63,123 nucleotides of DNA, from contig VGXO01000011.1 in the NCBI GenBank assembly GCA_016873275.1, forward strand, positions 1 through 63,123, read 5' to 3'. This document shows, in pieces, positions 1-63,123 of the stretch (its first letter is position 1; each line of letters begins with the position of its first letter). The translations under genes were made by a program, and so were the position numbers. Source of the DNA: Phycisphaerae bacterium. Its GTDB lineage: Bacteria > Planctomycetota > Phycisphaerae > Phycisphaerales > SM1A02. The notes below the pieces were generated by a model. That model was not told where the DNA came from. It ran no database searches and worked only from the letters and a program-made list of their open reading frames with translations.

Positions 1-9
1 TGGCGGGTT

Positions 10-470
10 CGGGCACTCTCCCGCGAGCTCGGCTCGCGGGGGAGTCGGGCTTCGAGCGCAGCTCGAAGTCCGGTGGGGGTGGTTGGCAGCACGACGAAGG
101 GGTCGTGGCGACGTCTCGATTCGTGTGCCCGCCGACGTTCGTCGCGCGGCGGACCACCCTCACCCGCCTCGCGGACTGCGTCCGCGAGTCGGCCTCTCCC
201 ACTCGTCGCTGCGCTCCTCGCGGGAGAGGCGCGGTGGGTTCGGGCACTCTCCCGCGAGCTCGGCTCGCGGGGGAGTCGGGCTTCGAGCGCAGCTCGAAGT
301 CCGGTGGGGGTGGTTGGAAGCACGACGAAGGGGTCGTGGCGACGTCCCGATTCGTGCGCCCGCCGACGTTCGTCGCGCGGCGCACCACCCTCACCCGCCT
401 CGCGGACTGCGTCCGCGAGTCGGCCTCTCCCGCTCGTCGCTGCGCTCCTCGCGGGAGAGGCGCGGTGGGG
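10..470. repeat. 231-bp tandem repeat, two copies plus a degenerate third
   Basis: A block starting at 10 recurs at 241, giving a period of 231 bp with only a few substitutions. A shortened, diverged piece follows to about 540. Each copy is packed with perfect palindromes, for example CCCGCGAGC/GCTCGCGGG, CTTCGAG/CTCGAAG, CTCGCGGAC/GTCCGCGAG and a CTCTCCCGC/GCGGGAGAG pair. All frames stay open across the block, but the predicted peptides are low-complexity and repeat with the DNA, so I read it as non-coding. Folding RNA, a nucleoid site or a mobile palindromic element are all possible. Nothing else is visible in 1-663. Confidence 0.85.
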
Positions 471-663
471 GCTCTCCCACTCGTCGCGGCGCTCCTCGCG
501 GGAGAGGCGGGTTGGGAGGCTCTCCCGCGAGCGGACCGTGGCGGGCGAGTCGTCGTGAGATTCCGAAGGCTCCTCGTCGGAACTTCGGCGCGTCGTGCGG
601 GACCGGCGACCCCCGAGCCGTAGCGTGCCCGCGTCGACCGGGCGCACTTCTCGGAGCGCCGTC

Positions 664-1425
664 ATGCATGCGTCCACGCAGATCGTCCAGGTTCGTGAGT
701 CCTCCGCGTCAGACCTCGGATCGTCCGCCCATCCATCGCCCGCTGCGGGGCGCGGTCCCGGAGCCGGGGACGCGGCAGGGGAGCGTCGCTCCGGGCCAAG
801 GCGGTGGTCCTCCTGCGCCGCGCTCGTCGCCTCGCTGCTCGGTCTCGCCGACCTTGCCGGTGCCGAGCTCGTCGCGGGCTGGAACTTCAACGCGTTCAAC
901 CCGCAGACCGACCTGACCGTCGCGGCGGATCGCGGCAGCGGGCTCATCGACCTCAACGAGGTCGCCGGCGGACTCAACGCCTTCGCGGGAACGACGGTGA
1001 ACGCCGTCACCGGCGACGCCGCCGGACTGGCGCTCTCCTTCGTGGGTCAGTCGCTCAACGGGCGGTCGATCTACATCCACGCGGACGTCGGGAGCGCGAG
1101 CCAGTTGACGATCTCCTTCGCCGCGCGGCGGACGGAGACCGGCTTCGCCGACAACCGCCTCGAGCTCTGGGTCGCGGGCGAGTGGACGACGGTCGGCACC
1201 TTCGCCGCGGGGAGCGATTGGCCGGTCTCCCGCTTCGACTTCGAGATGCCCTCGATGCTCGGCATGGGCACGGCGACGCTTCGCATCACCCTTGGCGGCG
1301 CGACGACCTCGACCGGGAACCTCCGGCTCGACAACCTGCGCGTCGAGACCCGCGCGGTCCCGGCGCCCGGGGCGCTCGCCCTCCTCGGACTTGCCGGACT
1401 GGCGAGCCGGCGGCGACGGCGCTGA
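664..1425 (+). CDS. Exported protein with VPAPGA-type C-terminal sorting tail
   Basis: The protein has 253 residues from ATG 664; an upstream in-frame ATG at 595 lies in repeat-flanking DNA and is less likely. A hydrophobic export segment ends near 'LAGAELVAGWNFN', unusually far (about 60 residues) from the start, so the true start is uncertain. The middle is beta-rich and resembles autotransporter-like or lectin-like secreted proteins of planctomycetes, with no enzyme motif. The last residues are 'VPAPGALALLGLAGL' followed by an arginine run, a variant of the PEP-CTERM signal (Pro-x-Pro, transmembrane helix, basic tail). It is probably exported and anchored or processed at the envelope. Function is unknown. 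The same tail occurs on the proteins at 20370, 44873 and 45925. Confidence 0.75.
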   Translation: MHASTQIVQVRESSASDLGSSAHPSPAAGRGPGAGDAAGERRSGPRRWSSCAALVASLLGLADLAGAELVAGWNFNAFNPQTDLTVAADRGSGLIDLNEVAGGLNAFAGTTVNAVTGDAAGLALSFVGQSLNGRSIYIHADVGSASQLTISFAARRTETGFADNRLELWVAGEWTTVGTFAAGSDWPVSRFDFEMPSMLGMGTATLRITLGGATTSTGNLRLDNLRVETRAVPAPGALALLGLAGLASRRRRR

Positions 1426-1446
1426 CGAGCGATGGTCGACCTCCCG

Positions 1447-1472
1447 CCCCGGGCGCAGGGAGGCGCCCGGGG
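1447..1472 (+). terminator. Hairpin downstream of the VPAPGA gene
   Basis: A perfect 10-bp GC stem (CCCCGGGCGC/GCGCCCGGGG) with a 6-base loop lies 22 bases after the stop of the preceding gene. No T-run follows, so it may be an RNA-stabilising hairpin or a weak terminator. The remaining bases up to 1674 hold only short GCGCAT-rich repeats. Confidence 0.4.
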
Positions 1473-1674
1473 TGGAGGACCGAGGTCTGGCCTGGATCGC
1501 GCGGATCGCGCGACGCATGTGCATCGTGCGCATCGCGCGCATCCTGCGACTCGACGCGGTCCGGCGCGACGAGCCGCGAGTCGGTCGAGGCGCGATCGCC
1601 GGATCGAGGCGAACGCCAGCGACGTCGGACCTTCATGGTGGGTTGCCGCCGCCGTCGAAGCAGCCTTCGACCGC

Positions 1675-2733
1675 TCAGCCGAACGCCGGGGCGACCGACG
1701 CGGGATCTCGGCACGCGGCAAGCTCCGCGGCGAGGACGATCGCCGCGTGCATGCTGCCCGCGTCGGCGAGGTTCCTGCCCGCGATGTCGAACGCGGTCCC
1801 GTGGTCTGGACTCGTCCGCACGGTGGGCAGCCCGAGCGTCACGTTCACGGTGCGGTCGCGGTCGAGGAGCTTCGCGGGGATGAGACCCTGGTCGTGGTAC
1901 ATCGCGACGACCATGTCGAAGCGCCCCGCGATCGCCTGGATGAACACCGCGTCGCCGGGATGCGGACCGCTCGCGTCGATGCCCGCCTGCCGCGCGGCAT
2001 CGATCGCCGGCGAGATCACGCGGATCTCCTCGTCTCCGAAGAGCCCGCCCTCGCCCGCGTGCGGGTTCAAGCCGCAGACGGCGATGCGGGGTGCGCCGAC
2101 CCCGAGCCTCCGGCAGAGCCCGGCGCCCAGGTCGATCGCGTCGAAGACCCGCCCGATCGTGAGGACGTTCCGCACCTCCATCAGCGGCAGGTGGGTCGTC
2201 GCGAGCACGACCCGCAGGCGCGGACCTGCGAACGCCATCGCGTGCCGCTTCGCCTTGGTGCGGTGGGCGAGAAGCTCGGTGTGCCCCGGCCAGCGGAATC
2301 CCGCGAGGTGCCACGCCGACTTCGAGATCGGCGCGGTGACCACCGCGTCGAGCCGCCGCGGGGAGCCGGGGGCGCGGAGGCAGTCGGCGATCGCCACCTC
2401 CACGAAGGTCTTGCTCGCGAGCCCCGACGCGCGGGAGGGTCCCGGCGCGCCACCCTCCTCGACGCCGTGCTCGGGGAAGTCGAGCACGGTCAGGTCCGTC
2501 ACGATCGCCTGCTCGGCGCGGGGCCCGTCGTGGGCGACGCGGAACCAGAAGGGCTCGATCCCGCAGGACTCCGCGGCGCGGTTGAGGACCTCGTTGCTCC
2601 CGTAGACGACGAACCTCGCGAGCCGCGCGAGGGCAGGGTCGGAGAGCGCCTTGACCACCACCTCCGGACCGATGCCGCGGGGATCTCCGATCGAGATCCC
2701 GACGACGGGCTTCGAGCTCGCGGGCGCGGTCAT
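1675..2733 (-). CDS. pdxA: 4-hydroxythreonine-4-phosphate dehydrogenase PdxA
   Basis: This enzyme oxidises 4-phosphohydroxy-L-threonine to the aminoketone precursor of pyridoxine 5'-phosphate, in the DXP-independent-of-Pdx1 branch of vitamin B6 synthesis. The 352 residues show the family landmarks in order: GDPRGIGPE (16-24), TAPISK (133-138), GHTE (150-153), GLNPHAGEGG (221-230), a GPHPGD motif (256-261) and YHDQG (279-283), with metal-binding His residues in these blocks. Length is normal for the family (about 330). It starts 9 bases after the stop of the DciA-like gene, so the two form an operon. A TAGGAT hexamer lies 6 bases before the ATG, but it overlaps that stop codon, so a separate promoter is uncertain. 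Confidence 0.95.
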   Translation of the reverse strand: MTAPASSKPVVGISIGDPRGIGPEVVVKALSDPALARLARFVVYGSNEVLNRAAESCGIEPFWFRVAHDGPRAEQAIVTDLTVLDFPEHGVEEGGAPGPSRASGLASKTFVEVAIADCLRAPGSPRRLDAVVTAPISKSAWHLAGFRWPGHTELLAHRTKAKRHAMAFAGPRLRVVLATTHLPLMEVRNVLTIGRVFDAIDLGAGLCRRLGVGAPRIAVCGLNPHAGEGGLFGDEEIRVISPAIDAARQAGIDASGPHPGDAVFIQAIAGRFDMVVAMYHDQGLIPAKLLDRDRTVNVTLGLPTVRTSPDHGTAFDIAGRNLADAGSMHAAIVLAAELAACRDPASVAPAFG

Positions 2734-2742
2734 GGGGCGATC

Positions 2743-3180
2743 CTAGTTCGCGCCGCTCGGGCGGTCGCCGCGCGGCGGGCGGGATCTCGACCGCGAGGTC
2801 GAGGTCGCCGGCGAGTCCCGCGGCTCGTCGATCCCGCGGCGCGCGATCGTGGCGTCGATCCGCACGCGGACCTTCCGAAGCGCGGGCAGGCGCTCGCGAA
2901 GCCTCGCCTCGAGACCTTCCCGGAGCGTCCGATCGACGAGGAACTTGACCGCCGAGCCCTCGACCGCGATCTCGAGCGTGCCCGACCGGAAGCCCTCGAC
3001 CGCCGAGCCCTCGATGATCGACGCGGGCGCGAGGTCGAGCCACGCCTCCGCGGCGGTGCCGACCCGCGAGGCGCGGCGCTCGACGTCGCGGCGCATCGAG
3101 TCGAGCACGCGACCGATCGACGCATCCGCGCCGGTCGGTCGGTTCCGCATCGTTCGCTTGAGGCGGGAGAGACCGTCCAC
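2743..3180 (-). CDS. DciA-like DUF721 protein (replicative helicase loading factor family)
   Basis: The 145 residues from GTG 3180 contain a DUF721/DciA domain: 'RVGTAAEAWLDLAP' followed by 'VEGFRSGTLEIAVEGSAV' and an arginine-rich helix 'LREGLEARLRERLPALRKV'. DciA proteins load or assist the DnaB helicase in bacteria that lack DnaC or DnaI. The C-terminal 35 residues are Ser/Arg-rich and probably disordered. The start is not firm: an ATG at 3150 would remove ten residues, but no clear ribosome site marks either. It precedes pdxA on the same strand with 9 bases between them and is divergent from the ABC ATPase at 3232. Confidence 0.75.
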   Translation of the reverse strand: MDGLSRLKRTMRNRPTGADASIGRVLDSMRRDVERRASRVGTAAEAWLDLAPASIIEGSAVEGFRSGTLEIAVEGSAVKFLVDRTLREGLEARLRERLPALRKVRVRIDATIARRGIDEPRDSPATSTSRSRSRPPRGDRPSGAN

Positions 3181-3231
3181 CGCCGGAGGGTAGCGTGGCG
3201 GGGGACCGGCGCCCGCTATCCTCCTCGCCCC

Positions 3232-4305
3232 ATGACCGCGATCCGCATCGAGGGTCTCCGCAAGCGCTTCGGCCGAACCGCCGCGGTCGACGGCATCGAC
3301 CTCGAGGTGCCCGCGGGGAGCCTCTACTTCCTGCTTGGACCCTCCGGCTGCGGGAAGACCACCCTCCTCCGCATGATCGCCGGCTTCGTCCGACCCGACG
3401 AGGGGCGGCTCCTCTTCGACGGACGCGACGTCACCGCGCTGCCGCCCGAGAAGCGCGACTGCGGCATGGTCTTCCAGAGCTACGCCCTCTGGCCGCACCT
3501 CTCCGTCTTCGAGAACGTGGCGTTCGGGCTGAAGGTCCGTCGGCTCGCGAAGGCGGAGGTCGCCGCGCGGGTCGAGAAGGCGCTGCGGAGCGTGCGGATG
3601 GAGGCGCTCGCGGCGCGCAAGCCGACCGAGCTCTCCGGCGGGCAGCAGCAGCGGGTGGCGCTCGCGCGGGCGATGGTGATCGAGCCGAAGGTCCTCCTCC
3701 TCGACGAGCCGCTCTCGAACCTCGACGCGAAGCTCCGCCTCGAGATGCGCACCGAGATCCGCGGACTCTGCCGCGCGAGCGGGCTGACCGCGGTCTACGT
3801 GACGCACGACCAGGAGGAGGCGCTCTCGATGGCGGACGGCATGGTCGTCCTCCGCGACGGGCGGGCGATCCAGCAGGGCGCCCCCCGCGACCTCTACCGA
3901 CGCCCCGCGAACCGCTTCGTCGCGGACTTCCTCGGCGAGAGCAACTTCGTGGACGCGGAGGCGATCGCGGTCGAGCGCGGCGAGGTCCGTCTCCGCACGA
4001 CCGCGGGCGAGCTTCGATCCACCGCCTTCGACGCGGCGAGCCCGCCCAAGGCGGGCGTGACGCTCTCGATCCGACCGGAGGCGCTGCGGATCGATGCCCC
4101 CGGCGCGGACGGCTCCCGCAACCGCCTCGCCGGCACGCTCGTCTCGACGATGTACCTCGGCAAGTCCGCGCAGCACCTCGTCGAGCTCGAGGGCGGCGCC
4201 GCGTCGGTGCGGGTCCTCCAGAACGACCCCGAGGCGATGCCCGAGCCGGGTCGACGGGTCGCGCTCTCGGTCGATCCCGGCAGCGTCGTGATCCTGCCGG
4301 CGTGA
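3232..4305 (+). CDS. ABC transporter ATP-binding protein (MalK/PotA/FbpC-type importer ATPase)
   Basis: The 357-residue cytoplasmic ATPase would power an importer. It has Walker A GPSGCGKTT (36-44), Q-loop Gln82, signature LSGGQQQ (134-140), Walker B LLLDEP (155-160) and the switch His192 in VTHDQEE. A C-terminal regulatory TOBE-like domain begins near residue 280 ('LSIRPEALRI'). That architecture belongs to importers of sugars, polyamines or iron. No permease or binding protein is adjacent, so substrate cannot be assigned. A TATCCT hexamer at 3217-3222 lies 9 bases before ATG 3232, so the mRNA may have almost no leader. Confidence 0.9.
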   Translation: MTAIRIEGLRKRFGRTAAVDGIDLEVPAGSLYFLLGPSGCGKTTLLRMIAGFVRPDEGRLLFDGRDVTALPPEKRDCGMVFQSYALWPHLSVFENVAFGLKVRRLAKAEVAARVEKALRSVRMEALAARKPTELSGGQQQRVALARAMVIEPKVLLLDEPLSNLDAKLRLEMRTEIRGLCRASGLTAVYVTHDQEEALSMADGMVVLRDGRAIQQGAPRDLYRRPANRFVADFLGESNFVDAEAIAVERGEVRLRTTAGELRSTAFDAASPPKAGVTLSIRPEALRIDAPGADGSRNRLAGTLVSTMYLGKSAQHLVELEGGAASVRVLQNDPEAMPEPGRRVALSVDPGSVVILPA

Positions 4306-4328
4306 CGCCGCCGCGCGGCGCCCCGGGT

Positions 4329-5777
4329 TCAGCGGGCGCCGAGCTTGATGCAGACGTTCTTCGGCTCGGTGAAGAAGCGGAGCGCCTCGTCGCCGCCCTC
4401 GCGCCCGACGCCCGAGTCCTTCACGCCGCCGAAGGGCGTGCGGAGGTCGCGGAGCAGCCAGCAGTTCACCCAGATCACGCCCGCCTCGATCGCCGCCGCC
4501 ATGCGGTGCGCCCGGTCGAGGTCGCGCGTCCAGAGCGAGCAGGCGAGCCCGTAGTCGCAGTCGTTGGCGATCGCCACCGCCTCGTGGTGCGCGTCGAAGC
4601 CCTGCACCGAGACGACCGGACCGAAGAACTCCTCCCGCGCCGCCTCGCAGCCCGCGGGCACGCCCATGAGCACGGTGGGTGAGAGGAAGAAGCCGTCGCG
4701 GCAGCGCTCGGAGGAGATCCGCGGTCGCCCGCCGCCGCAGGCGAGGACCGCGCCCGCCTCGATTGCCCGCGCGACCATGCCCTCGATCCGCGCACGGTGA
4801 CCGGCGGAGATCACCGGACCCATGTCGGTCTCGGGATCGAGCGGGTCGCCGACCTTGAGCGCGGCGGCACGCTCGAGGAAGCGGTCCATGAACTCCTTGA
4901 GGCGGCTTCGGTGGACGAGGATCCGCGAGCCGCAGAGGCAGATCTGCCCGGCGTTCGAGAAGGCGCTGCGGACGAGGGTCGGCACCGCCTCGTCGAGGTC
5001 GGCGTCCTCGCAGACGATCGCCGCGTTCTTGCCGCCGAGCTCGAGGGCGAGGCGCTTGAACATCGGACCGGCGGTCTTGGCGATCGCCCGGCCCGTCGGC
5101 GTGCCGCCGGTGAAGGTGATGGTGGGGACCTTCGGGTGCTCGACGATCCGCCGACCGGCCGGCGCCCCGCCGAGGACGAGGTTGAGGACGCCCCGCGGGA
5201 ACCCGACCTCCGCCGCGACCTCCGCGAGGCGGAAGGCGGTGAGCGATGCCAGTTCCGATGGCTTCGCGACGACGGTCGAGCCGCTCGCGAGCGCGGGGGC
5301 GATCTTCCAGGTGAGGAGGTAGAGCGGCAGGTTCCAGGGCGAGATGCAGCCCGCGACGCCGCGCGGTCGGCGCAGCGTGTAGTTCAGGGCGACCGAGCCC
5401 ATGTCGTGCATCTCGCTCGACTCGTGGAGGATCGCGGTCGCGAAGAAGCGGAGGTTCGCGATCGCGCGGGGGATCTCGAGCTCCCGCGCCGCGGCGAGCG
5501 GCTTGCCGGCGTCCATCGACTCGTCGCGGGCAAGCTCGTCCGCGCGGGCGGCGACGGCGTCGGCGAGGCGGAGCAGCCACGCCGATCGCTCGGCGGCGGG
5601 CATCGAGGACCACGCGGGGAACGCCCGCGCCGCCGCCTCGACGGCGAGGTCGACGTCCGCCTCGTCCCCCTCCGGCACCTCGCCGAAGGCGTGACCCGTC
5701 GCGGGGTCGATCGCCGCCGCATGTCGACCGGAGGCGGGTGCCCGGAAGCCGCCGTCGATGAAGTGCGCAAGCCGCAT
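4329..5777 (-). CDS. NAD(P)-dependent aldehyde dehydrogenase (2-hydroxymuconic-semialdehyde dehydrogenase-like)
   Basis: The 482-residue enzyme oxidises an aldehyde to a carboxylate. It has the cofactor-domain segments 'SPWNLPLYLLTWKIAPAL' and 'FTGGTPTGR', the general base Glu246 in LELGGK and nucleophile Cys280 in FSNAGQIC. Overall wording ('GVAGCISPWNLPLY', 'AGVIWVNCW...RDLRTPFGG') is closest to the ALDH8 / 2-hydroxymuconic or 2-aminomuconic semialdehyde group, but no ring-cleavage genes are nearby, so the substrate is inferred only. I take ATG 5777, not the ORF extension to 5882: a TATCGT hexamer ends 7 bases before it and the extension would run to the tRNA. Confidence 0.88.
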   Translation of the reverse strand: MRLAHFIDGGFRAPASGRHAAAIDPATGHAFGEVPEGDEADVDLAVEAAARAFPAWSSMPAAERSAWLLRLADAVAARADELARDESMDAGKPLAAARELEIPRAIANLRFFATAILHESSEMHDMGSVALNYTLRRPRGVAGCISPWNLPLYLLTWKIAPALASGSTVVAKPSELASLTAFRLAEVAAEVGFPRGVLNLVLGGAPAGRRIVEHPKVPTITFTGGTPTGRAIAKTAGPMFKRLALELGGKNAAIVCEDADLDEAVPTLVRSAFSNAGQICLCGSRILVHRSRLKEFMDRFLERAAALKVGDPLDPETDMGPVISAGHRARIEGMVARAIEAGAVLACGGGRPRISSERCRDGFFLSPTVLMGVPAGCEAAREEFFGPVVSVQGFDAHHEAVAIANDCDYGLACSLWTRDLDRAHRMAAAIEAGVIWVNCWLLRDLRTPFGGVKDSGVGREGGDEALRFFTEPKNVCIKLGAR

Positions 5778-5882
5778 GGGGCGGACGATAGTCGGACGCG
5801 AGGGCGGTCCGGCGACGGTCCGCCGGAGGAGCACCGCCTCCCAAAGCACGAGACCCCCGCGGCATGCCGCGGAGGTCTCCAA

Positions 5883-5954
5883 TGACCCCAGGGAGAATCG
5901 AACTCCCGTTTTCAGGATGAGAACCTGACGTCCTAACCGCTAGACGATGGGGCC
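5883..5954 (-). tRNA. tRNA-Glu (anticodon CTC)
   Basis: Read on the minus strand, the 72 bases fold into a cloverleaf. The acceptor stem GGCCCCA pairs with TGGGGTC (one G-T), the anticodon arm is TCAGG/CCTGA with a TTCTCAT loop, and the T arm is GGGAG/CTCCC with TTCGATT. The anticodon is CTC, reading GAG, a very frequent codon in this genome. The 3' CCA is not encoded. Confidence 0.95.
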
Positions 5955-6063
5955 AGCGACTTCGGGGCGGAGAGTATAGCGGCGGTTCGGGGCGTTCCAT
6001 CCCCCGCGGACTGAGCCGGATCGAGCCCACGCCGCCGTTCCAGATCCCCGCCACAATGCCCCG

Positions 6064-7062
6064 ATGCTCACGTTCCTCGCCGAGAGCACCGTCCACACGC
6101 TCGATCCGTTCGTCTTCGAGATCGCGCCGGGGGTCGGTCCGCGGTGGTACGGGGTCTCCTACCTTGCGGGCTTCGTGGTGGGCTGGCTCTTGCTGCGGGC
6201 GCTCGCCCGCCGCTCGCTCATCCCGCTCCGCGCCGATCAGGTCGGGGACCTCCTGACCTACCTCGTGATCGGCGTGGTGGCGGGCGGACGGATCGGGCAC
6301 GTCCTCTTCTATGAGCGCCCGCTGCTCTGGACCTTCGAGCCGTCCTTCCCTTGGTGGGGACTGCTCGCGATCCACAAGGGCGGCATGTCGAGCCACGGCG
6401 GGATCATCGGCGTGGTCCTCGCGACGTGGCTCTTCGCGCGGCGGAACTCGATCCAGGTCGGCGCGGTGATGGACGCGGCGGCGTTCGTCGCGGGACCGGG
6501 GCTTGGCTTCGGTCGCCTCGCGAACCTCGTGAACGGCGAGCTTCCGGGCAAGGTGCTGCCCGCCTCGATGCAGGCGGATCCGCCCTGGTGGAGCATCAAG
6601 TACCCGGACGAGATCCTCTCGCCGACCTTCCCCGATCCCGCGGCGCTCGAGCCCCTGCGCCGGCTCGTCGATCCGCTGCGCCCGTTTCCGGAGAGCCTCG
6701 TCGATGCGGCGTACGCCGGACGGCAGGACGTGATCGACGCGCTGGTGCCGCTTCTTCCGGCGCACCATCCCTCGCAGGTCTTCCAGGCGATCACCGACGG
6801 GCTCGTCCTGCCCCTGGTCCTCGTGATCGTCTGGTGGAAGCCGCGACCCGCGGGCACGATCACCGGCGCCTTCTTCGTCGCCTACGGCGTCCTCCGCATG
6901 ACGACCGAGCAGTTCCGCGAGCCGGATGCCGGGGTCTTCGCGATCGGAGCCATCACGCTGCCGATGCTGCTGAGCCTCGCGATGGTCGTGCTCGGGCTCG
7001 CGGGATGCATCCTGGTGCGTCGGGCGCCCCGCATCGGCGGGATCGGCGGCGGGCGGTCGTGA
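6064..7062 (+). CDS. lgt: Prolipoprotein diacylglyceryl transferase Lgt
   Basis: Lgt transfers diacylglycerol from phosphatidylglycerol to the lipobox cysteine of prolipoproteins in the inner membrane, the first step of lipoprotein maturation. The 332-residue polytopic protein has the expected motifs: 'GGRIGHVLFYE', 'HKGGMSSHGG', the signature 'GFGRLANLVNGELPGK' and C-terminal 'HPSQ' and 'EQFREPD'. An insertion of about 40 residues (roughly 195-235) between the signature and HPSQ is longer than in compact homologues. The window contains several clients: lipoproteins at 9478, 33778, 49866 and 56313. A CACAAT hexamer sits 6 bases before ATG 6064, suggesting a leaderless transcript. The stop overlaps the start of the next gene. 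Confidence 0.95.
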   Translation: MLTFLAESTVHTLDPFVFEIAPGVGPRWYGVSYLAGFVVGWLLLRALARRSLIPLRADQVGDLLTYLVIGVVAGGRIGHVLFYERPLLWTFEPSFPWWGLLAIHKGGMSSHGGIIGVVLATWLFARRNSIQVGAVMDAAAFVAGPGLGFGRLANLVNGELPGKVLPASMQADPPWWSIKYPDEILSPTFPDPAALEPLRRLVDPLRPFPESLVDAAYAGRQDVIDALVPLLPAHHPSQVFQAITDGLVLPLVLVIVWWKPRPAGTITGAFFVAYGVLRMTTEQFREPDAGVFAIGAITLPMLLSLAMVVLGLAGCILVRRAPRIGGIGGGRS

Positions 7063-7538
7063 GCCGCGCGACGAGGCGACCGCGGACCTCGCTTCGGCGG
7101 GCGACGAGCGGCGATGCCGCGCGGCTCGCGGAGATCGATCGGCGGTCGTTCTCTCACCCTGGCGAGCGATTCGAGGCGCCGCGCATCCGGCGCCTGATCA
7201 GCAATCCGCGGGCGGTCGTCTTCGTCGCGGACGCGGAGCGCGTTCCGGTCGGCTGGGCGGTGGGGCTGCTGCGGGAGACCTCCGCGGGCACGCGCGGTCG
7301 CGTCTACGGGCTCGCGGTCGATCCGGAGGCGCGGGGGCTCGGGCTCGGGAGGGCGCTGCTCGGGCGGTTGCTCGGAGCGCTCCGCCGCGGGGGCGCGACC
7401 CGCATCGCCCTCGAGGTCCGCGAGGGAAACGCCGCGGCGATCTCGCTCTACGAGGCGCACGGCTTCGTCGCGCACGAGCCGCTCGAGCACTACTACGCCC
7501 GCGGGGTGCACGGACTTCGGATGTGGCGGGAGGGCTGA
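7059..7538 (+). CDS. GNAT-family N-acetyltransferase (RimI-like)
   Basis: The 159-residue protein has the GNAT fold: 'LRRATSGDAARLAEID' opening, central strand 'GRVYGLAVDPEARGLGLGR' with the acetyl-CoA-binding R-G-x-G-x-G/A loop, and 'EVREGNAAAISLYEAHGF' typical of RimI-type protein N-acetyltransferases. The real substrate cannot be told from sequence. GTG 7059 overlaps the lgt stop in a GTGA arrangement, so translation is coupled and the pair is an operon. Confidence 0.85.
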   Translation: MSRATRRPRTSLRRATSGDAARLAEIDRRSFSHPGERFEAPRIRRLISNPRAVVFVADAERVPVGWAVGLLRETSAGTRGRVYGLAVDPEARGLGLGRALLGRLLGALRRGGATRIALEVREGNAAAISLYEAHGFVAHEPLEHYYARGVHGLRMWREG

Positions 7539-7565
7539 TCGCGCGGCGTCATCCGCCGGCGTCGC

Positions 7566-9338
7566 TCACTGCTGCGCGGGCACGGTCGCGGTCGTCGTGC
7601 CGCTTGGGGCGGCGGCGGTCGCCTCGCCGGAGGTCGAGGTCGCGGCCGCATCGCCGCCGGTCGCGGTGGGGGCTGGCTGCGGTCCGCGCGAGCGTCCGTT
7701 CGGCGGACCACCCGGGCGTCCGGTGCCCTCGCGACGCGCCTGGCGTCCCGGCGCCGACTCGCTTGCCTTCGACTTCGCCGCCTCGAAGACCTCCGCCGGG
7801 ATCCGCACCGCGACCTCGTCGGCGCTCGGGCGCCGCAGGAGCACCTGCTCGCCCGCCTCGATGCCCTCCTTCAGCTCGACCTGCAGCTCGCCGGAGCGAC
7901 CAAGGGTGATCTGCCGCTGCACGAGCCCGTCGTCTCCCGAGACGTAGACGTAGGCGACCGGACCCTCGCGGTAGACCGACTGGATCGGCACCCACAGCCC
8001 GTCCTCGACGCGGTCGAGCATGATCTCGGCGCGGCATCGCATCGCCGGCTTGAGCCCGAGGGTGGGATCGGTGTCGAGGAGGACCCGCACGGTGTAGTCG
8101 CGGCGGTTCGGGTCGCGCCAGCCACCGCTCTCGGCGAGCACGCTGACCGACTGCACCTCGCCGCGAAGCGGCACGTTCGGGAGCGCGTCGGAGTAGACCG
8201 TCACCGCCTGACCCGACTCGATGCGTCCGCTCATCGCCTCGCTGATCTTGAGGAGCGCGACCATCTCGCTCACGTCGGGCAGGATCGCGACGAGCTCGTT
8301 GGGGCGGAGCTCCGTCCCGACCGCGGGCGGGGGCGCGTCGCCGCCGCCCATCCGCCGGCGCCCCTCCTCGATCGAGGAGGCGTAGACGAGGAGCCCGTCG
8401 ATCGGCGCGACGATCGTGCAGGCGTCGAGCTGCCGCTTGAAGTCGGCGAGGCGGTCCTGCTGGGTCTGCAGGGCGAAGCGCTTGCTCTCGACCTGCGCCT
8501 GGAACTGCACGATCTCCGCGTCGTTCCGCTGCTCGACGCGGGCGCGCTCGGCGACCGCCTGGTCGAGGTCGGATCGCTTCTTCGCCTCCTCCTGACGGTG
8601 CTCGAAGTTGTCGTAGAGGAACTGGGCGAGCTCCGCCTGGCGCACCTTCGCCTGCGCCTCGATCATCTCGATGCGGTCCTGCTCGTACTCGTCCCGGCTG
8701 AGGAACTCCTGCTCGACGAGGCGGGCGGCCTCGGCGAAGCGCTCCTCGAGCCGCTTCGCGTTGATCTCGGCGGTCTGGCGGGCGAGCGCGAGCTCCTCCC
8801 GCTTCGCGATCACCTCGCCCTCCTCCCACGCCTTCAGGGCGAGGGTGGCGAGCTCGATGTCGAGGTCCGCCTTCTCGAGCTCGCTCTCGCGGGTGCTCCG
8901 CTGGATGCCGAGCTTCTGCTCGGCGGCGATGAGCTCGCTCTGGGCGCTCTTCAGCTTGTCCTCGCCGTCCTGGATCTTCTGCTTGATCTCCTCGTCGGCG
9001 AGCCGCACCACGACGTCGCCCGCGCGGACCTGCGAGCCCTCGTCCACGATCGAGGTGATCACCGCCCGCCCCTCGAGCTTGTTGCGGATCTCGACCTGGC
9101 GCACCGCCGCGAGCTCGCCGCTCACGGGGATCACGATGTTGAAGCTGCCGCGCTCGACCTGATGCAGGTCCTTGCCGGCGAAGGCATTGCCCGCCTCGCC
9201 GTCGCCGGTCCACCGCGACCACAGCCAGCCGACGACGAGCACGCCCGCGACGATGGCGCCGACCTTCTGCCACGGCACCGCGCGGGTGGCGACGCGGGGC
9301 GCGGCGGAGGGAGTCGGGGTCGTCTGGACGGCGGTCAT
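7566..9338 (-). CDS. Efflux periplasmic adaptor (HlyD/MacA-like membrane fusion protein)
   Basis: The 590-residue protein would bridge an inner-membrane pump and the outer-membrane TolC-like protein encoded just upstream. It has an N-terminal anchor (about 25-45), a lipoyl/barrel start 'GSFNIVIPVSGELAAVRQVEIRN' with 'GSQVRAGDVVVRL', a very long charged coiled coil (about 120-330), the closing lipoyl half 'CTIVAPIDGLLVY' and a beta-barrel region. The C-terminal 70 residues are Ser/Thr/Pro/Gly-rich and probably disordered. ATG 9338 gives the membrane anchor directly. No RND, MFS or MacB pump gene is in the window, so transported substrates are unknown. Confidence 0.88.
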   Translation of the reverse strand: MTAVQTTPTPSAAPRVATRAVPWQKVGAIVAGVLVVGWLWSRWTGDGEAGNAFAGKDLHQVERGSFNIVIPVSGELAAVRQVEIRNKLEGRAVITSIVDEGSQVRAGDVVVRLADEEIKQKIQDGEDKLKSAQSELIAAEQKLGIQRSTRESELEKADLDIELATLALKAWEEGEVIAKREELALARQTAEINAKRLEERFAEAARLVEQEFLSRDEYEQDRIEMIEAQAKVRQAELAQFLYDNFEHRQEEAKKRSDLDQAVAERARVEQRNDAEIVQFQAQVESKRFALQTQQDRLADFKRQLDACTIVAPIDGLLVYASSIEEGRRRMGGGDAPPPAVGTELRPNELVAILPDVSEMVALLKISEAMSGRIESGQAVTVYSDALPNVPLRGEVQSVSVLAESGGWRDPNRRDYTVRVLLDTDPTLGLKPAMRCRAEIMLDRVEDGLWVPIQSVYREGPVAYVYVSGDDGLVQRQITLGRSGELQVELKEGIEAGEQVLLRRPSADEVAVRIPAEVFEAAKSKASESAPGRQARREGTGRPGGPPNGRSRGPQPAPTATGGDAAATSTSGEATAAAPSGTTTATVPAQQ

Positions 9339-9477
9339 GAGGCGCTCGGAGAGTGAGGTCGGAACGGTCGGTCGCCGGACCGCGCGATCGGGCACGGTAG
9401 GGGCGTTTCGGCGGAGCGCGCGGGCGGAGTCGAGAAAGTCCCCGGCGATTCGCGAGTTCCGCCCCCGGAGGACGAGG

Positions 9478-11454
9478 TTACTCGCCCGGGTCCTGCCCCG
9501 ACGCGGGCGGCACCGAGGTCGGATCGACCGCGGGCGGCGGCTCGGTCGGGGGCGCGATCGGCTGGATCTCGACGGGGAAGTTGCCGTCGGCGCCGGTCGG
9601 GTCGGTGGGCGGCAGCACCACGCCGGGCTCCGGCACGGCGCCATCGAGGGGCGGCGCCGACGCCTCGACGTCCTCGGGCAGGGTGCCGATGACCTCGGTG
9701 CCGCGCAGACCGGGGATCGGCATCAGGAGTCCGTCGGGCGACACGCGGAACTGACCCGACGAGAGCAGGTAGGCGAGGATCGCGACCTGCAGGTCGATCT
9801 GGGCGCGGTCGCGCTGGTCCTCCGCCTCGCGGCGCTGGTCGAGCGCCTCGGTGCGGTCGCGGGCGCTCGCGCGGTCGGGGGCGGCGGCGATCGACGCCTC
9901 GCGGTTGATCGCGATCGCCACGTTCTGCTCCTGCAGGAGGAGCGAAAAGCGGCTCAGCTCGATCGCCCGCAGCGAGGTGCGGACCTCGACCGCCGCGTCG
10001 TCGCGGGCGAGCCGCTCGTTGCGGATCGACTGCTCGTAGCGGATCTGCTCCTGCCGCAGCTCGGCGCGCTCGATCACCCGGTCGAGCGGCGCCCCGAAGA
10101 CCGCCGCGGCGCGGTAGCGACCATCGGAGGGCTGGACGTTGAGCCCCGAGAAGCGGCCGAACTGGTTGTCGGTCGGGATGACGCCCTCGAGGACGAGGTC
10201 GAGCGACGGCAGGATCTTGTTCGACGCGACGTCGACGCGGCGGCGGGCGTCCTCGACGCGGTCGCCGATCGTCTGCAGGTCGAGCCGCAGGTCCATCGCC
10301 GTGCGCACGGCGTCTCCCGGCGAGACGCTCGGCAGCGGCAGGTCGAGCTTGACCGGCTCGATCACGACCGGCGTCGTCGGGTCCATCCCGAGCCGGACCT
10401 TGAAGTTGTCGACCGCGACGCGGTAGAGCTCCTCGAGCCGGGCGAGCCGGTTGATCGCGAACAGGGTGTTCTGCTTCGCGAGGTCCGCCTGGAAGGGCGG
10501 CTGGCGTCCGGCGCGGACGAGGGCGTCCTCGCGGCGGTCGACCTGCCGCGAGCTCTCGACCTGGCGCTTGGCGTTGGCGATCTCCTGCTGGGCGAGGACG
10601 AGGTCGAGGTAGTCGCCCACGAGGTCGAAGCAGAAGCGGCGGCGGAACTCCTCGAAGGTGCGGGCGGCGTAGATCAGGTCGCGGCTCCGCTGGATGAGCT
10701 CCTCGCGGGCGGCGATGCCGGAGCCGCGGAGGAAGGGGATCGCCGCCTCGAGGAGGAGCTCCGCCCCCTGGCTCGTGTTGTTCTCGCCGAGGAAGTTGTC
10801 CATCCTCGTGGTCATGTCCACGACCATCGTGGCGGCGACCTCGCCGCCGTAGGGCAGGCGCTGGGTCACGCCGAGCTCGTTCGCGACGCGGAGCGTGCGC
10901 TGGAAGCGACCGTCGTTGCCGAGCGCGTCGAAGCCGACCTCGGTGAGGTTGAAGGGTCGCGGCTCCCAGCGGTGCTGCTCGATGATCAGCGAGAGCGCGA
11001 CGATGATGTACTGCTCCTCCGCGTTGAGGTACTCGACGGAGTTGTCGATCGCGAAGCGGATCGCGCCGCGCAGGTCGAGCTGCACCGCGTCGCGCGGCGG
11101 ACGCCCCGCCGCCTCGACCCGCTCCGCGACGGCGTCGAGGGTCTCCGCGGTCGGCTCGAGCGACTCGTAGCGCAGGTCGTCCGCCGCGGGATTCGTGGTC
11201 GGCGGTCGGTAGCGCTCCGGATAGTCCGGCGCGAGCGGATCGCCCTCGTAGAGCGCCGACGACCGCGTGCGGGGCGCGATCGTGTCGCCGGACACGTCGT
11301 TCGCCGCGTCGAGCAGCGTCCGCTCGGTCCGCTCGTCGATCTCCCTCATGTTCGTCCCGCACCCGGAGGACGCCCCGATCAGCACGCCGAGGACGACCGC
11401 CGCCGACCTCGAGGTCGCGGAGTTGGTCAACGATCTCGGGCGTCGCGTCTGCAT
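9478..11454 (-). CDS. TolC-family outer-membrane efflux lipoprotein
   Basis: The 658-residue protein starts at ATG 11454 with a lipoprotein signal ('VVLGVLIGASSGCG', lipobox Cys about residue 21). Two related helical hairpin repeats typical of outer-membrane efflux proteins follow ('IQRSRDLIYAARTFEEFRRRFCFDLVG', 'ERAELRQEQIRYEQSIRNERL'). It should form the trimeric outer-membrane tunnel for export together with the adaptor 139 bases downstream. It is longer than E. coli TolC because of an acidic N-terminal linker and a Pro/Gly-rich tail of about 100 residues. A longer upstream reading to 11577 lacks a signal and would pass the promoter region of the divergent GH35-like gene. Confidence 0.88.
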   Translation of the reverse strand: MQTRRPRSLTNSATSRSAAVVLGVLIGASSGCGTNMREIDERTERTLLDAANDVSGDTIAPRTRSSALYEGDPLAPDYPERYRPPTTNPAADDLRYESLEPTAETLDAVAERVEAAGRPPRDAVQLDLRGAIRFAIDNSVEYLNAEEQYIIVALSLIIEQHRWEPRPFNLTEVGFDALGNDGRFQRTLRVANELGVTQRLPYGGEVAATMVVDMTTRMDNFLGENNTSQGAELLLEAAIPFLRGSGIAAREELIQRSRDLIYAARTFEEFRRRFCFDLVGDYLDLVLAQQEIANAKRQVESSRQVDRREDALVRAGRQPPFQADLAKQNTLFAINRLARLEELYRVAVDNFKVRLGMDPTTPVVIEPVKLDLPLPSVSPGDAVRTAMDLRLDLQTIGDRVEDARRRVDVASNKILPSLDLVLEGVIPTDNQFGRFSGLNVQPSDGRYRAAAVFGAPLDRVIERAELRQEQIRYEQSIRNERLARDDAAVEVRTSLRAIELSRFSLLLQEQNVAIAINREASIAAAPDRASARDRTEALDQRREAEDQRDRAQIDLQVAILAYLLSSGQFRVSPDGLLMPIPGLRGTEVIGTLPEDVEASAPPLDGAVPEPGVVLPPTDPTGADGNFPVEIQPIAPPTEPPPAVDPTSVPPASGQDPGE

Positions 11455-11582
11455 CGAGGTTGGATCGGAGACCGGCCCGTCGGCGAGGTGGGCGGCGCGT
11501 CGCCAACTTTGCCGGGGCGTTCCGAATCTGCCACCATAGCCCCTCGTCGGGGCGCCGCCCCGGATCGGGTCATTCACTTCCC

Positions 11583-14384
11583 ATGCCGAGCGTCACCTTC
11601 GACGGTCAGAGCCTCTTCGTGAAGTCCCGGCGGGCATGGCTCGTCGGCGTCGGCATGGAGTACTCGCTCGTCCCCGCCGAGGAGTGGGGTCGGCGGCTCG
11701 ACCAGATCCGCCGGCTCGGGGCGAACACCGTCGTCGCCTCGGCGCCGTGGATCGTCCACGAGCCTCGACCGGGTCGCTTCCGCTTCGACGGGCGAGCCGA
11801 CCTTCGGTCGTTCCTCGAGCAGTGCGCCGCCCGGAAGTTGTGGGTAGTGCTGCGGATCGGTCCCTCGGTGGGCGAGCCCTTCGACGGCGGCGGCATCCCC
11901 TCGTGGGTGATCGAGTCCTCCGCGTCACGGCTCCGCGAGTTCGACCCCGCGTTCCTCGAGCGGACCTCCAGGCTCTACCGCGAGGTCCTCGGTCGGGTCG
12001 TCGGGCTGCAGGCGAGCGAGGCGCTTCGCGCGGGACGCCGCGAGGTCGGACCGGTAGTCGCGGTCCAGATCGAGCATCGGTGGTCCTGCGCGAACGGGGA
12101 GCAGGCGAACCGCTACCTCAACGAGCTCGTCCGCTTCGCGCGGGAGTGCGGGATCACGGTGCCGCTGCTCACCGCGAACGGCCTGTGGCAGCCGATCGAG
12201 TCGGCGATCGAGTGTTGGGAGGGCTGCGACGACCTGCTCGGCAACCTCCGGCAGCTTCGGAGCGTGGAGCCGCAGCACCCCCGGATCGCGCTGGTGCGCG
12301 ATCCCGCGGCGGTGTCGATCGTGGGCGGATCCGAGCAGGGCTTCGTCGAGGCGATGAGGGCGCTGCCGCGCCGCGTCGCCGAGTCGCTCGTCGCGGGCGC
12401 GATGCCGCTCGTCGCGGACGCGGTCGGCGGGGTCCACGTGGACCGCACCAACGGTCGCCGCGTCGAGACCGCGACGGTGCCGGGCGGCTTCATCTCGACC
12501 GTCGAGCCGCGCGGGCTCGTGGTCGGCGAGCACGGATCGTTCCGCGGCTCGGCGCCGGAACTGCGGCGCCTCCTCTGGTTCGCCTCGACCTTCGGGCACG
12601 TCTTCGCCGACGCGGCGCCGGACTACCAGCCGGTCGTCGCGGATCCGGGTCCGCGCGGCGGCGCCCGCCGCGGTCCGGCGCCCGCCGCGGTCGCCGGGGT
12701 CCGCGGTCCCGGCGGACAGGTCATCTTCGCCTTCGCCGAGGATCCCTCCGACCGCCGGCTCGGGCTCGTCCTCGAGGATGGTCGGCGGCTCGACGTCGAC
12801 CTCGGCGGCGGCTCGCTTGGCTGGTTCGTCAAGGACGTGGACCTGCGCGGTCAGGGCCGCCTCGACTACTCGAACCTCACGCCGCTCGCGATGTTCCGCC
12901 GGCGGATGCTGATCCTCTTCGGACCCGCCGGCTCGGAGGCGACGCTCTCGATCGGCGGCGGTCCGCTCGACGCCAAGGTGCCCGCGGCGGGCGAGATGCC
13001 CCTCGTCGCGGTCCATCGCGGCGTGACGGTGGTGATCCTCAACGAGGCGCAGTCGCTCGCGGCGATCGGCGAGGGCGATGACCTCCTCGTCGGCGTCTCC
13101 GAGGTCGAGCCCGGCGGCGGCTTCCGCCTCGCCGAGGGCTTCAAGGAGGTCGTCCGCATCGCCCTCGACGGCTCGATCCGCCGCGAGAAGGGGACCTCCC
13201 GAAGCGGTCGAGGTCGCGGCGGCGAGGGGCGGTTCGGCACGTGGGAGCAGCTCGAGCTCGGCGGTCTCGTCGATGGCTCGAGTCCCCGCTTCGCGACCCT
13301 CGATGGACCGACCTCGCTGAGGGCGTGCGGCGTCGCCGCGGGTCTCGGGTGGTACCGCGTGCGCTTCAAGCAGTCGAAGACCGCCAAGGTCCGGCTCGAC
13401 ATGCCGCAGGCGGGCGACCGGATGCGGCTTCACCTCGATGGTCGGCTCGTGGGCGTCCTCGGCGACGGTCCCGATGCAGGCGAGATGCCGGTCGAGCTCT
13501 CGATCCCCGCGGGCGAGCGGGTCTTCTCGATCCTCGCCGAGCACGCCGGACGACCCGCCGATGGCGCCGGCGCCGAGCGACGCACGGGGGTCTGGGGTCC
13601 GATCCGCGAGGTCGCGCCGGTCGCGGGGGCGAAGGCCTCCGCCGGCAGCGTGCCGCCGATCGATCCCTTCAAGTTGCGTGGCTTCCTCGACGGACTCATC
13701 AAGGGAGCGCCGCCGGCGGAGGAGGGTCTCACCATCGCCTGGTCGCTCCGCCGACGCTCGACGGTGGTCGTCGATCTTGGTCGCTGGGCGGTGCCGGCGA
13801 TGGTGATCCTCAACGGCGCTCCCATGGCGAGGCTGGCGGGAGACGGCGCCTCCCGCGCGACGCTGGTCGTCCCGGTCGAGGGCGCCCACGCCTCCAAGGT
13901 CGGATCGAACGAGATGCTGGTCGTCCCGGACGAGGGCTTCGAGGTCGACCTTCGCGCCGCGGCGAAGAAGGTCCGGGTGCTCGAGTCCCTCCGCGAGTTG
14001 GGCGGTCGCGGCGAGTGGGGCTTCGCCCGCTGGGCATCGGCGGCGGAGGTCTGCGAGCAGCCAGGGTGGGCGCCGGTCGGAGGCGGTCGCCGCGATGGGG
14101 GCAATCGGACCGCAGGTCGCCCGACTTGGTTCCGAAGCCGCGTCCGGATGCCCGTGGGCGAGGACCTCTGGCTCGATCTTGGCTCCATGAGCCGAGGCGA
14201 GGCGTTCCTCGATGGGCAGTCGATCGGTCGCTACGTCGCCCGGTCGTCGGCGGGGCGATCGGAGTCGACCTCCCGGCTGCCGCTAGCCAACTCCCTCGCC
14301 CGCGAGGACGCGGAGCGGATCCTCGCGGTCTTCGACGAGGAGGGTCGCCCCCCGGGCTCGATCCGCTTCGTCCGAGGCGAGTGA
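11583..14384 (+). CDS. GH35-like protein, probably without beta-galactosidase activity
   Basis: The first 330 of 933 residues follow the glycoside hydrolase family 35 barrel: 'EEWGRRLDQIRRLGANTVVASAPWIVHEPRPGRFRFDG', 'KLWVVLRIGPSVGEPFDGGGIPSWV' and 'GPVVAVQIEHRW'. In active enzymes that last block reads QIENE, where the second Glu is the catalytic acid; here it is H-R. The strand that usually carries the nucleophile Glu also fails to match. The C-terminal half has jelly-roll-like modules ('WYRVRFKQSK...VRLDMPQAGDRMRLHLDGR') as in family members. No signal peptide is evident. It may be a carbohydrate-binding pseudoenzyme or use another mechanism. ATG 11583 begins at the conserved first strand. 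Confidence 0.75.
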   Translation: MPSVTFDGQSLFVKSRRAWLVGVGMEYSLVPAEEWGRRLDQIRRLGANTVVASAPWIVHEPRPGRFRFDGRADLRSFLEQCAARKLWVVLRIGPSVGEPFDGGGIPSWVIESSASRLREFDPAFLERTSRLYREVLGRVVGLQASEALRAGRREVGPVVAVQIEHRWSCANGEQANRYLNELVRFARECGITVPLLTANGLWQPIESAIECWEGCDDLLGNLRQLRSVEPQHPRIALVRDPAAVSIVGGSEQGFVEAMRALPRRVAESLVAGAMPLVADAVGGVHVDRTNGRRVETATVPGGFISTVEPRGLVVGEHGSFRGSAPELRRLLWFASTFGHVFADAAPDYQPVVADPGPRGGARRGPAPAAVAGVRGPGGQVIFAFAEDPSDRRLGLVLEDGRRLDVDLGGGSLGWFVKDVDLRGQGRLDYSNLTPLAMFRRRMLILFGPAGSEATLSIGGGPLDAKVPAAGEMPLVAVHRGVTVVILNEAQSLAAIGEGDDLLVGVSEVEPGGGFRLAEGFKEVVRIALDGSIRREKGTSRSGRGRGGEGRFGTWEQLELGGLVDGSSPRFATLDGPTSLRACGVAAGLGWYRVRFKQSKTAKVRLDMPQAGDRMRLHLDGRLVGVLGDGPDAGEMPVELSIPAGERVFSILAEHAGRPADGAGAERRTGVWGPIREVAPVAGAKASAGSVPPIDPFKLRGFLDGLIKGAPPAEEGLTIAWSLRRRSTVVVDLGRWAVPAMVILNGAPMARLAGDGASRATLVVPVEGAHASKVGSNEMLVVPDEGFEVDLRAAAKKVRVLESLRELGGRGEWGFARWASAAEVCEQPGWAPVGGGRRDGGNRTAGRPTWFRSRVRMPVGEDLWLDLGSMSRGEAFLDGQSIGRYVARSSAGRSESTSRLPLANSLAREDAERILAVFDEEGRPPGSIRFVRGE

Positions 14385-14600
14385 ACGAGACGGTCCGAGA
14401 GGCGGTCTGGCGTGCGGTCGAACCTCTGGTTCGATGCTCGATTCCACCTCGTCGGGTGCCTCTCGGTGGCGAGATCGGGCGAAGTTGATCGCTACCATCG
14501 CCCTTCGTCCACCGTCCCAGCCGCGACGACCCTCGACCCCACACGCGCCCGGACTCGTCGAACTCCAGACCGGTGCTGATCCCCCCGAACCGCCCCGCCC

Positions 14601-15491
14601 ATGAGTCACGAGACCGGTCTCATCCCCCATGAGCGATCCCCGGACGGGATCGTGACCCTCTCCCTGCTGCCCTCGCCGACCAAGCCACGGGGAGGCGTGG
14701 TGGTCCTCGACTCGTGGCTCATCGGGGCGATCGACCGGACCCTGCAGCAGGTTGCCGGCTCGCGACCGGCGGGAGTGATCCTCGCGAGCGCGAGTCCGCG
14801 GGTCTGGGTCGCGGGCGCCGACCTCGCCGAGATCGATGGTCTCGACGATGCGTCGCTTGACTCCTATCTCAAGGCGGGCGAGACCTGCTTCCGGCGCCTG
14901 CTCGACCTTCGCTGCCCGACGGTGGCGTTGATCCATGGGGCGGTGCTCGGCGGGGGACTCGAGCTTGCCCTCCACTGCGACGCGCTCGCCTTCGTCCGCA
15001 CGCCCGCGGGCGGGAAGCCCTATCTGGTCGGTCTCCCCGAGGCATCGCTCGGGATCTGCCCCGGCTGGGGCGGCACGGTGATGCTGCCGGCGCGGATCGA
15101 TCCGGCGCTCGCGCTCGAGCGCACCGCGAGCGGCACGCCGTGGAAGAGCGACGCGCTTCCCGCGGGACTCGCCGACCTCGAGGCGGACGACGCGGAGTCG
15201 CTCCGCCGCGCCGCCCGCGAGTGGATCCTCGCCCGTCAGGGCGCGACGCCGCCGCGACCGCGGGCGATCGGTCCCGCCTCGCAGGCGACGATCGAGAACG
15301 CGATCGCCGCGAGCAGCCTCGCCGGCGCCGCCGCCGGCACCTCCGCCCACGCCGTGCTCGCCGCGGTGAGGGCGGGTCTCGTGGGCGGGCTCGCCGCGGG
15401 CGTCGCCGAGGAGCGCCGCCACCTGATCGCGCTCCGCACGGTGGAGCCCGCCCGCACCAAGATCGCCGCGTTCCTCGCCCGCAGTTCCTGA
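14601..15491 (+). CDS. Enoyl-CoA hydratase/isomerase family protein (crotonase fold)
   Basis: The 296-residue protein matches the N-terminal hydratase part of fatty-acid oxidation complex alpha subunits: 'ASASPRVWVAGADLAEI' (oxyanion strand), 'GAVLGGGLELALHCD' with the first catalytic Glu, and 'GLPEASLGICPGWGGT' with the second. It should hydrate trans-2-enoyl-CoA in beta-oxidation. The dehydrogenase half of FadB/FadJ is absent, so this is a stand-alone hydratase. It is 50 bases upstream of the acyl-CoA dehydrogenase that makes its substrate, so an operon is likely. The 216 bases before it hold no gene. Confidence 0.85.
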   Translation: MSHETGLIPHERSPDGIVTLSLLPSPTKPRGGVVVLDSWLIGAIDRTLQQVAGSRPAGVILASASPRVWVAGADLAEIDGLDDASLDSYLKAGETCFRRLLDLRCPTVALIHGAVLGGGLELALHCDALAFVRTPAGGKPYLVGLPEASLGICPGWGGTVMLPARIDPALALERTASGTPWKSDALPAGLADLEADDAESLRRAAREWILARQGATPPRPRAIGPASQATIENAIAASSLAGAAAGTSAHAVLAAVRAGLVGGLAAGVAEERRHLIALRTVEPARTKIAAFLARSS

Positions 15492-15541
15492 CTCGTCATG
15501 CCGGCGGCGGTGCTGACCGTCGCGAGACTTCGGAGATCCCC

Positions 15542-17503
15542 ATGTCCGCCAATCCCGCCGCCGCCCCGAGCAACCTCGACCGCGAGCTCCAGAAGCTCTC
15601 CGAGAAGGACCGCAAGCAGATCCAGCAGGCGCAGGAGATGCTCGGTCCAGACCCGGCGTCGATGGGGCTCGTGAAGAACTACTTCTGGGGTCGCTTCCGC
15701 GGCGAGCTGCTGCTGCCCCATCCCGAGCCATCCGCGGAGGAGACCGCCCGCTGCGACCAGCTGCTCGCCGGGCTCGACGCGTACCTCCGCGAGGAGCACC
15801 CCGCGATCGAGATCGACCAGAAGCAGGAGATCCCCCCGTGGGTGATCCAGAAGCTCTTCGACCTCGGCGTGCTCGGCATGACGATCCCCCGCGAGTTCGG
15901 CGGCGGCGGCTTCGGGATCACGAGCTACAACCGCGCCCTCGAGCGGATCGGCCGAACCTGCGGCTCGACCGCGGTGATCGTCTCGGCGCACCAGTCGATC
16001 GGCTGCAAGGCGGCGATGCTCTTCGGCACCGAGGAGCAGAAGAAGCGCTACCTCCCCCGGATGGCGAAGGACACCCTGAGCGCCTTCTGCCTCTCCGAGC
16101 CGAACGTCGGCTGCGACGCGGGCGGTCAGGAGACCCGCTGCGAGCTCTCCGCCGACGGCACGCACTACGTCCTCAACGGCGAGAAGAAGTGGGCGACCTC
16201 CGGGGCGCTCAGCGGGCTCTTCACGGTGATGGCGAAGCAGCGGATCAAGGATCCGAAGACCGGCAAGGAGAAGGACGCGGTCACCGCGCTCATCTGCACG
16301 CCGGACATGCCGGGGATCGAGATCTTCAGCCGCAACCGCTCGAAGTGCGGGATCCGCGGCACCTGGCAGGCCCGCATCCGCCTCACCAACGTGAAGGTGC
16401 CGCGGGCGAACCTCCTCCACAAGGAGGGCAAGGGTCTCAACGTCGCGCTGACCTGCCTCAACTACGGGCGCTGCACGCTCTCCGCCGGCATGCTCGGCGG
16501 CGCGACCTACGCCCTCGAGCAGGCCGCGAAGTGGGCGCAGTACCGCCACCAGTTCGACCGTCCCCTCGCGGAGTTCGGGCAGGTGCAGGAGAAGCTCGCC
16601 CGCATGGACGCCTACGTCTACGCGATGGACGCGATGCTCTACCTGACCACCGCGTTCCTCGACCGCCACGACGAGGACATCATGCTCGAGACCGCGATGT
16701 GCAAGGTCTTCTGCTCGGAGATGGGCTACCGCACCGTCAACGACTGCCTGCAGATCATGGGCGGCGAGAGCTACATGACGGAGAACCACGTCGAGCGGAT
16801 CTGGCGCGACAGCCGGATCAACACGATCGTGGAGGGCGCGAACGAGGTGATGCTGCAGTTCCTCTTCGGCAAGGGCTCGGAGCGGCTCGGCGACTGGATG
16901 CTCGGGGTGCGGGCGAACCCGTTCAAGAACCTCTCCGCCGCGATCTCGATCGCCTCGCAGATCTTCCTCGGCATCCGCCCGGCGGCGCCGGAGGTCCGAC
17001 CGCTCGACCCGCGGCTCGCGGCGCACGGGCGGACGCTCGGGAACCTGATCCGCGAGTTCGCGCACCAAGTGAAGCTGATGTTCAAGGAGCACGAGGAGAA
17101 GTTGGTCACGAACCAGCTCATCCAGTCGCGCCTCGCGATGTCGGCGCTCTGGATCCACGGCATCGCCTGCTCGCTCTCGAAGTGCGACCGGCACCTGCGG
17201 CAGGGGCTCGACGGCGAGTCGCTCACGCAGGAGCTGACCCTCATGGACCACCTCGTCGCGCTCTTCGCGAACGAGGTCCGCATCGAGCTCGACGGTCTGC
17301 GGCAGCACGCGAACCGCACCGTCGAGGCGTCCGCGAAGGGTCTCCTCAAGCGGGTCGAGGCGATGCCGAACGCCCGCTACTCGATCCCCGAGAAGACGCC
17401 GGATCCGAGCGGGCGGGGCAAGGGTCGCCCGGTCGACGCGAAGAGCGTGCCGCAGTTCGGCGCGGGCTCGGTGTTCTCCGGTCGCCCCGTCGCCGAAGGC
17501 TGA
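15542..17503 (+). CDS. Acyl-CoA dehydrogenase (VLCAD/ACAD9-like, extended C-terminus)
   Basis: The 653-residue FAD enzyme introduces the 2,3 double bond into acyl-CoA and passes electrons to ETF. It shows 'FCLSEPNVGCDAGG' and 'YVLNGEKKWATSGA' (flavin and substrate binding), 'QYRHQFDRPLAEFGQVQEKLARM' (dimer and FAD motif) and catalytic Glu in 'INTIVEGANEVM'. Beyond residue 440 a second helical domain as in mitochondrial VLCAD/ACAD9 extends the protein well past the usual 380-400 residues. The basic/Pro tail is of unknown role. With the hydratase upstream and the leucine-type dehydrogenase downstream it suggests amino-acid or fatty-acid oxidation. Confidence 0.92.
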   Translation: MSANPAAAPSNLDRELQKLSEKDRKQIQQAQEMLGPDPASMGLVKNYFWGRFRGELLLPHPEPSAEETARCDQLLAGLDAYLREEHPAIEIDQKQEIPPWVIQKLFDLGVLGMTIPREFGGGGFGITSYNRALERIGRTCGSTAVIVSAHQSIGCKAAMLFGTEEQKKRYLPRMAKDTLSAFCLSEPNVGCDAGGQETRCELSADGTHYVLNGEKKWATSGALSGLFTVMAKQRIKDPKTGKEKDAVTALICTPDMPGIEIFSRNRSKCGIRGTWQARIRLTNVKVPRANLLHKEGKGLNVALTCLNYGRCTLSAGMLGGATYALEQAAKWAQYRHQFDRPLAEFGQVQEKLARMDAYVYAMDAMLYLTTAFLDRHDEDIMLETAMCKVFCSEMGYRTVNDCLQIMGGESYMTENHVERIWRDSRINTIVEGANEVMLQFLFGKGSERLGDWMLGVRANPFKNLSAAISIASQIFLGIRPAAPEVRPLDPRLAAHGRTLGNLIREFAHQVKLMFKEHEEKLVTNQLIQSRLAMSALWIHGIACSLSKCDRHLRQGLDGESLTQELTLMDHLVALFANEVRIELDGLRQHANRTVEASAKGLLKRVEAMPNARYSIPEKTPDPSGRGKGRPVDAKSVPQFGAGSVFSGRPVAEG

Positions 17504-17580
17504 CGAGACCCGACTCGGTCGCTACCCTTCCCGCCTTCGCGCGAGGTCCGCACGGCGAGCCTCGTCGAGACACTCTCGTC

Positions 17581-17630
17581 GAGTCACCCCGGTCGAGTCA
17601 CCCCGGTCGAGTCACCCCGGTCGAGTCACC
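17581..17630 (+). repeat. 14-bp direct repeat upstream of leucine-type dehydrogenase
   Basis: The unit GAGTCACCCCGGTC occurs three times exactly (17581, 17595, 17609) with a fourth 8-base partial to 17630. The block ends at the base before TTGGAG, the ribosome-binding sequence of the next gene. One turn and a third per unit would place bound proteins on different DNA faces, so slippage expansion is as plausible as a regulator array. Confidence 0.9.
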
Positions 17631-17642
17631 TTGGAGCCAGAG

Positions 17643-18713
17643 ATGGACATCCTCAAGCTGATGCAGGTGCACGGTCACGAGTTGGTCGGGTTCCACCAGG
17701 ACCCGGCGACCGGCCTCCGCGCGATCATCGCCGTGCACTCGACGGTGCTCGGGAACGCCCTCGGCGGCACCCGACGCTGGGCGTACGCCTCGACCGACGA
17801 GGCGGTCACCGACGTGCTGCGGCTCTCCGAGGGGATGACCTACAAGGCGGCGGCCGCGGACCTTCCGATGGGCGGCGGCAAGAGCGTGATCATCCTCGAC
17901 AAGCCCGGGCAGCAGCCGACCGAGGCGGAGGGTCGGGCGATGGGCCGCTTCGTCGAGACGTTCCGCGGCACGTACATCGCCGCGGAGGACGTCGGGGTCA
18001 GCCCGCAGTTCTGCGACTGGATGGCGATGGAGACCCGCCACATCATGGGCGGCGAGAACGTCTCGACCGGCGGCGACCCGTCGCCCTTCACGGCGCGGGG
18101 CGTGTTCAACTCGATGAAGGCGTGCCTCGCCCACGCGGGCATGAGCGACTTCCCCTCGCTCACCATCGGCGTCCAGGGCTGCGGCGCGACCGGCTTCAAG
18201 CTCGCGAAGCTCTGCCGCGAGGCGGGCGCGGCGGTGATCGTCACCGACGTGCACGTGCCCTCGATGAAGCGGTGCGTCGAGGAGCTTGGCTGCATGGCGG
18301 TCGGCAACGACCGGAACCTCTTCCACGAGAAGCTCGACATCCTCGCCCCCTGCGCCCTCGGCGCGGTGCTCGGTCCCGAGACGATCCCGCACCTCCGCTG
18401 CCGCATCATCTGCGGCACCGCGAACAACATGCTCGTCGACCCGGTCCGCGACGGTCGGGTGCTCCAGCAGCGTGGGATCATCTACTCGCCGGACTTCATC
18501 GCGAACGCGGGCGGGCTCATCCGCCTCGCCGGTCTCTACCTCGGCATGACCGAGTCGCAGATCGACGCGAAGGTCGCGGGCATCGAGCAAACCACCTCGG
18601 AGGTCCTCCGCGAGGCGGCGACGCGTCCCTCGACCGCCGAGGCCGCCATCGAGTACGCGAAGCGCCGCATCCAGCGACCGAAGGCGAAGGCGGCGGCGGC
18701 GACCCGCGGATGA
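17643..18713 (+). CDS. Leucine/valine/phenylalanine-type amino acid dehydrogenase
   Basis: The 356-residue NAD-dependent enzyme deaminates a branched-chain or aromatic amino acid to its 2-oxo acid. It has 'GGTRRWAYASTDEAVTDVLRLSEGMTYKAAAADLPMGGGK' features, split here into the substrate glycine-rich segment and the catalytic Lys of LPMGGGK, then 'EDVGVSPQFCDWM', 'STGGDPSPFTARGV' and a Rossmann motif 'VQGCGATGFKLAKL'. This wording fits leucine dehydrogenases best. ATG 17643 is preferred over TTG 17631 because the GGAG at 17633 is then a ribosome site at good spacing. The GGT pseudogene begins 28 bases downstream. Confidence 0.9.
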   Translation: MDILKLMQVHGHELVGFHQDPATGLRAIIAVHSTVLGNALGGTRRWAYASTDEAVTDVLRLSEGMTYKAAAADLPMGGGKSVIILDKPGQQPTEAEGRAMGRFVETFRGTYIAAEDVGVSPQFCDWMAMETRHIMGGENVSTGGDPSPFTARGVFNSMKACLAHAGMSDFPSLTIGVQGCGATGFKLAKLCREAGAAVIVTDVHVPSMKRCVEELGCMAVGNDRNLFHEKLDILAPCALGAVLGPETIPHLRCRIICGTANNMLVDPVRDGRVLQQRGIIYSPDFIANAGGLIRLAGLYLGMTESQIDAKVAGIEQTTSEVLREAATRPSTAEAAIEYAKRRIQRPKAKAAAATRG

Positions 18714-18741
18714 TCTCGTCGGCGGTCGCGGAGGTGACGCC

Positions 18742-20351
18742 GTGAGCGCGCCCTTCGGATGGGCGCTCCAGCACTCCTCTCGGCGCGAGCCGGTCGTCGG
18801 GCGGGAGATCGTCGCGACGAGCGTGCCCGTCGCCGCGAGCGCGGGATGGTCGATCCTCGCGCGGGCGGCACCGCCGCGGACGCCGCCGTCGCGACGGCGG
18901 CGTGCATGACCGTCGTCGAGCCGACCACCAACGGGCTCGGCGGCGACGCGTTCGCGCTCGCGTGGGACGGCGCCAAGGTCCATGGCTTCAACGGCTCCGG
19001 GCGGAGTCCGCGGGCGCTCGACGTCGCGGCGTTCGCCGGCATGAAGCGCATGCCGACCGCGGGCTGGCTCCCGGTGACCGTGCCGGGACAGGTCGCCTTG
19101 TGGGTCGATCTGTGGCGCCGGCACGGTCGGCTTCCCTTCGCGGAGGTGCTTGCCCCCGCGATCCGGCTCGCGAGGGAGGGATTCCTCCTGAGTCCGCAGA
19201 CCGCGGCGCTCTGGAAGCGGGCGGCACGGACGCTCTCGGCGCGACCCGACTGGAGCGCGACGTTCCTCTTCGACGGACGACCGCCCGAGGTCGGCGCGCT
19301 CGTCAGGCTGCCGGGACACGCCCGCACGCTCGAGGCGATCGCGGCGAGCGAGGGCGGGGCGTTCTATCGCGGCGAGATCGCCGAGGCGATCGAGCGGGCG
19401 GCGAGGTCCGAGGGCGGGTTCATGCGGGCGGAGGACCTCGCGGCGCACGGGACGCTCGAGGTCGAGCCGATCTCGGTCGAGTACCGCGGGGCGAGGCTTC
19501 ATGAGATCCCCCCCAACGGGCAGGGACTCGCGGCGCTGGTCGCGCTGGGCGTGCTGCGCCACTTCGACCTCGCCGGACTCGATCCGGACTGCCCGGACGT
19601 GCTGCACCTCCAGATCGAGGCGGTGAAGCTCGGCTTCGCCGACGCCCACCGCCACGTGGCGGATCCGCGGTTCGTCGACCGTCCGCCCGCGGAGCTCCTC
19701 GCCGAGGACCGGCTCCGCTAGCTCGCCGCGCGGATCGATCCGGCGCGGGCGCAGGCGTTCGATGCCGGCGTGCCCAAGCCGGGCGGCACGATCCTCCTCT
19801 GCACCGCGGACCGCGAGGGGCGCTGCGTCTCCCTCATCCAGAGCAACTACACCGGCTTCGGCTCGGGCGTGGTGATCCCCGAGTGGGGGATCGCGATGCA
19901 GAACCGAGGCGCCTGCTTCCACCTCGAGCCGGGTCATCCCAACTCGATCGCCCCCGACAAGCGTCCCTACCACACGATCATCCCGGCGCTCTCGACGCCG
20001 GCGGACGCGTCGGTGCCCGCAAGCGATGGGCTCATGGCGTTCGGCATCATGGGCGGCTTCATGCAGCCGCAGGCGCACGTGCAGTACGTGCTGCGCACGG
20101 TGCTCCACGGGCAGAATCCGCAGGCCGCACTCGCCGCCCCGCGCTGGCAGTGGATGAAGGCACGCGAACTGCAGCTCGAGCCCGGCTGGCCCGCCGCCAC
20201 CGTCGACGGCCTGCGCGCCCGCGGCCACCAGGTGACGGTCGCCGCTGAGAAGTCGGTGACCTTCGGCCGCGGCCAGGCCATCATGAGATTGGACGGCGCG
20301 TGGTGCGGCGCCAGCGACCTGCGCGGGGATGGGTGTGCGGCGGGGCGCTGA
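18742..20351 (+). pseudogene. Gamma-glutamyltransferase-family pseudogene, 5' part joined to a foreign 3' end
   Basis: GTG 18742 has a strong ribosome site (GGAGGTGA). The first frame reads 'REPVVGREIVATSVPVAASAGW', then a one-base loss in the GCGCGGGCGG run at 18862-18866 shifts it, and the family text resumes in another frame ('GGTAADAAVATAAC...EPTTNGLGGDAFAL'). At 19719-19721 a TAG replaces the codon between 'EDRLR' and 'LAARIDPARAQAFDAG', after which the same frame continues through the nucleophile region 'PGGTILL...SLIQSNYTGFGSG'. From 20074 onward the sequence changes in style and encodes a different GGT C-terminus. The displaced original 3' end lies at 23889-24200. The family cleaves gamma-glutamyl bonds in the periplasm; this copy cannot be made intact. 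Confidence 0.85.
20040..20073 (+). repeat. 34-bp direct repeat, left copy bounding the foreign segment
   Basis: These 34 bases, encoding the GGT motif F-G-I-M-G-G-F-M-Q-P-Q, are identical to 23889-23922. The bases immediately outside the two copies differ on both sides. The copies are 3,849 bp apart and mark where host-like and foreign-like sequence meet. Confidence 0.95.
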
Positions 20352-20369
20352 CCAGCCCCGACCGACCGC

Positions 20370-21152
20370 TCAGCGCCCCCGCCTCCGCCGCCCCGTTACC
20401 CCCGCCAGCGCAAGCAGCGCCGCCGCCCCGGGCGCCGGCACCACGATGCCCGACCATGAACCGTCGAATACCGCGGTGCTGTTGGCCGAGAGCGAGAAGG
20501 TCATCATGTAGCCGATGGTGCTCACGTTCGGGCCGCCCGGGATCGCGCCCGTGTACGTGTTGCCGGACGGCCCGATGGTCGTCGTGGTCGTCGTGCTGGG
20601 GACCGAAGGGTTGTTGAAGGACACCCCGCTGCCGTTGATCATGCCGTAGAGCATGGAGGGAACGAGGCCGACGAGCGACGCGACGCCTCCCTGGTTCGAC
20701 GTCAGGGTCCCCTGCAGGAGCGAGCCCCACTCGATCGAGGTGACGCCCGGCGTCAATTGCACGGGCGAGGCGAACGTGACCAGGATCTGGAACGAGCGCG
20801 TCGAGCCGCTGGTGTTGGCGACGGTGAAGTTCGTGGAGATCGACGGCCTGTCGGGGAGGATGGCGGTGTCGGCGCCGGTCAGGGCCCAGCTGACCGACCA
20901 CTCGCCGCTCGTGGCCGACGAGACTGAGCCGTTGTAGGTGTAGAGGCCGGGGCTCCCGGGGATGCCCGAGGTCGAGGTCACCGTCTGCGTCGCTTCGCCG
21001 ACCGTGCTGACGGCGACGGACAGCTGCGGAGAGGTGGTGCCCGCGAGCACGGCGGGCGAGACGAACGCCGCCACGGCCACGGCGCCGATGGCTGCCACGG
21101 TCGTACGGCGGGGGATCAAGATCAGACGCGGCGGGGACGACACGAAGCTCAC
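20370..21152 (-). CDS. Exported VPAPGA-type C-terminal sorting protein (island copy)
   Basis: The 260-residue protein starts at GTG 21152, preceded by GAGGAG at good spacing. A signal peptide (about 15-38, ending 'VSPAVLAG') leads into a beta-rich domain: 'LYTYNGSVSSATSGEWSVSW', 'ISTNFTVANTSGSTRSFQI' and a Thr run of six. The end is 'VPAPGAAALLALAGV' plus arginines. The domain order (YxY-x-GS, GxWSxSW-like, NxSGxxRxF, beta strand) is shared with the proteins at 44873 and 45925, so they are paralogues or transferred homologues. No catalytic residues can be picked out. A surface or matrix role is inference. Confidence 0.8.
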   Translation of the reverse strand: MSFVSSPPRLILIPRRTTVAAIGAVAVAAFVSPAVLAGTTSPQLSVAVSTVGEATQTVTSTSGIPGSPGLYTYNGSVSSATSGEWSVSWALTGADTAILPDRPSISTNFTVANTSGSTRSFQILVTFASPVQLTPGVTSIEWGSLLQGTLTSNQGGVASLVGLVPSMLYGMINGSGVSFNNPSVPSTTTTTTIGPSGNTYTGAIPGGPNVSTIGYMMTFSLSANSTAVFDGSWSGIVVPAPGAAALLALAGVTGRRRRGR

Positions 21153-21351
21153 TCGACGCTCCTCGGGCGCGCTGCCCGATCAACGACCGCCCTGGACAGG
21201 CGGACCGACACCCGCCGAGGCCTGTCGGCGCGCAGCCCTGTTCCCGAAAAACGGACCCCCGAAACCCAGGCCCAGGGCCTGGAAACAGAGAAGATGGCAG
21301 CACTTCGATGAAAGTCCAGCCCGCCGACGCCGGAATCCGGTTGATCCCGGG

Positions 21352-21380
21352 TCCGGGCTGGCGACTCGCCAAAGCCCGGA
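21352..21380. repeat. Perfect inverted repeat in the island
   Basis: TCCGGGCT (21352-21359) pairs with AGCCCGGA (21373-21380), with an inner GGCG/CGCC extension. It lies in the 283-base gene-free gap between the VPAPGA gene and the remnant ORF. It could be a transcription terminator between divergent genes or an end structure of a lost element. I see no gene in this gap. Confidence 0.6.
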
Positions 21381-21435
21381 CGACCTGCTGGGCCGAAGCC
21401 CCAGCACGATCCGAAGCAGCCGGTAGCTCGAGGAC

Positions 21436-22155
21436 ATGCGGACCGCGTGGAACCGGCTCCGCGACGCGATCATCCCGCACTACATCGCCCAGCGGCCCGG
21501 CTCGCGGCCGTTCGCGTGCTACATGTTCGGCGAGATCCCGGCCCCGCACCTGCGGCACGAGGTTCCCGAACACGTGCAGGGACTCGAGATCGGCGGCACG
21601 ACCTGGTTCCCGAAGTGGTACTACCTCGGGACCGCCACCGGCCACGCAGGCCACTACCGCGCCGGCACCGACTACGGCGAGTTCCGCCACCTCGTCGACT
21701 TCGGACTCCTCGACCGCGACGAGATCTGCCGCGCCGAGCCCGACGTCGACGACCGCGAGTACGAACCGGCCCGGCCATGCGGGACTACGAAACGCTCGCG
21801 TGAGGTCGACCACGCCAAAGTTCCTGCGGGCCCGATCACGCGTACAAACGATCGCACCGCAGGCGGCACCGCCACGTTCAACCGGTCGCCCGCGGCCATG
21901 GCGAAGATCGCCGAAGACTTCCCGCTCGCGTGCCCTGCCTGCGGTGGCGACATCCGGCTCATCGCCTTCATCACCGACCCGGCCCCGATCCGGAAGATCC
22001 TGCTCCATCTAGGTGAACCGCTCGAACCGCCACCGCTCGCGCCGGCCCGGGGTCCGCCGACGAGTTGGTCCGAACTCATGCAGGTGCATGACGACCGCGA
22101 CGTGATCCAAGCGTCGCCTGATGACCTGCCGGCGATCGACATCCGAACCCTCTGA
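21436..22155 (+). pseudogene. Chimeric remnant: phage-type hypothetical N-part and IS91-family transposase C-terminal tail
   Basis: The open frame of 239 residues is two unrelated pieces. Residues 1-115 ('WNRLRDAIIPHYIAQRPGSRPFACYMF') resemble short hypothetical proteins of prophages that begin W-x-x-L-R and contain RPGxRP. Residues from about 150 ('AKIAEDFPLACPACGG', 'DIRLIAFITDPAPIRKILLH', 'GEPLEPPPLAPARGPP') match the conserved C-terminal tail of IS91-type Y2 transposases, including the CxxC pair. The catalytic HUH and tyrosine region of the transposase is missing, so it is a dead fragment. I do not think the fused protein is a real product. Confidence 0.65.
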
Positions 22156-22614
22156 ACCATTCCGACCGCGGTCGGATTCGTGACGCATTTGCGCGCCGGC
22201 TGAAAATCACCCCGCAATCCCGCTCCATCCCTGCCTGACGGAGCCTCGTCAGGCTCCACCATCGGGTCAGTGGAGGCCAAACTCCCAGTCACTGGCCAAC
22301 ATTGCCCCGGCTATCGCTTGCGAAAGTGCCGTCGACCGCCCTGTCCTTGCTTGTCCGGCAGCACCCGCTGCATCTGGACCCCTGCCAGGGCCGCAAGAAA
22401 ATTGGACATGAACACGAGCGCGGCGAACTTCAGAGCGGACATGAGTTGGCGTCCGGGTGCGCCGCGGAGAAACCGCCAGCCTGCCCCGCCCTTCACGCCA
22501 CGGCGATTGACAGAACGAATGTTGCACTCACCTCGACAGCTTCCGCCTGGTGGGGTAGTCTCCGACCAAGTCGTCATGGCAGCCCACCACCTCCCAGAGC
22601 GAGATCTCATAAAG
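22156..22614. other. Gene-free stretch in the island
   Basis: No convincing gene is present in these 459 bases, although a frame upstream of the hydrolase is open from 22270 with no family resemblance. A hairpin GGAGCCT/AGGCTCC with a CGTC loop lies at 22240-22257, 85 bases after the IS91-type tail. It is in the position expected for the downstream end of such an element, but I cannot recognise an oriIS sequence. Confidence 0.5.
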
Positions 22615-23658
22615 ATGCGGAATTTGATCATCTGTGCGCTCGTCATCAGCGCCATCGCCTCGGCCACGGCGGCGTGGGCGTGCACCCGATGCGTCTATCT
22701 CGGCTTGGATGGCACGGTCGTCGTGGGCCGATCACTCGACTGGGAGGAGGATCCTGGCTCCGAGATTTGGGTATTCCCGAGAGGCCTGACCCGCAATGGC
22801 GCCGCGGGGCCACGGTCGCTCGAGTGGACGAGTCGGTTCGGATCGGTCGTGGTGTCGTTTTACGGGGTCGCTGTCCTCGACGGCATCAACGAAAAGGGAC
22901 TCGTGGCCAACACGCTCTATCTTGTCGAGAGCGATTACGGCAGGCCGGTGCCGGGCCGGCCCGTGATGTCCATCGGCTGCTGGACCCAGTACGTGCTCGA
23001 CTCGTTCGCAACCGTCAAGGAGGCCGTCGCGAGCCTCGAGAAGGAGCCCTTCACGATCATCGCACCCACGCTGCCCAACGGCGCTCCGGCGGTTGGACAC
23101 ATGGCGATCTCTGATCCCTCGGGCGACTCGGCGATTCTCGAATACGTGAGGGGCAAACTCGTCATCCATCACGGCAGGCAGTATCAGGTGATGACCAACT
23201 CCCCGGCATTTGACGAGCAGTTGGCGCTCGATGCCTACTGGCGCGAGATCGGTGGCCTGACGATGCTGCCCGGCACGAATCGGGCGGCCGATCGCTTCGT
23301 CCGGGGGACGTTCTACGTCAAAAGCCTGCCGCAGACGGCCGACTCAAAGCGGGCGGTCGCCCAGATGTTCAGCGTGATTCGCGGCGTCTCGGTGCCGCTG
23401 GGGTTCACCGTGCCCGGCAAACCCAACATCGCCAGCACCGTCTGGCGCACTGCTTACGATCAGAAGAATCTAGTGCTGTATTTCGACTCGGCGACGAGTC
23501 CGAGTGTGTTCTGGTTGAGGATCGGCGATCTCGCGCTCGCTCCCGGATCGTCCGTACAGAGGCTGCCGCTCGCCGACGGACAGACCTACGGCGGCAACGC
23601 CCAGGCCGCACTCCGGCCCGCGGAGCCGTTCGCTTTTCTCCCGGCCAAGGCCGACTGA
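22615..23658 (+). CDS. Secreted linear amide C-N hydrolase (choloylglycine hydrolase / penicillin V acylase family)
   Basis: This Ntn hydrolase cleaves a linear amide such as a bile salt, penicillin V or N-acyl-homoserine lactone. From ATG 22615 a signal peptide (1-22, 'ICALVISAIASATAAWA') would be removed to expose Cys23 as the N-terminal nucleophile in CTRCVYLG. Arg39 and Asp42 in GRSLDW, Asn99 in VANTLYL and Asn195 in MTNSPAFD match the catalytic and oxyanion positions. Length 347 is normal. The long upstream extension from 22270 would bury the signal peptide and is rejected. Its codon style is foreign to the surroundings. Substrate is unknown; quenching of acyl signals or beta-lactam cleavage are both possible. 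Confidence 0.88.
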   Translation: MRNLIICALVISAIASATAAWACTRCVYLGLDGTVVVGRSLDWEEDPGSEIWVFPRGLTRNGAAGPRSLEWTSRFGSVVVSFYGVAVLDGINEKGLVANTLYLVESDYGRPVPGRPVMSIGCWTQYVLDSFATVKEAVASLEKEPFTIIAPTLPNGAPAVGHMAISDPSGDSAILEYVRGKLVIHHGRQYQVMTNSPAFDEQLALDAYWREIGGLTMLPGTNRAADRFVRGTFYVKSLPQTADSKRAVAQMFSVIRGVSVPLGFTVPGKPNIASTVWRTAYDQKNLVLYFDSATSPSVFWLRIGDLALAPGSSVQRLPLADGQTYGGNAQAALRPAEPFAFLPAKAD

Positions 23659-23888
23659 ACGCGGGTGGCACTCGGACGCGGAACTTGAGTCTGGATCGCG
23701 CCGTGTTGGTCATCCGAAGCGCCGGCATGCGGCCGGCGATCTGCTTCGCGAGCGGGTGAGCACGTCGGTGTAGAGCCAATGCCCGGTCAACGGCTCGTCC
23801 TCAACGGTCTTCCGGCCGATGAGCGACTCGTGAGCCTCGGGAGGAGCGGCCCGGCCGGAGCGGGTTTCTTGAAGCGCACCGCAGCCCC

Positions 23889-24200
23889 TTCGGCATCATG
23901 GGCGGCTTCATGCAGCCGCAGGGTCACGTGCAGGTCTTCTCGCGGGTCCGCGACCACCGGTGGAACCCGCAGGCGGCGCTCGACGCGCCTCGCTTCCAGT
24001 GGACGCGCGACCTCGAGGTCTCGATCGAGCCCGGCTTCTCGGAGGTCCTCTACGCGGATCTCGAGCGGCGTGGTCATCGCGTGACGCGTGCCGAGGAGCG
24101 GTCGATCACCTTCGGTCGAGGTCAGGCGATCCACGCCCTCCCCGCCGGCTGGTGCGCTGGCAGCGATCCTCGCGCCGATGGGCAGGCGGTCGCCGGCTAG
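23889..24200 (+). pseudogene. Displaced 3' end of the host gamma-glutamyltransferase gene
   Basis: After the right copy of the 34-bp repeat, 92 codons encode a GGT C-terminus ('NPQAALDAPRFQW', 'SITFGRGQAI', 'GWCAGSDPRADG') ending in TAG. It aligns without gaps with the foreign C-terminus at 20074-20351; by my count 46 of 92 residues agree. Its GGTC/CGAG-rich wording matches the flanking chromosome, so it is taken as the original end of the gene begun at 18742. The 230 bases before it (23659-23888) hold nothing recognisable and no GGT 5' sequence. Confidence 0.85.
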
Positions 24201-24390
24201 CCAGACCCCCCAAGGTCGGTCGCGTTCGCCGGAAGTTCCCGAAGGAACCACGCCCCCGCGGACCGATGTCGCCATGCATGAGGGGCGACCCCGCGAGGAC
24301 GCTGAGGCGATCGAGCGCGACGTCGTCGCTGGTCGCGAAGGTCGCGCCCCCGGTCCCGAGGGCTGCGACGATCGAACGGATGGTGGCGCC

Positions 24391-25842
24391 ATGAAGGACC
24401 GTCTCGCCCGCTGGACCTCGGTCGGAATCGTCGCGGGGACCCTCGTCCTCGTGGCGAGCGTCGGTCCCGAGCTCGTGCGGGCGGGATCAAGCGAGCCGCA
24501 GGATGGGCTCGACCGCCTCCGAACACGGCTGGGCTCCTTCACGCCGACCGGTCGGGGCGTGAGCGTGCTTCAGGTCGAGGCAGGGGGCGAGGGACCTGGG
24601 GAGTGGACGCTCGGAGCCCTCGAGGGCTTCCGGGAGCTGTCGATCGAGCCGGTGGGACCCCGCTCCGCGCCCGCGGGTCACGCGGCGATGGTCGCGCAGG
24701 CGATGCTCTCGCTCGCGCCGGGGATCGAGCGGATCTACACCGGCAGCAGCCGATGGTTCCTCGTCGAGGTGCTGCAGGCGATGCAGGCCGCGCCGCCCCG
24801 TCCGCTGCCTCCTGGAGCGAGCATCGTGATGTGCGCGTGGGTCGGCAGCGCCGCGGCGGGAGACGTCGATGCCCTCCGCCGCATCGACTTCATGGTCAAT
24901 CAGGCGCCGTTCACGCTCGTCGCCGGCATGAAGCCGGGCAGCCAGCTCATGGGCTCCGCCTACAACGGAATCAGCGTCGGGGGTGCGGGAGCCTCCGCGG
25001 GTCAGGGAACCTCGAAGGACCTGGACGGCCCCGGGCGCTGCAAGCCTGACCTCGTGACTGGCGAGGGTGCCGCCAGTCCGGCGACGGGTCGGGTCGCGGG
25101 CGGCGTGGCGCTCCTCTTGGATGCGGCGGGTCGTCTTCCCCGTCTTCGGAAGGTCCAGGACTCCCGACGCCCCGAGGTGCTGAAGGCGGCGTTGCTCGCA
25201 GGCGCGGTCCGCGAGCGAGGCTGGACGAACCTCTCGTCGCCTCCCGATCCGCCCCCGGCTCCGCCCGCTGGCGCCCCCGCGGGCGTCGCCCCGGCGGCGA
25301 CCGAACCGGCGCTTCCTCCGGTGAGGTCGACGTCGCAGCCGCTCGACCGCGCCGTGGGCGCGGGTCGGATGGACGTCGCGAGGGCGTTCGAGGTGTTCGG
25401 CGCCGGGTCGCAGGCGTGGAGCGATCCCGACGCGTCGCTCGCGCCGAGCGGCTGGACGATGCTCTCGTGGCGCGGGTCCGATGGCGCCGAGAGGCGCGAG
25501 GAGTCCGCGCTCCTTCGGCTCGAGCAGGACGCCGGCGAGGTCGCGGTGGTCGCGTGCTGGAACCGCGTCGTCGTCGATGCGCAGACCTGGACCCTCGCCG
25601 ACGTGGACCTGCGGATCGAGCGGGTCGACGGCGGAGGCACGCTCGAGTGGGCGTCCTCGGGGAACCCCGTGAGCGAGAGCCGCGTCGACAACGTGGAGAT
25701 GATCCTTCTGCGGGACGTTCGGGCGGGCGACTACCGCATCGTCGCGACCCTCCGCGACGGCGCGCCGAGCGCGGTGGCGGTCGCATGGTTGGTTTCCGGA
25801 CCTTCCGCGCGACGCGTCGAGCCATCCTCGCCCGGCGGCTGA
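24391..25842 (+). CDS. Exported subtilisin-like (S8) protein with an atypical catalytic Asp site
   Basis: The 483-residue protein begins at ATG 24391 with a signal peptide (about 8-32, ending 'ELVRAG'). The S8 order can be followed: first strand 'GRGVSVLQVEAGG' where Asp is expected, His in 'PAGHAAMVAQAML', 'ASIVMCAW', oxyanion Asn in 'SAYNGISVGGAGAS', 'CKPDLVTGEG' and Ser in 'AASPATGRVAGGVALLL'. The Asp position reads V or E, so activity is doubtful. A Pro/Ala-rich linker and a C-terminal beta domain follow, as in secreted planctomycete proteases. It lies just downstream of the displaced GGT end, with 190 gene-free bases between. Confidence 0.7.
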   Translation: MKDRLARWTSVGIVAGTLVLVASVGPELVRAGSSEPQDGLDRLRTRLGSFTPTGRGVSVLQVEAGGEGPGEWTLGALEGFRELSIEPVGPRSAPAGHAAMVAQAMLSLAPGIERIYTGSSRWFLVEVLQAMQAAPPRPLPPGASIVMCAWVGSAAAGDVDALRRIDFMVNQAPFTLVAGMKPGSQLMGSAYNGISVGGAGASAGQGTSKDLDGPGRCKPDLVTGEGAASPATGRVAGGVALLLDAAGRLPRLRKVQDSRRPEVLKAALLAGAVRERGWTNLSSPPDPPPAPPAGAPAGVAPAATEPALPPVRSTSQPLDRAVGAGRMDVARAFEVFGAGSQAWSDPDASLAPSGWTMLSWRGSDGAERREESALLRLEQDAGEVAVVACWNRVVVDAQTWTLADVDLRIERVDGGGTLEWASSGNPVSESRVDNVEMILLRDVRAGDYRIVATLRDGAPSAVAVAWLVSGPSARRVEPSSPGG

Positions 25843-25973
25843 GAAGCGATCGCCGTTGCTACACTCCGCCCTCGCGCCGCAGGGATGAGCGGCGCGTCTC
25901 GCATCATGGAAGAAGGTCTGACCAGTCGGGACGGGACGTCGTCGCGGCGACCCCGATCCGAGGAGCGGCGATC

Positions 25974-27098
25974 ATGCCCATCAGGACGGCGTTCAAGACC
26001 GAGATCGAGCACGTCTCGATCCTCGACGAGCACGGCCAGTTCGACGCGAAGCTCGGCGCGGGACTCATCCCCGACGGCGACGTCGTGCGGCTCTACGAGC
26101 ACATGTCGATCTGCCGCCACCTCGACGAGGTGGCGTTCAAGCTGCAGCGCTCCGGCCGCATGGGCACCTATCCCCAGAACATGGGGCAGGAGGCGACCAG
26201 CCTCGGCGCCGCGTACGCCCTCGACAAGACCGACTGGATGGTGCCCTGCTACCGCGAGAACTGCGGTCTCTTCTGGCGGGGGCTCCCGATGGAGTACGTC
26301 CTCCTCCATTGGATGGGCGACGAGCGCGGCAACGCGATCCCCCGCGAGCTCTTCTGCATGCCGCTCGCGATCCCGATCGGGACGCAGATGCTGCACGCGG
26401 CGGGGCTCGCCTGGGCGGCGAAGTACCGCGGCGAGAAGCAGATCGCCTGCACGTTCTTCGGCGACGGCGCGACCAGCGAGGGCGACTTCCACGAGGCGAT
26501 GAACTTCGCGGCGAACCTCGACCTGCCGGTCGTCTTCCTCTGCCAGAACAACTCCTGGGCGATCTCGGTGCCGGGCAAGATCCAGTGCTCCGCCCCGACC
26601 ATCGCCCAGCGCGGGCTCGCCTACGGCATGCACTCGGTGCAGTGCGACGGCAACGACGTGTTCGCGATGGTGAAGGTCGTCCGGGACGCCGCCAAGCGGG
26701 CCCGCGAGGAGCACCGCCCGAGCTTCATCGAGGCGGTGACCTACCGGCTGGGCGACCACACCACCGCCGACGACGCCCGCCGCTACCGCGACCAGGCGGA
26801 GGTCGAGCTCTGGAAGACCCGCGATCCCCTCATCCGCGTCCGCTCGTTCCTGAAGGAGCGGAAGCTCTGGAACGACAGCAAGGAGGCGGAGCTCCGCGAG
26901 CGCGCCGAGCGGGAGGTCTCCGCGGCGGTGCAGCGGGCGGAGGGCATCGAGGCGCCCTCCTCGAACGACGTCTTCGACCACACCTACGCGACGCTCGATC
27001 CCCAGCTCCTCACGCAGCGCGAGACCCTCCGCACCAACTCGCTCGGGCAGGAGTCCGGTCGTCGTCCCTCGCACGCCCAGAGCGGCGGAGCCCACTGA
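25974..27098 (+). CDS. 2-oxoacid dehydrogenase E1 alpha subunit (pyruvate or branched-chain type)
   Basis: The 374-residue subunit binds thiamine diphosphate and decarboxylates the 2-oxo acid together with E1 beta. It has 'GRMGTYPQNMGQEATSLGAAYAL', the ThDP motif from 'GDGATSEGDFHEAMNF' to 'CQNNSWAIS', and the phosphorylation-loop-like 'YRLGDHTTADDARRYR'. It resembles Gram-positive PdhA and BkdA1 about equally. ATG 25974 follows GAGGAGCGG at good spacing. It is 2 bases upstream of the E1 beta gene and heads the operon. The leucine-type dehydrogenase 7 kb upstream makes a branched-chain substrate attractive, but pyruvate is as likely. Confidence 0.92.
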   Translation: MPIRTAFKTEIEHVSILDEHGQFDAKLGAGLIPDGDVVRLYEHMSICRHLDEVAFKLQRSGRMGTYPQNMGQEATSLGAAYALDKTDWMVPCYRENCGLFWRGLPMEYVLLHWMGDERGNAIPRELFCMPLAIPIGTQMLHAAGLAWAAKYRGEKQIACTFFGDGATSEGDFHEAMNFAANLDLPVVFLCQNNSWAISVPGKIQCSAPTIAQRGLAYGMHSVQCDGNDVFAMVKVVRDAAKRAREEHRPSFIEAVTYRLGDHTTADDARRYRDQAEVELWKTRDPLIRVRSFLKERKLWNDSKEAELRERAEREVSAAVQRAEGIEAPSSNDVFDHTYATLDPQLLTQRETLRTNSLGQESGRRPSHAQSGGAH

Positions 27099-27100
27099 AC

Positions 27101-28069
27101 ATGGCGAACCTCACCCTGGTCCAGGCGATCAACCTCGCCCTCGTGCAGGAGATGGAGCGGGACGACCGCATCGTCATCCTCGGCGAGGACGTCGGCGTCA
27201 ACGGCGGCGTCTTCCGCGTCACCGAAGGACTGCACAAGCGCTTCGGCGGGCACCGCGTGGTGGACAGCCCGCTTGCGGAGAGCGGGATCATCGGCACGGC
27301 GATCGGGCTCGCGATGGCGGGTCTGCGCCCGATCCCGGAGATCCAGTTCGAGGGCTTCCTCGGTCCCGCCTACGACCAGCTGTGCTCCCACGCCGCCCGG
27401 ATGCGGACCCGCACCCGCGGCGCGTTCACCGTGCCGATGACCGTCCGCGTGCCGGTCGGCGGCGGCATCCACGCGCCGGAGCTCCACAGCGACAGCCCCG
27501 AGGCGATCTACGCGCATCAGCCCGGGATCAAGGTGGTCATGCCCGCGTCGCCCTACGACGCGAAGGGTCTGCTCCTGTCGGCGATCCGCGATCCGGATCC
27601 GGTCATCTTCTTCGAGCCCAAGCGCATCTACCGCGCCTTCCGCGAGGAGGTGCCGGAGGACGAGTACCTGATCCCGCTCGGGCAGGCCCGCACGGTCTGC
27701 GAGGGCGAGGAGCTGACCATGGTCAGCTGGGGCGCGACCGTCATCCAGTGCATGCAGGCGATCGAGAAGAGCGGGCGCAGCATCGAGCTGATCGACCTCC
27801 GCACGATCTACCCCTTCGACATGGAGACCGTCGCCGCGAGCGTCCGCAAGACCGGTCGCGCCGTGGTGGTGCACGAGGCGCCGAAGACCTGCGGCTTCGG
27901 GGCGGAGATCGCGGCGCGGATCATGGAGGAGTGCTTCCTGAGCCTCGAGGCGCCCGTGCAGCGGGTGACCGGCTTCGACACGATCATGCCCTACTACAAG
28001 CTGGAGCTCGAGTACCTGCCCGAGGCCGACCGCATCGTGATGGCGGTCGAGGAGGCGCTGGCGTACTGA
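27101..28069 (+). CDS. 2-oxoacid dehydrogenase E1 beta subunit
   Basis: The 322-residue subunit completes the E1 heterotetramer. Landmarks are 'ILGEDVGVNGGVFRVTEGL', 'DSPLAESGIIGTAIGLAM', 'PEIQFEGFLGPAYDQL', 'HSDSPEAIYAHQPGIKVVMPA', 'IDLRTIYPFD' and 'VHEAPKTCGFGAEIAA'. ATG 27101 comes 2 bases after the E1 alpha stop, so the subunits are translated together. Length is normal for the family. Confidence 0.95.
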   Translation: MANLTLVQAINLALVQEMERDDRIVILGEDVGVNGGVFRVTEGLHKRFGGHRVVDSPLAESGIIGTAIGLAMAGLRPIPEIQFEGFLGPAYDQLCSHAARMRTRTRGAFTVPMTVRVPVGGGIHAPELHSDSPEAIYAHQPGIKVVMPASPYDAKGLLLSAIRDPDPVIFFEPKRIYRAFREEVPEDEYLIPLGQARTVCEGEELTMVSWGATVIQCMQAIEKSGRSIELIDLRTIYPFDMETVAASVRKTGRAVVVHEAPKTCGFGAEIAARIMEECFLSLEAPVQRVTGFDTIMPYYKLELEYLPEADRIVMAVEEALAY

Positions 28070-28121
28070 GCCGCCGGCGCCGCGAGCGACGATCCACTCC
28101 CTGGTCCCCGCGGGAAGTCCC

Positions 28122-29519
28122 ATGTCCGTGAAGCAGCCTGCCGACAAGAGCCAGTTCCTCCTTCCCGACCTCGGGGAGGGCGTGCACGAGGCGGAGCTGA
28201 TCCGCTGGCGCGTGAAGCCCGGCGAGATGGTGAAGGAGCACCAGATCCTCGCGGAGATGGAGACCGACAAGGCGCTCGTCGAGGTGCCGAGCCCGTGGGC
28301 GGGCACCATCCGTGAGCTGCACGGCAAGGAAGGCGAGATCTGCATCGTCGGCAAGGTCCTCGTGAGCTACGAGGTCGGCGCCCGCGCGGCGGCTGCCTCC
28401 GCTCCCGCGCCGCGTGCCGCGGCGAAGGAGGCAGCGCGGGTCGAGGTCCGCGAGCCCGCCAGGGCGCCGGCGAAGGACGCCGCGAAGGAGGAGGACGCGG
28501 GCACCGTCGTGGGCACGATGTCGGGGCAGCTCTCGATCGCCGAGAGGTTTGGGCGACGTCAGGAGTCGGCGGCGGCGCCCGCGCGGAAGGCGCTCGCGAC
28601 CCCCGCGGTGCGGCGCATCGCCCGCGAGCTCGGCGTGGACATCAACCGCGTCGCGCCGACCGGGCGCGGCGGTCGCGTGACGGCGGGGGACGTGCAGTCC
28701 GCCGCCGACCGGGGCGGTCGCGGCGACGCAAGGCAGGATGCTCGCGGTCGCGACCGCGGCGCGGTCGCCGAGGGCTTCTCGCCGAAGTCGGTGCCGATCC
28801 CCGCCGATCGACCGCCCGCGGACGCGGACGGCGTCGTCGAGCGAATCCCCTTCCGCGGGGTGCGGAGGAAGATCGCCCAGGCGCTCGACCTCTCGATCAA
28901 GACCGCGGTCCACTTCACGGTCGTCGAGGAGATCGACGTCACCGACCTGCTCGCGAAGCGGTCGGAGTACGCGCGGGTCCTCGGGCGGAAGCTGAGCCTG
29001 CTGCCCTTCGTGATGTTCGCGGTCTGCCGCGGGCTGCGCAAGCATCCGGAGCTCAACGCGGTGGTCGATGACCCCGGCGAGGCGATCCTCCGCAAGGGTC
29101 CGGTCAACCTCGGCTGCGCCGTCGACACCGAGCATGGGCTGATGGTGCCGGTCATCCGCGACGCGGATCGGCTCGCGCCGGTCGAGCTCTCCGAGGCGGT
29201 CCGCCGGCTCGCGGAGGGCTGCCGCAGCCGCACCGTCGCCCGCGAGGAGCTGATGGGCGGCTCGTTCACGGTCTCGAACGTCGGAAGCCACGGCGGGATG
29301 TTCGCGACGCCGATCATCAACTACCCGGAGGTCGCGATCCTCGGTCTCGGTCGGAGCCGCGAGCGGGTGCTCGTGAAGGGCGGTCGCTTCTACGCCGGGA
29401 CCGTCTTGCCGGTGAGCCTCTCCTGCGACCATCGGGTGGTCGATGGCGCCGCCGGCGCGTCCTTCCTCGCCACGCTTCAGTCGCTGCTCGAGGATCCCGA
29501 GAAGTTGCTCGGAGGCTGA
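28122..29519 (+). CDS. 2-oxoacid dehydrogenase E2, dihydrolipoyl acyltransferase
   Basis: The 465-residue core protein moves the acyl group from E1 to coenzyme A. It has one lipoyl domain with Lys50 in EMETDKALVEVP, an Ala/Glu/Lys-rich linker, a peripheral-subunit-binding domain 'ATPAVRRIARELGVDINRV' near 160-195, a second linker, and the catalytic domain ending in 'SCDHRVVDGAAGASFL' with active His and Asp. The gene lies 52 bases downstream of E1 beta. The E3 lipoamide dehydrogenase is not in the window and must be encoded elsewhere. Confidence 0.95.
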   Translation: MSVKQPADKSQFLLPDLGEGVHEAELIRWRVKPGEMVKEHQILAEMETDKALVEVPSPWAGTIRELHGKEGEICIVGKVLVSYEVGARAAAASAPAPRAAAKEAARVEVREPARAPAKDAAKEEDAGTVVGTMSGQLSIAERFGRRQESAAAPARKALATPAVRRIARELGVDINRVAPTGRGGRVTAGDVQSAADRGGRGDARQDARGRDRGAVAEGFSPKSVPIPADRPPADADGVVERIPFRGVRRKIAQALDLSIKTAVHFTVVEEIDVTDLLAKRSEYARVLGRKLSLLPFVMFAVCRGLRKHPELNAVVDDPGEAILRKGPVNLGCAVDTEHGLMVPVIRDADRLAPVELSEAVRRLAEGCRSRTVAREELMGGSFTVSNVGSHGGMFATPIINYPEVAILGLGRSRERVLVKGGRFYAGTVLPVSLSCDHRVVDGAAGASFLATLQSLLEDPEKLLGG

Positions 29520-29653
29520 GTTGCTCTAGGTCCGCGAATCGCCGGCGCCCCGGCGATCTTCACCCGACCCACGCTGAAGTCGAGGCGTCCACCGGGCGAT
29601 GAACTCAGGTCGGAACCCGACCCTACCTTCATCACGCCCGCGAGGATCGCTCC

Positions 29654-31000
29654 ATGAGTCCCTTCGGAACCACCGTCATGTCCACCGCCGCTTCGCTCCG
29701 CGAGAAGATCGAGAACCGCACCGCGGTCATCGGGATCGTCGGTCTCGGCTACGTCGGGCTGCCGCTCGCCAAGGCGGTGCTCGATGGCGGCTATCCGGTG
29801 CTCGGCTACGACATCGACCAGCGGAAGATCGACGCCCTCAAGGCGGGTCGCTCCTACATCGAGCACCTCGGGCACGACTTCTTCAAGGGTCTCGCCGCCA
29901 ACCAGAAGTTCGCCGCGACCGCGAACCCCGCGGAGCTCGCGAAGGCGGACGCGATCCTGCTCTGCGTGCCGACGCCGCTCGGCACCCACCGCGAGCCGGA
30001 CCTCACCTACGTGCTCGAGAGCACCAAGATGGTGGCGAAGGTCCTCCGCAAGGGTCAGCTGGTGGTCCTCGAGAGCACGACCTATCCCGGCACCACCCGC
30101 GACGAGATGCTGCCGATCCTCGAGAAGACCGGGCTCCGCAGCGGCGAGGACTTCTTCCTCGCCTTCAGCCCCGAGCGCGAGGACCCGGGCTCGCCGGGTC
30201 GCTCCGCGGCGCTCATCCCCAAGCTCGTCGGCGGCGTCGATGCGACCAGCGGCGACCTCGCGGAGGGGCTCTACTCCCGCGTCGTCCGCAAGGTGCACCG
30301 CGTCTCGAGCGCCGAGGTCGCCGAGAGCGCGAAGCTCCTCGAGAACATCTACCGCTGCGTGAACATCGCGCTGGTCAACGAGATGAAGACGGTGCTCACC
30401 GCCCTCGGCATCGACGTGTGGGAGGTGATCGACGCCGCGGCGACCAAGCCCTTCGGGTTCCAGGCGTTCTATCCCGGTCCCGGGCTCGGCGGGCACTGCA
30501 TCCCGATCGACCCGTTCTACCTCACGTGGAAGGCGCGGGCGGTGGGTCAGGCGACCCGCTTCATCGAGCTCGCCGGCGAGGTGAACACCGCGATGCCTCA
30601 CTGGGTGATCGACCGCTGCATGCGGGCGCTCAACGAGGACCGCAAGAGCCTCCGCGGCTCGAAGGTGCTCGTGATGGGCATCGCCTACAAGAAGAACATC
30701 GATGATCCGCGGGAGAGCCCCGCGGCGGAGATCATCGAGCTGCTGCTCGACTCGGGCGCCGAGGTCAGCTATCACGATCCGCACCTGCCGCAGTTCCCGC
30801 CGATGCGGAAGCACCGGCTCGAGCTCCGTTCGACGGAGCTCACCGCGAAGGCGATCTCCGACGCCGACCTCGTCCTGATCGTGACCGATCACGACGCGGT
30901 GAACTACGACCTGATCGGCGAGCACGCGAAGCTGATCGTCGACACCCGAAACGCGATGCAGCGCGTCGCCCGGGTCCGCGGTCGGCTCGTGAAGTCCTGA
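29654..31000 (+). CDS. Nucleotide-sugar dehydrogenase (UDP-N-acetylglucosamine/mannosamine 6-dehydrogenase type)
   Basis: The 448-residue NAD enzyme oxidises C6 of a UDP-HexNAc to a uronic acid for surface polysaccharide synthesis. It has the Rossmann motif GLGYVG (30-35), 'LLCVPTPLG', 'VLESTTYPGTT', 'AFSPEREDPGS', 'VAESAKLLENIYRCVNIALVNE' (cut here from its longer context), nucleophile Cys282 in GGHCIPIDP and the C-terminal 'VMGIAYKKNIDDPRESPA'. The wording fits the WbpA/WecC/TviB group better than UDP-glucose dehydrogenase. No glycan-synthesis genes adjoin it. ATG 29654 follows GAGGA; ATG 29678 is an alternative. A strong hairpin terminator follows. Confidence 0.9.
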   Translation: MSPFGTTVMSTAASLREKIENRTAVIGIVGLGYVGLPLAKAVLDGGYPVLGYDIDQRKIDALKAGRSYIEHLGHDFFKGLAANQKFAATANPAELAKADAILLCVPTPLGTHREPDLTYVLESTKMVAKVLRKGQLVVLESTTYPGTTRDEMLPILEKTGLRSGEDFFLAFSPEREDPGSPGRSAALIPKLVGGVDATSGDLAEGLYSRVVRKVHRVSSAEVAESAKLLENIYRCVNIALVNEMKTVLTALGIDVWEVIDAAATKPFGFQAFYPGPGLGGHCIPIDPFYLTWKARAVGQATRFIELAGEVNTAMPHWVIDRCMRALNEDRKSLRGSKVLVMGIAYKKNIDDPRESPAAEIIELLLDSGAEVSYHDPHLPQFPPMRKHRLELRSTELTAKAISDADLVLIVTDHDAVNYDLIGEHAKLIVDTRNAMQRVARVRGRLVKS

Positions 31001-31026
31001 GTCGATCGTCCTGCACGGTGGACCCA

Positions 31027-31064
31027 CGCGGGGTCCGGCACGAGCCGGGCCCCGCGTTCTCGTT
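31027..31064 (+). terminator. Rho-independent-type terminator after the nucleotide-sugar dehydrogenase
   Basis: CGCGGGGTCCGGC (31027-31039) pairs with GCCGGGCCCCGCG (31044-31056) with one G-U and an ACGA loop. A weak T-rich tail TTCTCGTT follows. Confidence 0.7.
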
Positions 31065-31077
31065 GGCGGGTCGGTCG

Positions 31078-31106
31078 TTGCTCCCGCGTGGGGCGGTCCA
31101 TATGCT
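31078..31106 (+). promoter_or_regulatory. Promoter with -10 six bases before the start codon
   Basis: TTGCTC (31078-31083) and TATGCT (31101-31106) are separated by 17 bases, and ATG 31113 begins 6 bases after the -10. Transcription would start at or beside the ATG, giving a leaderless message for the small exported protein. Confidence 0.55.
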
Positions 31107-31112
31107 GCGGCG

Positions 31113-31322
31113 ATGAAGCAGCGATCCTCGTCCTGGCGGCTGACGACCGCGGTCCTCGCCGCACTCTGCATCGGTTCCTCCGCGCTCGCCCAGGGCGCCC
31201 CGCCTCCGCCCAAGGGACGCGGATACTTGCCGCTCGCCGGCTTCGGGATCCTCGCGGTCCTCGGCGGCGCGGTGCTCGCGATCAGCCTCTATCCATCCAA
31301 GCGCTCGCATCAGGACGTCTGA
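31113..31322 (+). CDS. Small exported membrane protein, unknown function
   Basis: The 69-residue protein has a signal peptide (about 1-26, 'LAALCIGSSALAQG'), a short Pro-rich spacer and one transmembrane helix 'GFGILAVLGGAVLAISLYPS' with a basic C-terminus. I recognise no family. It is the first of three very small exported proteins upstream of deoC (31113, 31358, 31671), all on the plus strand with gaps of 35 and 22 bases, so they are probably cotranscribed. Confidence 0.65.
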   Translation: MKQRSSSWRLTTAVLAALCIGSSALAQGAPPPPKGRGYLPLAGFGILAVLGGAVLAISLYPSKRSHQDV

Positions 31323-31357
31323 TCGGCGTCGCGTCCATCCCTTCCGAGGAACCGGTC

Positions 31358-31648
31358 ATGCACGAGCGATCCCGCCTGGCGTTGCTTGCCCTGAACGTGG
31401 CGCTGCTCCTGGCGCTCGGCGTGGTCCTGTGGGCGCCACGCGCGACGGCGCAGTCCCGACCGCGCGGCGACTACCTGATGGTCTCGGGCGAGGTGAACGG
31501 GGCGAGCGGGCAGGTCCTCTGGGTGCTCGACCAGACCCACGAGGAGCTCGTCGCGATCATGTGGAACCAGCCGACCACCACCTTCGTCGGCATCGGCTAC
31601 CGGAACCTCGTCACGGACGGCGTCAGCCTGATCCGCGGCCGCAACTGA
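31358..31648 (+). CDS. Small exported protein, unknown function
   Basis: The 96-residue protein starts at ATG 31358 after CCGAGGA. A signal peptide (about 7-31, 'LNVALLLALGVVLWAPRATA') precedes a compact beta-rich domain: 'DYLMVSGEVNGASGQVLWVLD', 'EELVAIMWNQ'. It is related in outline to the next protein: both have a hydrophobic strand ending in a 'V-L-Y/W-x-L' and a repeated propeller-like blade, about one beta-blade in size. It may bind a partner at the cell surface; function is not known. Confidence 0.7.
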   Translation: MHERSRLALLALNVALLLALGVVLWAPRATAQSRPRGDYLMVSGEVNGASGQVLWVLDQTHEELVAIMWNQPTTTFVGIGYRNLVTDGVSLIRGRN

Positions 31649-31670
31649 ACCTCCGCGGGAGACGACCACC

Positions 31671-31988
31671 ATGCTTCGCCACCTTCGAGGATCCGCCGCG
31701 CCGCTCTGGGCGTCCGCGTTCGTGCTCGCCGCGCTCGTGATGATCGAGGCGGGCAAGCTGCCGGCGCACCGGGCGCACGCGGGTCCGGCGGTCGCGGGCG
31801 ACGAGGGCTTCTCGCTGCTCACGGCGCCGAGCGCCACGGGCGGCTCTGGTCAGGAGTACCTCTACGTCATCGACGGGCGCGACGAGGTGCTCTACCTCTA
31901 CGAGGTCCCGAACGTCGCCGACCGCCGCATCGTCTTCAAGGGCGGCGCGTTCCTCCCCGCGGTGTTCGCGGCGGGTCGGGGCGGCTGA
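31671..31988 (+). CDS. Small exported protein, unknown function
   Basis: The 105-residue protein has a signal or anchor helix (about 10-27, 'LWASAFVLAALVMIEAG'), a linker rich in His/Ala/Gly, and a blade-like segment 'QEYLYVIDGRDEVLYLYEV' that parallels the preceding protein's 'QVLWVLDQTHEELVAIMW'. It ends 3 bases before the deoC start, so translation of the two is likely coupled. No known family was recognised. Confidence 0.7.
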   Translation: MLRHLRGSAAPLWASAFVLAALVMIEAGKLPAHRAHAGPAVAGDEGFSLLTAPSATGGSGQEYLYVIDGRDEVLYLYEVPNVADRRIVFKGGAFLPAVFAAGRGG

Positions 31989-31991
31989 GCG

Positions 31992-32930
31992 GTGGCGCTC
32001 GCCGCGCGACCGGTCGATGCCGTCGCCGCGAGGCTCCGCGCCGAGTCCTTCACCAAGCGGTCGATCAAGGAACCCGCGAAGTCGAGGGGACTGCGCCTCG
32101 CGGTCTCCATGCTCGACCTCACCACGCTCGAGGGGAAGGACACCCCGGAGAAGGTCCGGGCGCTCGTCCGGAAGGCGAGGTGCCCTTGGGCGGGCGGCCT
32201 GCCTTCGGGGGTCGAGATGGTGCCGCCGGTCGCCGCGGTGTGCGTCTATCCCTCCCTCGTCGCGGTCGCGCGGGAGGCGCTCGAGGGAAGCCCCGTGCGG
32301 ATCGCCTCGGTCGCGACGGCGTTCCCGAGCGGGCAGTCGGCGCTGCGGCTCCGGCTCGAGGAGGTCCGGCTCGCCGTCGCGGAGGGGGCGCACGAGATCG
32401 ACATGGTGATCTCCCGCGGTCGCCTCCTCGCCGGCAAGGAGCAGGAGGTCCGCCACGAGATCGCCGCGGTGCGGGAGGCGTGCGCCGGCGCGATGCTCAA
32501 GATCATCCTCGAGACCGGCGAGCTCGAGTCGCTCGACCTCGTCCGCCGGGCATCCGACCTCGCGATCGAGGCGGCGTGCGACGCGCCGGGCCTGCCGCGT
32601 CCGCGCGACGGCGAGATCTTCATCAAGACCTCGACCGGCAAGGTGGTGCCTGCCGCGACGATGCCGGTCTCGCTCGTGATGATGGAGGCGATCCGCGACG
32701 CCCGCCGCGGCGGCGCGCCCTTGGTGGGGCTCAAGCCCGCTGGCGGCATCCGCACGGCGAAGCAGGCGCTCCACTACCTCGTGATGGTGCAGGAGACGCT
32801 CGGCAGGGAGTGGCTGACGCCGGGGCTCTTCCGCCTCGGCGCGTCGAGCCTGCTCGACGACCTCATGCGGCAGATCCTGCGTGCCGCGAAGGGCTCCTAC
32901 GCCGCGGGCTGGGACGTGCCGGAGGCTTGA
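31992..32930 (+). CDS. deoC: Deoxyribose-phosphate aldolase DeoC
   Basis: DeoC cleaves 2-deoxyribose 5-phosphate to glyceraldehyde 3-phosphate and acetaldehyde in deoxynucleoside breakdown. The 312 residues contain 'MLDLTTLEGKDTPEKV', 'VCVYPSLV', 'EGAHEIDMVISRG', 'LKIILETGEL', the Schiff-base Lys in FIKTSTGK and a second Lys in GLKPAGGIRT. The GTG start at 31992 is 3 bases after the preceding stop. The acetaldehyde product could feed aldehyde dehydrogenases such as the pair at 34618. The last 34 bases overlap the convergent ROK gene. Confidence 0.95.
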   Translation: MALAARPVDAVAARLRAESFTKRSIKEPAKSRGLRLAVSMLDLTTLEGKDTPEKVRALVRKARCPWAGGLPSGVEMVPPVAAVCVYPSLVAVAREALEGSPVRIASVATAFPSGQSALRLRLEEVRLAVAEGAHEIDMVISRGRLLAGKEQEVRHEIAAVREACAGAMLKIILETGELESLDLVRRASDLAIEAACDAPGLPRPRDGEIFIKTSTGKVVPAATMPVSLVMMEAIRDARRGGAPLVGLKPAGGIRTAKQALHYLVMVQETLGREWLTPGLFRLGASSLLDDLMRQILRAAKGSYAAGWDVPEA

Positions 32931-33661
32931 GCCTTCGGCTTCGGCTCCTCGACCGGCGGGGGCGTGAACGGCATGGGCAGGGAGTCCTTCCACTCCGGCT
33001 GCCACAGGCGGAACCCGCCGAGGAACGCGTTCGTGTTCTCGCCGCGCCGGCAGCGCGCGGGCATCTCCTTCAGGAGCCGCGTATTGCCGCCGCCGAGCAC
33101 GACGTAGTCGGGCAGGAGCGCCGCGGAGAGGATCCCGACCACCGTCTCGACGTGCTTCCGCCAGCGCGACTTCCCGCGCCTGAGGAGGCTCCGCTCGCCG
33201 ACGTAGTCCTCGTAGGAGCGACCGCGCCGATACGGCGCGTGGGCGAGCTCCATCGGCTGCACGAGGTAGCGGTCGATCATGCAGCTGCCGAGGCCGGTGC
33301 CGAGCCCGAGGAAGAGCATGCGTCCGCCGAGGTAGCTGCCGACCGCCTGCATCGCGGCGTCGTTGACGATCTTCACCGGCATGCCGAAGGCGCCGGCGTA
33401 GTCGAATGCGGTCCATCCCTGACCGAGGTTCGCCGGGTCCTTCACCACGGACATGCCCACGATCGGGGCAGGGATCCCAATGGTGACCGAGGTGAACTTC
33501 CAGTCCTTGGCGAGCCCAAGGACGCCCTCCACCATCTGCTGCGGGGTGAGCGTGGGTCCTGACTCGAAGCGCCGCGGCTCGGGATCGGAGGGGATGCGGA
33601 TCTTGACGTGGCTGCCGCCGATGTCGATGGCGAGGACCGGCTTGGTGGTGGAGTCGGGCAT
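32897..33661 (-). CDS. ROK-family kinase, polyphosphate glucokinase-like
   Basis: The 254-residue sugar kinase would phosphorylate glucose with ATP or polyphosphate. It has the N-terminal phosphate loop 'LAIDIGGSHVKI', 'VTIGIPAPIV', catalytic Asp in 'KIVNDAAMQAVGSY' and 'FLGLGTGLGSCMI', a set close to PpgK. The usual ROK zinc-finger cysteines are absent, as in PpgK. The C-terminal 30 residues are Pro/Lys-rich. It faces deoC tail to tail with a 34-base overlap. Confidence 0.88.
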   Translation of the reverse strand: MPDSTTKPVLAIDIGGSHVKIRIPSDPEPRRFESGPTLTPQQMVEGVLGLAKDWKFTSVTIGIPAPIVGMSVVKDPANLGQGWTAFDYAGAFGMPVKIVNDAAMQAVGSYLGGRMLFLGLGTGLGSCMIDRYLVQPMELAHAPYRRGRSYEDYVGERSLLRRGKSRWRKHVETVVGILSAALLPDYVVLGGGNTRLLKEMPARCRRGENTNAFLGGFRLWQPEWKDSLPMPFTPPPVEEPKPKAQASGTSQPAA

Positions 33662-33777
33662 GGGTCGATGCGTCCTTGGATCGCGCGAGATGCACTCGCG
33701 GCGGGAAAGGGCAATCTACCCGGGCCGGATGCCGGAATCAGCCATCGATCGAGCGGATTGCAGGCCGAGGCAGGCGA

Positions 33778-34557
33778 TCAGGCGGGATCGGCGGCGGGAG
33801 CGGTCGGCACGGAGGCGGCGGGTGCCTGCGCAGGCGCCGGACGCGGCTCGACCGGAACCTGGATCTCCGACCACTTCCGCGCGTCGCCGACGTACGGGCC
33901 GTTGTACCAGAAGGCACGAGGACTTCCGGCGACCTGCCACGCGGGGTTCGCGGCGAGCCACGACTCGAGCTGCTCCATCCCCTCGCGGACGCGCCGCATG
34001 CCGTACTGCCCCGCGAGCCCGACGCTCACCACCGTCATCGCGTCGGTGTCGACGACGATCACGTTGCCGGCGTCGCCGGTGGGTCCAAGGTCGGCGGTGC
34101 GGTAGAGGAAGGACATCGTCCACTTCTCCGGACGCCCCTCGCCCGACACGGGCATGCCGTCGTAGTCCATCTCGACGGGACTCGTCATGGCGATGTCGCG
34201 GCTCTTGATGTGGTTGAAGAGCGGCCAGAAGCCGCCGTTCATGCCGCCGTCGGGATTGCCCGATCGGGTGAACTCGGCGCGACGCACCGAGGGGTACTTC
34301 TTGAGGTCGATCGCGCCGGGCGGGGTCGGCTCGGGATATCCCGCCGGCAGCGGCGCCTCGATGAGGCTCCGACCAAACCGGTACTGACCGTTGACGATCT
34401 CGATCGACGCCTCGCGGTCCCCGCCGACGCGGGTGACGAGATCGGGCGTCCGCACCGCGCCCATGTCCTCGCCCTCGCCGGGGATCCCGAAGAGCGTGCA
34501 GGCCGAAAGGAGGGGCGCCAGGGCGGCGACGAGGATGGGCGCTTCAAGGAGTCGCAT
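33778..34557 (-). CDS. SOUL-domain heme-binding lipoprotein
   Basis: The 259-residue protein starts at ATG 34557 with a lipoprotein signal (lipobox 'LLSAC', Cys20). The SOUL fold is visible in 'REASIEIVNGQYRFGRSL', 'FNHIKSRDIAMTSPVEMDYD' and 'RKWSEIQVPV', typical of heme-binding SOUL/HBP proteins. It should sit in the periplasm or on the outer membrane. The tail is Pro/Ala-rich. It is divergent from the ALDH pair, with only 60 bases between the starts. Confidence 0.85.
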   Translation of the reverse strand: MRLLEAPILVAALAPLLSACTLFGIPGEGEDMGAVRTPDLVTRVGGDREASIEIVNGQYRFGRSLIEAPLPAGYPEPTPPGAIDLKKYPSVRRAEFTRSGNPDGGMNGGFWPLFNHIKSRDIAMTSPVEMDYDGMPVSGEGRPEKWTMSFLYRTADLGPTGDAGNVIVVDTDAMTVVSVGLAGQYGMRRVREGMEQLESWLAANPAWQVAGSPRAFWYNGPYVGDARKWSEIQVPVEPRPAPAQAPAASVPTAPAADPA

Positions 34558-34617
34558 GGGGACCGGTTCGCCGAGATGCACCGGCGGTTTCGACCGCCGC
34601 GGGATACCCTCCGCCGC

Positions 34618-36072
34618 ATGGCGGATTCGTCCCCGAGCACCGCGACCGGCGCCGACTGGACCCTTGCCCCGGCGCCCGAGTCCCTCAAGGTTCCCCTCGA
34701 GCCGCGGCCGGGGCTCTTCATCGACGGCGGATTCTCGGATCCGGTCGAGGGACGTCGGTTCCCCTCGATCAACCCCGCGACCGAGTCCGCCCTCGCCGAG
34801 GTCGCGGAGGCGGGCGCCGCCGACGTCGATCGCGCCGTCGACGCGGCGCGGCGGGCACTGAAGGATTGGCGGAGGACGCCGCCCCTCGAGCGGGCGAAGT
34901 ACCTCTTCCGGATCGCCCGGCGGATCCAAGACCGCTCGCGGGAGCTCGCGGTGCTCGAGACGATGGATGGCGGCAAGCCGATCCGCGAGAGCCGCGACTT
35001 CGACGTTCCCGCGGTCGCGCAGCACTTCTTCCACCACGCCGGCTGGTGCGACAAGCTCCGCTTCCTGCGAGACGAGCCGGAGCCCGTCGGCGTCTGCGGG
35101 CAGGTGATCCCCTGGAACTTCCCGCTCCTGATGGCGGCGTGGAAGCTCGCCCCGGCGCTCGCCTGCGGGAACACCTGCGTGCTCAAGCCGGCGGAGACGA
35201 CGAGCCTCACCGCGTTGCGGCTCGCGGAGATCCTCCGGGAGGTCGAGCTCCCGCCGGGCGTCGTGAACATCGTGACCGGCGGTCCGGAGACCGGTCGACT
35301 GCTCGTCGACCATCCGGGCATCGACAAGGTCGCCTTCACCGGATCGACCGAGGTCGGCAAGCGCATCGCCGCCTCCTGCGCAACCCGCCGCCGCAAGGTG
35401 ACCCTCGAGCTCGGCGGCAAGGGACCGCACGTCGTCTTCGCGGACGCGGCGATCGATCAGGCGGTCGAGGGCATCGTCTCCGGCATCTGGTTCAACCAAG
35501 GTCAGGTCTGCTGCGCGGGAAGCCGCCTGCTCGTCGAGGAGTCGGTGCTCGAGGAGGTCGTCGAGAAGCTCCGCCACCGCATGCGGTCGATCCGCGTGGG
35601 CGATCCGCTCGACAAGAACACCGACCTCGGCGCGATCAACTCGCGGGCGCAGCTCGAGCGCATCCGCCACTACCTGCGGCGGGGCGAGGAGGAGGGCGCG
35701 GTCCTTCATGAGTCTGGCGACGCGGCGCTGCCGGACCGCGGCTTCTGGTGCCGACCGACGCTCTTCACGAACGTGCAGCCGACCCACGCGATCGCCCGCG
35801 AGGAGATCTTCGGACCGGTCCTCGTGGCGATGAGCTTCCGCACCGCGGAGGAGGCGGTCTCCCGCGCGAACAACACCCCCTACGGGCTCTCCGCGGGCGT
35901 GTGGTCCGACAAGGGCGCGAAGGCGCTCGAGTTCGCGCGGCGGATGAAGGCGGGCGTCGTCTGGTGCAACACCTTCAACCGCTTCGATCCCGCCTCGCCC
36001 TTCGGCGGCTACCGCGAGAGCGGCTTTGGTCGCGAGGGCGGCGTGGCGGGACTGCGGGAGTACCTCGCATGA
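34618..36072 (+). CDS. Aldehyde dehydrogenase (catalytic partner of an ALDH16-like pair)
   Basis: The 484-residue NAD enzyme has the full active site: 'GQVIPWNFPLLMAAWKLAPAL', 'FTGSTEVGK', Glu in TLELGGKGPH, nucleophile Cys in FNQGQVCCAGSR, and 'EEIFGPVL'. Substrate is unknown. Its stop overlaps the start of a shorter ALDH homologue (ATGA), and together they resemble the two halves of ALDH16 proteins. A TACCCT hexamer ends 7 bases before ATG 34618, suggesting leaderless transcription. Confidence 0.92.
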   Translation: MADSSPSTATGADWTLAPAPESLKVPLEPRPGLFIDGGFSDPVEGRRFPSINPATESALAEVAEAGAADVDRAVDAARRALKDWRRTPPLERAKYLFRIARRIQDRSRELAVLETMDGGKPIRESRDFDVPAVAQHFFHHAGWCDKLRFLRDEPEPVGVCGQVIPWNFPLLMAAWKLAPALACGNTCVLKPAETTSLTALRLAEILREVELPPGVVNIVTGGPETGRLLVDHPGIDKVAFTGSTEVGKRIAASCATRRRKVTLELGGKGPHVVFADAAIDQAVEGIVSGIWFNQGQVCCAGSRLLVEESVLEEVVEKLRHRMRSIRVGDPLDKNTDLGAINSRAQLERIRHYLRRGEEEGAVLHESGDAALPDRGFWCRPTLFTNVQPTHAIAREEIFGPVLVAMSFRTAEEAVSRANNTPYGLSAGVWSDKGAKALEFARRMKAGVVWCNTFNRFDPASPFGGYRESGFGREGGVAGLREYLA

Positions 36073-36950
36073 GCCGCATCGGCGTGGTCAAGACGTGCAA
36101 GCTCTACATCGGCGGGTCGTACCCCCGCTCGGAGTCCGGGCGCACCGTGCCGGTCGCGGACCCGCAGGGCCGGGTCGTGGCGCACGCGGCGCGGGCGAGC
36201 CGCAAGGACCTTCGCGACGCGGTCGAGGCGGCGGCGAAGGCGGCGGATGGCTGGGCGTCCGCGACGCCCTACCTTCGCGGGCAGATCCTCTACCGCGTCG
36301 CGGAGTTCATGGAGGCACGGCGCGAGGAGCTCGTCGAGTCGATCCGCGTGGTGGAGGGATCGACCGCGGGCGCCGCGCGGAAGGAGGTCGAGCGGTCGAT
36401 CGACCGGATGGTCTCCTTCGCCGGCTGGACCGACAAGATGCCGAGCCTGCTCGGCGGTCAGTGCGCCGTCGCCGGCCCCTTCTACGTGATGTCGGTCATC
36501 GAGCCGATCGGCGTCGCGGCGACGGTCGCGCCGCCGGCACCGTCGCTGCTCGGGCTCGTGACCGCGCTGGCGCCGCCGCTCGCCGCGGGAAACGCGGTGG
36601 TCGCGCTCGCGAGCGAGGCGAACCCGCTGCCGGGCGTGGTGCTCTCCGAGATCCTCGGGGTCTCCGACGTTCCTGCAGGCGTCGCGAACGTCCTCACCGG
36701 CGGCGTGGGCGAGCTCGTGCCCGCCATGGCGAGCCATCGACAGATCGGGGTCCTCGGCGCGATCGGGCTTCCGGCGGAGGTCGCGACCGCCGCGGGCGAG
36801 GCGGCGGCGGAGAGCCTGAAGCGTCTTCGGCTCGTGGACGTGCCGGTCGAGCGGAGCGGGCTCGATGATCACGACCGCTGGACCGACCTCGACGCGATCC
36901 GACCTTGGATCGAGGTCAAGGCGATCTGGCATCCGACCTCGATCGCCTGA
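36069..36950 (+). CDS. Short aldehyde dehydrogenase homologue lacking the catalytic domain
   Basis: The 293-residue protein aligns with the N-terminal cofactor domain of ALDH enzymes: 'KLYIGGSYPRSESGRTVPVADPQGRVV', 'ELVESIRVVEGST', 'VIEPIGVAATVAPPAPSLLGL' and 'AAGNAVVAL'. It stops after the Rossmann half, and the ELGG and GQxC catalytic blocks are missing, so it cannot be an active dehydrogenase. In ALDH16 proteins a degenerate second ALDH module is fused to an active one and shapes the oligomer; the ATGA overlap here suggests the same role in trans. Confidence 0.85.
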   Translation: MSRIGVVKTCKLYIGGSYPRSESGRTVPVADPQGRVVAHAARASRKDLRDAVEAAAKAADGWASATPYLRGQILYRVAEFMEARREELVESIRVVEGSTAGAARKEVERSIDRMVSFAGWTDKMPSLLGGQCAVAGPFYVMSVIEPIGVAATVAPPAPSLLGLVTALAPPLAAGNAVVALASEANPLPGVVLSEILGVSDVPAGVANVLTGGVGELVPAMASHRQIGVLGAIGLPAEVATAAGEAAAESLKRLRLVDVPVERSGLDDHDRWTDLDAIRPWIEVKAIWHPTSIA

Positions 36951-36962
36951 GGCGCTGGCGGG

Positions 36963-37964
36963 TCACCGACCGCGGGCGCGGCGACCTCCCGCCGAGTAGC
37001 GGTCCGCGGTGCGCCGGGCGAGGTCGCGGACGAGTTCCGCGAGGACCTTCGGCGACCGCACCGTCGCGTGCGGACCCATCGACAGCACCCACCAGGCGAT
37101 CTCCTCGAGCCCGCTCACGGTGAAGGAGATCGTGCAGCCGCCGTCGCGGCGGTGCTCGACCTGCTGCGTGCGGTGCCAGATGGTGTCCGAGACGGTGGGG
37201 GCGAACTCCGGATCGAAGTCGATCGCCACCGCGTGGTCGGGGCGTCCGCGGATCATCCGCCACGCGTTGCCGAGATGACGCTCGAGCGAGAAGGACTTGG
37301 GGATGCGGTATCCGCGCCGGGTCGGGCGGATCGCCCCGAAGCGGCTGAGCTTCAGGCTGCGGACCTCGTCCTTGTCGATGCGGCGACCCACCGCGTACCA
37401 CGCCCTCACGGAGAAGAACAGGGCATACGGCTCGAGGAGGAAGGTCGTGGATCGCCCGGCGTCCGGACCGGTCGCGGACTCGTAGCTCACCTCGATCGCG
37501 CGGCGCCCGCGGATCGCCTCCTGCACCTTCGCGTAGACGTCCCGGTGGTGGTCCGCCGGCTCGCCCGGCGCCGTGCGCACCTCGAGCATCCGCCGGTCCG
37601 CGTCGAGCTGGTCGCGGAGCGCGGCGGGCAGCTGCGACTCGATCTTCCGCATCGCGTGCAGCGCCTCGCGGAGGAAGGGCACCTGCTTCTGCCCGCCGAG
37701 CTGCTCCGAGAGCACGCTCATCGCGAGGCACTCCTCGAGGGTGAGCTGCATCGGCGGCAGGAAGAAGCCGGGGTCGAGGCGGTAGCAGTCGTCCGCGTCG
37801 TCGAAGCGGATCGGGACGCCGGCGCCCTCGAGCTCCTTCAGGTCGCGGTAGATGTTGCGGACGCTCGTGCCGCAGGTCTCGGCGAGGTCCTTCGCCCGAT
37901 GCCGCCCGGACTGCACGAGGATCACGAGCCGAAGCAGCCGGTGGATGCGGGTGTAGGTAGCCAT
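36963..37964 (-). CDS. HTH and WYL-domain transcriptional regulator
   Basis: The 333-residue regulator has an N-terminal winged helix ('RIHRLLRLVILVQSGRHRAKDLAE', 'SVRNIYRDLKELEGAG'), a linker 'LTLEECLAMSVLSEQL', a WYL-type ligand domain ('LEPYALFFSVRAWYAVGRR', WYAV replacing WYL) and a C-terminal extension 'GLEEIAWWVLSMGPHATV'. WYL regulators usually sense a nucleotide-like or single-stranded nucleic acid ligand. Its targets are unknown; it ends 12 bases from the convergent ALDH pair and lies upstream of nothing obvious. Confidence 0.88.
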   Translation of the reverse strand: MATYTRIHRLLRLVILVQSGRHRAKDLAETCGTSVRNIYRDLKELEGAGVPIRFDDADDCYRLDPGFFLPPMQLTLEECLAMSVLSEQLGGQKQVPFLREALHAMRKIESQLPAALRDQLDADRRMLEVRTAPGEPADHHRDVYAKVQEAIRGRRAIEVSYESATGPDAGRSTTFLLEPYALFFSVRAWYAVGRRIDKDEVRSLKLSRFGAIRPTRRGYRIPKSFSLERHLGNAWRMIRGRPDHAVAIDFDPEFAPTVSDTIWHRTQQVEHRRDGGCTISFTVSGLEEIAWWVLSMGPHATVRSPKVLAELVRDLARRTADRYSAGGRRARGR

Positions 37965-37995
37965 GCGGGCTCGCGGAGGACGAGATGACGAGCGA

Positions 37996-39171
37996 CTACG
38001 GGACCGTGGTGAGCCCCCGAGCCATGGCGAGGTATGCGTCGACCTGCGCCCGCACCTCCGCGAGCGAGTCGCCTCCGAACTTCGCGCGGAACGCCCGCGC
38101 GACCTCGAAGGCGACCACGTTCTCGAGGACCACGCTCGCCGCGGCGGCGGCGCAGACGTCCGATCGCTCGTAGGCGGAGGTCTGGGGCTCGCCGGTCGCG
38201 AGGTCCACGCTGGGCATGCCGCGCAGCAGCGTGCTGATCGGCTTCATCGCCGCGGTGATCACGATCGGCATGCCGTTGGTCATGCCGCCCTCGAGACCTC
38301 CCGCGTGGTTGGTCTGGCGCTCGAATCCGAGCGAGGAGGTCGCTCGCCGCGCCGGATCAAGGCGGATCGCGTCGTGGACCTCCGAGCCGCGGTGCCTCGC
38401 GACCTCCGCGCCCATCCCGATCTCCACGCTCTTGATCGCCTGCACCCCCAACACCGCCGCGCCGATCCGCGCGTCGAGCCGCTCGAGCCCCGCGCCGCAG
38501 GCGCCGAGCCCCGGCGGCGCGCCGAAGACGTGCACCTCGATCAGACCGCCGACGGTGTCCTTCGCCTCCTTCGCCTCGCGGATCCGCGAGGCGAGCCGTT
38601 CGCTCGCCTCGGGATCCGGCACTCCGACCTCGCTCGCGTCGCGGATCGCCCGCAGGTCGCGCCAGTTCTCGGGGGTCGGTCGCGCGCTCGTGAAGACGTC
38701 GATCGCGCCCCGGACGAAGCCGAACGCCTCGATCCCGAACTCGCGGAGGAGGCACCTCGCCGCGGCGCCGCCCGCGGTGCGCGCCGCGGTCTCGCGGGCG
38801 CTCGAGCGCTCGATCACGTCGCGGCAGTCGGTCGAGAGGAACTTGAGGCTGCCCGCGAGGTCGGCGTGACCCGGCCTCGGGCGGGTCACCGGCGGCGTCC
38901 TGACGGGGTCGTCGAGGCGGCGGTCCTGGTTCCGGACCGCGATCGCGAGCGGACCCGCCGTGATCCGCCCCTGCCGCACGCCCGCCAGCACCTCCGCCGC
39001 GTCCTCCTCGATCCGCTGCCGCGCGCCTCGTCCGTAGCCGCGCTGGCGGCGCCGCAGCTCCGCGTTCACGAAGTCGAGGTCGAAGGGCATGCCGAGCGGA
39101 AGGCCCTCGACGAGGCAGACCATCGCGGGTCCGTGCGACTCACCGGCGGTTCGGAGCTCGAGGGCGGTCAT
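37996..39171 (-). CDS. aroC: Chorismate synthase AroC
   Basis: AroC converts 5-enolpyruvylshikimate 3-phosphate to chorismate using reduced FMN, the last step of the shikimate pathway. The 391 residues carry all three signatures: 'RTAGESHGPAM', 'RQRGYGRGARQRIEEDAAEVLAG' context with 'GRGARQRIE', and C-terminal 'RSDVCAAAAASVVLENVVAF'. The active-site 'ARETAARTAGGAAAR' and 'GLEGGMTNGMPI' are present. ATG 39171 places RTAGESHG at residue 7, as expected; the open frame further upstream has no homology. Downstream, on the same strand, is the WYL regulator 31 bases away. Confidence 0.95.
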   Translation of the reverse strand: MTALELRTAGESHGPAMVCLVEGLPLGMPFDLDFVNAELRRRQRGYGRGARQRIEEDAAEVLAGVRQGRITAGPLAIAVRNQDRRLDDPVRTPPVTRPRPGHADLAGSLKFLSTDCRDVIERSSARETAARTAGGAAARCLLREFGIEAFGFVRGAIDVFTSARPTPENWRDLRAIRDASEVGVPDPEASERLASRIREAKEAKDTVGGLIEVHVFGAPPGLGACGAGLERLDARIGAAVLGVQAIKSVEIGMGAEVARHRGSEVHDAIRLDPARRATSSLGFERQTNHAGGLEGGMTNGMPIVITAAMKPISTLLRGMPSVDLATGEPQTSAYERSDVCAAAAASVVLENVVAFEVARAFRAKFGGDSLAEVRAQVDAYLAMARGLTTVP

Positions 39172-39324
39172 GGCGTGCGCGAGGGAGACCGGGTCGATCG
39201 TAGCGGGAAGCACGCCTCGTTCATCCGCGACGGGGTGACCTCCGCTCTCGCTCGGAGCAGGACGGCTCGTAGATTCGCCGCGTCGCGTCTCCCCAACTCC
39301 CCCCAACACCCAGGAGATCCTGTG

Positions 39325-39813
39325 ATGAACTCCCCCCGAACCCGCGTCCCGCTCCTCGTCGTCCTGCTCGCCTCCACCATGCTCGTCGCGATCCCCGCCG
39401 CGGGGATCGTCGTGCCGGGTCTCGCCTCGTCGAACGAGGTCGACGCGAAGTCGCTCGGGGTGGACCTCGAGCGCTCGATGTGGAAGGCGATCGCCGACCA
39501 CGACATGAGGACCGTCGAGTCGATGCTTGCCTCCGGATTCCTCTCGGTGCACGAGAACGGCGCCCGGGACCGCGCGAAGGAGCTCGACCTGATCTCGAAG
39601 CTCAAGCTCGGACCCTACGAGCGCTCCGACTTCGTGGTGACCCGCGAGGGACCGACCATGGTGGTCTGCTACTTTGTCGAGGTGGCGGAGACGATCGACG
39701 GCGATCGCCTGCCCAAGCGCCGCTCGGCGCGGTCGAGCGTCTGGCTCATGACCCCCCAGGGCTGGCAGTGGATCCATCACGCGAACCTGAACCCGCTCCC
39801 GCCGAAGGCCTAG
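39325..39813 (+). CDS. Exported NTF2-like (DUF4440-type) protein
   Basis: The 162-residue protein starts at ATG 39325 after an AGGAG site. A signal peptide (about 8-28, 'PLLVVLLASTMLVAIPAAG') precedes a cone-shaped NTF2-like domain: 'LERSMWKAIADHDMRTVESMLASGF', 'KLGPYERSDFVVTREGPTMVVCYFVE', ending 'SVWLMTPQGWQWIHHANLNP'. The family binds small ligands or acts as a steroid-isomerase-like enzyme; no catalytic residues can be named. It ends 29 bases before eboE and could share its transcript. Confidence 0.8.
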   Translation: MNSPRTRVPLLVVLLASTMLVAIPAAGIVVPGLASSNEVDAKSLGVDLERSMWKAIADHDMRTVESMLASGFLSVHENGARDRAKELDLISKLKLGPYERSDFVVTREGPTMVVCYFVEVAETIDGDRLPKRRSARSSVWLMTPQGWQWIHHANLNPLPPKA

Positions 39814-39842
39814 GTCCCGGCGGCGGATCGCCGATCCGCTCG

Positions 39843-40976
39843 CTGCGACTCGGCTACTGCACGAACGTCCACCCCGGTCCTGGACTCGCGAGGATCCTCG
39901 AGGGGGTGGTGGCGATGGCGCCCTTGGTGGCGTCGTCGCTTCGTCGTGGCGGGAGCTCCGTGCTGCCCCGCGACGCGCCGCTCCCGCTCGGTCTCTGGCT
40001 CTCCGACGAGGCGTCGCGCGATCTCGATCGTCCCGGCGAGGCGGAGCGCCTGCGCGACCGCCTCGCCGGACTCGGGCTCGTGGTGGCTGGACTCAACGGA
40101 TTTCCCTTCGGCGACTTCCACGGACGCGTCGTGAAGCACGCCGTCTACGAGCCCTCGTGGGCGGATCCCGCGCGGCTCGAGTTCACCGCGCGGCTCGCCC
40201 GCGTCCTCGCGCGGCTCGTTCCGTCCGGCACGAGGTCCGCCGGCGTCACGACGCTTCCGGTCGGCTGGCGGGCGGCGGTCTCCGATGGCGGATCGATCGA
40301 CGCCGCGCGGCGGGCGCTCGCCGTCGCGATCGAGGCGATGCGTCGCGCCTCCGACGACTCCGGCATCGAGATCCACCTCGACCTCGAGCCGGAGCCCGGC
40401 TGCCTGCTCGAGCGGGCGGAGGAGACCGCGGAGTTCCTCGCGGGGGTGCACGATCTCGCCGGGCAGGCGGCGCGGAGCCATCTTCGCGCGTGCCACGACG
40501 TCTGCCATGCGTCGGTGATGTTCGAGCCGCAGGACGACTCGCTCGAGGCGTACCGGCGCCGTGGCGTGCTGGTCGGTCGGGTGCAGGTCTCGAACGCGGT
40601 CGCGTTCGACGGGTCGGGCGGCGACTTCCGCGCCCTCCGCATCTTCGACGAGCCCCGCTGGCTGCACCAGACCACGGTCCTCGATGGCGCAGGCAAGGTG
40701 CACCTCTTCGACGACCTGCCCGAGGCGATCGAGCGGGCGCCCGAGGGCTTCTGGCGGATCCACTTCCACGTGCCGGTCTTCGCGGAGTCGCTCGGGAGGG
40801 TGCAGACCACGCGGGGTGACGTCGGGGAGTGCCTCGCCGCGCTTCGCGCGGAGGACGGCTGCGACTTCCTCGAGGTCGAGACCTACGCCTGGAGCGTGCT
40901 GCCCGCGGCGATGCGCCCGGGCTCCCTCGACGAGGGGATCGCGCGGGAGCTCCGCTACGTGCACGACCTGCTCTGA
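39843..40976 (+). CDS. eboE: EboE-like TIM-barrel metabolite-traffic protein
   Basis: EboE belongs to the ebo cluster that, in Nostoc punctiforme, is needed to move the scytonemin precursor to the periplasm; its chemistry is unsettled. The 377 residues follow a xylose-isomerase-like barrel: 'LRLGYCTNVHPG', 'LPLGLWLS', 'AGLNGFPFGDFHG', 'EIHLDLEPEPGC', 'HDVCHASVMFE', 'VGRVQVSNA', 'WRIHFHVPVF' and 'FLEVETYAW', with Glu, Asp and His well placed to bind a metal. Family members begin M-[KR]-L-G-Y-C-T-N, which points to a CTG start at 39843; no ATG or TTG is near, and the alternative is GTG 39768 inside the upstream gene. EboC and EboF homologues follow directly. Confidence 0.82.
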   Translation: MRLGYCTNVHPGPGLARILEGVVAMAPLVASSLRRGGSSVLPRDAPLPLGLWLSDEASRDLDRPGEAERLRDRLAGLGLVVAGLNGFPFGDFHGRVVKHAVYEPSWADPARLEFTARLARVLARLVPSGTRSAGVTTLPVGWRAAVSDGGSIDAARRALAVAIEAMRRASDDSGIEIHLDLEPEPGCLLERAEETAEFLAGVHDLAGQAARSHLRACHDVCHASVMFEPQDDSLEAYRRRGVLVGRVQVSNAVAFDGSGGDFRALRIFDEPRWLHQTTVLDGAGKVHLFDDLPEAIERAPEGFWRIHFHVPVFAESLGRVQTTRGDVGECLAALRAEDGCDFLEVETYAWSVLPAAMRPGSLDEGIARELRYVHDLL

Positions 40977-41039
40977 GGGCGCCGCGGTTGCGCGGCGGTC
41001 GATTCCTCGGCACCACCCCTTCGGCATTACCTTGCGGCG

Positions 41040-42092
41040 GTGCCGATCGACTCCCGACTCCGCGGATGGATCGAGCTCCTCCGCCTCCCGAACCTGCCGA
41101 CGGTCGCGAGCAATGCCCTGCTCGGCGCGTGGCTCGGCGCCGCGGCGGTCGGCGATGCGATCCGGGTTCCGGGGAGCCGCTGGCTTGGTTCGGCGCCGGA
41201 GGACCTCGCCCGGACGACCGTCGACGACGTGCTGCTCCTCGCCCGCGTGGCGGCGGGGATCTGCGGTCTCTACCTCGTCGGCTTGATCCTCAACGACGTG
41301 CTCGACCTCGAGACGGACCGCCGCGAGCGACCGGCTCGACCGCTGCCCTCCGGGCGGGTGCGGGTGCTGCATGCCGTGGCGGCGTCGGCGGCGCTTGGGC
41401 TCGGAAGCCTGTGGCTCCTCGGCGCTCTCGGAGGCTCGACCCAGGTCAGCCTCCTGTCGCTCCTCCTCTGCAGCGCGATCATCCTCTATGACCTGCTGCA
41501 CGCGAGGCTCCGTTGGTCCGTGGCGCTGCCGGGCGCATGCCGAGGTCTCGCGATCATCCTCGCCGCCGGCGCGGCGGCGGAGGGAGTGCGCGCGGCGGAG
41601 GAGCCCGTCGCGGCGTCCGACGCCCCTCCTTGGCTCGATCCGGTCGTCCTCGCCGCGGCGGGCGTGGTGGCGGTCTTCGTCGTCGCGGTGAGCATCGTCG
41701 CGAGGGGCGAGGTGCGGACCGAGGAGGGGCGACTCGCCCTCCGTCGCGACCTCGGCGCCGGTCCGCGCTGGGTGGTCGGTTGCGGTCTGCTCTGCCTCGT
41801 GCCGGCGGCGATGCTCGGGGCGATGATTCCCCGCCCGACGATCGAGGATCCCTTCGGCTCGATGCAGCTGCTGCGCGACCTCGCGGTCATTGGATGCCTG
41901 GCGGGCTGGTTCGTCGCGGCGACCCGCTGGACCGCGGAGACGCCGGTGCCGCGCCTCGTCGGCGGATGGCTGGGGAGCCTCTGCCTGATCGACGCGGTCG
42001 TGCTGGCGGCGCTTGGACCGACGCCGACGGTCGTCGCGATCGTCCTCTTCGCGGCGAGCCGCCTGCTTGGTCGCCGCCTCGCGGCGAGCTGA
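41040..42092 (+). CDS. eboC: EboC-like UbiA-family prenyltransferase
   Basis: The 350-residue integral membrane protein has about eight helices and the UbiA Asp-rich motif 'NDVLDLETDRRERPARPLPSG' shortened here to NDVLD and DRRERPARPLP, which binds prenyl diphosphate through magnesium. Downstream helices show 'IILYDLLHARLRW', the second Asp region. It should attach a prenyl or similar chain to an acceptor in the inner membrane; in ebo systems the acceptor is unknown. GTG 41040 is preceded by TACCTT ending 6 bases upstream, a leaderless-type promoter inside the cluster. Confidence 0.8.
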   Translation: MPIDSRLRGWIELLRLPNLPTVASNALLGAWLGAAAVGDAIRVPGSRWLGSAPEDLARTTVDDVLLLARVAAGICGLYLVGLILNDVLDLETDRRERPARPLPSGRVRVLHAVAASAALGLGSLWLLGALGGSTQVSLLSLLLCSAIILYDLLHARLRWSVALPGACRGLAIILAAGAAAEGVRAAEEPVAASDAPPWLDPVVLAAAGVVAVFVVAVSIVARGEVRTEEGRLALRRDLGAGPRWVVGCGLLCLVPAAMLGAMIPRPTIEDPFGSMQLLRDLAVIGCLAGWFVAATRWTAETPVPRLVGGWLGSLCLIDAVVLAALGPTPTVVAIVLFAASRLLGRRLAAS

Positions 42093-42123
42093 CGACGCCC
42101 ACGGGCGAAGGTCCCGCGTCACA

Positions 42124-43545
42124 ATGACCGGCGTGAGCTCCGCACCCGCGCCGCAGCCCGTCGCCGTCGTCGACCTCGTGGGCTTGTCGCGTCGCCTGCT
42201 TGCGGCGCATGCGCCGCGGCTTCGGCGCTTCGCCGAGCGGCACGGAGCGATCAGGACGACGACGCCGCCGCTGCCGGCGGTCACCTGCACGGTGCAGTCC
42301 TCGATGCTGACCGGCCTGCCTCCCTCCGCGCACGGCGCGGTCGCGAACGGCTGGTTCGACCGCGAGCTCGGCGAGGTCCTCATGTGGCGGCAGTCGAACC
42401 GCCTCGTCGCCGGCGAGAAGGTCTGGGAGACGGCGAGGCGGCTCGACCCGCGGGTGACCTGCGCGAACCTCTTCTGGTGGTACGCGATGGGCGGCACGCA
42501 CGACGTGTCGGTCACGCCGCGACCGATCTACGCGGCGGACGGACGCAAGATTCCCGACTGCTGGACGACGCCCGCCGACCTCCGCGACCACCTGCAGCGG
42601 GCGCTGGGACGGTTTCCCCTCTTCGACTTCTGGGGACCGCGCGCCGGCATCGCCTCGAGCCGCTGGATCGCCGACGCCGCCCGCGAGGTCTGGCGTCGGC
42701 ACCATCCGACGATCTCCCTCGTCTACCTGCCGCACCTCGACTACGACCTGCAGCGGTTCGGACCAGAGGATCCGCGGGTCGCGCGGGCGGTCGCGGCGAT
42801 CGACGAGGTCGCGGGCGATCTCCTCGACTTCTACGAGCATGAGGGGGTTCGGCCGATCGTCCTATCCGAGTACGGGATCGTGCCGGTCCGCGGACCGGTG
42901 GCGATCAACCGCGAGCTCCGCCGCGCGGGGCTTCTCAAGGTGCGCGCGGAGGAGCATGAGCGCGAGGCGCTCGACCTTCTCGGCAGCGATGCGTTCGCGG
43001 TGGTCGATCACCAGGTCGCCCACGTCTACCTTGCGCCTGCGGCGAGAGCTCGCGTCGGAGAGGTCCATGACCTGCTTCGCGCCCTTGATGGGGTCGAGAC
43101 GGTGCTCGTCGGTGAGGCGATCGCCGCGGCGGGACTCGCGCATGCCCGAAGCGGCGACCTCGTCGCGGTCGCGGCGCCAGACCGCTGGGTCGAGTGGGGG
43201 CACTGGCTCGAGGACTCGCGGGCACCCGACTTCGCCCGGTGCGTCGAGATCTTTCGCAAGACCGGCTTCGATCCCTGCGAGCTTCTCGTCGATCCTCGCA
43301 TCGCGTTCCCGCGGCTCGCGGTGGCGTGGCGCCTGCTGCGGCGGACCCTCGGTCAGCGGGTGCTGATGGACCTGATCCCGCTCGATGGCTCGCTCGTGGG
43401 CGGCTCCCATGGACGGATCGACGTCCCGGAGATCGACCGACCGGTCCTTCTTGGGGCGGTTCCATCGGCGACCCCGGAGGTCATCCCGGCGACCGCCGTG
43501 CGGGACCTCGTGCTGGAGTCGGTGCTCGGTCGGCGGGTCGAATGA
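42124..43545 (+). CDS. eboF: EboF-like alkaline phosphatase-superfamily (nucleotide pyrophosphatase-type) protein
   Basis: The 473-residue protein belongs to the type I phosphodiesterase/nucleotide pyrophosphatase group. Metal ligands and nucleophile region can be followed: Asp in 'VAVVDLVGL', Thr/Ser in 'VTCTVQSSMLTGLPPSAHG', 'VYLPHLDYDLQRFG', 'VLSEYGIVPV' and a His in 'GGSHGRI'. Conserved ebo wording includes 'ANGWFDRELGEVLMWRQSN', 'CANLFWWYAM' and 'SVTPRPIY'. It would cleave a phosphoester or diphosphate, perhaps releasing the product of EboC. ATG 42124 is used, but GTG 42133 lies 7 bases after a CACAAT hexamer and may be the true, leaderless start. Confidence 0.82.
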   Translation: MTGVSSAPAPQPVAVVDLVGLSRRLLAAHAPRLRRFAERHGAIRTTTPPLPAVTCTVQSSMLTGLPPSAHGAVANGWFDRELGEVLMWRQSNRLVAGEKVWETARRLDPRVTCANLFWWYAMGGTHDVSVTPRPIYAADGRKIPDCWTTPADLRDHLQRALGRFPLFDFWGPRAGIASSRWIADAAREVWRRHHPTISLVYLPHLDYDLQRFGPEDPRVARAVAAIDEVAGDLLDFYEHEGVRPIVLSEYGIVPVRGPVAINRELRRAGLLKVRAEEHEREALDLLGSDAFAVVDHQVAHVYLAPAARARVGEVHDLLRALDGVETVLVGEAIAAAGLAHARSGDLVAVAAPDRWVEWGHWLEDSRAPDFARCVEIFRKTGFDPCELLVDPRIAFPRLAVAWRLLRRTLGQRVLMDLIPLDGSLVGGSHGRIDVPEIDRPVLLGAVPSATPEVIPATAVRDLVLESVLGRRVE

Positions 43546-43632
43546 GCCGCGAACGACGCGTCGTGGGTTGATCCGTCGAGCGAGGGGTCCACAATCAAGT
43601 CTTCCTCCGCGGGCTTCCTCCGCGAACTGCGC

Positions 43633-44670
43633 ATGCTCCGAATCGGACCCGTCACGCTCGAGACGCCGCTCCTCCTCGCCCCCATGGCGGGCTATTGCGA
43701 CGTCGCGTTCCGGGTCCTGTGTCGGGAGCAGGGCGGGGTCGGGCTCGCGAGCACGGACCTCCTGAACTGCCATGCCGTTCTCCGGGAGACCCCCGCGTCG
43801 CTCGAGCTCGCCGCGACCGACTCCCGCGATCAGCCGCTCGCGATGCAGCTCTACGGCAACGACCAGGATCCGCTTCCCGAGGCGGCGTGCTGGGCGATCG
43901 ACCGGGGCGCGCGGATCATCGACATCAACATGGGGTGCCCGGTCGACAAGGTCGCCAAGAAGAACGGCGGCTCGCTTCTGCTTCGGAACCCCTGCTCGAC
44001 CGTGAGGCTCGCCGAACGGATCGTGAAGGCGGTCGATCGGCACGCCGCAGGTCGGGTGCCGGTCACCGCCAAGATGCGGCTGGGTTGGGATGACGACTGC
44101 ATCGTGGCGCCGGCGCTCGCCCGCGACCTTGAGTCAGCGGGCATCGCCGCGGTCACGGTGCACGCCCGCACCACCAAGCAACTCTTCAGCGGGACGGCGA
44201 GGTGGGAGCGGATCGGGGAGGTCGTGGCGGCGGTGCGGGCGATTCCGGTGATCGGAAACGGCGACGTCACCGAGCCAGAGCACGTCCCGGCGCTCATGCG
44301 GATCTCCGGCTGTGCCGGCGTCATGGTGGGCAGGGGGGCGCTTCGGACGCCGTGGCTGTTCCGGCGGGCGTGGAAGTGGCTGTGCGACGGAGCAGTCGGA
44401 CCAGAGCCCTCCCTCGCCGAGAAGATTCGAGTAATCGGACGTCACCTCGAACTGGCGGTGGAGCTTCTTGGAGAGGATCGGGCCGTCCGCAGCCTGCGGC
44501 AACGCATCTCGTGGTATGGCAAGACGATGGGGCATGTGAAGCCCTTCAAGGAGGCGGTCCGCACCGCCCAGACCTCGACGGAGATGGCTCACGCCGTGGA
44601 GCAGGCGCTTGAGCACTGCGATCGAGGGCGGGCGTGGAGGCGGTTTCCGGACGAGTCAATGACCGCGTGA
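43633..44670 (+). CDS. tRNA-dihydrouridine synthase (Dus family, DusB-like)
   Basis: The 345-residue FMN enzyme reduces uridines in tRNA to dihydrouridine. It has '[20 protein letters not shown]', '[10 protein letters not shown]', catalytic Cys102 in [10 protein letters not shown], '[11 protein letters not shown]', '[14 protein letters not shown]', 'VIGNGDV' and '[15 protein letters not shown]', closest to DusB. A promoter-like pair TTGATC and CACAAT precedes it at about 43568-43595. It is 87 bases downstream of eboF and probably transcribed separately. Confidence 0.93.
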
Positions 44671-44746
44671 GGCAGCCCCTCGCCCCCGGCGTTCTGGGCG
44701 GGGGTGCGGGTCGCGGGCAGTTTCGCCCAGAATCGCAGGAAACCGC

Positions 44747-44774
44747 TTGTGACCCTCGGAACCGGTGATATGTT
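44747..44774 (+). promoter_or_regulatory. Promoter of the VPAPGA gene at 44873
   Basis: TTGTGA (44747-44752) and TATGTT (44769-44774) are separated by 16 bases. A leader of about 90 bases would follow, beginning near the GGAAAAGGGCG block at 44783. The layout matches the promoter at 45825. Confidence 0.6.
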
Positions 44775-44782
44775 CCGAGGTG

Positions 44783-44872
44783 GGAAAAGGGCGGCGCCAC
44801 GGCACCGCCGAGAGTTACACCTTCGGTCTCAGGACTCAGGGAGGTCCGAGGACTGTTGGAGGAGGAAGGGTA
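44783..44872 (+). promoter_or_regulatory. Structured 5' leader shared with the next gene
   Basis: The predicted leader opens with GGAAAAGGGCG (44783-44793), then a GGCGG/CCGCC hairpin, a weaker GAGA/TCTC pairing, and ends in a GGAGGAGGAAGG ribosome site. The same opening 11 bases start the leader at 45859. It could be a riboswitch-like or mRNA-stability element; no known class was recognised. Confidence 0.45.
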
Positions 44873-45607
44873 ATGGCTGCCGCACATCGACTTTCTTGCG
44901 CTTCCGCGGTGCTTTCCGGCGTGATCGCGTTCTCCGCGTCCGCGGACACCAACACGATCCCGAACGTCCAGGTCAACGTGACCGTGGGGGGGCAGTTGTT
45001 CCAGTACGACCCCAGCACGATGAATGCGTGGGGGAATCCGAACGGCACGTTCGGTTTCTTCGGGCACGCGACGGCGACCAACATCGCCGAATCCGGTCAC
45101 CAGGTCGGCTGGGACCTTCTGGTCAACCCTGATCCGTTCATCATCGCGAACCTCGTCTACACGAACACCAGCGGCTCGACGCAGGTCGTCGGCGTCGAGG
45201 TGGTGCTTCCCATCGGCATGTCGATGCCTTCGACGCTGATTGGCGGCTCGGTGAGCGGTTCGGTCACCGACGGCAACGGAAACGGCGCGACCTTCGCGTC
45301 GTTCGCGGGTGGCTCCGTCTATAGCGCGATCGTGGACGGTTCCTCGACCGCCGCGACGCTTCTGACCGGGTTCAGCGTCTCGACCGGCAACTACGGCTCG
45401 GCGCTGATCGGTCCGGCGAGCTTCGGCACGCCGATCCCCAGCCAGCCCTACGGTGCGATCAACACCTCGATGGCGATCCGCTACGAGTTCACGCTGTCCG
45501 CGGGCGACTCGGTCTCGCTCGCGGGCTCGTTCGTGGCGGTTCCGGCTCCAGGAGCGGTCGCGCTCCTCGGGCTCGCGGGACTCGTCGCTCGCCGACGCCG
45601 CCGCTGA
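44873..45607 (+). CDS. Exported VPAPGA-type C-terminal sorting protein
   Basis: The 244-residue protein starts at ATG 44873 after a very strong GGAGGAGGAAGG site, implying high expression. A signal peptide (about 5-25, 'ASAVLSGVIAFSASAD') precedes a beta-rich domain with 'GGQLFQYDPSTMNAWG', 'NLVYTNTSGSTQVVGVEVVLP', 'LIGGSVSGSVTDGNG' and 'PIPSQPYGAINTSMAIRYEF'. The tail is 'VPAPGAVALLGLAGL' plus arginines. The mature chain is nearly free of Lys and Cys and rich in Gly, Ser, Thr and Asn, as in secreted structural proteins. It is followed by a strong terminator. Confidence 0.85.
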   Translation: MAAAHRLSCASAVLSGVIAFSASADTNTIPNVQVNVTVGGQLFQYDPSTMNAWGNPNGTFGFFGHATATNIAESGHQVGWDLLVNPDPFIIANLVYTNTSGSTQVVGVEVVLPIGMSMPSTLIGGSVSGSVTDGNGNGATFASFAGGSVYSAIVDGSSTAATLLTGFSVSTGNYGSALIGPASFGTPIPSQPYGAINTSMAIRYEFTLSAGDSVSLAGSFVAVPAPGAVALLGLAGLVARRRRR

Positions 45608-45637
45608 AGCTCGTCCTCCCATCCGACGGAACTTCCC

Positions 45638-45670
45638 ACGCGACCCGCCCTCGAGGCGGGTCGCGTTGCT
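45638..45670 (+). terminator. Rho-independent-type terminator
   Basis: A perfect 12-bp stem (ACGCGACCCGCC, 45638-45649, with its complement to 45666) closes a CTCGA loop and is followed by TGCTTTC. Confidence 0.8.
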
Positions 45671-45824
45671 TTCAGATCGAGGACGTCCCGGGGCAGATCG
45701 CGAGTGACCGGCAGCCGAGGTGCCCGGACTGCCCCGGCAACTCAACTACGCACCCCCCGTGCCTTCGACGATCGATGCAGGCGTCAAAGTTGGATCGAGA
45801 TGTTCGGAACTTCAGGATCCACCC

Positions 45825-45852
45825 TTGCCACCCCCTTGGACGGGTGTATAGT
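45825..45852 (+). promoter_or_regulatory. Promoter of the VPAPGA gene at 45925
   Basis: TTGCCA (45825-45830) and TATAGT (45847-45852) are 16 bases apart. Transcription would begin near 45859, exactly at GGAAAAGGGCG. Confidence 0.65.
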
Positions 45853-45858
45853 CGAGAC

Positions 45859-45924
45859 GGAAAAGGGCGATGCCGCTGAGGGGCGGCATCGGGCGCCACT
45901 TCGGCGCAACACGAGGAGGGAATC
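45859..45924 (+). promoter_or_regulatory. Structured 5' leader with two hairpins
   Basis: The leader opens with GGAAAAGGGCG (45859-45869). Hairpin one pairs CGATGCCGC (45868-45876) with GCGGCATCG (45883-45891). Hairpin two pairs GCGCC with GGCGC (45893-45907) around ACTTC. The ribosome site GAGGAGGG follows before ATG 45925. Confidence 0.55.
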
Positions 45925-46653
45925 ATGAGATCTGAGTTGTTTTCGAGGGCGATGGTTGGTCTCGGCGTTGCCGCGACCTTGGCAGTGTCGACGTTGGCTT
46001 CGGCTGACGGTCCCGCGGTCACCTTGAACATCAACGGCGGCAGCAGCACGTTGAGCGGCACCGCGACCGCTGCGGCGAACATCTACAACTACAGCGGCTC
46101 GCTGTCGGACGCTGGTGGTCTGTGGTCGTTCGGCTACGACTTCAACGCGTCCAACATGGCCGACCTCCAGACGTCGTTCGTCAGCGGCAACTTCGTCCTG
46201 ATCAACGCGGGAGGCGCCGCGCGGGACTTCTCGATCACCCTGACGCTGCCTGTTCTCGTCTCTGGCGCGAAGAACACCCTCTACGGTGGCTCGGTCGCCG
46301 GTTCGATCATCGGCGATGCGGATGGCGGATCGTTCTCGACGATCGGCTCGACGCCGGTGTGGGCTGCCTCGACCAACGGGGCGTCCATCGCGAACCTGCT
46401 GACTGCGCCGGTCGCCGTGACCGCGAATCCGTTCCAGGCGGCGAGCGTCGGCTCCGCGAGCTTCGGCGAGCCGATCCCGAGCGCCAGCGGTCCGAACCTC
46501 TCGACGAACCTTGCGATCACCTTCACCTTCCGGCTTGGTGCCGGGGACTCCGCCGCGTTCACGAGCGTGCTCGTGGCGCAGGTGCCCGCCCCCGGTGCAG
46601 TCGCCCTCCTCGGCGTCGCGGGTCTCGTCGCCCGCCGTCGTCGTCGCGACTGA
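45925..46653 (+). CDS. Exported VPAPGA-type C-terminal sorting protein
   Basis: The 242-residue protein has a signal peptide (about 7-28, 'VGLGVAATLAVSTLASAD'), then 'NIYNYSGSLSDAGGLWSFGYDF', 'FVLINAGGAARDFSITLTLP', 'LYGGSVAGSIIGDADG', 'GEPIPSASGPNLSTNLAITFTF' and the tail 'VPAPGAVALLGVAGL' with arginines and a final Asp. Segment order and spacing match the protein at 44873, so the two are tandem paralogues with similar promoters and leaders. A ligand or matrix role is inference. A strong terminator follows. Confidence 0.85.
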   Translation: MRSELFSRAMVGLGVAATLAVSTLASADGPAVTLNINGGSSTLSGTATAAANIYNYSGSLSDAGGLWSFGYDFNASNMADLQTSFVSGNFVLINAGGAARDFSITLTLPVLVSGAKNTLYGGSVAGSIIGDADGGSFSTIGSTPVWAASTNGASIANLLTAPVAVTANPFQAASVGSASFGEPIPSASGPNLSTNLAITFTFRLGAGDSAAFTSVLVAQVPAPGAVALLGVAGLVARRRRRD

Positions 46654-46676
46654 TCGCCCACCTCCTCGTGCATTCC

Positions 46677-46713
46677 ACGCCGCGGCGGCTTCGGTCGCCG
46701 CGGCGTCGTTTTT
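46677..46713 (+). terminator. Rho-independent terminator
   Basis: A perfect 11-bp stem ACGCCGCGGCG/CGCCGCGGCGT (46677-46706) with an 8-base loop is followed by CGTTTTT. Confidence 0.85.
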
Positions 46714-46808
46714 GCCCGTCGCAGAATCGATCATCGACTCCGGCGCGAGCGGGAGCCGATGCCGGGAGGCTGCTCGGTGGAGGCGCGGAAGAGGCGCGGC
46801 GAAGGTGT

Positions 46809-47576
46809 TCAGATCGACTCGACTGCCGGATCGGAGGCAGTCGGCGGCTCCTCGGAACGCTTCCGGGAGGTGGACTCGCTCGGTGACTCGCCGAACTCCC
46901 GACGCTGCGGCAGGTCGGAGAGGCTCGCGAGCCCGAAGATCGAGAGGAACTCCTTGGTCGTGCCGTAGAGCATCGGTCGCCCGAGTTCCTCGGCGCGACC
47001 CACGATGCGCACGAGTCGTCGGTCGAGCAGTCCCCGCAGCACCTCGCCGCATGCGACGCCGCGGATCGCCTCGATCTGAGCGCGGACGATCGGTTGCCGG
47101 TACGCGATGATCGCCAGCGTCTCGAGCGCCGCCGGCGTGAGCTTCGCCTGGTTGCGTTGCCCCTTGAGCCGCTCGAGCACGTCCGCGTGGCGCGGCTGAA
47201 TCAGCACCCGCCAGCCGCCCGCGACGCGGCGGATCCGGAAGACCCGACCAGTTCGCTCGAAGTCGGCGTTGAGCCGATCGACCGCCACCTCGATGACGCT
47301 CGCCGGAGCGGGCTGCTCCGGGAGCTCGAGCACCGCCGCGATGCGGGCATCGGGAATCGGTCGGTCCGACGCGAGCAGCACCGCTTCGATCGACTCGACG
47401 ACCTCCGCGGATGGATCCGGCGCGGGCGCCGGCACGGTCCGCCCACGTCGGGAGCGTCCCGCCTTCGACGGCTGGTTCTCCGTCGCGTCTGGAGTCGAGG
47501 GCGCTTCAGGCAGGGCGGTCGCGGCGTCGGTCACGGGTCGGGGTCCTCCATCCTTGGAGCCGCGAGTCTTGCTCAT
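46809..47576 (-). CDS. scpB: Segregation and condensation protein ScpB
   Basis: ScpB joins ScpA and SMC in the chromosome-condensing complex. The 255-residue protein has a 55-residue basic/Pro N-terminal extension, then two winged helices: 'EVVESIEAVLLASDRPIPDARIAAVL', 'RVFRIRRVAGGWRVLIQPRHADVLERL' context and the signature 'LTPAALETLAIIAYRQPIVRAQIEAIRGV', with 'GRPMLYGTTKEFLSIFGL'. Length and motifs are standard apart from the charged ends. It is the last gene of the minus-strand block and no scpA is adjacent. Confidence 0.93.
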   Translation of the reverse strand: MSKTRGSKDGGPRPVTDAATALPEAPSTPDATENQPSKAGRSRRGRTVPAPAPDPSAEVVESIEAVLLASDRPIPDARIAAVLELPEQPAPASVIEVAVDRLNADFERTGRVFRIRRVAGGWRVLIQPRHADVLERLKGQRNQAKLTPAALETLAIIAYRQPIVRAQIEAIRGVACGEVLRGLLDRRLVRIVGRAEELGRPMLYGTTKEFLSIFGLASLSDLPQRREFGESPSESTSRKRSEEPPTASDPAVESI

Positions 47577-47697
47577 CCGCGCTGCCTACGGAAGGCAGGC
47601 GATGCCACTTCCTTCAGTCCAACACCTGGAATCCAACACTTCGGCGATTCGATGCCGTGGTCGCGAGCGGAGTTCGTGGATGCCGCGACGCCCCGGT

Positions 47698-48129
47698 TCA
47701 CCGCGCGTTCCGACCGCGGGCGACCGAGCGGCGGACCATCGCGAGCCGCTGCCGCTTCGCGATCTCCTCGATCGCCTCCGGACCGCGGGGGCGTCCATCC
47801 TGCGAGCGGGCGAGGTCGGCGTTCGCCGCGGCGAGCTCCCGCTCCGCGTCGGCGGCGTCGATCGACTCCGCCGGCTCGGCGACCTCGGTGAGCAGCGTCA
47901 AGGTGTCCTGGTCCATCTGGGCGAAGCCATCGCTGAGCACGAACTCACGGCGACCGCCCGAGCCCATCTCCAGCCGAAGCCGACCGGCGCCGAGCGAGAC
48001 CAACATCGCGGCGCGGGACGACATCACGCCCATCTGACCGTCCCAGGCGGGAAGGTCCACGTAGGTCACGTCGCCGTCGAACATCTCGGCGGTCGGGGTC
48101 ACGATCTGGCATCGGAAGGTCTTCGCCAC
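47698..48129 (-). CDS. atpC: F-type ATP synthase epsilon subunit
   Basis: The epsilon subunit sits in the rotor stalk and restrains ATP hydrolysis. The 143 residues show the N-terminal beta sandwich 'FRCQIVTPTAEMFDGDVTYVDLPAWDGQMGVMSSRAAMLV' pattern (cut here as VTPTAEMF and GQMGVM), 'REFVLSDGFAQM' and a two-helix C-terminal domain 'AERELAAANADLARSQ'. It is separated from all other ATP synthase genes: its upstream neighbour is a CYTH protein and its downstream neighbour is scpB. Confidence 0.9.
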   Translation of the reverse strand: MAKTFRCQIVTPTAEMFDGDVTYVDLPAWDGQMGVMSSRAAMLVSLGAGRLRLEMGSGGRREFVLSDGFAQMDQDTLTLLTEVAEPAESIDAADAERELAAANADLARSQDGRPRGPEAIEEIAKRQRLAMVRRSVARGRNAR

Positions 48130-48167
48130 CAGCGGCTCCGGGGATCAGCGGGCGGGCATCGTAGCGG

Positions 48168-48689
48168 TCACTCGACCGGCGGCAATCCGCCGCCGAAGGC
48201 GAGGGCGGAGTTGCGGTAGCGGGGGTCCTCGGTGACCTCGCGGACGATCCATGGCGACAGCCATGGCGGGGGAGCGACCGCCGCATCGAGGTGAGGGAGC
48301 TCGACCTCGGCGAGCACCAGCGGGAGGTCGAGGAAGCGGTCGATCTCCCAGAGGTACCCGTGCGAGCGGACTCGATGGCGGACCTTGCGCAGGCGCCGCT
48401 CTGCCGTCTCCCCCCAACGCCGCTCGAACTCCGCCTCCGGGATCTCCCGCTCCGACTCCTCCCGGACGAGACCCTCGCCCCGCTTCCGAGTGAGGAAGCA
48501 CCGCGTGCGTCCCGCCGAGCGGACCCGCCGCAGGCGTCCCTCGGTGGTCCAGCCGCCGTCGGCGGTCCGGGTCCTCGGCAAGTAGCCCTGCTCGATCTCC
48601 CAGACCTCCTCCGCCGGCGGAAGCGGCGGCATGCCGCGAAGAAGGAACACCCGCTCGATCTCGAGTCCCTGCGGGGCGTCGTCGGTCAC
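48168..48689 (-). CDS. CYTH-domain protein
   Basis: The 173-residue protein has the CYTH/triphosphate tunnel fold: ExExK-type opening 'GLEIERVFLL', 'IEQGYLP', 'RLRRVRSAGRTRCFLTRKRGEGLVREESE' as basic strands, 'YLWEIDRFLDLPLVLAEVELP' and 'WIVREVTEDPRYRNSALA'. Such enzymes hydrolyse triphosphate groups or act as adenylate cyclases; the short form is close to bacterial inorganic triphosphatases. Its GTG start overlaps the holB stop (GTGA), so translation is coupled. Confidence 0.85.
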   Translation of the reverse strand: MTDDAPQGLEIERVFLLRGMPPLPPAEEVWEIEQGYLPRTRTADGGWTTEGRLRRVRSAGRTRCFLTRKRGEGLVREESEREIPEAEFERRWGETAERRLRKVRHRVRSHGYLWEIDRFLDLPLVLAEVELPHLDAAVAPPPWLSPWIVREVTEDPRYRNSALAFGGGLPPVE

Positions 48690-49840
48690 GACGGGACCGC
48701 GGTCGATCCGCGCTCCTCCCACGCCGCCACGAGGTCCGCGAAGGCGTGCTGCAGGAAGACGTTCGCCTCGAGGTGCCGCTCCGCGAGGTCGAGGCGGTCG
48801 ATCCAGTCGACCATCCGGTCCGCCTCCTCGGCATCGCCTCGCTCCGCCGCCGCCGCGAGCCGCGCCCGCAGCCAGCGACCGAGCATGCCGAGGGCGAGCC
48901 TCGTCGCCTGGCGGTTCGCGGACTCCTTGCTCGCGCGGGCATCGCCCTTGACCCGCGCCTCCGCGAACTCCTTGACGAGCTCGGTCATCCGCTCGGCGAG
49001 GTCGAAGCCACCGCGACCGGCGAGGAGCGCCTCGAACGGCGGTCGCATCGCGCGATCCCACTCGATGAGCCCCGCCTCCAGCGCGAGCGCCGCGGCGCCC
49101 GGCGAACCCTCCGCGAACCCGAGGAGCCACGCCCGCATCTCGCCCTGCGGCACGGGATCGAGCCGGTCGAGCCAGCGCTGCATCGAGTCGGCGTCGAGCG
49201 GGAAGAACGCCACGTGGTGGCATCGGCTGCGGATCGTCGGCAGCAGCTTCGTGCGGTCCGCGCAGACGAGGATGATCCAGGTGTCCTTCGGCGGCTCCTC
49301 CAGCGTCTTCAAGAGCGCGTTCTGACCCGCCGAGTCGAGGAGCTCCGCCTCGTCGATCAGGAAGACCTTCCCGTGCCCGCGGTAGGGCGTCCGCAGCACC
49401 GGCGCGTCGAGTCGCGCCCCGCCGACCGTGCCGCCGATCATCAGCTCGCGGAGGAGGTCGATCGGGATGTTGGTCTGCTTCTTGTCGCGGAGCTCCGGGA
49501 TCTGCGAGTCCGCACAGCGGGTCCTCGAGATGAGGTGGAGGTCCGGATGCGATCCCGCGGCAAGGAGCTCGGCGGTCTCGCTCGTGGCGGGAGGCGTGAG
49601 TTCCCGCAGGTGCTCCTCGGTCGCCGCCGGATCGAGGAGGAGCGCGGCGAGCCGACGGGCGGTGGTCATCTTGCCCACCCCGGTCGGACCATGGAAGACC
49701 ATCGCGGGCGGCACGCGGCTGGCGACGAGGAGCGCCGCGAGGTCGGCTCGCGCGGCGGACTGCCCGAGCAGGGGCGCCGGCGGCATCGACCTCCTCGGCG
49801 TCGCCTCGACCTGCTCGACCTGTCGCCGTGACCTCGCCAT
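48686..49840 (-). CDS. holB: DNA polymerase III delta-prime-type clamp loader subunit
   Basis: The 384-residue AAA+ protein is part of the clamp loader that places the beta clamp on DNA. It has Walker A GPTGVGKMT (51-59), 'KVFLIDEAELLDSAGQNALLKTLEEP' with Walker B, and the SRC arginine-finger motif in 'LLPTIRSRCHHVAF'. The zinc-binding Cys cluster of many homologues is absent, and an insertion 'SETAELLAAGSHPDLHLI' precedes the sensor. ATG 49840 follows GGAGGCGA; the extension to 49951 is rejected. It lies 25 bases downstream of the SPOR-like lipoprotein gene. Confidence 0.88.
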   Translation of the reverse strand: MARSRRQVEQVEATPRRSMPPAPLLGQSAARADLAALLVASRVPPAMVFHGPTGVGKMTTARRLAALLLDPAATEEHLRELTPPATSETAELLAAGSHPDLHLISRTRCADSQIPELRDKKQTNIPIDLLRELMIGGTVGGARLDAPVLRTPYRGHGKVFLIDEAELLDSAGQNALLKTLEEPPKDTWIILVCADRTKLLPTIRSRCHHVAFFPLDADSMQRWLDRLDPVPQGEMRAWLLGFAEGSPGAAALALEAGLIEWDRAMRPPFEALLAGRGGFDLAERMTELVKEFAEARVKGDARASKESANRQATRLALGMLGRWLRARLAAAAERGDAEEADRMVDWIDRLDLAERHLEANVFLQHAFADLVAAWEERGSTAVPS

Positions 49841-49865
49841 CGACTCGCCTCCTCCACGCGGACGG

Positions 49866-50825
49866 TCAGTCGAGCGGGACCTCGACGAGGACGCAGGGCT
49901 TGGGACGCGCTTCTCCCGCGGGATTTCGCGGATCGACCGCCACGAGGACATCCTCGCCGTTGAGCCGCTGCGCCGGGAACGCCTTCATCAGGCGCTCGAC
50001 CTCCGGAGCGTACAGGGTGCTCCGCGGGTCGTAGGCATCCGCGCCGAAGCCTCCGATCGTGACGGTGCTCGTCTCGGTGTCAGGATCGTGGTGGAACCAT
50101 GCCTCGTAGCCCCGCGTCCGGAGCTCGGTGGCGTACCGCTCGGCGCTGCGCTTGACGTCCTCGGGGGTGATCTCGCGGGTGCCGAGGGTGCTCCAGACGG
50201 CGACCTGAAGCGTGTAGAGCTGCCGCTGGTTCGGATACCGCTGCCTGAGAACCCGCAGGTCGAAGGGCTTCGGCGGACCCGAGTCCACCGCCATGGTGCG
50301 GCGGACGAGCATGGCGGTCGCGAAGGGTCGCGATCCGCCGGACCCGGTGATCGCCTTCGCGAGCCCGAGCAGCTCCTGGGCGGACTCGTCCTCGGGCGAC
50401 GCGAACCGTCCGACCACCACCATCGACCCTGCCCGGCGGGGCTGGACGAACGCCTTGTCGAACACCCGGAATCGTCTCGCGACGTCCTCCCGGAACGCCT
50501 CGGCGCGGGCGAGGTGATCCTCGCCGGTGAAGGTCCCTAGGAGCACCGACCATCGACCACCGGACTCCGCGGCGACCGGCGGGCGGAAGCCGCTGCCGTC
50601 GTCCGCGACCACGTCGCCCTCGCCCAGAAGCTCGCTGCCCGCGCCGGCGTCCGCCGAGGTCCTGGATCGGCTGCCCGACCCCGTCCCGCAAGCGCTGAGG
50701 AGAAGGATGGCAGTCCCTGCGAGGGCGGTGCCGAGGGCGCGAAGGCGGCGGGCGCCCGGCGCGTCGATGCCGGCAGGATCCTGGGCGGAGGACGCGGTTC
50801 CGGGCTGGGGCGGCAGCGGGGACAA
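49866..50825 (-). CDS. Lipoprotein with SPOR-like domains
   Basis: I start this 319-residue protein at TTG 50825, which has GGAGC 5 bases upstream and puts the lipoprotein signal 'TALAGTAILLLSACG' near the N-terminus; longer readings have no such support. Two SPOR-like modules follow: 'RWSVLLGTFTGEDHLARAEAFRED' and 'LYTLQVAVWSTLG' through 'AERYATELRTRGYEAWFHHD'. SPOR domains bind denuded peptidoglycan, so a cell-division or wall role at the outer membrane is likely. It begins the minus-strand block that continues with holB. Confidence 0.78.
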   Translation of the reverse strand: MSPLPPQPGTASSAQDPAGIDAPGARRLRALGTALAGTAILLLSACGTGSGSRSRTSADAGAGSELLGEGDVVADDGSGFRPPVAAESGGRWSVLLGTFTGEDHLARAEAFREDVARRFRVFDKAFVQPRRAGSMVVVGRFASPEDESAQELLGLAKAITGSGGSRPFATAMLVRRTMAVDSGPPKPFDLRVLRQRYPNQRQLYTLQVAVWSTLGTREITPEDVKRSAERYATELRTRGYEAWFHHDPDTETSTVTIGGFGADAYDPRSTLYAPEVERLMKAFPAQRLNGEDVLVAVDPRNPAGEARPKPCVLVEVPLD

Positions 50826-51018
50826 ACTTGCTCCGAAAGTGGAGGGTCGCGGGAGTCGCCGACGATAAGACTGGACTCGATCGCGGGCAACACCTGCGCC
50901 GCGAACCCTCGTGCGGAACGAGGGATTCGACACGAACGAATCGAGACGGACGATCGCGTCGCCAAGGACTCGGCGAAGGTGCGGCGGCACCGACTGACTC
51001 GCCGAGGAGCGAACCACC

Positions 51019-51258
51019 ATGCCCGACATCAGCGACATCGGCTTCCCGTCCCAGCGTCCGGCGGTCGCCGTCGGTCGTGCCCGCGACTGCGGCGACGCGC
51101 CCGTCGAGCGATCGACGACTCGCGCGGTCGAGCCGGCGGTCGAGGGGCGCGCCCGTCGCCTCGCCGAGATCCGCGACTCGATCCAGCGTGGCACCTATCC
51201 GGTCGACGAGCGGCTCCCGGCGGCGGTCCGCAAGTTGATCGAGCAGCTCCGCGCGTAG
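51019..51258 (+). CDS. FlgM-like anti-sigma-28 factor
   Basis: The 79-residue protein ends in 'RLAEIRDSIQRGTYPVDERLPAAVRKLIEQL', of which RDSIQRGTYPVD and the following helix match the C-terminal sigma-28-binding part of FlgM. The first 40 residues are disordered, as in FlgM. Real FlgM holds sigma-28 until the flagellar hook is built; no flagellar gene is in the window, so the partner is unknown. It starts at ATG 51019, divergent from the SPOR-like lipoprotein. A GAGGAGCGA ribosome site precedes it. Confidence 0.75.
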   Translation: MPDISDIGFPSQRPAVAVGRARDCGDAPVERSTTRAVEPAVEGRARRLAEIRDSIQRGTYPVDERLPAAVRKLIEQLRA

Positions 51259-51382
51259 TCCGCACGCCCCGCCCTCCACCCTGACCATCGCCCCCGGCGG
51301 ACGCCATCGTCCGCGGCGATCACGCACTCGGCTCGCCCGATCAAGTCGCGGCAGGACGCGGAGGTTCGTCCTGTTCCTGCCT

Positions 51383-51424
51383 GTTCCTGGTCGGTCGTTC
51401 CTGGTCGGTCGTTCCTGGTCGGTC
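51383..51424 (+). repeat. 14-bp direct repeat upstream of the amidohydrolase operon
   Basis: The unit GTTCCTGGTCGGTC occurs three times exactly (51383, 51397, 51411), preceded by a partial copy CTGTTCCTGC. It sits about 75 bases before the next start codon. The rest of 51259-51497 holds no gene. Confidence 0.9.
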
Positions 51425-51497
51425 GGGGATTCGATCCCGGGACGGAGTCCTCTACGCTGTCGTTCCAGGAGCCGAACGGACCTCGAAGGACGCCGCC

Positions 51498-54400
51498 ATG
51501 CGCCACCACGCGTCGATTGCCAGCGCCGCCCCCCTCACGCTCGCCGCGGTCGCATTGGGGCAGGTCGCCCCGCCCGCCGCGCTTCATCCAGCGGACCTCG
51601 ACGCGTGGGCGATCGTCGGCGTCGAGGCGATCCCGTCGCCCGGCGCGAGCATCAAGAACGCGACGATCGTCATCCGCGACGGCGTGATCGAGGCGATCGG
51701 CGCGGACCTCGCGGTGCCCGCCGACTGCCGCGTCGTCGACGGCAAGGGCCTGCGGGCGTACCCGGGACTCATCGAGGCGTGCGCGTGGCTCGACTCCTCG
51801 GATGCCGCGACCGCGGCGTCGAAGGGCACCGCGGCGCACTGGAACGCCCGCGTCGTACCGCAGGTCGAGGTCGTGACGCTGGTGCCTCCCGCGGCGCGGC
51901 GGAAGGAGCTGCGCGAGCTCGGCTTCACGAGCGCCGCGTTCCACCCAGACCGCGGCATCCTCCGCGGCAGCGGCGCGGTCTGGCCGCTCGGCGACCAGCC
52001 CACTCGACCGCGCCTCGAGCGGGCGATGATGGCGGCGGCGTTCGAGCACGGGGGCGACTGGGACCGCGCGACCTATCCGGGCGCCTTCGTCGGCGCGACG
52101 GCGCTGATGCGGCAGACCCTCGCGGACGCCCGCTGGCACGCCGAGTGCCGCGAGCGGTGGTCGGTCGATCCGACCGGTCTTGAGCCTCCGATCGCCGCGT
52201 CGGCGCTCGAGGCGATGGCGCTGGTCGTCGCGGGCGAGCAGCGGCTGCTCGTCCGCGCGGACGACGAGCGGCAGGCGCTGGTCGCGGCGGCGCTCGCCCG
52301 CGAGATGGAGGTCCCGCTCGCGATCACCGCCTCCGGCATGGAGTTTCGCCGGCTCGCGGAGGTCGCGGCGACGAAGGTACCCCTCGTCGTGCCGGTCGCG
52401 TTCCCGGAGCCCCCGGAGGTCGACTCGCCAGGTCAGGCGGCGGCGCAGTCCCTGCGCGACCTGCTGACGTGGGAGCAGGCGCCGACCAACCCCAAGCGGC
52501 TTCTTGCGGCGGGCTGCGAGGTCTCGCTCACGACCGACCGCCTCAAGAGCCTCCCGCAGTTTCCCGAGCGGATCCGCGACGCCATGGCGGCGGGGCTGAC
52601 CCGCGACGAGGTGCTCGCCGCGCTCACCCTCGCGCCGGCGCGCCTCCTCGGCATCGACGACGTGGTCGGATCGCTCGAGCCGGGCAAGCAGGCCGACCTC
52701 GTCCTCGTCGAGGGCGAGCTCTTCGCGGAGGACGCGAAGGTCCGCGAGGTCTGGATCGGAGGTGCCCGGCACGAGGTCGCGCCGCGGCCGGTGTTCGCGC
52801 TCGCCGGCGAGGTCGTCCTCGCGCTTCCCGACGGCTCCACCCGCCGCATGCGGATCGATCCGGAGAAGGGCGAGGTCGAGGTCTGGCCTGCGGCGCCGGA
52901 GGCGGCGAAGGAGGGCGACGACGAAGCGCCCGCCGAGCCGCCGATCGAGGGCGGCGAGCCCGTCCCCGCGCCCGCACCGGATGTGGCACCGCCGATCGAG
53001 GGCGCCGCCAACCCTGATGCCAACCCTGATGCCAACCCTGATGCCAAGCCGGACTCGCCGCGCTCTCCCGCGAAGCCGCGCTCGGTGCGGGCGACGGCGG
53101 TCGCCGTCCTCGGCGACACCATCACCATGCGCCTCGATGGCGAGCCTCTCGGGCTCGTCGGTCCGCAGCGGATGTCGGGCGTCTTGATCGACGGCACCCT
53201 GCGGCTCGTCGCGGAGTCGGAAGACGGCACGGTGACGCGGCTCGCCGCGACCGCGGCGCCTGCGAAGGACGCCGCGGAGGGCGCGAGGTCGGAGCCCGCT
53301 GCAGAGCTCGCGAAGGGCGACGACGAGGCGGGCGAGGCCGCCAACGTCGACGACGCCTCGAAGGGCGACGAAGGTGGTCGGAAGACCGCCGCGAAGCCGG
53401 CGCCGCCGGATTGGACGCGCCCCTTGCCGGTGCCGCTCGGGGAGTTCGGCGTCCTCTCGCCGCGCGCGGCGGAGCGGGTTCTCTTCCGCGGCGCGACGCT
53501 CTGGACCTGCGGCGCCGCGGGCGTCGTCGAGGGCGGCGACCTGCTCGTCGAGGACGGTCGCATCGCCTACGCGGGACCGCGGCGGGCGTGGCGCTTCGAA
53601 GGCGATCCGCCGCGCGAGGTGGACCTCGGGGGTCGTCACGTCACGCCGGGTCTCATCGACTGCCACAGCCACACCGGACTCGCCGGAGGCGTCAACGAGT
53701 GGACGAGCAACTCGACGGCGGAGGTGCGCATGGTCGACGCGCTCGACGCCGACGAGATCGACTGGTACCGCCAGCTCGCGGGCGGGCTCACCGCGGCGAA
53801 CCAGCTGCACGGCTCGGCGAACCCGATCGGCGGGCAGAACAGCGTGGTGAAGATCCGCTGGGGAGAGGCGATCGCCGCGCAGCCGGTCGAGGGGGCGATC
53901 CCGGGGATCAAGTTCGCCCTCGGCGAGAACGTGGTGCGCCCGAAGGACCGCTATCCGCAGACGCGGATGGGCGTGGAGGCATTCCTCGACGACGCGTTCC
54001 ACGCGGCGCGGCGCCTCCGCGCGGAGCAGCTCGAGCATGCGGCGCTTCCCGACGACGAGAAGGCGCGGCGGATGCCGCCCCGACCCGACCTTCGCCTCGA
54101 GGCGCTCGCGGAGATCCTCGAGGGTCGGCGGCTCGTCCACTGCCACAGCTACCGGCAGGACGAGATCCTGATGCTGCTCCGCCTCGCGGAGCGGCACGGG
54201 TTCACCGTCGGCACGCTGCAGCACGTGCTCGAGGGCTTCAAGGTCGCCGACGCGATCGCCGACCACGGCGCGGGCGCGAGCAGCTTCAGCGACTGGTGGG
54301 CGTACAAGATGGAGGTGATGGACGCGATCCCCGAGAACGGCGCGGTCATGCACCGCGTCGGGGTCCTCGTCTCCTTCAACTCCGACTCCGACGAGCACGC

Positions 54401-54959
54401 CCGCCGCATGAACACCGAGGCGGCGAAGGCGGTGCGCTACGGCGGGCTCCCGCCGGAGGAGGCGCTGTGGCTCGTGACGATCAACCCCGCGAGGCAGCTC
54501 CGCATCGACCACCGCGTCGGCTCGCTCGAGGCGGGAAAGGACGCCGACTTCGCGGTCTGGTCGGGACCGCCGCTGAGCTCGCTCTCGCGCTGCGAGCAGA
54601 CCTGGGTGGACGGGATCCTTCGCTTCGACGTCGCGGAGGACGCGCGGCTCGCCGCCGAGGCGGAGGTGGAGCGGCAGAAGCTCCTCGCGAAGGCGGCGCT
54701 CGCCCGCGCGTCGCGCGGCAAGGGCGGTGGGAGCCGGGGAGGCGCGGGGGAGGGCGGACCGCCGGGCGGTGCCTCGCCGGGGGCGCCGGCACCCGTCGAG
54801 GGCTTCCGGGCGCGCGGCATGCTCGGGTCGATGTGGCAGGCCCGCGAGGACGCGATGCTCGACCTCGTCAGGCGCGGACTTGATCCGGTGCAGGCGATGC
54901 CGGGCGCCTGCGGGCTCGAATGGGGCGGCGGCGACGCGTCGCAGGGAGGTGCTCGATGA
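51498..54959 (+). CDS. Exported double amidohydrolase, first module degenerate
   Basis: The 1153-residue protein starts at ATG 51498 with a signal peptide (about 7-21). Module one (about 30-440) follows the amidohydrolase plan ('IVIRDGVIEAIGADLAVPADCRVVDGKGLRAYPGLIEACAW', quoted in part as YPGLIEACAW) but lacks the metal-binding HxH and other His ligands. A 150-residue acidic linker holds an NPDA repeat. Module two (about 640-1060) has 'VTPGLIDCHSHTGL' with HxH, 'RRLVHCHSYRQDEILML', and Asp in 'LVSFNSDSD', so it is probably an active metal hydrolase. Such proteins act as periplasmic imidazolonepropionase- or dipeptidase-like enzymes; substrate is unknown. The stop overlaps the next start. Confidence 0.85.
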   Translation: MRHHASIASAAPLTLAAVALGQVAPPAALHPADLDAWAIVGVEAIPSPGASIKNATIVIRDGVIEAIGADLAVPADCRVVDGKGLRAYPGLIEACAWLDSSDAATAASKGTAAHWNARVVPQVEVVTLVPPAARRKELRELGFTSAAFHPDRGILRGSGAVWPLGDQPTRPRLERAMMAAAFEHGGDWDRATYPGAFVGATALMRQTLADARWHAECRERWSVDPTGLEPPIAASALEAMALVVAGEQRLLVRADDERQALVAAALAREMEVPLAITASGMEFRRLAEVAATKVPLVVPVAFPEPPEVDSPGQAAAQSLRDLLTWEQAPTNPKRLLAAGCEVSLTTDRLKSLPQFPERIRDAMAAGLTRDEVLAALTLAPARLLGIDDVVGSLEPGKQADLVLVEGELFAEDAKVREVWIGGARHEVAPRPVFALAGEVVLALPDGSTRRMRIDPEKGEVEVWPAAPEAAKEGDDEAPAEPPIEGGEPVPAPAPDVAPPIEGAANPDANPDANPDAKPDSPRSPAKPRSVRATAVAVLGDTITMRLDGEPLGLVGPQRMSGVLIDGTLRLVAESEDGTVTRLAATAAPAKDAAEGARSEPAAELAKGDDEAGEAANVDDASKGDEGGRKTAAKPAPPDWTRPLPVPLGEFGVLSPRAAERVLFRGATLWTCGAAGVVEGGDLLVEDGRIAYAGPRRAWRFEGDPPREVDLGGRHVTPGLIDCHSHTGLAGGVNEWTSNSTAEVRMVDALDADEIDWYRQLAGGLTAANQLHGSANPIGGQNSVVKIRWGEAIAAQPVEGAIPGIKFALGENVVRPKDRYPQTRMGVEAFLDDAFHAARRLRAEQLEHAALPDDEKARRMPPRPDLRLEALAEILEGRRLVHCHSYRQDEILMLLRLAERHGFTVGTLQHVLEGFKVADAIADHGAGASSFSDWWAYKMEVMDAIPENGAVMHRVGVLVSFNSDSDEHARRMNTEAAKAVRYGGLPPEEALWLVTINPARQLRIDHRVGSLEAGKDADFAVWSGPPLSSLSRCEQTWVDGILRFDVAEDARLAAEAEVERQKLLAKAALARASRGKGGGSRGGAGEGGPPGGASPGAPAPVEGFRARGMLGSMWQAREDAMLDLVRRGLDPVQAMPGACGLEWGGGDASQGGAR
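53010..53045 (+). repeat. 12-bp in-frame repeat in the interdomain linker
   Basis: AACCCTGATGCC is repeated three times without change, encoding N-P-D-A tetrapeptides between the two amidohydrolase modules. A fourth, altered unit follows. Copy number may vary between strains without breaking the frame. Confidence 0.9.
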
Positions 54960-56341
54960 GGTGCTTGAACGGACTTCTCCTCGCCGCCTCGTTCTCCGCC
55001 GCGGCGACGGGCTCCGTCCTCGCGCAATCCCCGAACATCCCGGCGCCTCCGCAGCAGAAGCCGCTCGCGATCCTGAACGGCACGGTGCACGTCGTCTCCG
55101 CGGATCCGGCGACGCCCGCGGTGATCGATCGCGGGTGGATCCTCGTGCGCGACGGCGTCATCGTCGGCGTCGGAGGTCCCGACGCGCCGCCGGCGATCGA
55201 CGGCACGTGGGAGGTCGTGGATGCCGCGGGTCGGCACGTCTGCCCAGGCTTCCACGCGATGGACACGCAGCTCGGGCTCGTGGAGACGATGGCGGTCCGC
55301 GCGACCGACGACCGCCGCGAGGTCGGCGAGGTGACGCCGGAGGTCACCGCGTCGATCGCCATCAATCCCGACACCGACCTCATCCCCGTCTCGCGGGCGG
55401 GCGGGATCCTGCTCGCGTCGGTCGCCCCCCTCGGCGGGCTCATGCCGGGCTGGACCTCGGTGATCCGCCTCGACGGCTGGACGCCGGAGGAGATGACCAT
55501 CGAGCCGCAGGCGGGACTCGTGCTGAACTGGCCGATGATGGAGACGGTGCGGGCGCCTTGGATGCGCCGCGAGGAGGGCGAGCAGAAGTCGCGGACCCGC
55601 GAGCAGCTCCGCCGGATCGAGGAGCTCTTCGACGCCGCGGCGGCGTGGAGGAACGCCCGCGCGGCGGACCCCGAGACGCCGCAGGACCTGCGGCTCGACG
55701 CGATCTCGCGGACCCTCGACGGCGGACGCCCGCTGATGATCTCCTGCGGCTCGCCCGCGCAGATCGACGCCGCCGTCGCCTTCGCCGCGAGGCGGAACCT
55801 CCGGATCGTGATCGTCGGCGGTCCCGGATCGCTCGAGTGCGCGCCGCTCCTCGCCGAGCGGGGGATCCCCGTCCTCGTCGACGGCGTGCATCGACTGCCG
55901 CGGCGCCGGCATGACCGACCGGCGGAGCCCTTCGAGCTTCCGGGTCGCCTGCACGCCGCGGGCGTGAAGGTCGCCATCGGCGCCGCCGAGGAGCCCGCGC
56001 ACGAGCGGAACCTGCCGCATCAGGCGGGCACCGCCGTCGCGCACGGGATGCCGGCGGACGCGGCGCTCGCGGCGATCACCCGGGTCCCGGCGGAGATCGC
56101 CGGCGTCGCCGACCGCTACGGATCGATCGAGGTCGGTCGCTCCGCGACCCTCCTCGTCCTCGACGGACCGCCGCTCGAGGTGACGACCGCGCCGGTGCGG
56201 GCGTTCATCGATGGTCGCCCGATCGACCTCTCGAGCCGGCAGAGCCGGCAGCTCGACAAGTACCTCGAGAAGTACCGCCGCCTCGGGAGGATCGAGGAGC
56301 AGTCGCCCGCGCCTACCAGCGGAGGAGCGCCTCGCAGGTGA
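54956..56341 (+). CDS. Exported amidohydrolase-like protein without metal ligands
   Basis: The 461-residue protein overlaps the previous stop (ATGA). A signal peptide (about 5-23, 'LLLAASFSAAATGSVLAQ') leads into an amidohydrolase outline: 'AILNGTVHVVSADP', 'WILVRDGVIVGVGGPDAP', 'GRHVCPGFHAMDTQLG' where PGLxDxHxH would be expected, and 'GSIEVGRSATLLVLDGPPLE'. The HxH pair, catalytic Lys or His and Asp are not visible, so it is probably inactive. Coupled translation suggests a complex with the upstream double amidohydrolase. The last 29 bases overlap the convergent lipoprotein gene. Confidence 0.8.
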   Translation: MRCLNGLLLAASFSAAATGSVLAQSPNIPAPPQQKPLAILNGTVHVVSADPATPAVIDRGWILVRDGVIVGVGGPDAPPAIDGTWEVVDAAGRHVCPGFHAMDTQLGLVETMAVRATDDRREVGEVTPEVTASIAINPDTDLIPVSRAGGILLASVAPLGGLMPGWTSVIRLDGWTPEEMTIEPQAGLVLNWPMMETVRAPWMRREEGEQKSRTREQLRRIEELFDAAAAWRNARAADPETPQDLRLDAISRTLDGGRPLMISCGSPAQIDAAVAFAARRNLRIVIVGGPGSLECAPLLAERGIPVLVDGVHRLPRRRHDRPAEPFELPGRLHAAGVKVAIGAAEEPAHERNLPHQAGTAVAHGMPADAALAAITRVPAEIAGVADRYGSIEVGRSATLLVLDGPPLEVTTAPVRAFIDGRPIDLSSRQSRQLDKYLEKYRRLGRIEEQSPAPTSGGAPRR

Positions 56342-56777
56342 TCCGCTCCTCGCCGACGGCGAGGACGCCGCGGAGCCGCACGGGCGAGCCCGGTGCCGGA
56401 GGCGTCGTCCACGGCTCCTCGAGCCTCACGCGGTAGGCGAAGGTCACCGGATCGAAGAGGCGCTCGTTCGCGGCGCGGTCGGTGAGGTCGAAGGTCCAGG
56501 TCCGCTCGCTCGGCGTCGCCGCCTCGCAGTCGACCTCGACCTCGAGCACGCCGATCGCCTTCACCGGATCGCCCGCGCCGTCGAGGAACTCGACCCGCAC
56601 GACGATCGCCTTCGCCGCCTCGGGGGAGTCCGCGCGGGTGAGCGCATGGAACGACATGCTCGCGGGTCGGAACGGCCACTCGGCGGCGCCGATCCCAAGC
56701 GGGGTCGGCGCGACCTTCGGCGGGCAGCCGGCGAGCGTCGGCATGAGCGCCACGAGCAGAGCAAGGAGGGGCGTCAC
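56313..56777 (-). CDS. Lipoprotein of unknown function
   Basis: Starting at GTG 56777 after a GAGGAG site, the 154-residue protein has a lipoprotein signal 'LLALLVALMPTLAGC' (Cys near 18) and a single beta-rich domain ('AIVVRVEFLDGAGDPVKAIGVLEVEVDC', 'WTFDLTDRAANERLF'). I recognise no family. It may sit in the periplasmic face of a membrane. It is convergent with the amidohydrolase-like gene. Confidence 0.75.
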   Translation of the reverse strand: MTPLLALLVALMPTLAGCPPKVAPTPLGIGAAEWPFRPASMSFHALTRADSPEAAKAIVVRVEFLDGAGDPVKAIGVLEVEVDCEAATPSERTWTFDLTDRAANERLFDPVTFAYRVRLEEPWTTPPAPGSPVRLRGVLAVGEERITCEALLRW

Positions 56778-56891
56778 GCCGGCTCCTCGCGCGTCGGACC
56801 GAACGCCTCGGAGCGGCTGCGGCGTCGGGCGGACGAGACACGCGGGGGACGGACGGTCCATCTCGGCGGACGATCGTTCAGGCACGGGGAA

Positions 56892-57164
56892 TCATGCGGC
56901 GCCCGCCGGTCGTGCCGCCGGCTCGATGGCGCTGTACTGATCGAGGTTCAGGACGACGATCTCGCCGTCGTCGAGGCGGAGCTCGAGGCGGTCGAGCCAC
57001 AGGCGGTCGTCGCGGGCGTGGGCGTACCACGAGCCGGTCTTCGCCTGCCGGAAGCGGACGATGGCTCCCTCGGTGACCGCGGACCAGACCTGATCGCCCT
57101 GCGGGAGCTGCTGCGTGACCCGGACCCGGGATCCGGGCACGATGGGCGTCGGCGGGAGGAACAT
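56892..57164 (-). CDS. Small conserved-looking protein with an SH3-like barrel, unknown function
   Basis: The 90-residue protein starts at ATG 57164. It reads 'SRVRVTQQLPQGDQVWSAVTEG', 'VRFRQAKTGSWYAHARDDRLW' and 'LRLDDGEIVVLNLDQYS', a beta-barrel pattern seen in small RNA- or protein-binding proteins. There is no signal. A TATACT hexamer ends 6 bases before the ATG, the clearest leaderless-type promoter in the window. It is downstream-facing from the M16-like gene's end by 38 bases. Confidence 0.7.
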   Translation of the reverse strand: MFLPPTPIVPGSRVRVTQQLPQGDQVWSAVTEGAIVRFRQAKTGSWYAHARDDRLWLDRLELRLDDGEIVVLNLDQYSAIEPAARPAGAA

Positions 57165-57201
57165 GACCGGAGTATATCGGGGCCGCCCCGGACGCTCGGC
57201 G

Positions 57202-58452
57202 TCAGCCCGGACCGAGGCGGACCTCGCTGCGACGCTCGATCCATGCGGGGTCGAAGCGGCGCTCGACGAACGCGCGGAGCGAGTCGAGGTCGAGCGCCGC
57301 GGCGTCCGCCTCGATCTCCCGAAGGCTCCGGCAGCGACCGAGCCGGTCGAGGTCGGAGGCGAGCTGCATCGCGCGGCTCTCGGTGCTCTCGCTCTGGGCG
57401 AGGAGCGACCGCCGAAGCGCCGTCGCCGCCCGGCGGAACTCGGCGCCATCGAGGTTCCGGCCCAGTCCGGCGAGACCCTCGAGGATCAGGCTCCGGCTCT
57501 CCGCCACCCGCTCGGGGGTGGATCCCGCGTAGAGCGTGACCACCCCGCGGTCGCGACCGAGGTTGGTCGTCGCGAAGACCGAGTAGCAAAGACCCCGCTT
57601 CTCCCGCAGCTCGACGAAGAGCCGGCTCGAGGGACCGCCGCCGAGGATTCGCACGGCGAGCACCCACGCCATCGACTCGGGATCCCGCTGCGGAGGCGCG
57701 TCGAGGGCGACGCCGAGGTGGACCTGCGAGGACTCCGCCGCGATCCGTAGCTCGCCTCGGATCGGTGCCGCGGTCTCCCTCGGCACCGGCGCGGCACCCG
57801 CCCAGCCGTCGAGCAGCTCGCCGAGCCGTCGCACGACCGCGTCGTGATCGACCCGACCGGCGATGGCAAGGACCGCCCCTCCCGGGCGGGCGTCCCGATG
57901 CCATCGCTCGCGGAGGTGATCGATCCGGATCGCCTCGAGGTGCGACGCCTCGCCGAATCCGCCTCGGTTGAAGGGAGCGGGAAGGTGCCGCTCGCCGAGT
58001 CGGATCATCACGAGCCGCTGCGGCTCGTCCTGCAGGCTCTCGAGCGACTGGAGGCAGAGGCTCCGCACCGGCTCGATCGCGTCGGCGGGCAGGCGCGGAC
58101 GGCGGACGAGGTCGACGAGGAGCGGCAGCGCATCGTCAAGCCGGTCGCCGAGCATCACCGCGCCGAGGCGGAGGTGCCGGGAGGAGTTCGAGAGCGATCG
58201 CTGCACGCCGAGGCGGTCGAGGGCATCGCTCCAGGCGCGGCTGTCGCGGTCGCCCGCGCCGCGGAGGGCGAGCTCCGAGAGCATCGCCGCCTCGCCTTGG
58301 CGGTCCTCCGGGTCGCCCGCGTCGCCGAGGGGCAGCAGCCAGCATGCCGCGACCGACGCGACGGAGGGCATCGCCAGCGTCACCACCGGCATGCCGCAAG
58401 GAAGCGTCGAGGCGCGGATCTGGTCGACGGGCGGTGCGGAGGCGGCGGTCAC
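57202..58452 (-). CDS. M16-family metallopeptidase homologue lacking the zinc motif
   Basis: The 416-residue protein matches the M16 (insulinase/processing peptidase) fold: 'PVVTLAMPSVASVAACWLLPLGDAGD', 'GGAVLAIAGRVDHDAVVRRL' (each shortened from its context) and the C-terminal 'GGGPSSRLFVELREKRGLCYSV'. The inverted zinc motif HxxEH should follow the first strand; here that place reads 'AAMLSELAL', with no His pair. It is therefore like the inactive subunit of two-component M16 peptidases, yet no active partner is adjacent. The start at GTG 58452 has GGAGC upstream. Cytoplasmic or periplasmic location is unclear. Confidence 0.83.
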   Translation of the reverse strand: MTAASAPPVDQIRASTLPCGMPVVTLAMPSVASVAACWLLPLGDAGDPEDRQGEAAMLSELALRGAGDRDSRAWSDALDRLGVQRSLSNSSRHLRLGAVMLGDRLDDALPLLVDLVRRPRLPADAIEPVRSLCLQSLESLQDEPQRLVMIRLGERHLPAPFNRGGFGEASHLEAIRIDHLRERWHRDARPGGAVLAIAGRVDHDAVVRRLGELLDGWAGAAPVPRETAAPIRGELRIAAESSQVHLGVALDAPPQRDPESMAWVLAVRILGGGPSSRLFVELREKRGLCYSVFATTNLGRDRGVVTLYAGSTPERVAESRSLILEGLAGLGRNLDGAEFRRAATALRRSLLAQSESTESRAMQLASDLDRLGRCRSLREIEADAAALDLDSLRAFVERRFDPAWIERRSEVRLGPG

Positions 58453-58616
58453 GAGGAGCTCCCTGCAGGCGGCGACGAACTGTACCCGCCGCGCCTTCCC
58501 CAGATTTCCCAGACCGCATCGAAGGAACCATCCCGCTGGATCTCCATGCGCCGGCTCCAGCGCGAGCCGCGCACGACCGATCTCCCTCGCATCCCGACGT
58601 GCTCGGGAGTCACGTC

Positions 58617-59072
58617 ATGCGAAGGCTCCTTGACCTCATTGCCCTCGGCGTCGTCGTGCTGATCCTGCTCGGCATGGTGATGTCGATCAACCATGGCAAG
58701 CGACGAGAGCAGGCGATCGAGGCGGCACGCCTCAGCGTCGAGCGGATCCAGGCGGAGGTGAACCTCCTCCGGGCGCTCGGGAGCGTCGAGACGAACGACC
58801 GAGGTCATCCCGCCGGCGTCGATCCCTCGTGGTTCGACGGCGAGCTTCCGATGAACCCGCTGCTGCCTGCGGGTCAGCGCTGGATGGACCTCGCGAAGCC
58901 GGGCGAGACGTTGCGGCGCCATCCGCGCGCGTGGGAGGTCGAGGAGGGGGACGAGGCGATGTTCTGGTACAACCCGGTGCAGGGCGTGGTGCGGGCCCGC
59001 GTGCCTCGTCAGGCGACGCCGGAGGAGACTCGGCGGCTCTACGCCGAGGTCAATGGGCTCGAGCTCGACTGA
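58617..59072 (+). CDS. Single-pass membrane protein, unknown function
   Basis: The 151-residue protein starts at ATG 58617 after GGGAG. One N-terminal transmembrane helix ('LLDLIALGVVVLILLGMVM') is followed by a helical stretch and a soluble domain with 'VDPSWFDGELPMNPLLP', 'RPRAWEVEEGDEAMFWYNP' outline. It looks like a minor-pilin or type II secretion pseudopilin in layout (N-terminal helix then globular part), but the prepilin cleavage motif is not evident. Its last 34 bases overlap the convergent dapB. Confidence 0.7.
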   Translation: MRRLLDLIALGVVVLILLGMVMSINHGKRREQAIEAARLSVERIQAEVNLLRALGSVETNDRGHPAGVDPSWFDGELPMNPLLPAGQRWMDLAKPGETLRRHPRAWEVEEGDEAMFWYNPVQGVVRARVPRQATPEETRRLYAEVNGLELD

Positions 59073-59788
59073 CCCGCCGACACGAAGTCGTCGAACCGAT
59101 GAAGACCCGGGGGACGCGCGGCGAGCCAGACCGCCGCGTCGATCGCCCCTCGCGCGAACACGTCCCGATCGACCGCCCGGTGGGCGAGCGAGAGCACCTC
59201 GGAGGGACCGCTGAGGCGGAGCTCGTGGTCGCCGATCACGCCGCCGCCGCGGATCGCGTGGATCCTGCCCGCGAGCCGGTCGGATCCGGCAGCGTCCTCG
59301 ACGACCTCCGCGAGCATCCGCGCGGTGCCCGAGGGGGCATCGACCTTCGTCCGGTGGTGCTGCTCGATGAGGTCGAGGTCCCATCCCGGACCCGCAAGCC
59401 GAACCGCCTCCGCCACGAGCCGCCGCAGGATCGCCACCCCCCTCGAGAGGTTCGGGGCGACCATCACGGGCACGCTCGCCGCCGTTCGCGCCGCCATCGC
59501 GAGGGTCTCCTCGGAGAGCGCGGTGGAGGCGACGAGGACCGCCGCCCGCCGCGAGGCGGCAAGACCGAGCGCCCTTCGGGCGCCGGCGTCGCGCGAGAAG
59601 TCGATGACCGCATGGATCACGGCGTCGTCCGACAGACCTCGCTCATGCACGCTCGAGATCTCGGCGGCGACCTCGACGCGCGGATCGAGCGCGGCGATCG
59701 CCGCGACTCGACGCCCCATGCGCCCGCTCGATCCGACGAGCGCGAGGCGCAGCACGTCGCGCCTCGTCGAGGTCGGGCCGGCGGTCAT
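59039..59788 (-). CDS. dapB: 4-hydroxy-tetrahydrodipicolinate reductase DapB
   Basis: DapB makes tetrahydrodipicolinate in lysine and peptidoglycan-precursor synthesis. The protein has the nucleotide motif GSSGRMGR (19-26), 'HAVIDFSRDAGA', 'VMVAPNLSRGVAIL' and the catalytic block 'EQHHRTKVDAPSGTA' with His and Lys, then 'FARGAIDAAVWLA'. ATG 59788 puts the Rossmann loop near the N-terminus; a GTG at 59815 would add nine residues. Total length is about 249, slightly short of the usual 265-270. No other dap gene is adjacent. Confidence 0.92.
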   Translation of the reverse strand: MTAGPTSTRRDVLRLALVGSSGRMGRRVAAIAALDPRVEVAAEISSVHERGLSDDAVIHAVIDFSRDAGARRALGLAASRRAAVLVASTALSEETLAMAARTAASVPVMVAPNLSRGVAILRRLVAEAVRLAGPGWDLDLIEQHHRTKVDAPSGTARMLAEVVEDAAGSDRLAGRIHAIRGGGVIGDHELRLSGPSEVLSLAHRAVDRDVFARGAIDAAVWLAARPPGLHRFDDFVSAGQSSSSPLTSA

Positions 59789-59865
59789 TGAGACAAATGT
59801 GTGGAGTTCCTTCACAAGGACACCCGATAACGCTACAACTCACGTCATCGTGGGACTCCCGCTCC

Positions 59866-59911
59866 CGTTACGCTGGCGGGCTTCCCTTCACTCCGACACG
59901 AGAGCGTAACG
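59866..59911 (+). promoter_or_regulatory. Inverted repeat just before the lysine-rich mini gene
   Basis: CGTTACGCT (59866-59874) is the reverse complement of AGCGTAACG (59903-59911). The right arm ends at the GAAAGGA ribosome site of the mini gene. It may be an operator or a leader hairpin that hides the ribosome site. Confidence 0.5.
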
Positions 59912-59917
59912 AAAGGA

Positions 59918-60013
59918 ATGCCAGCCATGGCGAAGAAGAAGAAGAAGGCCGCGAAGAAGTCCGCCAAGAAGGCGTCCAAGAAGAAGGGCGCCCGCAAGGC
60001 CAGTCGGCGCTGA
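59918..60013 (+). CDS. 31-residue Lys/Ala-rich peptide (histone H1-like)
   Basis: ATG 59918 follows GAAAGGA. The peptide has 13 Lys and 3 Arg in 31 residues, in an AKKxAKK pattern ('AAKKSAKKASKKKGARKA'), like the tails of histone H1 and of bacterial HupB or Hc1. A second in-frame ATG lies three codons in. It should bind DNA or RNA, perhaps ribosomes. It is too small for standard gene finders but has its own ribosome site, an upstream inverted repeat and a very strong terminator 52 bases after its stop, which together make a real small gene likely. Confidence 0.7.
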   Translation: MPAMAKKKKKAAKKSAKKASKKKGARKASRR

Positions 60014-60065
60014 CGCTGATCGATCGAAGACGGCGGAGCCGCTGACGGCTTCGCCGGCACGAGCC

Positions 60066-60104
60066 GAGACCGGAGCGACCACTCGCTCCGGTCTCCGTGT
60101 TTTT
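60066..60104 (+). terminator. Rho-independent terminator of the mini gene
   Basis: GAGACCGGAGCGA (60066-60078) pairs perfectly with TCGCTCCGGTCTC (60083-60095) around a CCAC loop, followed by CGTG and TTTTT. It is the strongest terminator in the window. Confidence 0.93.
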
Positions 60105-60208
60105 GCCCTTGGCGGGACGGGTCCGTCGCCGCGGCGGAACCTCACTATGCTTCGCGTCCCTCGACCCCGGGTGGGGTCCCCTCCAGCACCTTCCGAACGA
60201 GCGAGCCC

Positions 60209-60472
60209 ATGGCGCACGTCATCGCCGAACCCTGCATCGGAACCAAGGACGCCTCATGCGTCGACGTCTGCCCGGTCGACTGCATCCACCCCTCCAAGGG
60301 CGAGGAGAAGTTCACCGGCTCCCTGCAGCTCTTCATCGATCCCGACACCTGCATCGACTGCGGGCTGTGCGTCGACGAGTGCCCCGTCCAGGCGATCTTC
60401 CCGGAGGAGGACCTCCCGGAGGAGTGGCGGAAGTACATCCAGATCAACCGCGACTGGTACAAGTCCGCCTGA
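60209..60472 (+). CDS. 7Fe-type ferredoxin ([3Fe-4S][4Fe-4S])
   Basis: The 87-residue electron carrier has eight Cys: 9, 17, 21, 25 and 48, 51, 54, 58. By comparison with Azotobacter ferredoxin I, Cys9, 17 and 58 would hold the 3Fe cluster and Cys21, 48, 51 and 54 the 4Fe cluster; the second Cys of the first CxxC is replaced by Gly-Thr. The C-terminal extension 'EDLPEEWRKYIQINRDWY' is usual for the group. A TATGCT -10-like box lies at 60148, giving a leader of about 50 bases. Confidence 0.92.
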   Translation: MAHVIAEPCIGTKDASCVDVCPVDCIHPSKGEEKFTGSLQLFIDPDTCIDCGLCVDECPVQAIFPEEDLPEEWRKYIQINRDWYKSA

Positions 60473-60496
60473 CCGACCGGGCGCCGATCCGGCGCC

Positions 60497-60895
60497 TCAC
60501 GCCGCCTTGCGGATCCGGTCCACGGCGGCGGGGCCGTCCGGTCGCTCCTGCCAGTCCTCCGCGCGGTTCCCGAGGTTGAGCGAGCTCGGCATGGTCTTGC
60601 GGTAGCCGAGCCGGCGGACCACCTCGAGCACGTCGGTCCAGCTCGGGAAGGTCTTCCCGTTCACCCGCTTGAACTCCTCGATCGCGAGGACGAAGAGGAA
60701 CTGCTCGCGGTTGTGCTCGCCCTCCTCCGCCTCGCGCACGAAGTCGCTGAGGCGCCGGCCGGGTCCGCGGCGCCGCTCGAGGTTCGTCGGCGCGGGCAGG
60801 GGCAGCTCGCGGCGGTCGTCGCCGCTTCGACGATCGAGCGCGAGGTCGAGCTCGGCGTCGGTCGGATCGAACTTCTCGGGGCTCGCGTCGCTCAT
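60497..60895 (-). CDS. Hypothetical protein
   Basis: The 132-residue protein has a charged N-terminal half with an 'LDRRSGDDRRELPLP' and 'NLERRRGPGRR' repeat of di-Arg motifs (like the RRxxDRR segments of PilZ-linked or envelope-stress proteins), then a globular part 'REQFLFVLAIEEFKRVNGKTFPSWTDVLEVVRRLGYRK' (split here as FLFVLAIEEFKRVNG and WTDVLEVVRRLGYRK) resembling a small helical bundle. I recognise no family. It is convergent with the ferredoxin gene. Confidence 0.7.
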   Translation of the reverse strand: MSDASPEKFDPTDAELDLALDRRSGDDRRELPLPAPTNLERRRGPGRRLSDFVREAEEGEHNREQFLFVLAIEEFKRVNGKTFPSWTDVLEVVRRLGYRKTMPSSLNLGNRAEDWQERPDGPAAVDRIRKAA

Positions 60896-61006
60896 CGGAG
60901 GTCTCCTCGCCCGCCGCGCCGCGGTCGGTCGACCACGACGACAGCGTTACACTGCCGTCGAGGTCGATCGGCACGTCGCCGCGGGACCTGAGCGACTGGT
61001 GATCGG

Positions 61007-61474
61007 ATGAGCCCAACTGCCGACGCGGCAACCCGCACGACCCTCAACCTCCGCGCGGCGATCCTCGGTTGGATCCTGCCGGGGCTCGGTCACGCGGCGA
61101 TCGGCGAGCGCCGCCGCGGTCGGCTCGTCGGCGGGGGTGTTCTGGGACTCTTCCTCGGCGGGATCCTCGTGGGCGGCGTGGACTGCGTGGACCGCCGCGA
61201 GGATCACCTGTGGTTCATCGCCCAGGCGGGCGCTGGTCCCGTCGCCTGGATCGCGGACCTCGCCAACGAGTCGCTCGTGAAGTCCGGCCGGGTGGGGGAG
61301 CTCATCGACGCCCCGAGCGGCGATCCCTTCCTCGGCGGCACGGTGAAGGTGTCGACCCTGAAGGGCCTCGGGCATCCCAACGAGTTCGGAACCCTGTTCT
61401 GCGCGATGGCGGGACTGATGAACGTGGTGGCGGTCCTCGACGTCCTCGGACGGCGACCGAAGGGGAGCGCATGA
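61007..61474 (+). CDS. Membrane protein, unknown function
   Basis: The 155-residue protein has about three hydrophobic stretches ('AAILGWILPGLGHAAIG', 'GGGVLGLFLGGILVGGV' and 'FCAMAGLMNVVAVLDVLG') around a soluble loop. The opening W-x-x-P-G-x-G-H is typical of a small planctomycete membrane family that I recall as DUF6677, though I cannot confirm it. It overlaps the next gene (ATGA), so the two probably act together in the membrane. Confidence 0.72.
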   Translation: MSPTADAATRTTLNLRAAILGWILPGLGHAAIGERRRGRLVGGGVLGLFLGGILVGGVDCVDRREDHLWFIAQAGAGPVAWIADLANESLVKSGRVGELIDAPSGDPFLGGTVKVSTLKGLGHPNEFGTLFCAMAGLMNVVAVLDVLGRRPKGSA

Positions 61475-61731
61475 GCCACGCGGCGTTGCTCCTCGCGTAC
61501 CTGCCGTTCCTCGAGCCCCTGCCCGGCGTGCAGCGGTGGTGGATGCTGCTCCTGCTGCCGCTCGCCTTCGGGATCTCGGTGGTCTACAAGGCGATCCGCA
61601 TGCCCTCGCTCGACGCCTTCTGGCGATCGGTCGGGACGATGACGGTGCAGATCGTGCTCGGGATGGCGGGACTCGCGATCGGGTTCCTCGTCCTCGTGCA
61701 GGTGGTCGTGCCGCTCCTGCCCGCCGAGTGA
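61471..61731 (+). CDS. Small membrane protein translated with its upstream neighbour
   Basis: The 86-residue protein starts in the stop codon of the preceding gene (ATGA). It has two or three helices ('WWMLLLLPLAFGISVVY', 'VQIVLGMAGLAIGFLVLVQVVV') with a short loop 'KAIRMPSLDAFWRS'. I recognise no family. It resembles small subunits that pair with a larger membrane protein. Confidence 0.7.
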   Translation: MSHAALLLAYLPFLEPLPGVQRWWMLLLLPLAFGISVVYKAIRMPSLDAFWRSVGTMTVQIVLGMAGLAIGFLVLVQVVVPLLPAE

Positions 61732-61738
61732 TCGCGCC

Positions 61739-63123
61739 TCACTCCGCCTCGCGACGCACCACGCCCCGACCGGGAACGAGCGGCTTCGCGGGACCTCGAC
61801 GTCCCCGCGATCGACCCGGACTTGGCTTGCGCGCCTCGCCGCGGCGTCCGATCCTGGGTCCCTCGCCGCGCAGCCTGGGCTTGGCTGGCTTGGCTGGCGT
61901 GGCTGGCGTGGCGGCGGTCGGCGCCTGGATGAGCCGCGAAGGTCGGGACTTCTGCGGCGGCTTCGACGGGGGCTTCGCCCGCTGGCGCGGCGCGAGGTCC
62001 TCCGGCAGCGGCTCCGCGCGCAGCGTGACGCCGCCGAGCCGCTCGATCGAGCGCCACGTGTCGCGCTCCTCCGGGGTGCGGAAGGAGATCGAGCCGCCCT
62101 CGCCGCCCCCGTGCGCGGCGCGACCGACGCGGTGCACCCACTCCTCGCGGGCGAGCGGCAGGTCGTAGTTCACGACCAGCGCGACGCCGGGCACGTGCAG
62201 CCCTCGCGCCGCGACGTCGGTCGCGACGAGGACCGTCGCGCGACCCTCGGTGAACGCCTTCATCGCCGCGGTCCGCTGCGCGGGCGTGCGGTCGCCGTGC
62301 AGCGACTCCGCGGCGATCCCGTTCCGCCGCAGCGCCTCCGCCACCCAGCCGACCCGGCGGCGGGTCCGCGCGAAGACGATCGCCTGCAGCCGCGAGCCGG
62401 CGAGCACCCGGAGCAGCAGCGGGACCTTCAGCGGATCAGGGACCTGATAGAGACGATGCTCGAGGTGCGGCGCCGCGGCGTTCACCGTCCCCACCGCGAC
62501 GCGGGTCGGCTCGCGCAGGAACTCCTCGACGAGCGACTCGACCTCGCGGGGCATCGTCGCGCTGAAGAGCATCCGCTGCGGGGACGCCGCGGTGCGGTCG
62601 AGGATCCAGCGGACCTGGGGGAGGAACCCGAGGTCGAGCATGCGGTCCGCCTCGTCGATCACGACCTGCCGGACGAAGGCGAGGCTGAGCGCGTCGAGCT
62701 CGAGGAGCTCGCGCACCCGCCCGGGCGTGCCGACGAGGAGGTCGATCCCCCGACGGAGCATCTCGCGCTGCGGCGAGAGCGCGCTCTTGCCGACCACGGT
62801 GCCGACCCGAAGGACGAGTCCCTTCACGAGCCGCCCGAGCTCCTCGCCGACCTGGATCGCGAGCTCGCGGGTCGGGCAGAGGACGAGCGCCCGGAGGCGC
62901 TCGCGCGGATCGGTCGGTCCGCCGCGGCGCCGCGCGGGGGGATGCTCGAGCAGCCGCTGCGCAAGCGGCAGGCCGAAGGCGACGGTCTTGCCGGTTCCGG
63001 TCGGGGCGAGCGCCACGAGGTCGCGACCCGCGAGGGCGATCGGCAGCACCTCCTGCTGGATCGGGCGAGGCTCGGTGAGGCGCATCGCCTCGAGGGTGCG
63101 GAGGAGCCGCGGATCGATGGGGA
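61739..63123 (-). CDS. DEAD-box RNA helicase (5' end beyond the window)
   Basis: The gene runs off the right edge; the visible part starts before the Q-motif region ('LTEPRPIQQEVLPIALAG'). Helicase motifs are I APTGTGKT, Ia PTRELA, Ib TPGR, II DEAD, III SAT, V DVAARGL and VI HRVGRAAHGG, where the usual second Arg of HRxGRxxR is His-like. It would unwind RNA in ribosome assembly or decay (RhlE-like). A Pro/Lys/Arg-rich C-terminal tail contains PATPAKPAKP encoded by tandem GGCTTGGCT-type repeats at about 61879-61914 and probably binds RNA. Confidence 0.88.
   Translation of the reverse strand, partial: PIDPRLLRTLEAMRLTEPRPIQQEVLPIALAGRDLVALAPTGTGKTVAFGLPLAQRLLEHPPARRRGGPTDPRERLRALVLCPTRELAIQVGEELGRLVKGLVLRVGTVVGKSALSPQREMLRRGIDLLVGTPGRVRELLELDALSLAFVRQVVIDEADRMLDLGFLPQVRWILDRTAASPQRMLFSATMPREVESLVEEFLREPTRVAVGTVNAAAPHLEHRLYQVPDPLKVPLLLRVLAGSRLQAIVFARTRRRVGWVAEALRRNGIAAESLHGDRTPAQRTAAMKAFTEGRATVLVATDVAARGLHVPGVALVVNYDLPLAREEWVHRVGRAAHGGGEGGSISFRTPEERDTWRSIERLGGVTLRAEPLPEDLAPRQRAKPPSKPPQKSRPSRLIQAPTAATPATPAKPAKPRLRGEGPRIGRRGEARKPSPGRSRGRRGPAKPLVPGRGVVRREAE

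Follow-up and report, generated by a model that had tools for sequence, protein, structure and literature searches.

A complete G-type ebo gene set divided among three loci in a Phycisphaerales genome, and its probable link to a prenylated cyclitol

Results

Overview

The genome of a Phycisphaerae bacterium (GCA_016873275.1) holds a complete G-type ebo gene set in which EboG replaces EboA. The window analysed here, the whole stretch of 63,123 nucleotides from contig VGXO01000011.1, carries the EboE-EboC-EboF part of this set, which is split in the genus and, on balance, probably makes a prenylated cyclitol. The operon, arranged D-G-B-E-C-F in relatives, has come apart in this genus to give three loci, and the split set is apparently still maintained.

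The EboE-EboC-EboF locus

Three consecutive genes on the forward strand were identified as ebo members, as the original prediction had proposed. The first, EboE (39843-40976), is a predicted xylose-isomerase-like TIM barrel and a probable sugar or cyclitol isomerase or epimerase. It scored 361.3 bits against the TIM_EboE model NF035939 over residues 3-373 (cut-off 250) and was the only match to this model in the 3.23-Mb genome, while its score against Pfam AP_endonuc_2 (26.4 bits) lies below the cut-off of 31.1. The start of EboE is uncertain: the in-frame candidates are CTG 39843 and GTG 39768, of which GTG 39768 falls within the gene upstream, and no ATG, GTG or TTG was found immediately ahead of the conserved LGYC.

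The second gene (41040-42092, forward strand, GTG start) encodes a putative UbiA-type membrane prenyltransferase matching Pfam UbiA (PF01040) with 55.1 bits (cut-off 34.2). It scores under both NCBIfam cut-offs, with 69.6 bits against the EboC model (250) and 75.7 bits against the SCO3242 prenyltransferase model (260), and its identity to the 17 other sequences compared is 25-53%. The EboC profile of the lineage also matches Deinococcus EboC (219 bits). We named the gene EboC because of its synteny and place in the operon, and because one profile unites it with the UbiA genes found at this place in relatives and in Deinococcus; it is read as EboC by position, with a diverged sequence.

The third gene, EboF (42124-43545, forward strand, ATG start at 42124), encodes a protein of the NPP/alkaline-phosphatase fold with altered metal-ligand positions. 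It matches PF01663 with 169.5 bits (cut-off 23), and no EboF model was among its NCBIfam matches. Identity is 70-73% to the two other genomes of the same genus, 48-61% to most other relatives and 41-44% to family f5. The genes annotated as pyrophosphatase/phosphodiesterase in the Deinococcus and Streptomyces ebo clusters belong to one family with EboF; the EboF profile scored 618-680 bits against EboF of Deinococcus, Salipiger and Streptomyces, and 344 bits against that of Halobaculum. The genome had also been described as planctomycete-like, and the EboE tree indeed groups it with Phycisphaerales/Planctomycetota in a quick-method analysis of 118 of the 155 different sequences (relatives thinned) that leaves many open forks.

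A DUF4440 (NTF2-like) protein is encoded directly upstream of EboE on the same strand (39325-39813; PF14534, 45 bits over 39367-39810), with an SD-like AGGAGA preceding its ATG at 39325. Its hydrophobic N-terminus resembles a signal peptide, as judged by eye. Downstream lie dusB (43633-44670, forward strand; TIGR00737, 309 bits), the customary gene after the operon, and scpB, atpC, CYTH and holB-like genes (46809-49951, reverse strand), the customary downstream flank, named by eye rather than by a family scan. A pattern scan of 39000-44800 returned no promoter-like sites and one terminator-like site, about the same number as in shuffled sequences, and a tRNA was the sole Rfam match.

Remaining ebo genes of the genome

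EboB (C4:62140-62955) and EboD (C1:39449-40645; NF004852, 430 bits, cut-off 333) were identified on two other contigs. An EboG-type ORF precedes EboB with a 4-base overlap, and its family matched ORFs of the Deinococcus operons at 1.4e-29 and 6.2e-25 in a 20-sequence set. Because of its place in the Deinococcus operons, we equate this small ORF with the eboG of PMC5133447, a passage of which names Deinococcus among eboG carriers. No EboA match was obtained in the genome at E<=10. The reported absence of eboA, eboB and eboD is uncontradicted for the window and, for eboB and eboD, does not extend to the genome: the profile search proposed with it recovered EboB and EboD, and EboG stands in place of EboA. 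The set is spread over three contigs and does not form one operon; according to part of PMC5133447, dispersed ebo sets were included in its survey.

Two further candidates were set aside. An AroB on contig C31 (299 bits to TIGR01357, slightly under the cut-off of 305) is separate from the C1 gene taken as EboD, and a TatD match on contig C87 (211.7 bits) is by its score an ordinary TatD nuclease rather than EboB.

Operon layout in relatives and its break in the genus

Among 120 tool-chosen genomes of relatives, a number of whose regions are cut by contig ends, a single D-B-E-C-F operon was observed in 53 of 80 EboE regions. EboG stands before EboB in 76 of 79 regions; of the three exceptions, one (L251) is near a contig start and two (L248, L257) are unexplained. 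If only ebo genes are considered, EboE and EboC lie next to each other in 75/80 EboE regions and all three genes of the locus are together in 64/80, some of the others being cut by contig ends, in agreement with the expectation that the trio is conserved in relatives. Over 121 genomes, hand tallies from the tables gave 82 with both EboE and EboB, 2 with EboE only, 4 with EboB only and 33 with neither, one of the EboE matches (G092) being weak. The two genomes with EboE and without EboB are 55% and 66% complete, and in some genomes B, D and F are present while EboE is not clear.

In the genus of the window, the operon is broken at D|G and at B|E in all three genomes (the window genome, G001 and G002). 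Despite these breaks, D and F still lie beside their usual flanking genes. In G002, an uninterrupted stretch of contig also keeps EboF apart from E-C. All five genes D, B, E, C and F are kept in the three genomes, and their divergence ratios do not leave the range spanned by 19-23 other pairs, in a comparison of ratios over 25 outside-genus pairs made without a statistical test and with G075 and G083 each entering two pairs.

Near ebo genes, dusB was detected in 20 of 103 regions, a count that single-protein detection at a score over 40 makes too low for flanking genes in general. Where relatives keep the operon whole (e.g. L200, L202, L217), scpB, atpC and holB were observed beyond dusB, and no CYTH gene was found in the relatives' regions; the names gcvP, mgtE, trmH, galE, scpB, atpC and holB were given by eye. 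Clustering of the relatives' neighbours yielded EboG and flanking genes as the commonest families (41 families printed, some annotated). The DUF4440 gene was found in 3 of the 103 regions scanned (81 with EboE), all three from this genus. It probably sits beside EboE because the operon break placed EboE behind it, as a mere break-point neighbour; the idea that it could be a ligand-binding partner is therefore abandoned.

Folds and conserved residues

The structure models were built from the window protein together with 43/79 EboE or 33/44 EboF sequences listed, and the Z and rmsd values given below come from re-examining the Foldseek list rather than from an independent search. EboE was compared by fold because its profile matched no PDB chain at E<=0.01. 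The predicted fold appears closest to ketose 3-epimerases (8yeb_A, Z 23.9, rmsd 2.9, 257 aligned). The L-ribulose, D-psicose and D-tagatose 3-epimerases are alike in fold, whereas EboE is about 90 residues longer and 12-18% identical in the best rows. Residues E182, E184, D219, H222, E344 and E346 are identical in 154/154 sequences, and position 248 is Q in 143 and H in 11. The invariant E, D and E residues could form a metal site.

The AlphaFold model of EboF (mean pLDDT 94.1) resembles Xac NPP (7n1s_B, Z 30.4, rmsd 2.8, 338 aligned), and the fold is also like that of ENPPs and phosphonoacetate hydrolase. We take the NPP metal ligands to be D, D, H, D, H and H, with T as nucleophile, and the four changed positions of EboF to be ligands in those enzymes; Xac NPP shows the metal ligands in the alignment it shares with EboF. 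The nucleophile T, one D and the last H are retained. Four metal-ligand positions are replaced in 107/107 EboF sequences: D by V (97) or A (10), H by Q, D by E, and H by Y. EboF thus departs from a two-metal NPP-type phosphodiesterase. Because these positions differ throughout, the label "phosphodiesterase" is doubtful.

In EboC, the first Asp-rich motif, N-D-x-x-D-x-x-x-D, has N in 94/94 sequences and its three D in 93, 94 and 94 of 94. EboD carries Asp in 105/105 sequences at a position that presumably corresponds to the DHQS substrate-binding Asn N268, and it retains the Zn ligands E, H and H. By this residue EboD departs from DHQS, while NCBIfam titles NF004852 3-dehydroquinate synthase. 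Both the NPP and the DHQS residues (6lk2 for DHQS) were compared solely through printed alignments. A term search of the main text of PMC5133447 for "active site" and "catalytic residues" found neither. Literature searches by ebo gene names listed few papers dealing with these genes.

Comparison with other ebo systems

The G-type operon of Deinococcus (plasmids of sp. QL22 and AB2017081) has the six genes and the D-G-B-E-C-F order of the window's relatives, and is contiguous, lacking the D|G and B|E breaks of the window's genus; EboE of the window is 37-38% identical to its counterpart there. The A-type operon of Bacteroidota, cyanobacteria and eustigmatophyte plastids has EboB, C, D, E and F homologues in common with the set described here, but carries EboA where this set has EboG, in an order that is mostly A-B-C-D-E-F. 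In Nostoc punctiforme, the A-type operon adjoins the scytonemin genes, as described in a section of PMC6282210. The actinobacterial SCO3242-type cluster (Streptomyces, Nonomuraea, Embleya) has in common EboB, E and F homologues, a UbiA protein and an EboA-domain protein, with inositol-3-phosphate synthase instead of EboD. Annotated clusters of this type encode an extra TIM-barrel isomerase/epimerase protein, and their UbiA is named as SCO3242 family.

Discussion

A prenylated cyclitol as the probable product

The following scheme of substrates, reaction order, product and use is an inference. EboD would cyclise a sugar phosphate to a keto-cyclitol, which EboE would isomerise or epimerise. EboC may then attach a polyprenyl chain to the cyclitol at the membrane, EboB and EboF may finish or handle the head group, and EboG would be accessory. 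The lipid-anchored cyclitol could act as a carrier or cofactor by which a small molecule crosses the membrane; in Nostoc, such a passage has been proposed for the scytonemin monomer. The prenyl-cyclitol idea is put forward for ebo in a passage of PMC5133447, and the carrier idea and the Nostoc knock-outs in part of PMC6282210.

Inositol-3-phosphate synthase lends new support to a cyclitol pathway, as does the ketose-3-epimerase-like fold of EboE; the retained Asp-rich motif of EboC also agrees with it. Among 17 plasmid loci hand-chosen for spread (47 records with EboE, 52 with EboB), so that 8/17 is not a frequency, 8 carried inositol-3-phosphate synthase, 8 EboD, one neither and none both; L263, with EboB and EboD, was judged apart from the other 16, and L264 (Halobaculum) is without a clear EboE. 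In the 80 named genome loci the synthase was found 0 times and EboD 43 times. The replacement of EboD by this synthase suggests, from gene content, that the pathway may need a cyclitol and not EboD as such. The product of inositol-3-phosphate synthase retains its phosphate. Sugar phosphate cyclases, in contrast, lose it, as stated in a passage of PMC5133447. With phosphate kept in one route and lost in the other, neither is a plain substitute for its counterpart. Since EboF is without most of the metal ligands, a phosphate-hydrolysing step may also be wrong. A term search for "inositol" in the main text of PMC5133447 and in that of PMC6282210 gave no occurrence.

Besides the confinement of the synthase to the chosen plasmid loci, the phosphate difference and the altered ligands of EboF, further observations speak against the cyclitol reading: EboC scores below both curated cut-offs, there are genomes with B, D and F that lack a clear EboE, and a Pseudomonas cluster described below is credited with indole products.

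In a wider formulation, ebo would produce cyclitols that are anchored to lipid and whose head groups can be exchanged, with unrelated cyclitol synthases (EboD or inositol-3-phosphate synthase) feeding the same UbiA/TIM-barrel/EboF core. EboF would then not be a two-metal phosphodiesterase; its NPP fold would have been repurposed, with residues H204, D206, E249, Y250, D295, H296 and H429 as a new active or binding site, to act on or present the prenyl-cyclitol, and the pathway would be kept though in three loci. We advance this formulation tentatively, as a rather speculative one.

Alternative explanations

The prenylated metabolite might itself be the end product, protective or antimicrobial, with no carrier role. 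This was proposed for algal plastids in a passage of PMC5133447, and polyketide-type clusters contain or adjoin some ebo genes, as at Streptomyces L351 and L352. However, Nostoc ebo mutants retain scytonemin monomer in the cytoplasm, according to part of PMC6282210, which points to translocation, and the commonest neighbours in relatives are EboG and flanks, among families of which only some are annotated and may include tailoring genes. We regard this explanation as the less probable one. The system of the window may, as the original prediction supposed, handle a metabolite other than scytonemin, and ebo may also mediate export outside Nostoc. A Pseudomonas fluorescens EDB cluster is said in a section of PMC6282210 to contain ebo genes and is credited with indole products in a section of PMC9655573; these products fit indole processing or export as well as a carrier role.

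Alternatively, the split set could be decaying, with E-C-F as remnants heading for loss. The divergence of EboC and the missing standard start codon at the usual place in EboE would agree with this, but the reading frames are intact, the active-site positions are retained, and neither the within-genus divergence ratios nor the retention of the five genes in all three genomes sets this genus apart as degenerating, so that decay appears improbable.

Still harder to sustain is a reduced E-C-F system that dispenses with the other ebo proteins and has its own metabolite. The three genes do form an isolated group on one strand, yet all three genomes of the genus, that of the window included, contain B, D and G, the separation of F from E-C in G002 indicates that the trio is no fixed unit, and Nostoc mutants deleted for any one of eboA, B, C, E or F are scytoneminless (a section of PMC6282210); with B, D and G present in the genome, we reject it. 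A chance cluster of unrelated sugar isomerase, UbiA and phosphodiesterase families, for which the EboC score under its model cut-off and the missing EboF model could be cited, is scarcely credible given an EboE above the equivalog cut-off and a gene order repeated in the relatives' operons and in the two named Deinococcus operons.

Significance

The prenylated cyclitol remains our preferred reading of the complete set. A passage of PMC5133447 reports that no ebo clustering was seen in three Planctomycetes species. The genes span many phyla and algal plastids. The chemistry of the pathway becomes more testable through a complete six-gene set, usually in one operon, in a planctomycete order, through the inositol-3-phosphate synthase that stands for EboD in several clusters, and through EboF residues that contradict the standing annotation.

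Identity and completeness of the ebo gene set

Three consecutive genes in the window encode EboE (39843–40976, +), the UbiA-type EboC (41040–42092, +) and EboF (42124–43545, +), with dusB (43633–44670) downstream. EboE cleared the cut-off of the NCBI curated model by a wide margin (361.3 vs. 250 bits), and EboF matched PF01663 with 169.5 bits, no EboF model being found among its NCBIfam matches. EboC scored slightly higher against the SCO3242 model (75.7, cut-off 260) than against the EboC model (69.6 bits, cut-off 250), both below cut-off; since the curated EboC cut-off was not reached, its name is based on position and profile kinship. The identities assigned to the trio in the original prediction were correct. 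Two related neighbour proteins (44765–45607 and 45925–46653) formed one cluster in the neighbour-protein clustering, and both end in a C-terminal tail (VPAPGAVALLG(L/V)AGLVARRRRR) resembling PEP-CTERM-type sorting signals. In some regions, relatives of the first lie close to dusB.

The genome that contains the window (3.23 Mb, 136 contigs, listed completeness 100%, contamination 1.14%) has a single EboE match. Searches also returned a weak TatD-type match on contig 4 and two proteins of the 3-dehydroquinate synthase (DHQS) type. The contig 4 protein is EboB; as a query it found matches in 86 of 121 genomes, at 49–92% identity except for the weakest, and EboB sits between eboD and eboE in the operons of relatives. 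The DHQS-type protein on contig 1 is EboD (NF004852, 430 bits, cut-off 333), and the one on contig 31 is identified as AroB from its best match (TIGR01357, 299.2 bits, cut-off 305). No EboA was detected in this genome at E ≤ 10. A small ORF precedes EboB, comprising 117 codons with a 4-base overlap with the EboB start if the last ATG is its start. Related ORFs precede EboB in 76 of 79 regions, and the family matched a small gene in each of two ebo operons from Deinococcus (E = 1.4e-29 and 6.2e-25). PMC5133447 describes eboG instead of eboA in Deinococcales. Because EboB and EboD were found and an EboG-like ORF stands before EboB, this is a complete G-type set, whole though scattered. The search for the eboA, eboB and eboD that the trio left unaccounted for was therefore answered for the latter two, with an EboG-type ORF in the place of eboA.

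Operon order in relatives and its break in the genus

Eighty relatives each contributed one EboE region, and these, together with 20 further stretches, were searched with profiles made from the matches. The genes are conserved together in relatives, with D-B-E-C-F on a single strand in 53 of the 80 EboE regions; the remainder exhibited shorter or dispersed arrangements, partly through contig ends. In nine relatives, an uninterrupted D-B-E-C-F is preceded by mgtE and followed by dusB, with scpB, atpC and holB further downstream in several of them.

In the window's genome and the two others of its genus (G001 and G002), eboD occupies its own locus, with gcvP, mgtE and trmH before it and galE after it, and G-B forms another locus, which in the window's genome and G001 lies close to a sodium symporter. 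In these two, E-C-F lies upstream of dusB. In G002, E-C is separate from F, each in the interior of a different contig, with F directly before dusB there too. In G002, the gene after eboC is guanylate-kinase-like, and on the other contig EboF stands behind a different gene (L161 and L245; both genes named by eye); therefore, the trio itself is broken in this genome. The simplest history is a single ancestral operon split at D|G and B|E, with the outer parts staying in place. Divergence ratios among D, B, E, C and F within the genus fall inside the range of other pairs, giving no sign of decay. The exported NTF2-like (DUF4440) protein upstream of EboE was rejected as the ligand-binding partner once proposed: its gene and aroC precede EboE in 3 of 103 regions, all from the window's genus, so that it is probably just a neighbour at the break.

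Distribution and kinship

EboE was matched in 84 of the 121 genomes (weakly in G092, 21.6 bits) and EboB in 86, with both in 82, EboE only in 2, EboB only in 4 and neither in 33. EboE is not always kept, since some genomes of family f5 (G076, G080, G088 and G092) carry B, D and F without a clear EboE; G105 carries D and F likewise. Their EboF proteins are distant (41–44% identity), and these genomes possibly represent a further variant. The three EboE sequences of the window's genus grouped in the tree as a clade with support 100, lying among those of its family. The EboE of L274, labelled Bacteroidia bacterium MAG12, pairs with that of G055 from the same family on very short branches, so this contig is probably mislabelled or misbinned.

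Around EboE in 80 named genome loci, EboA was present in 22, EboG in 19, both in 0 and neither in 39, with EboE alone in 27. D-G-B-E-C-F is the usual order where EboG is present (in Phycisphaerales, a Hydrogenedentota MAG, an Isosphaera and others), with two loci arranged differently. Loci with EboA mostly read A-B-C-D-E-F (in Bacteroidota and one cyanobacterium), with three arranged differently. Pirellulaceae-type planctomycetes mostly showed a lone EboE, in agreement with PMC5133447, which describes three planctomycetes without ebo clustering. The operon does occur in this phylum, in Phycisphaerales.

Folds and conserved residues

The EboE AlphaFold model (mean pLDDT 95.0) had its best matches among ketose 3-epimerases (Z 23.9, rmsd 2.9, 257 aligned), a likeness that names the kind of reaction at most because many rows tied. 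E182, E184, D219, H222, H307, H309, E344 and E346 are identical in 154 of 154 sequences. EboC retains the first prenyl-diphosphate motif; among solved structures, the nearest to it in sequence is digeranylgeranylglyceryl phosphate synthase (9e-22). The EboC proteins of some relatives (L160 4530–5609, L161 10547–11626, L163 10474–11496 and L166 10637–11773) contain an extra zinc-ribbon-like CxxC...CPECG insert just after the position of E224 in the window's EboC, which lacks it.

The EboF model (mean pLDDT 94.1) matched Xac NPP (Z 30.4, rmsd 2.8, 338 aligned). In the profile alignment to Xac NPP, EboF retains the nucleophile Thr, one Asp and the final His, but all 107 different EboF sequences have Val/Ala for the first Asp, Gln for one His and Glu-Tyr for the Asp-His pair. 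D295, H296 and H429 are present in 107/107 and H204 in 106/107. Since these ligand positions are changed throughout, EboF is predicted from sequence to bind metal differently or not to be a hydrolase of the NPP kind.

Exchange of EboD and proposed function

Where DHQS has Asn, EboD carries Asp (105 of 105 sequences), and its zinc-binding Glu and His are retained. Among 17 named plasmid loci, picked for spread, 8 encode EboD, 8 an inositol-3-phosphate synthase, none both and one neither, the last being an eboE that stands alone within a polyketide-like cluster of Streptomyces. The loci with the synthase come from five Actinomycetota (Streptomyces, Nonomuraea, Embleya), from a further Streptomyces, and from Gemmatirosa and Halobaculum. 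With EboD in 43 of the 80 named genome loci and the synthase in 0, loci showing the exchange are a minority in this sampling. More than one exchange event may have occurred, because the synthase is found with EboG in Gemmatirosa and with EboA in Streptomyces. EboD and the synthase come from unrelated enzyme families; common to them is a cyclitol product.

Several neighbourhoods were also recorded. An annotated ScyD/ScyE family protein (L262 817–2016) stands just before a Streptomyces ebo cluster with the synthase. The lone eboE of Streptomyces sp. NBC_01244 (L351 6971–8149) lies within an aromatic-polyketide-like cluster, and the ebo cluster of Streptomyces sp. AMCC400023 (L352) adjoins similar genes; these settings hint at associated metabolites. 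In Mycetohabitans, Aureibacter and Gloeothece (L348, L353 and L263), a ferritin-like protein and an adjoining hypothetical protein occur near ebo genes.

Following the prenyl-cyclitol idea of PMC5133447 and the carrier idea of PMC6282210, we favour a prenylated cyclitol pathway as the most likely reading of ebo. Gene content, residues and the other cyclitol synthase in the place of EboD were observed directly, and from there we infer the substrates, step order, product and use: EboD, EboE and EboC would make the prenylated cyclitol, EboB and EboF would finish it, and it would be used at the membrane. The Pseudomonas EDB cluster, for which the review PMC9655573 reports indole products, contains a full ebo cluster according to PMC6282210, and these products fit several readings. 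The EboD exchange and the EboF residues concern the whole ebo family, and are a more valuable outcome than the window's own set.
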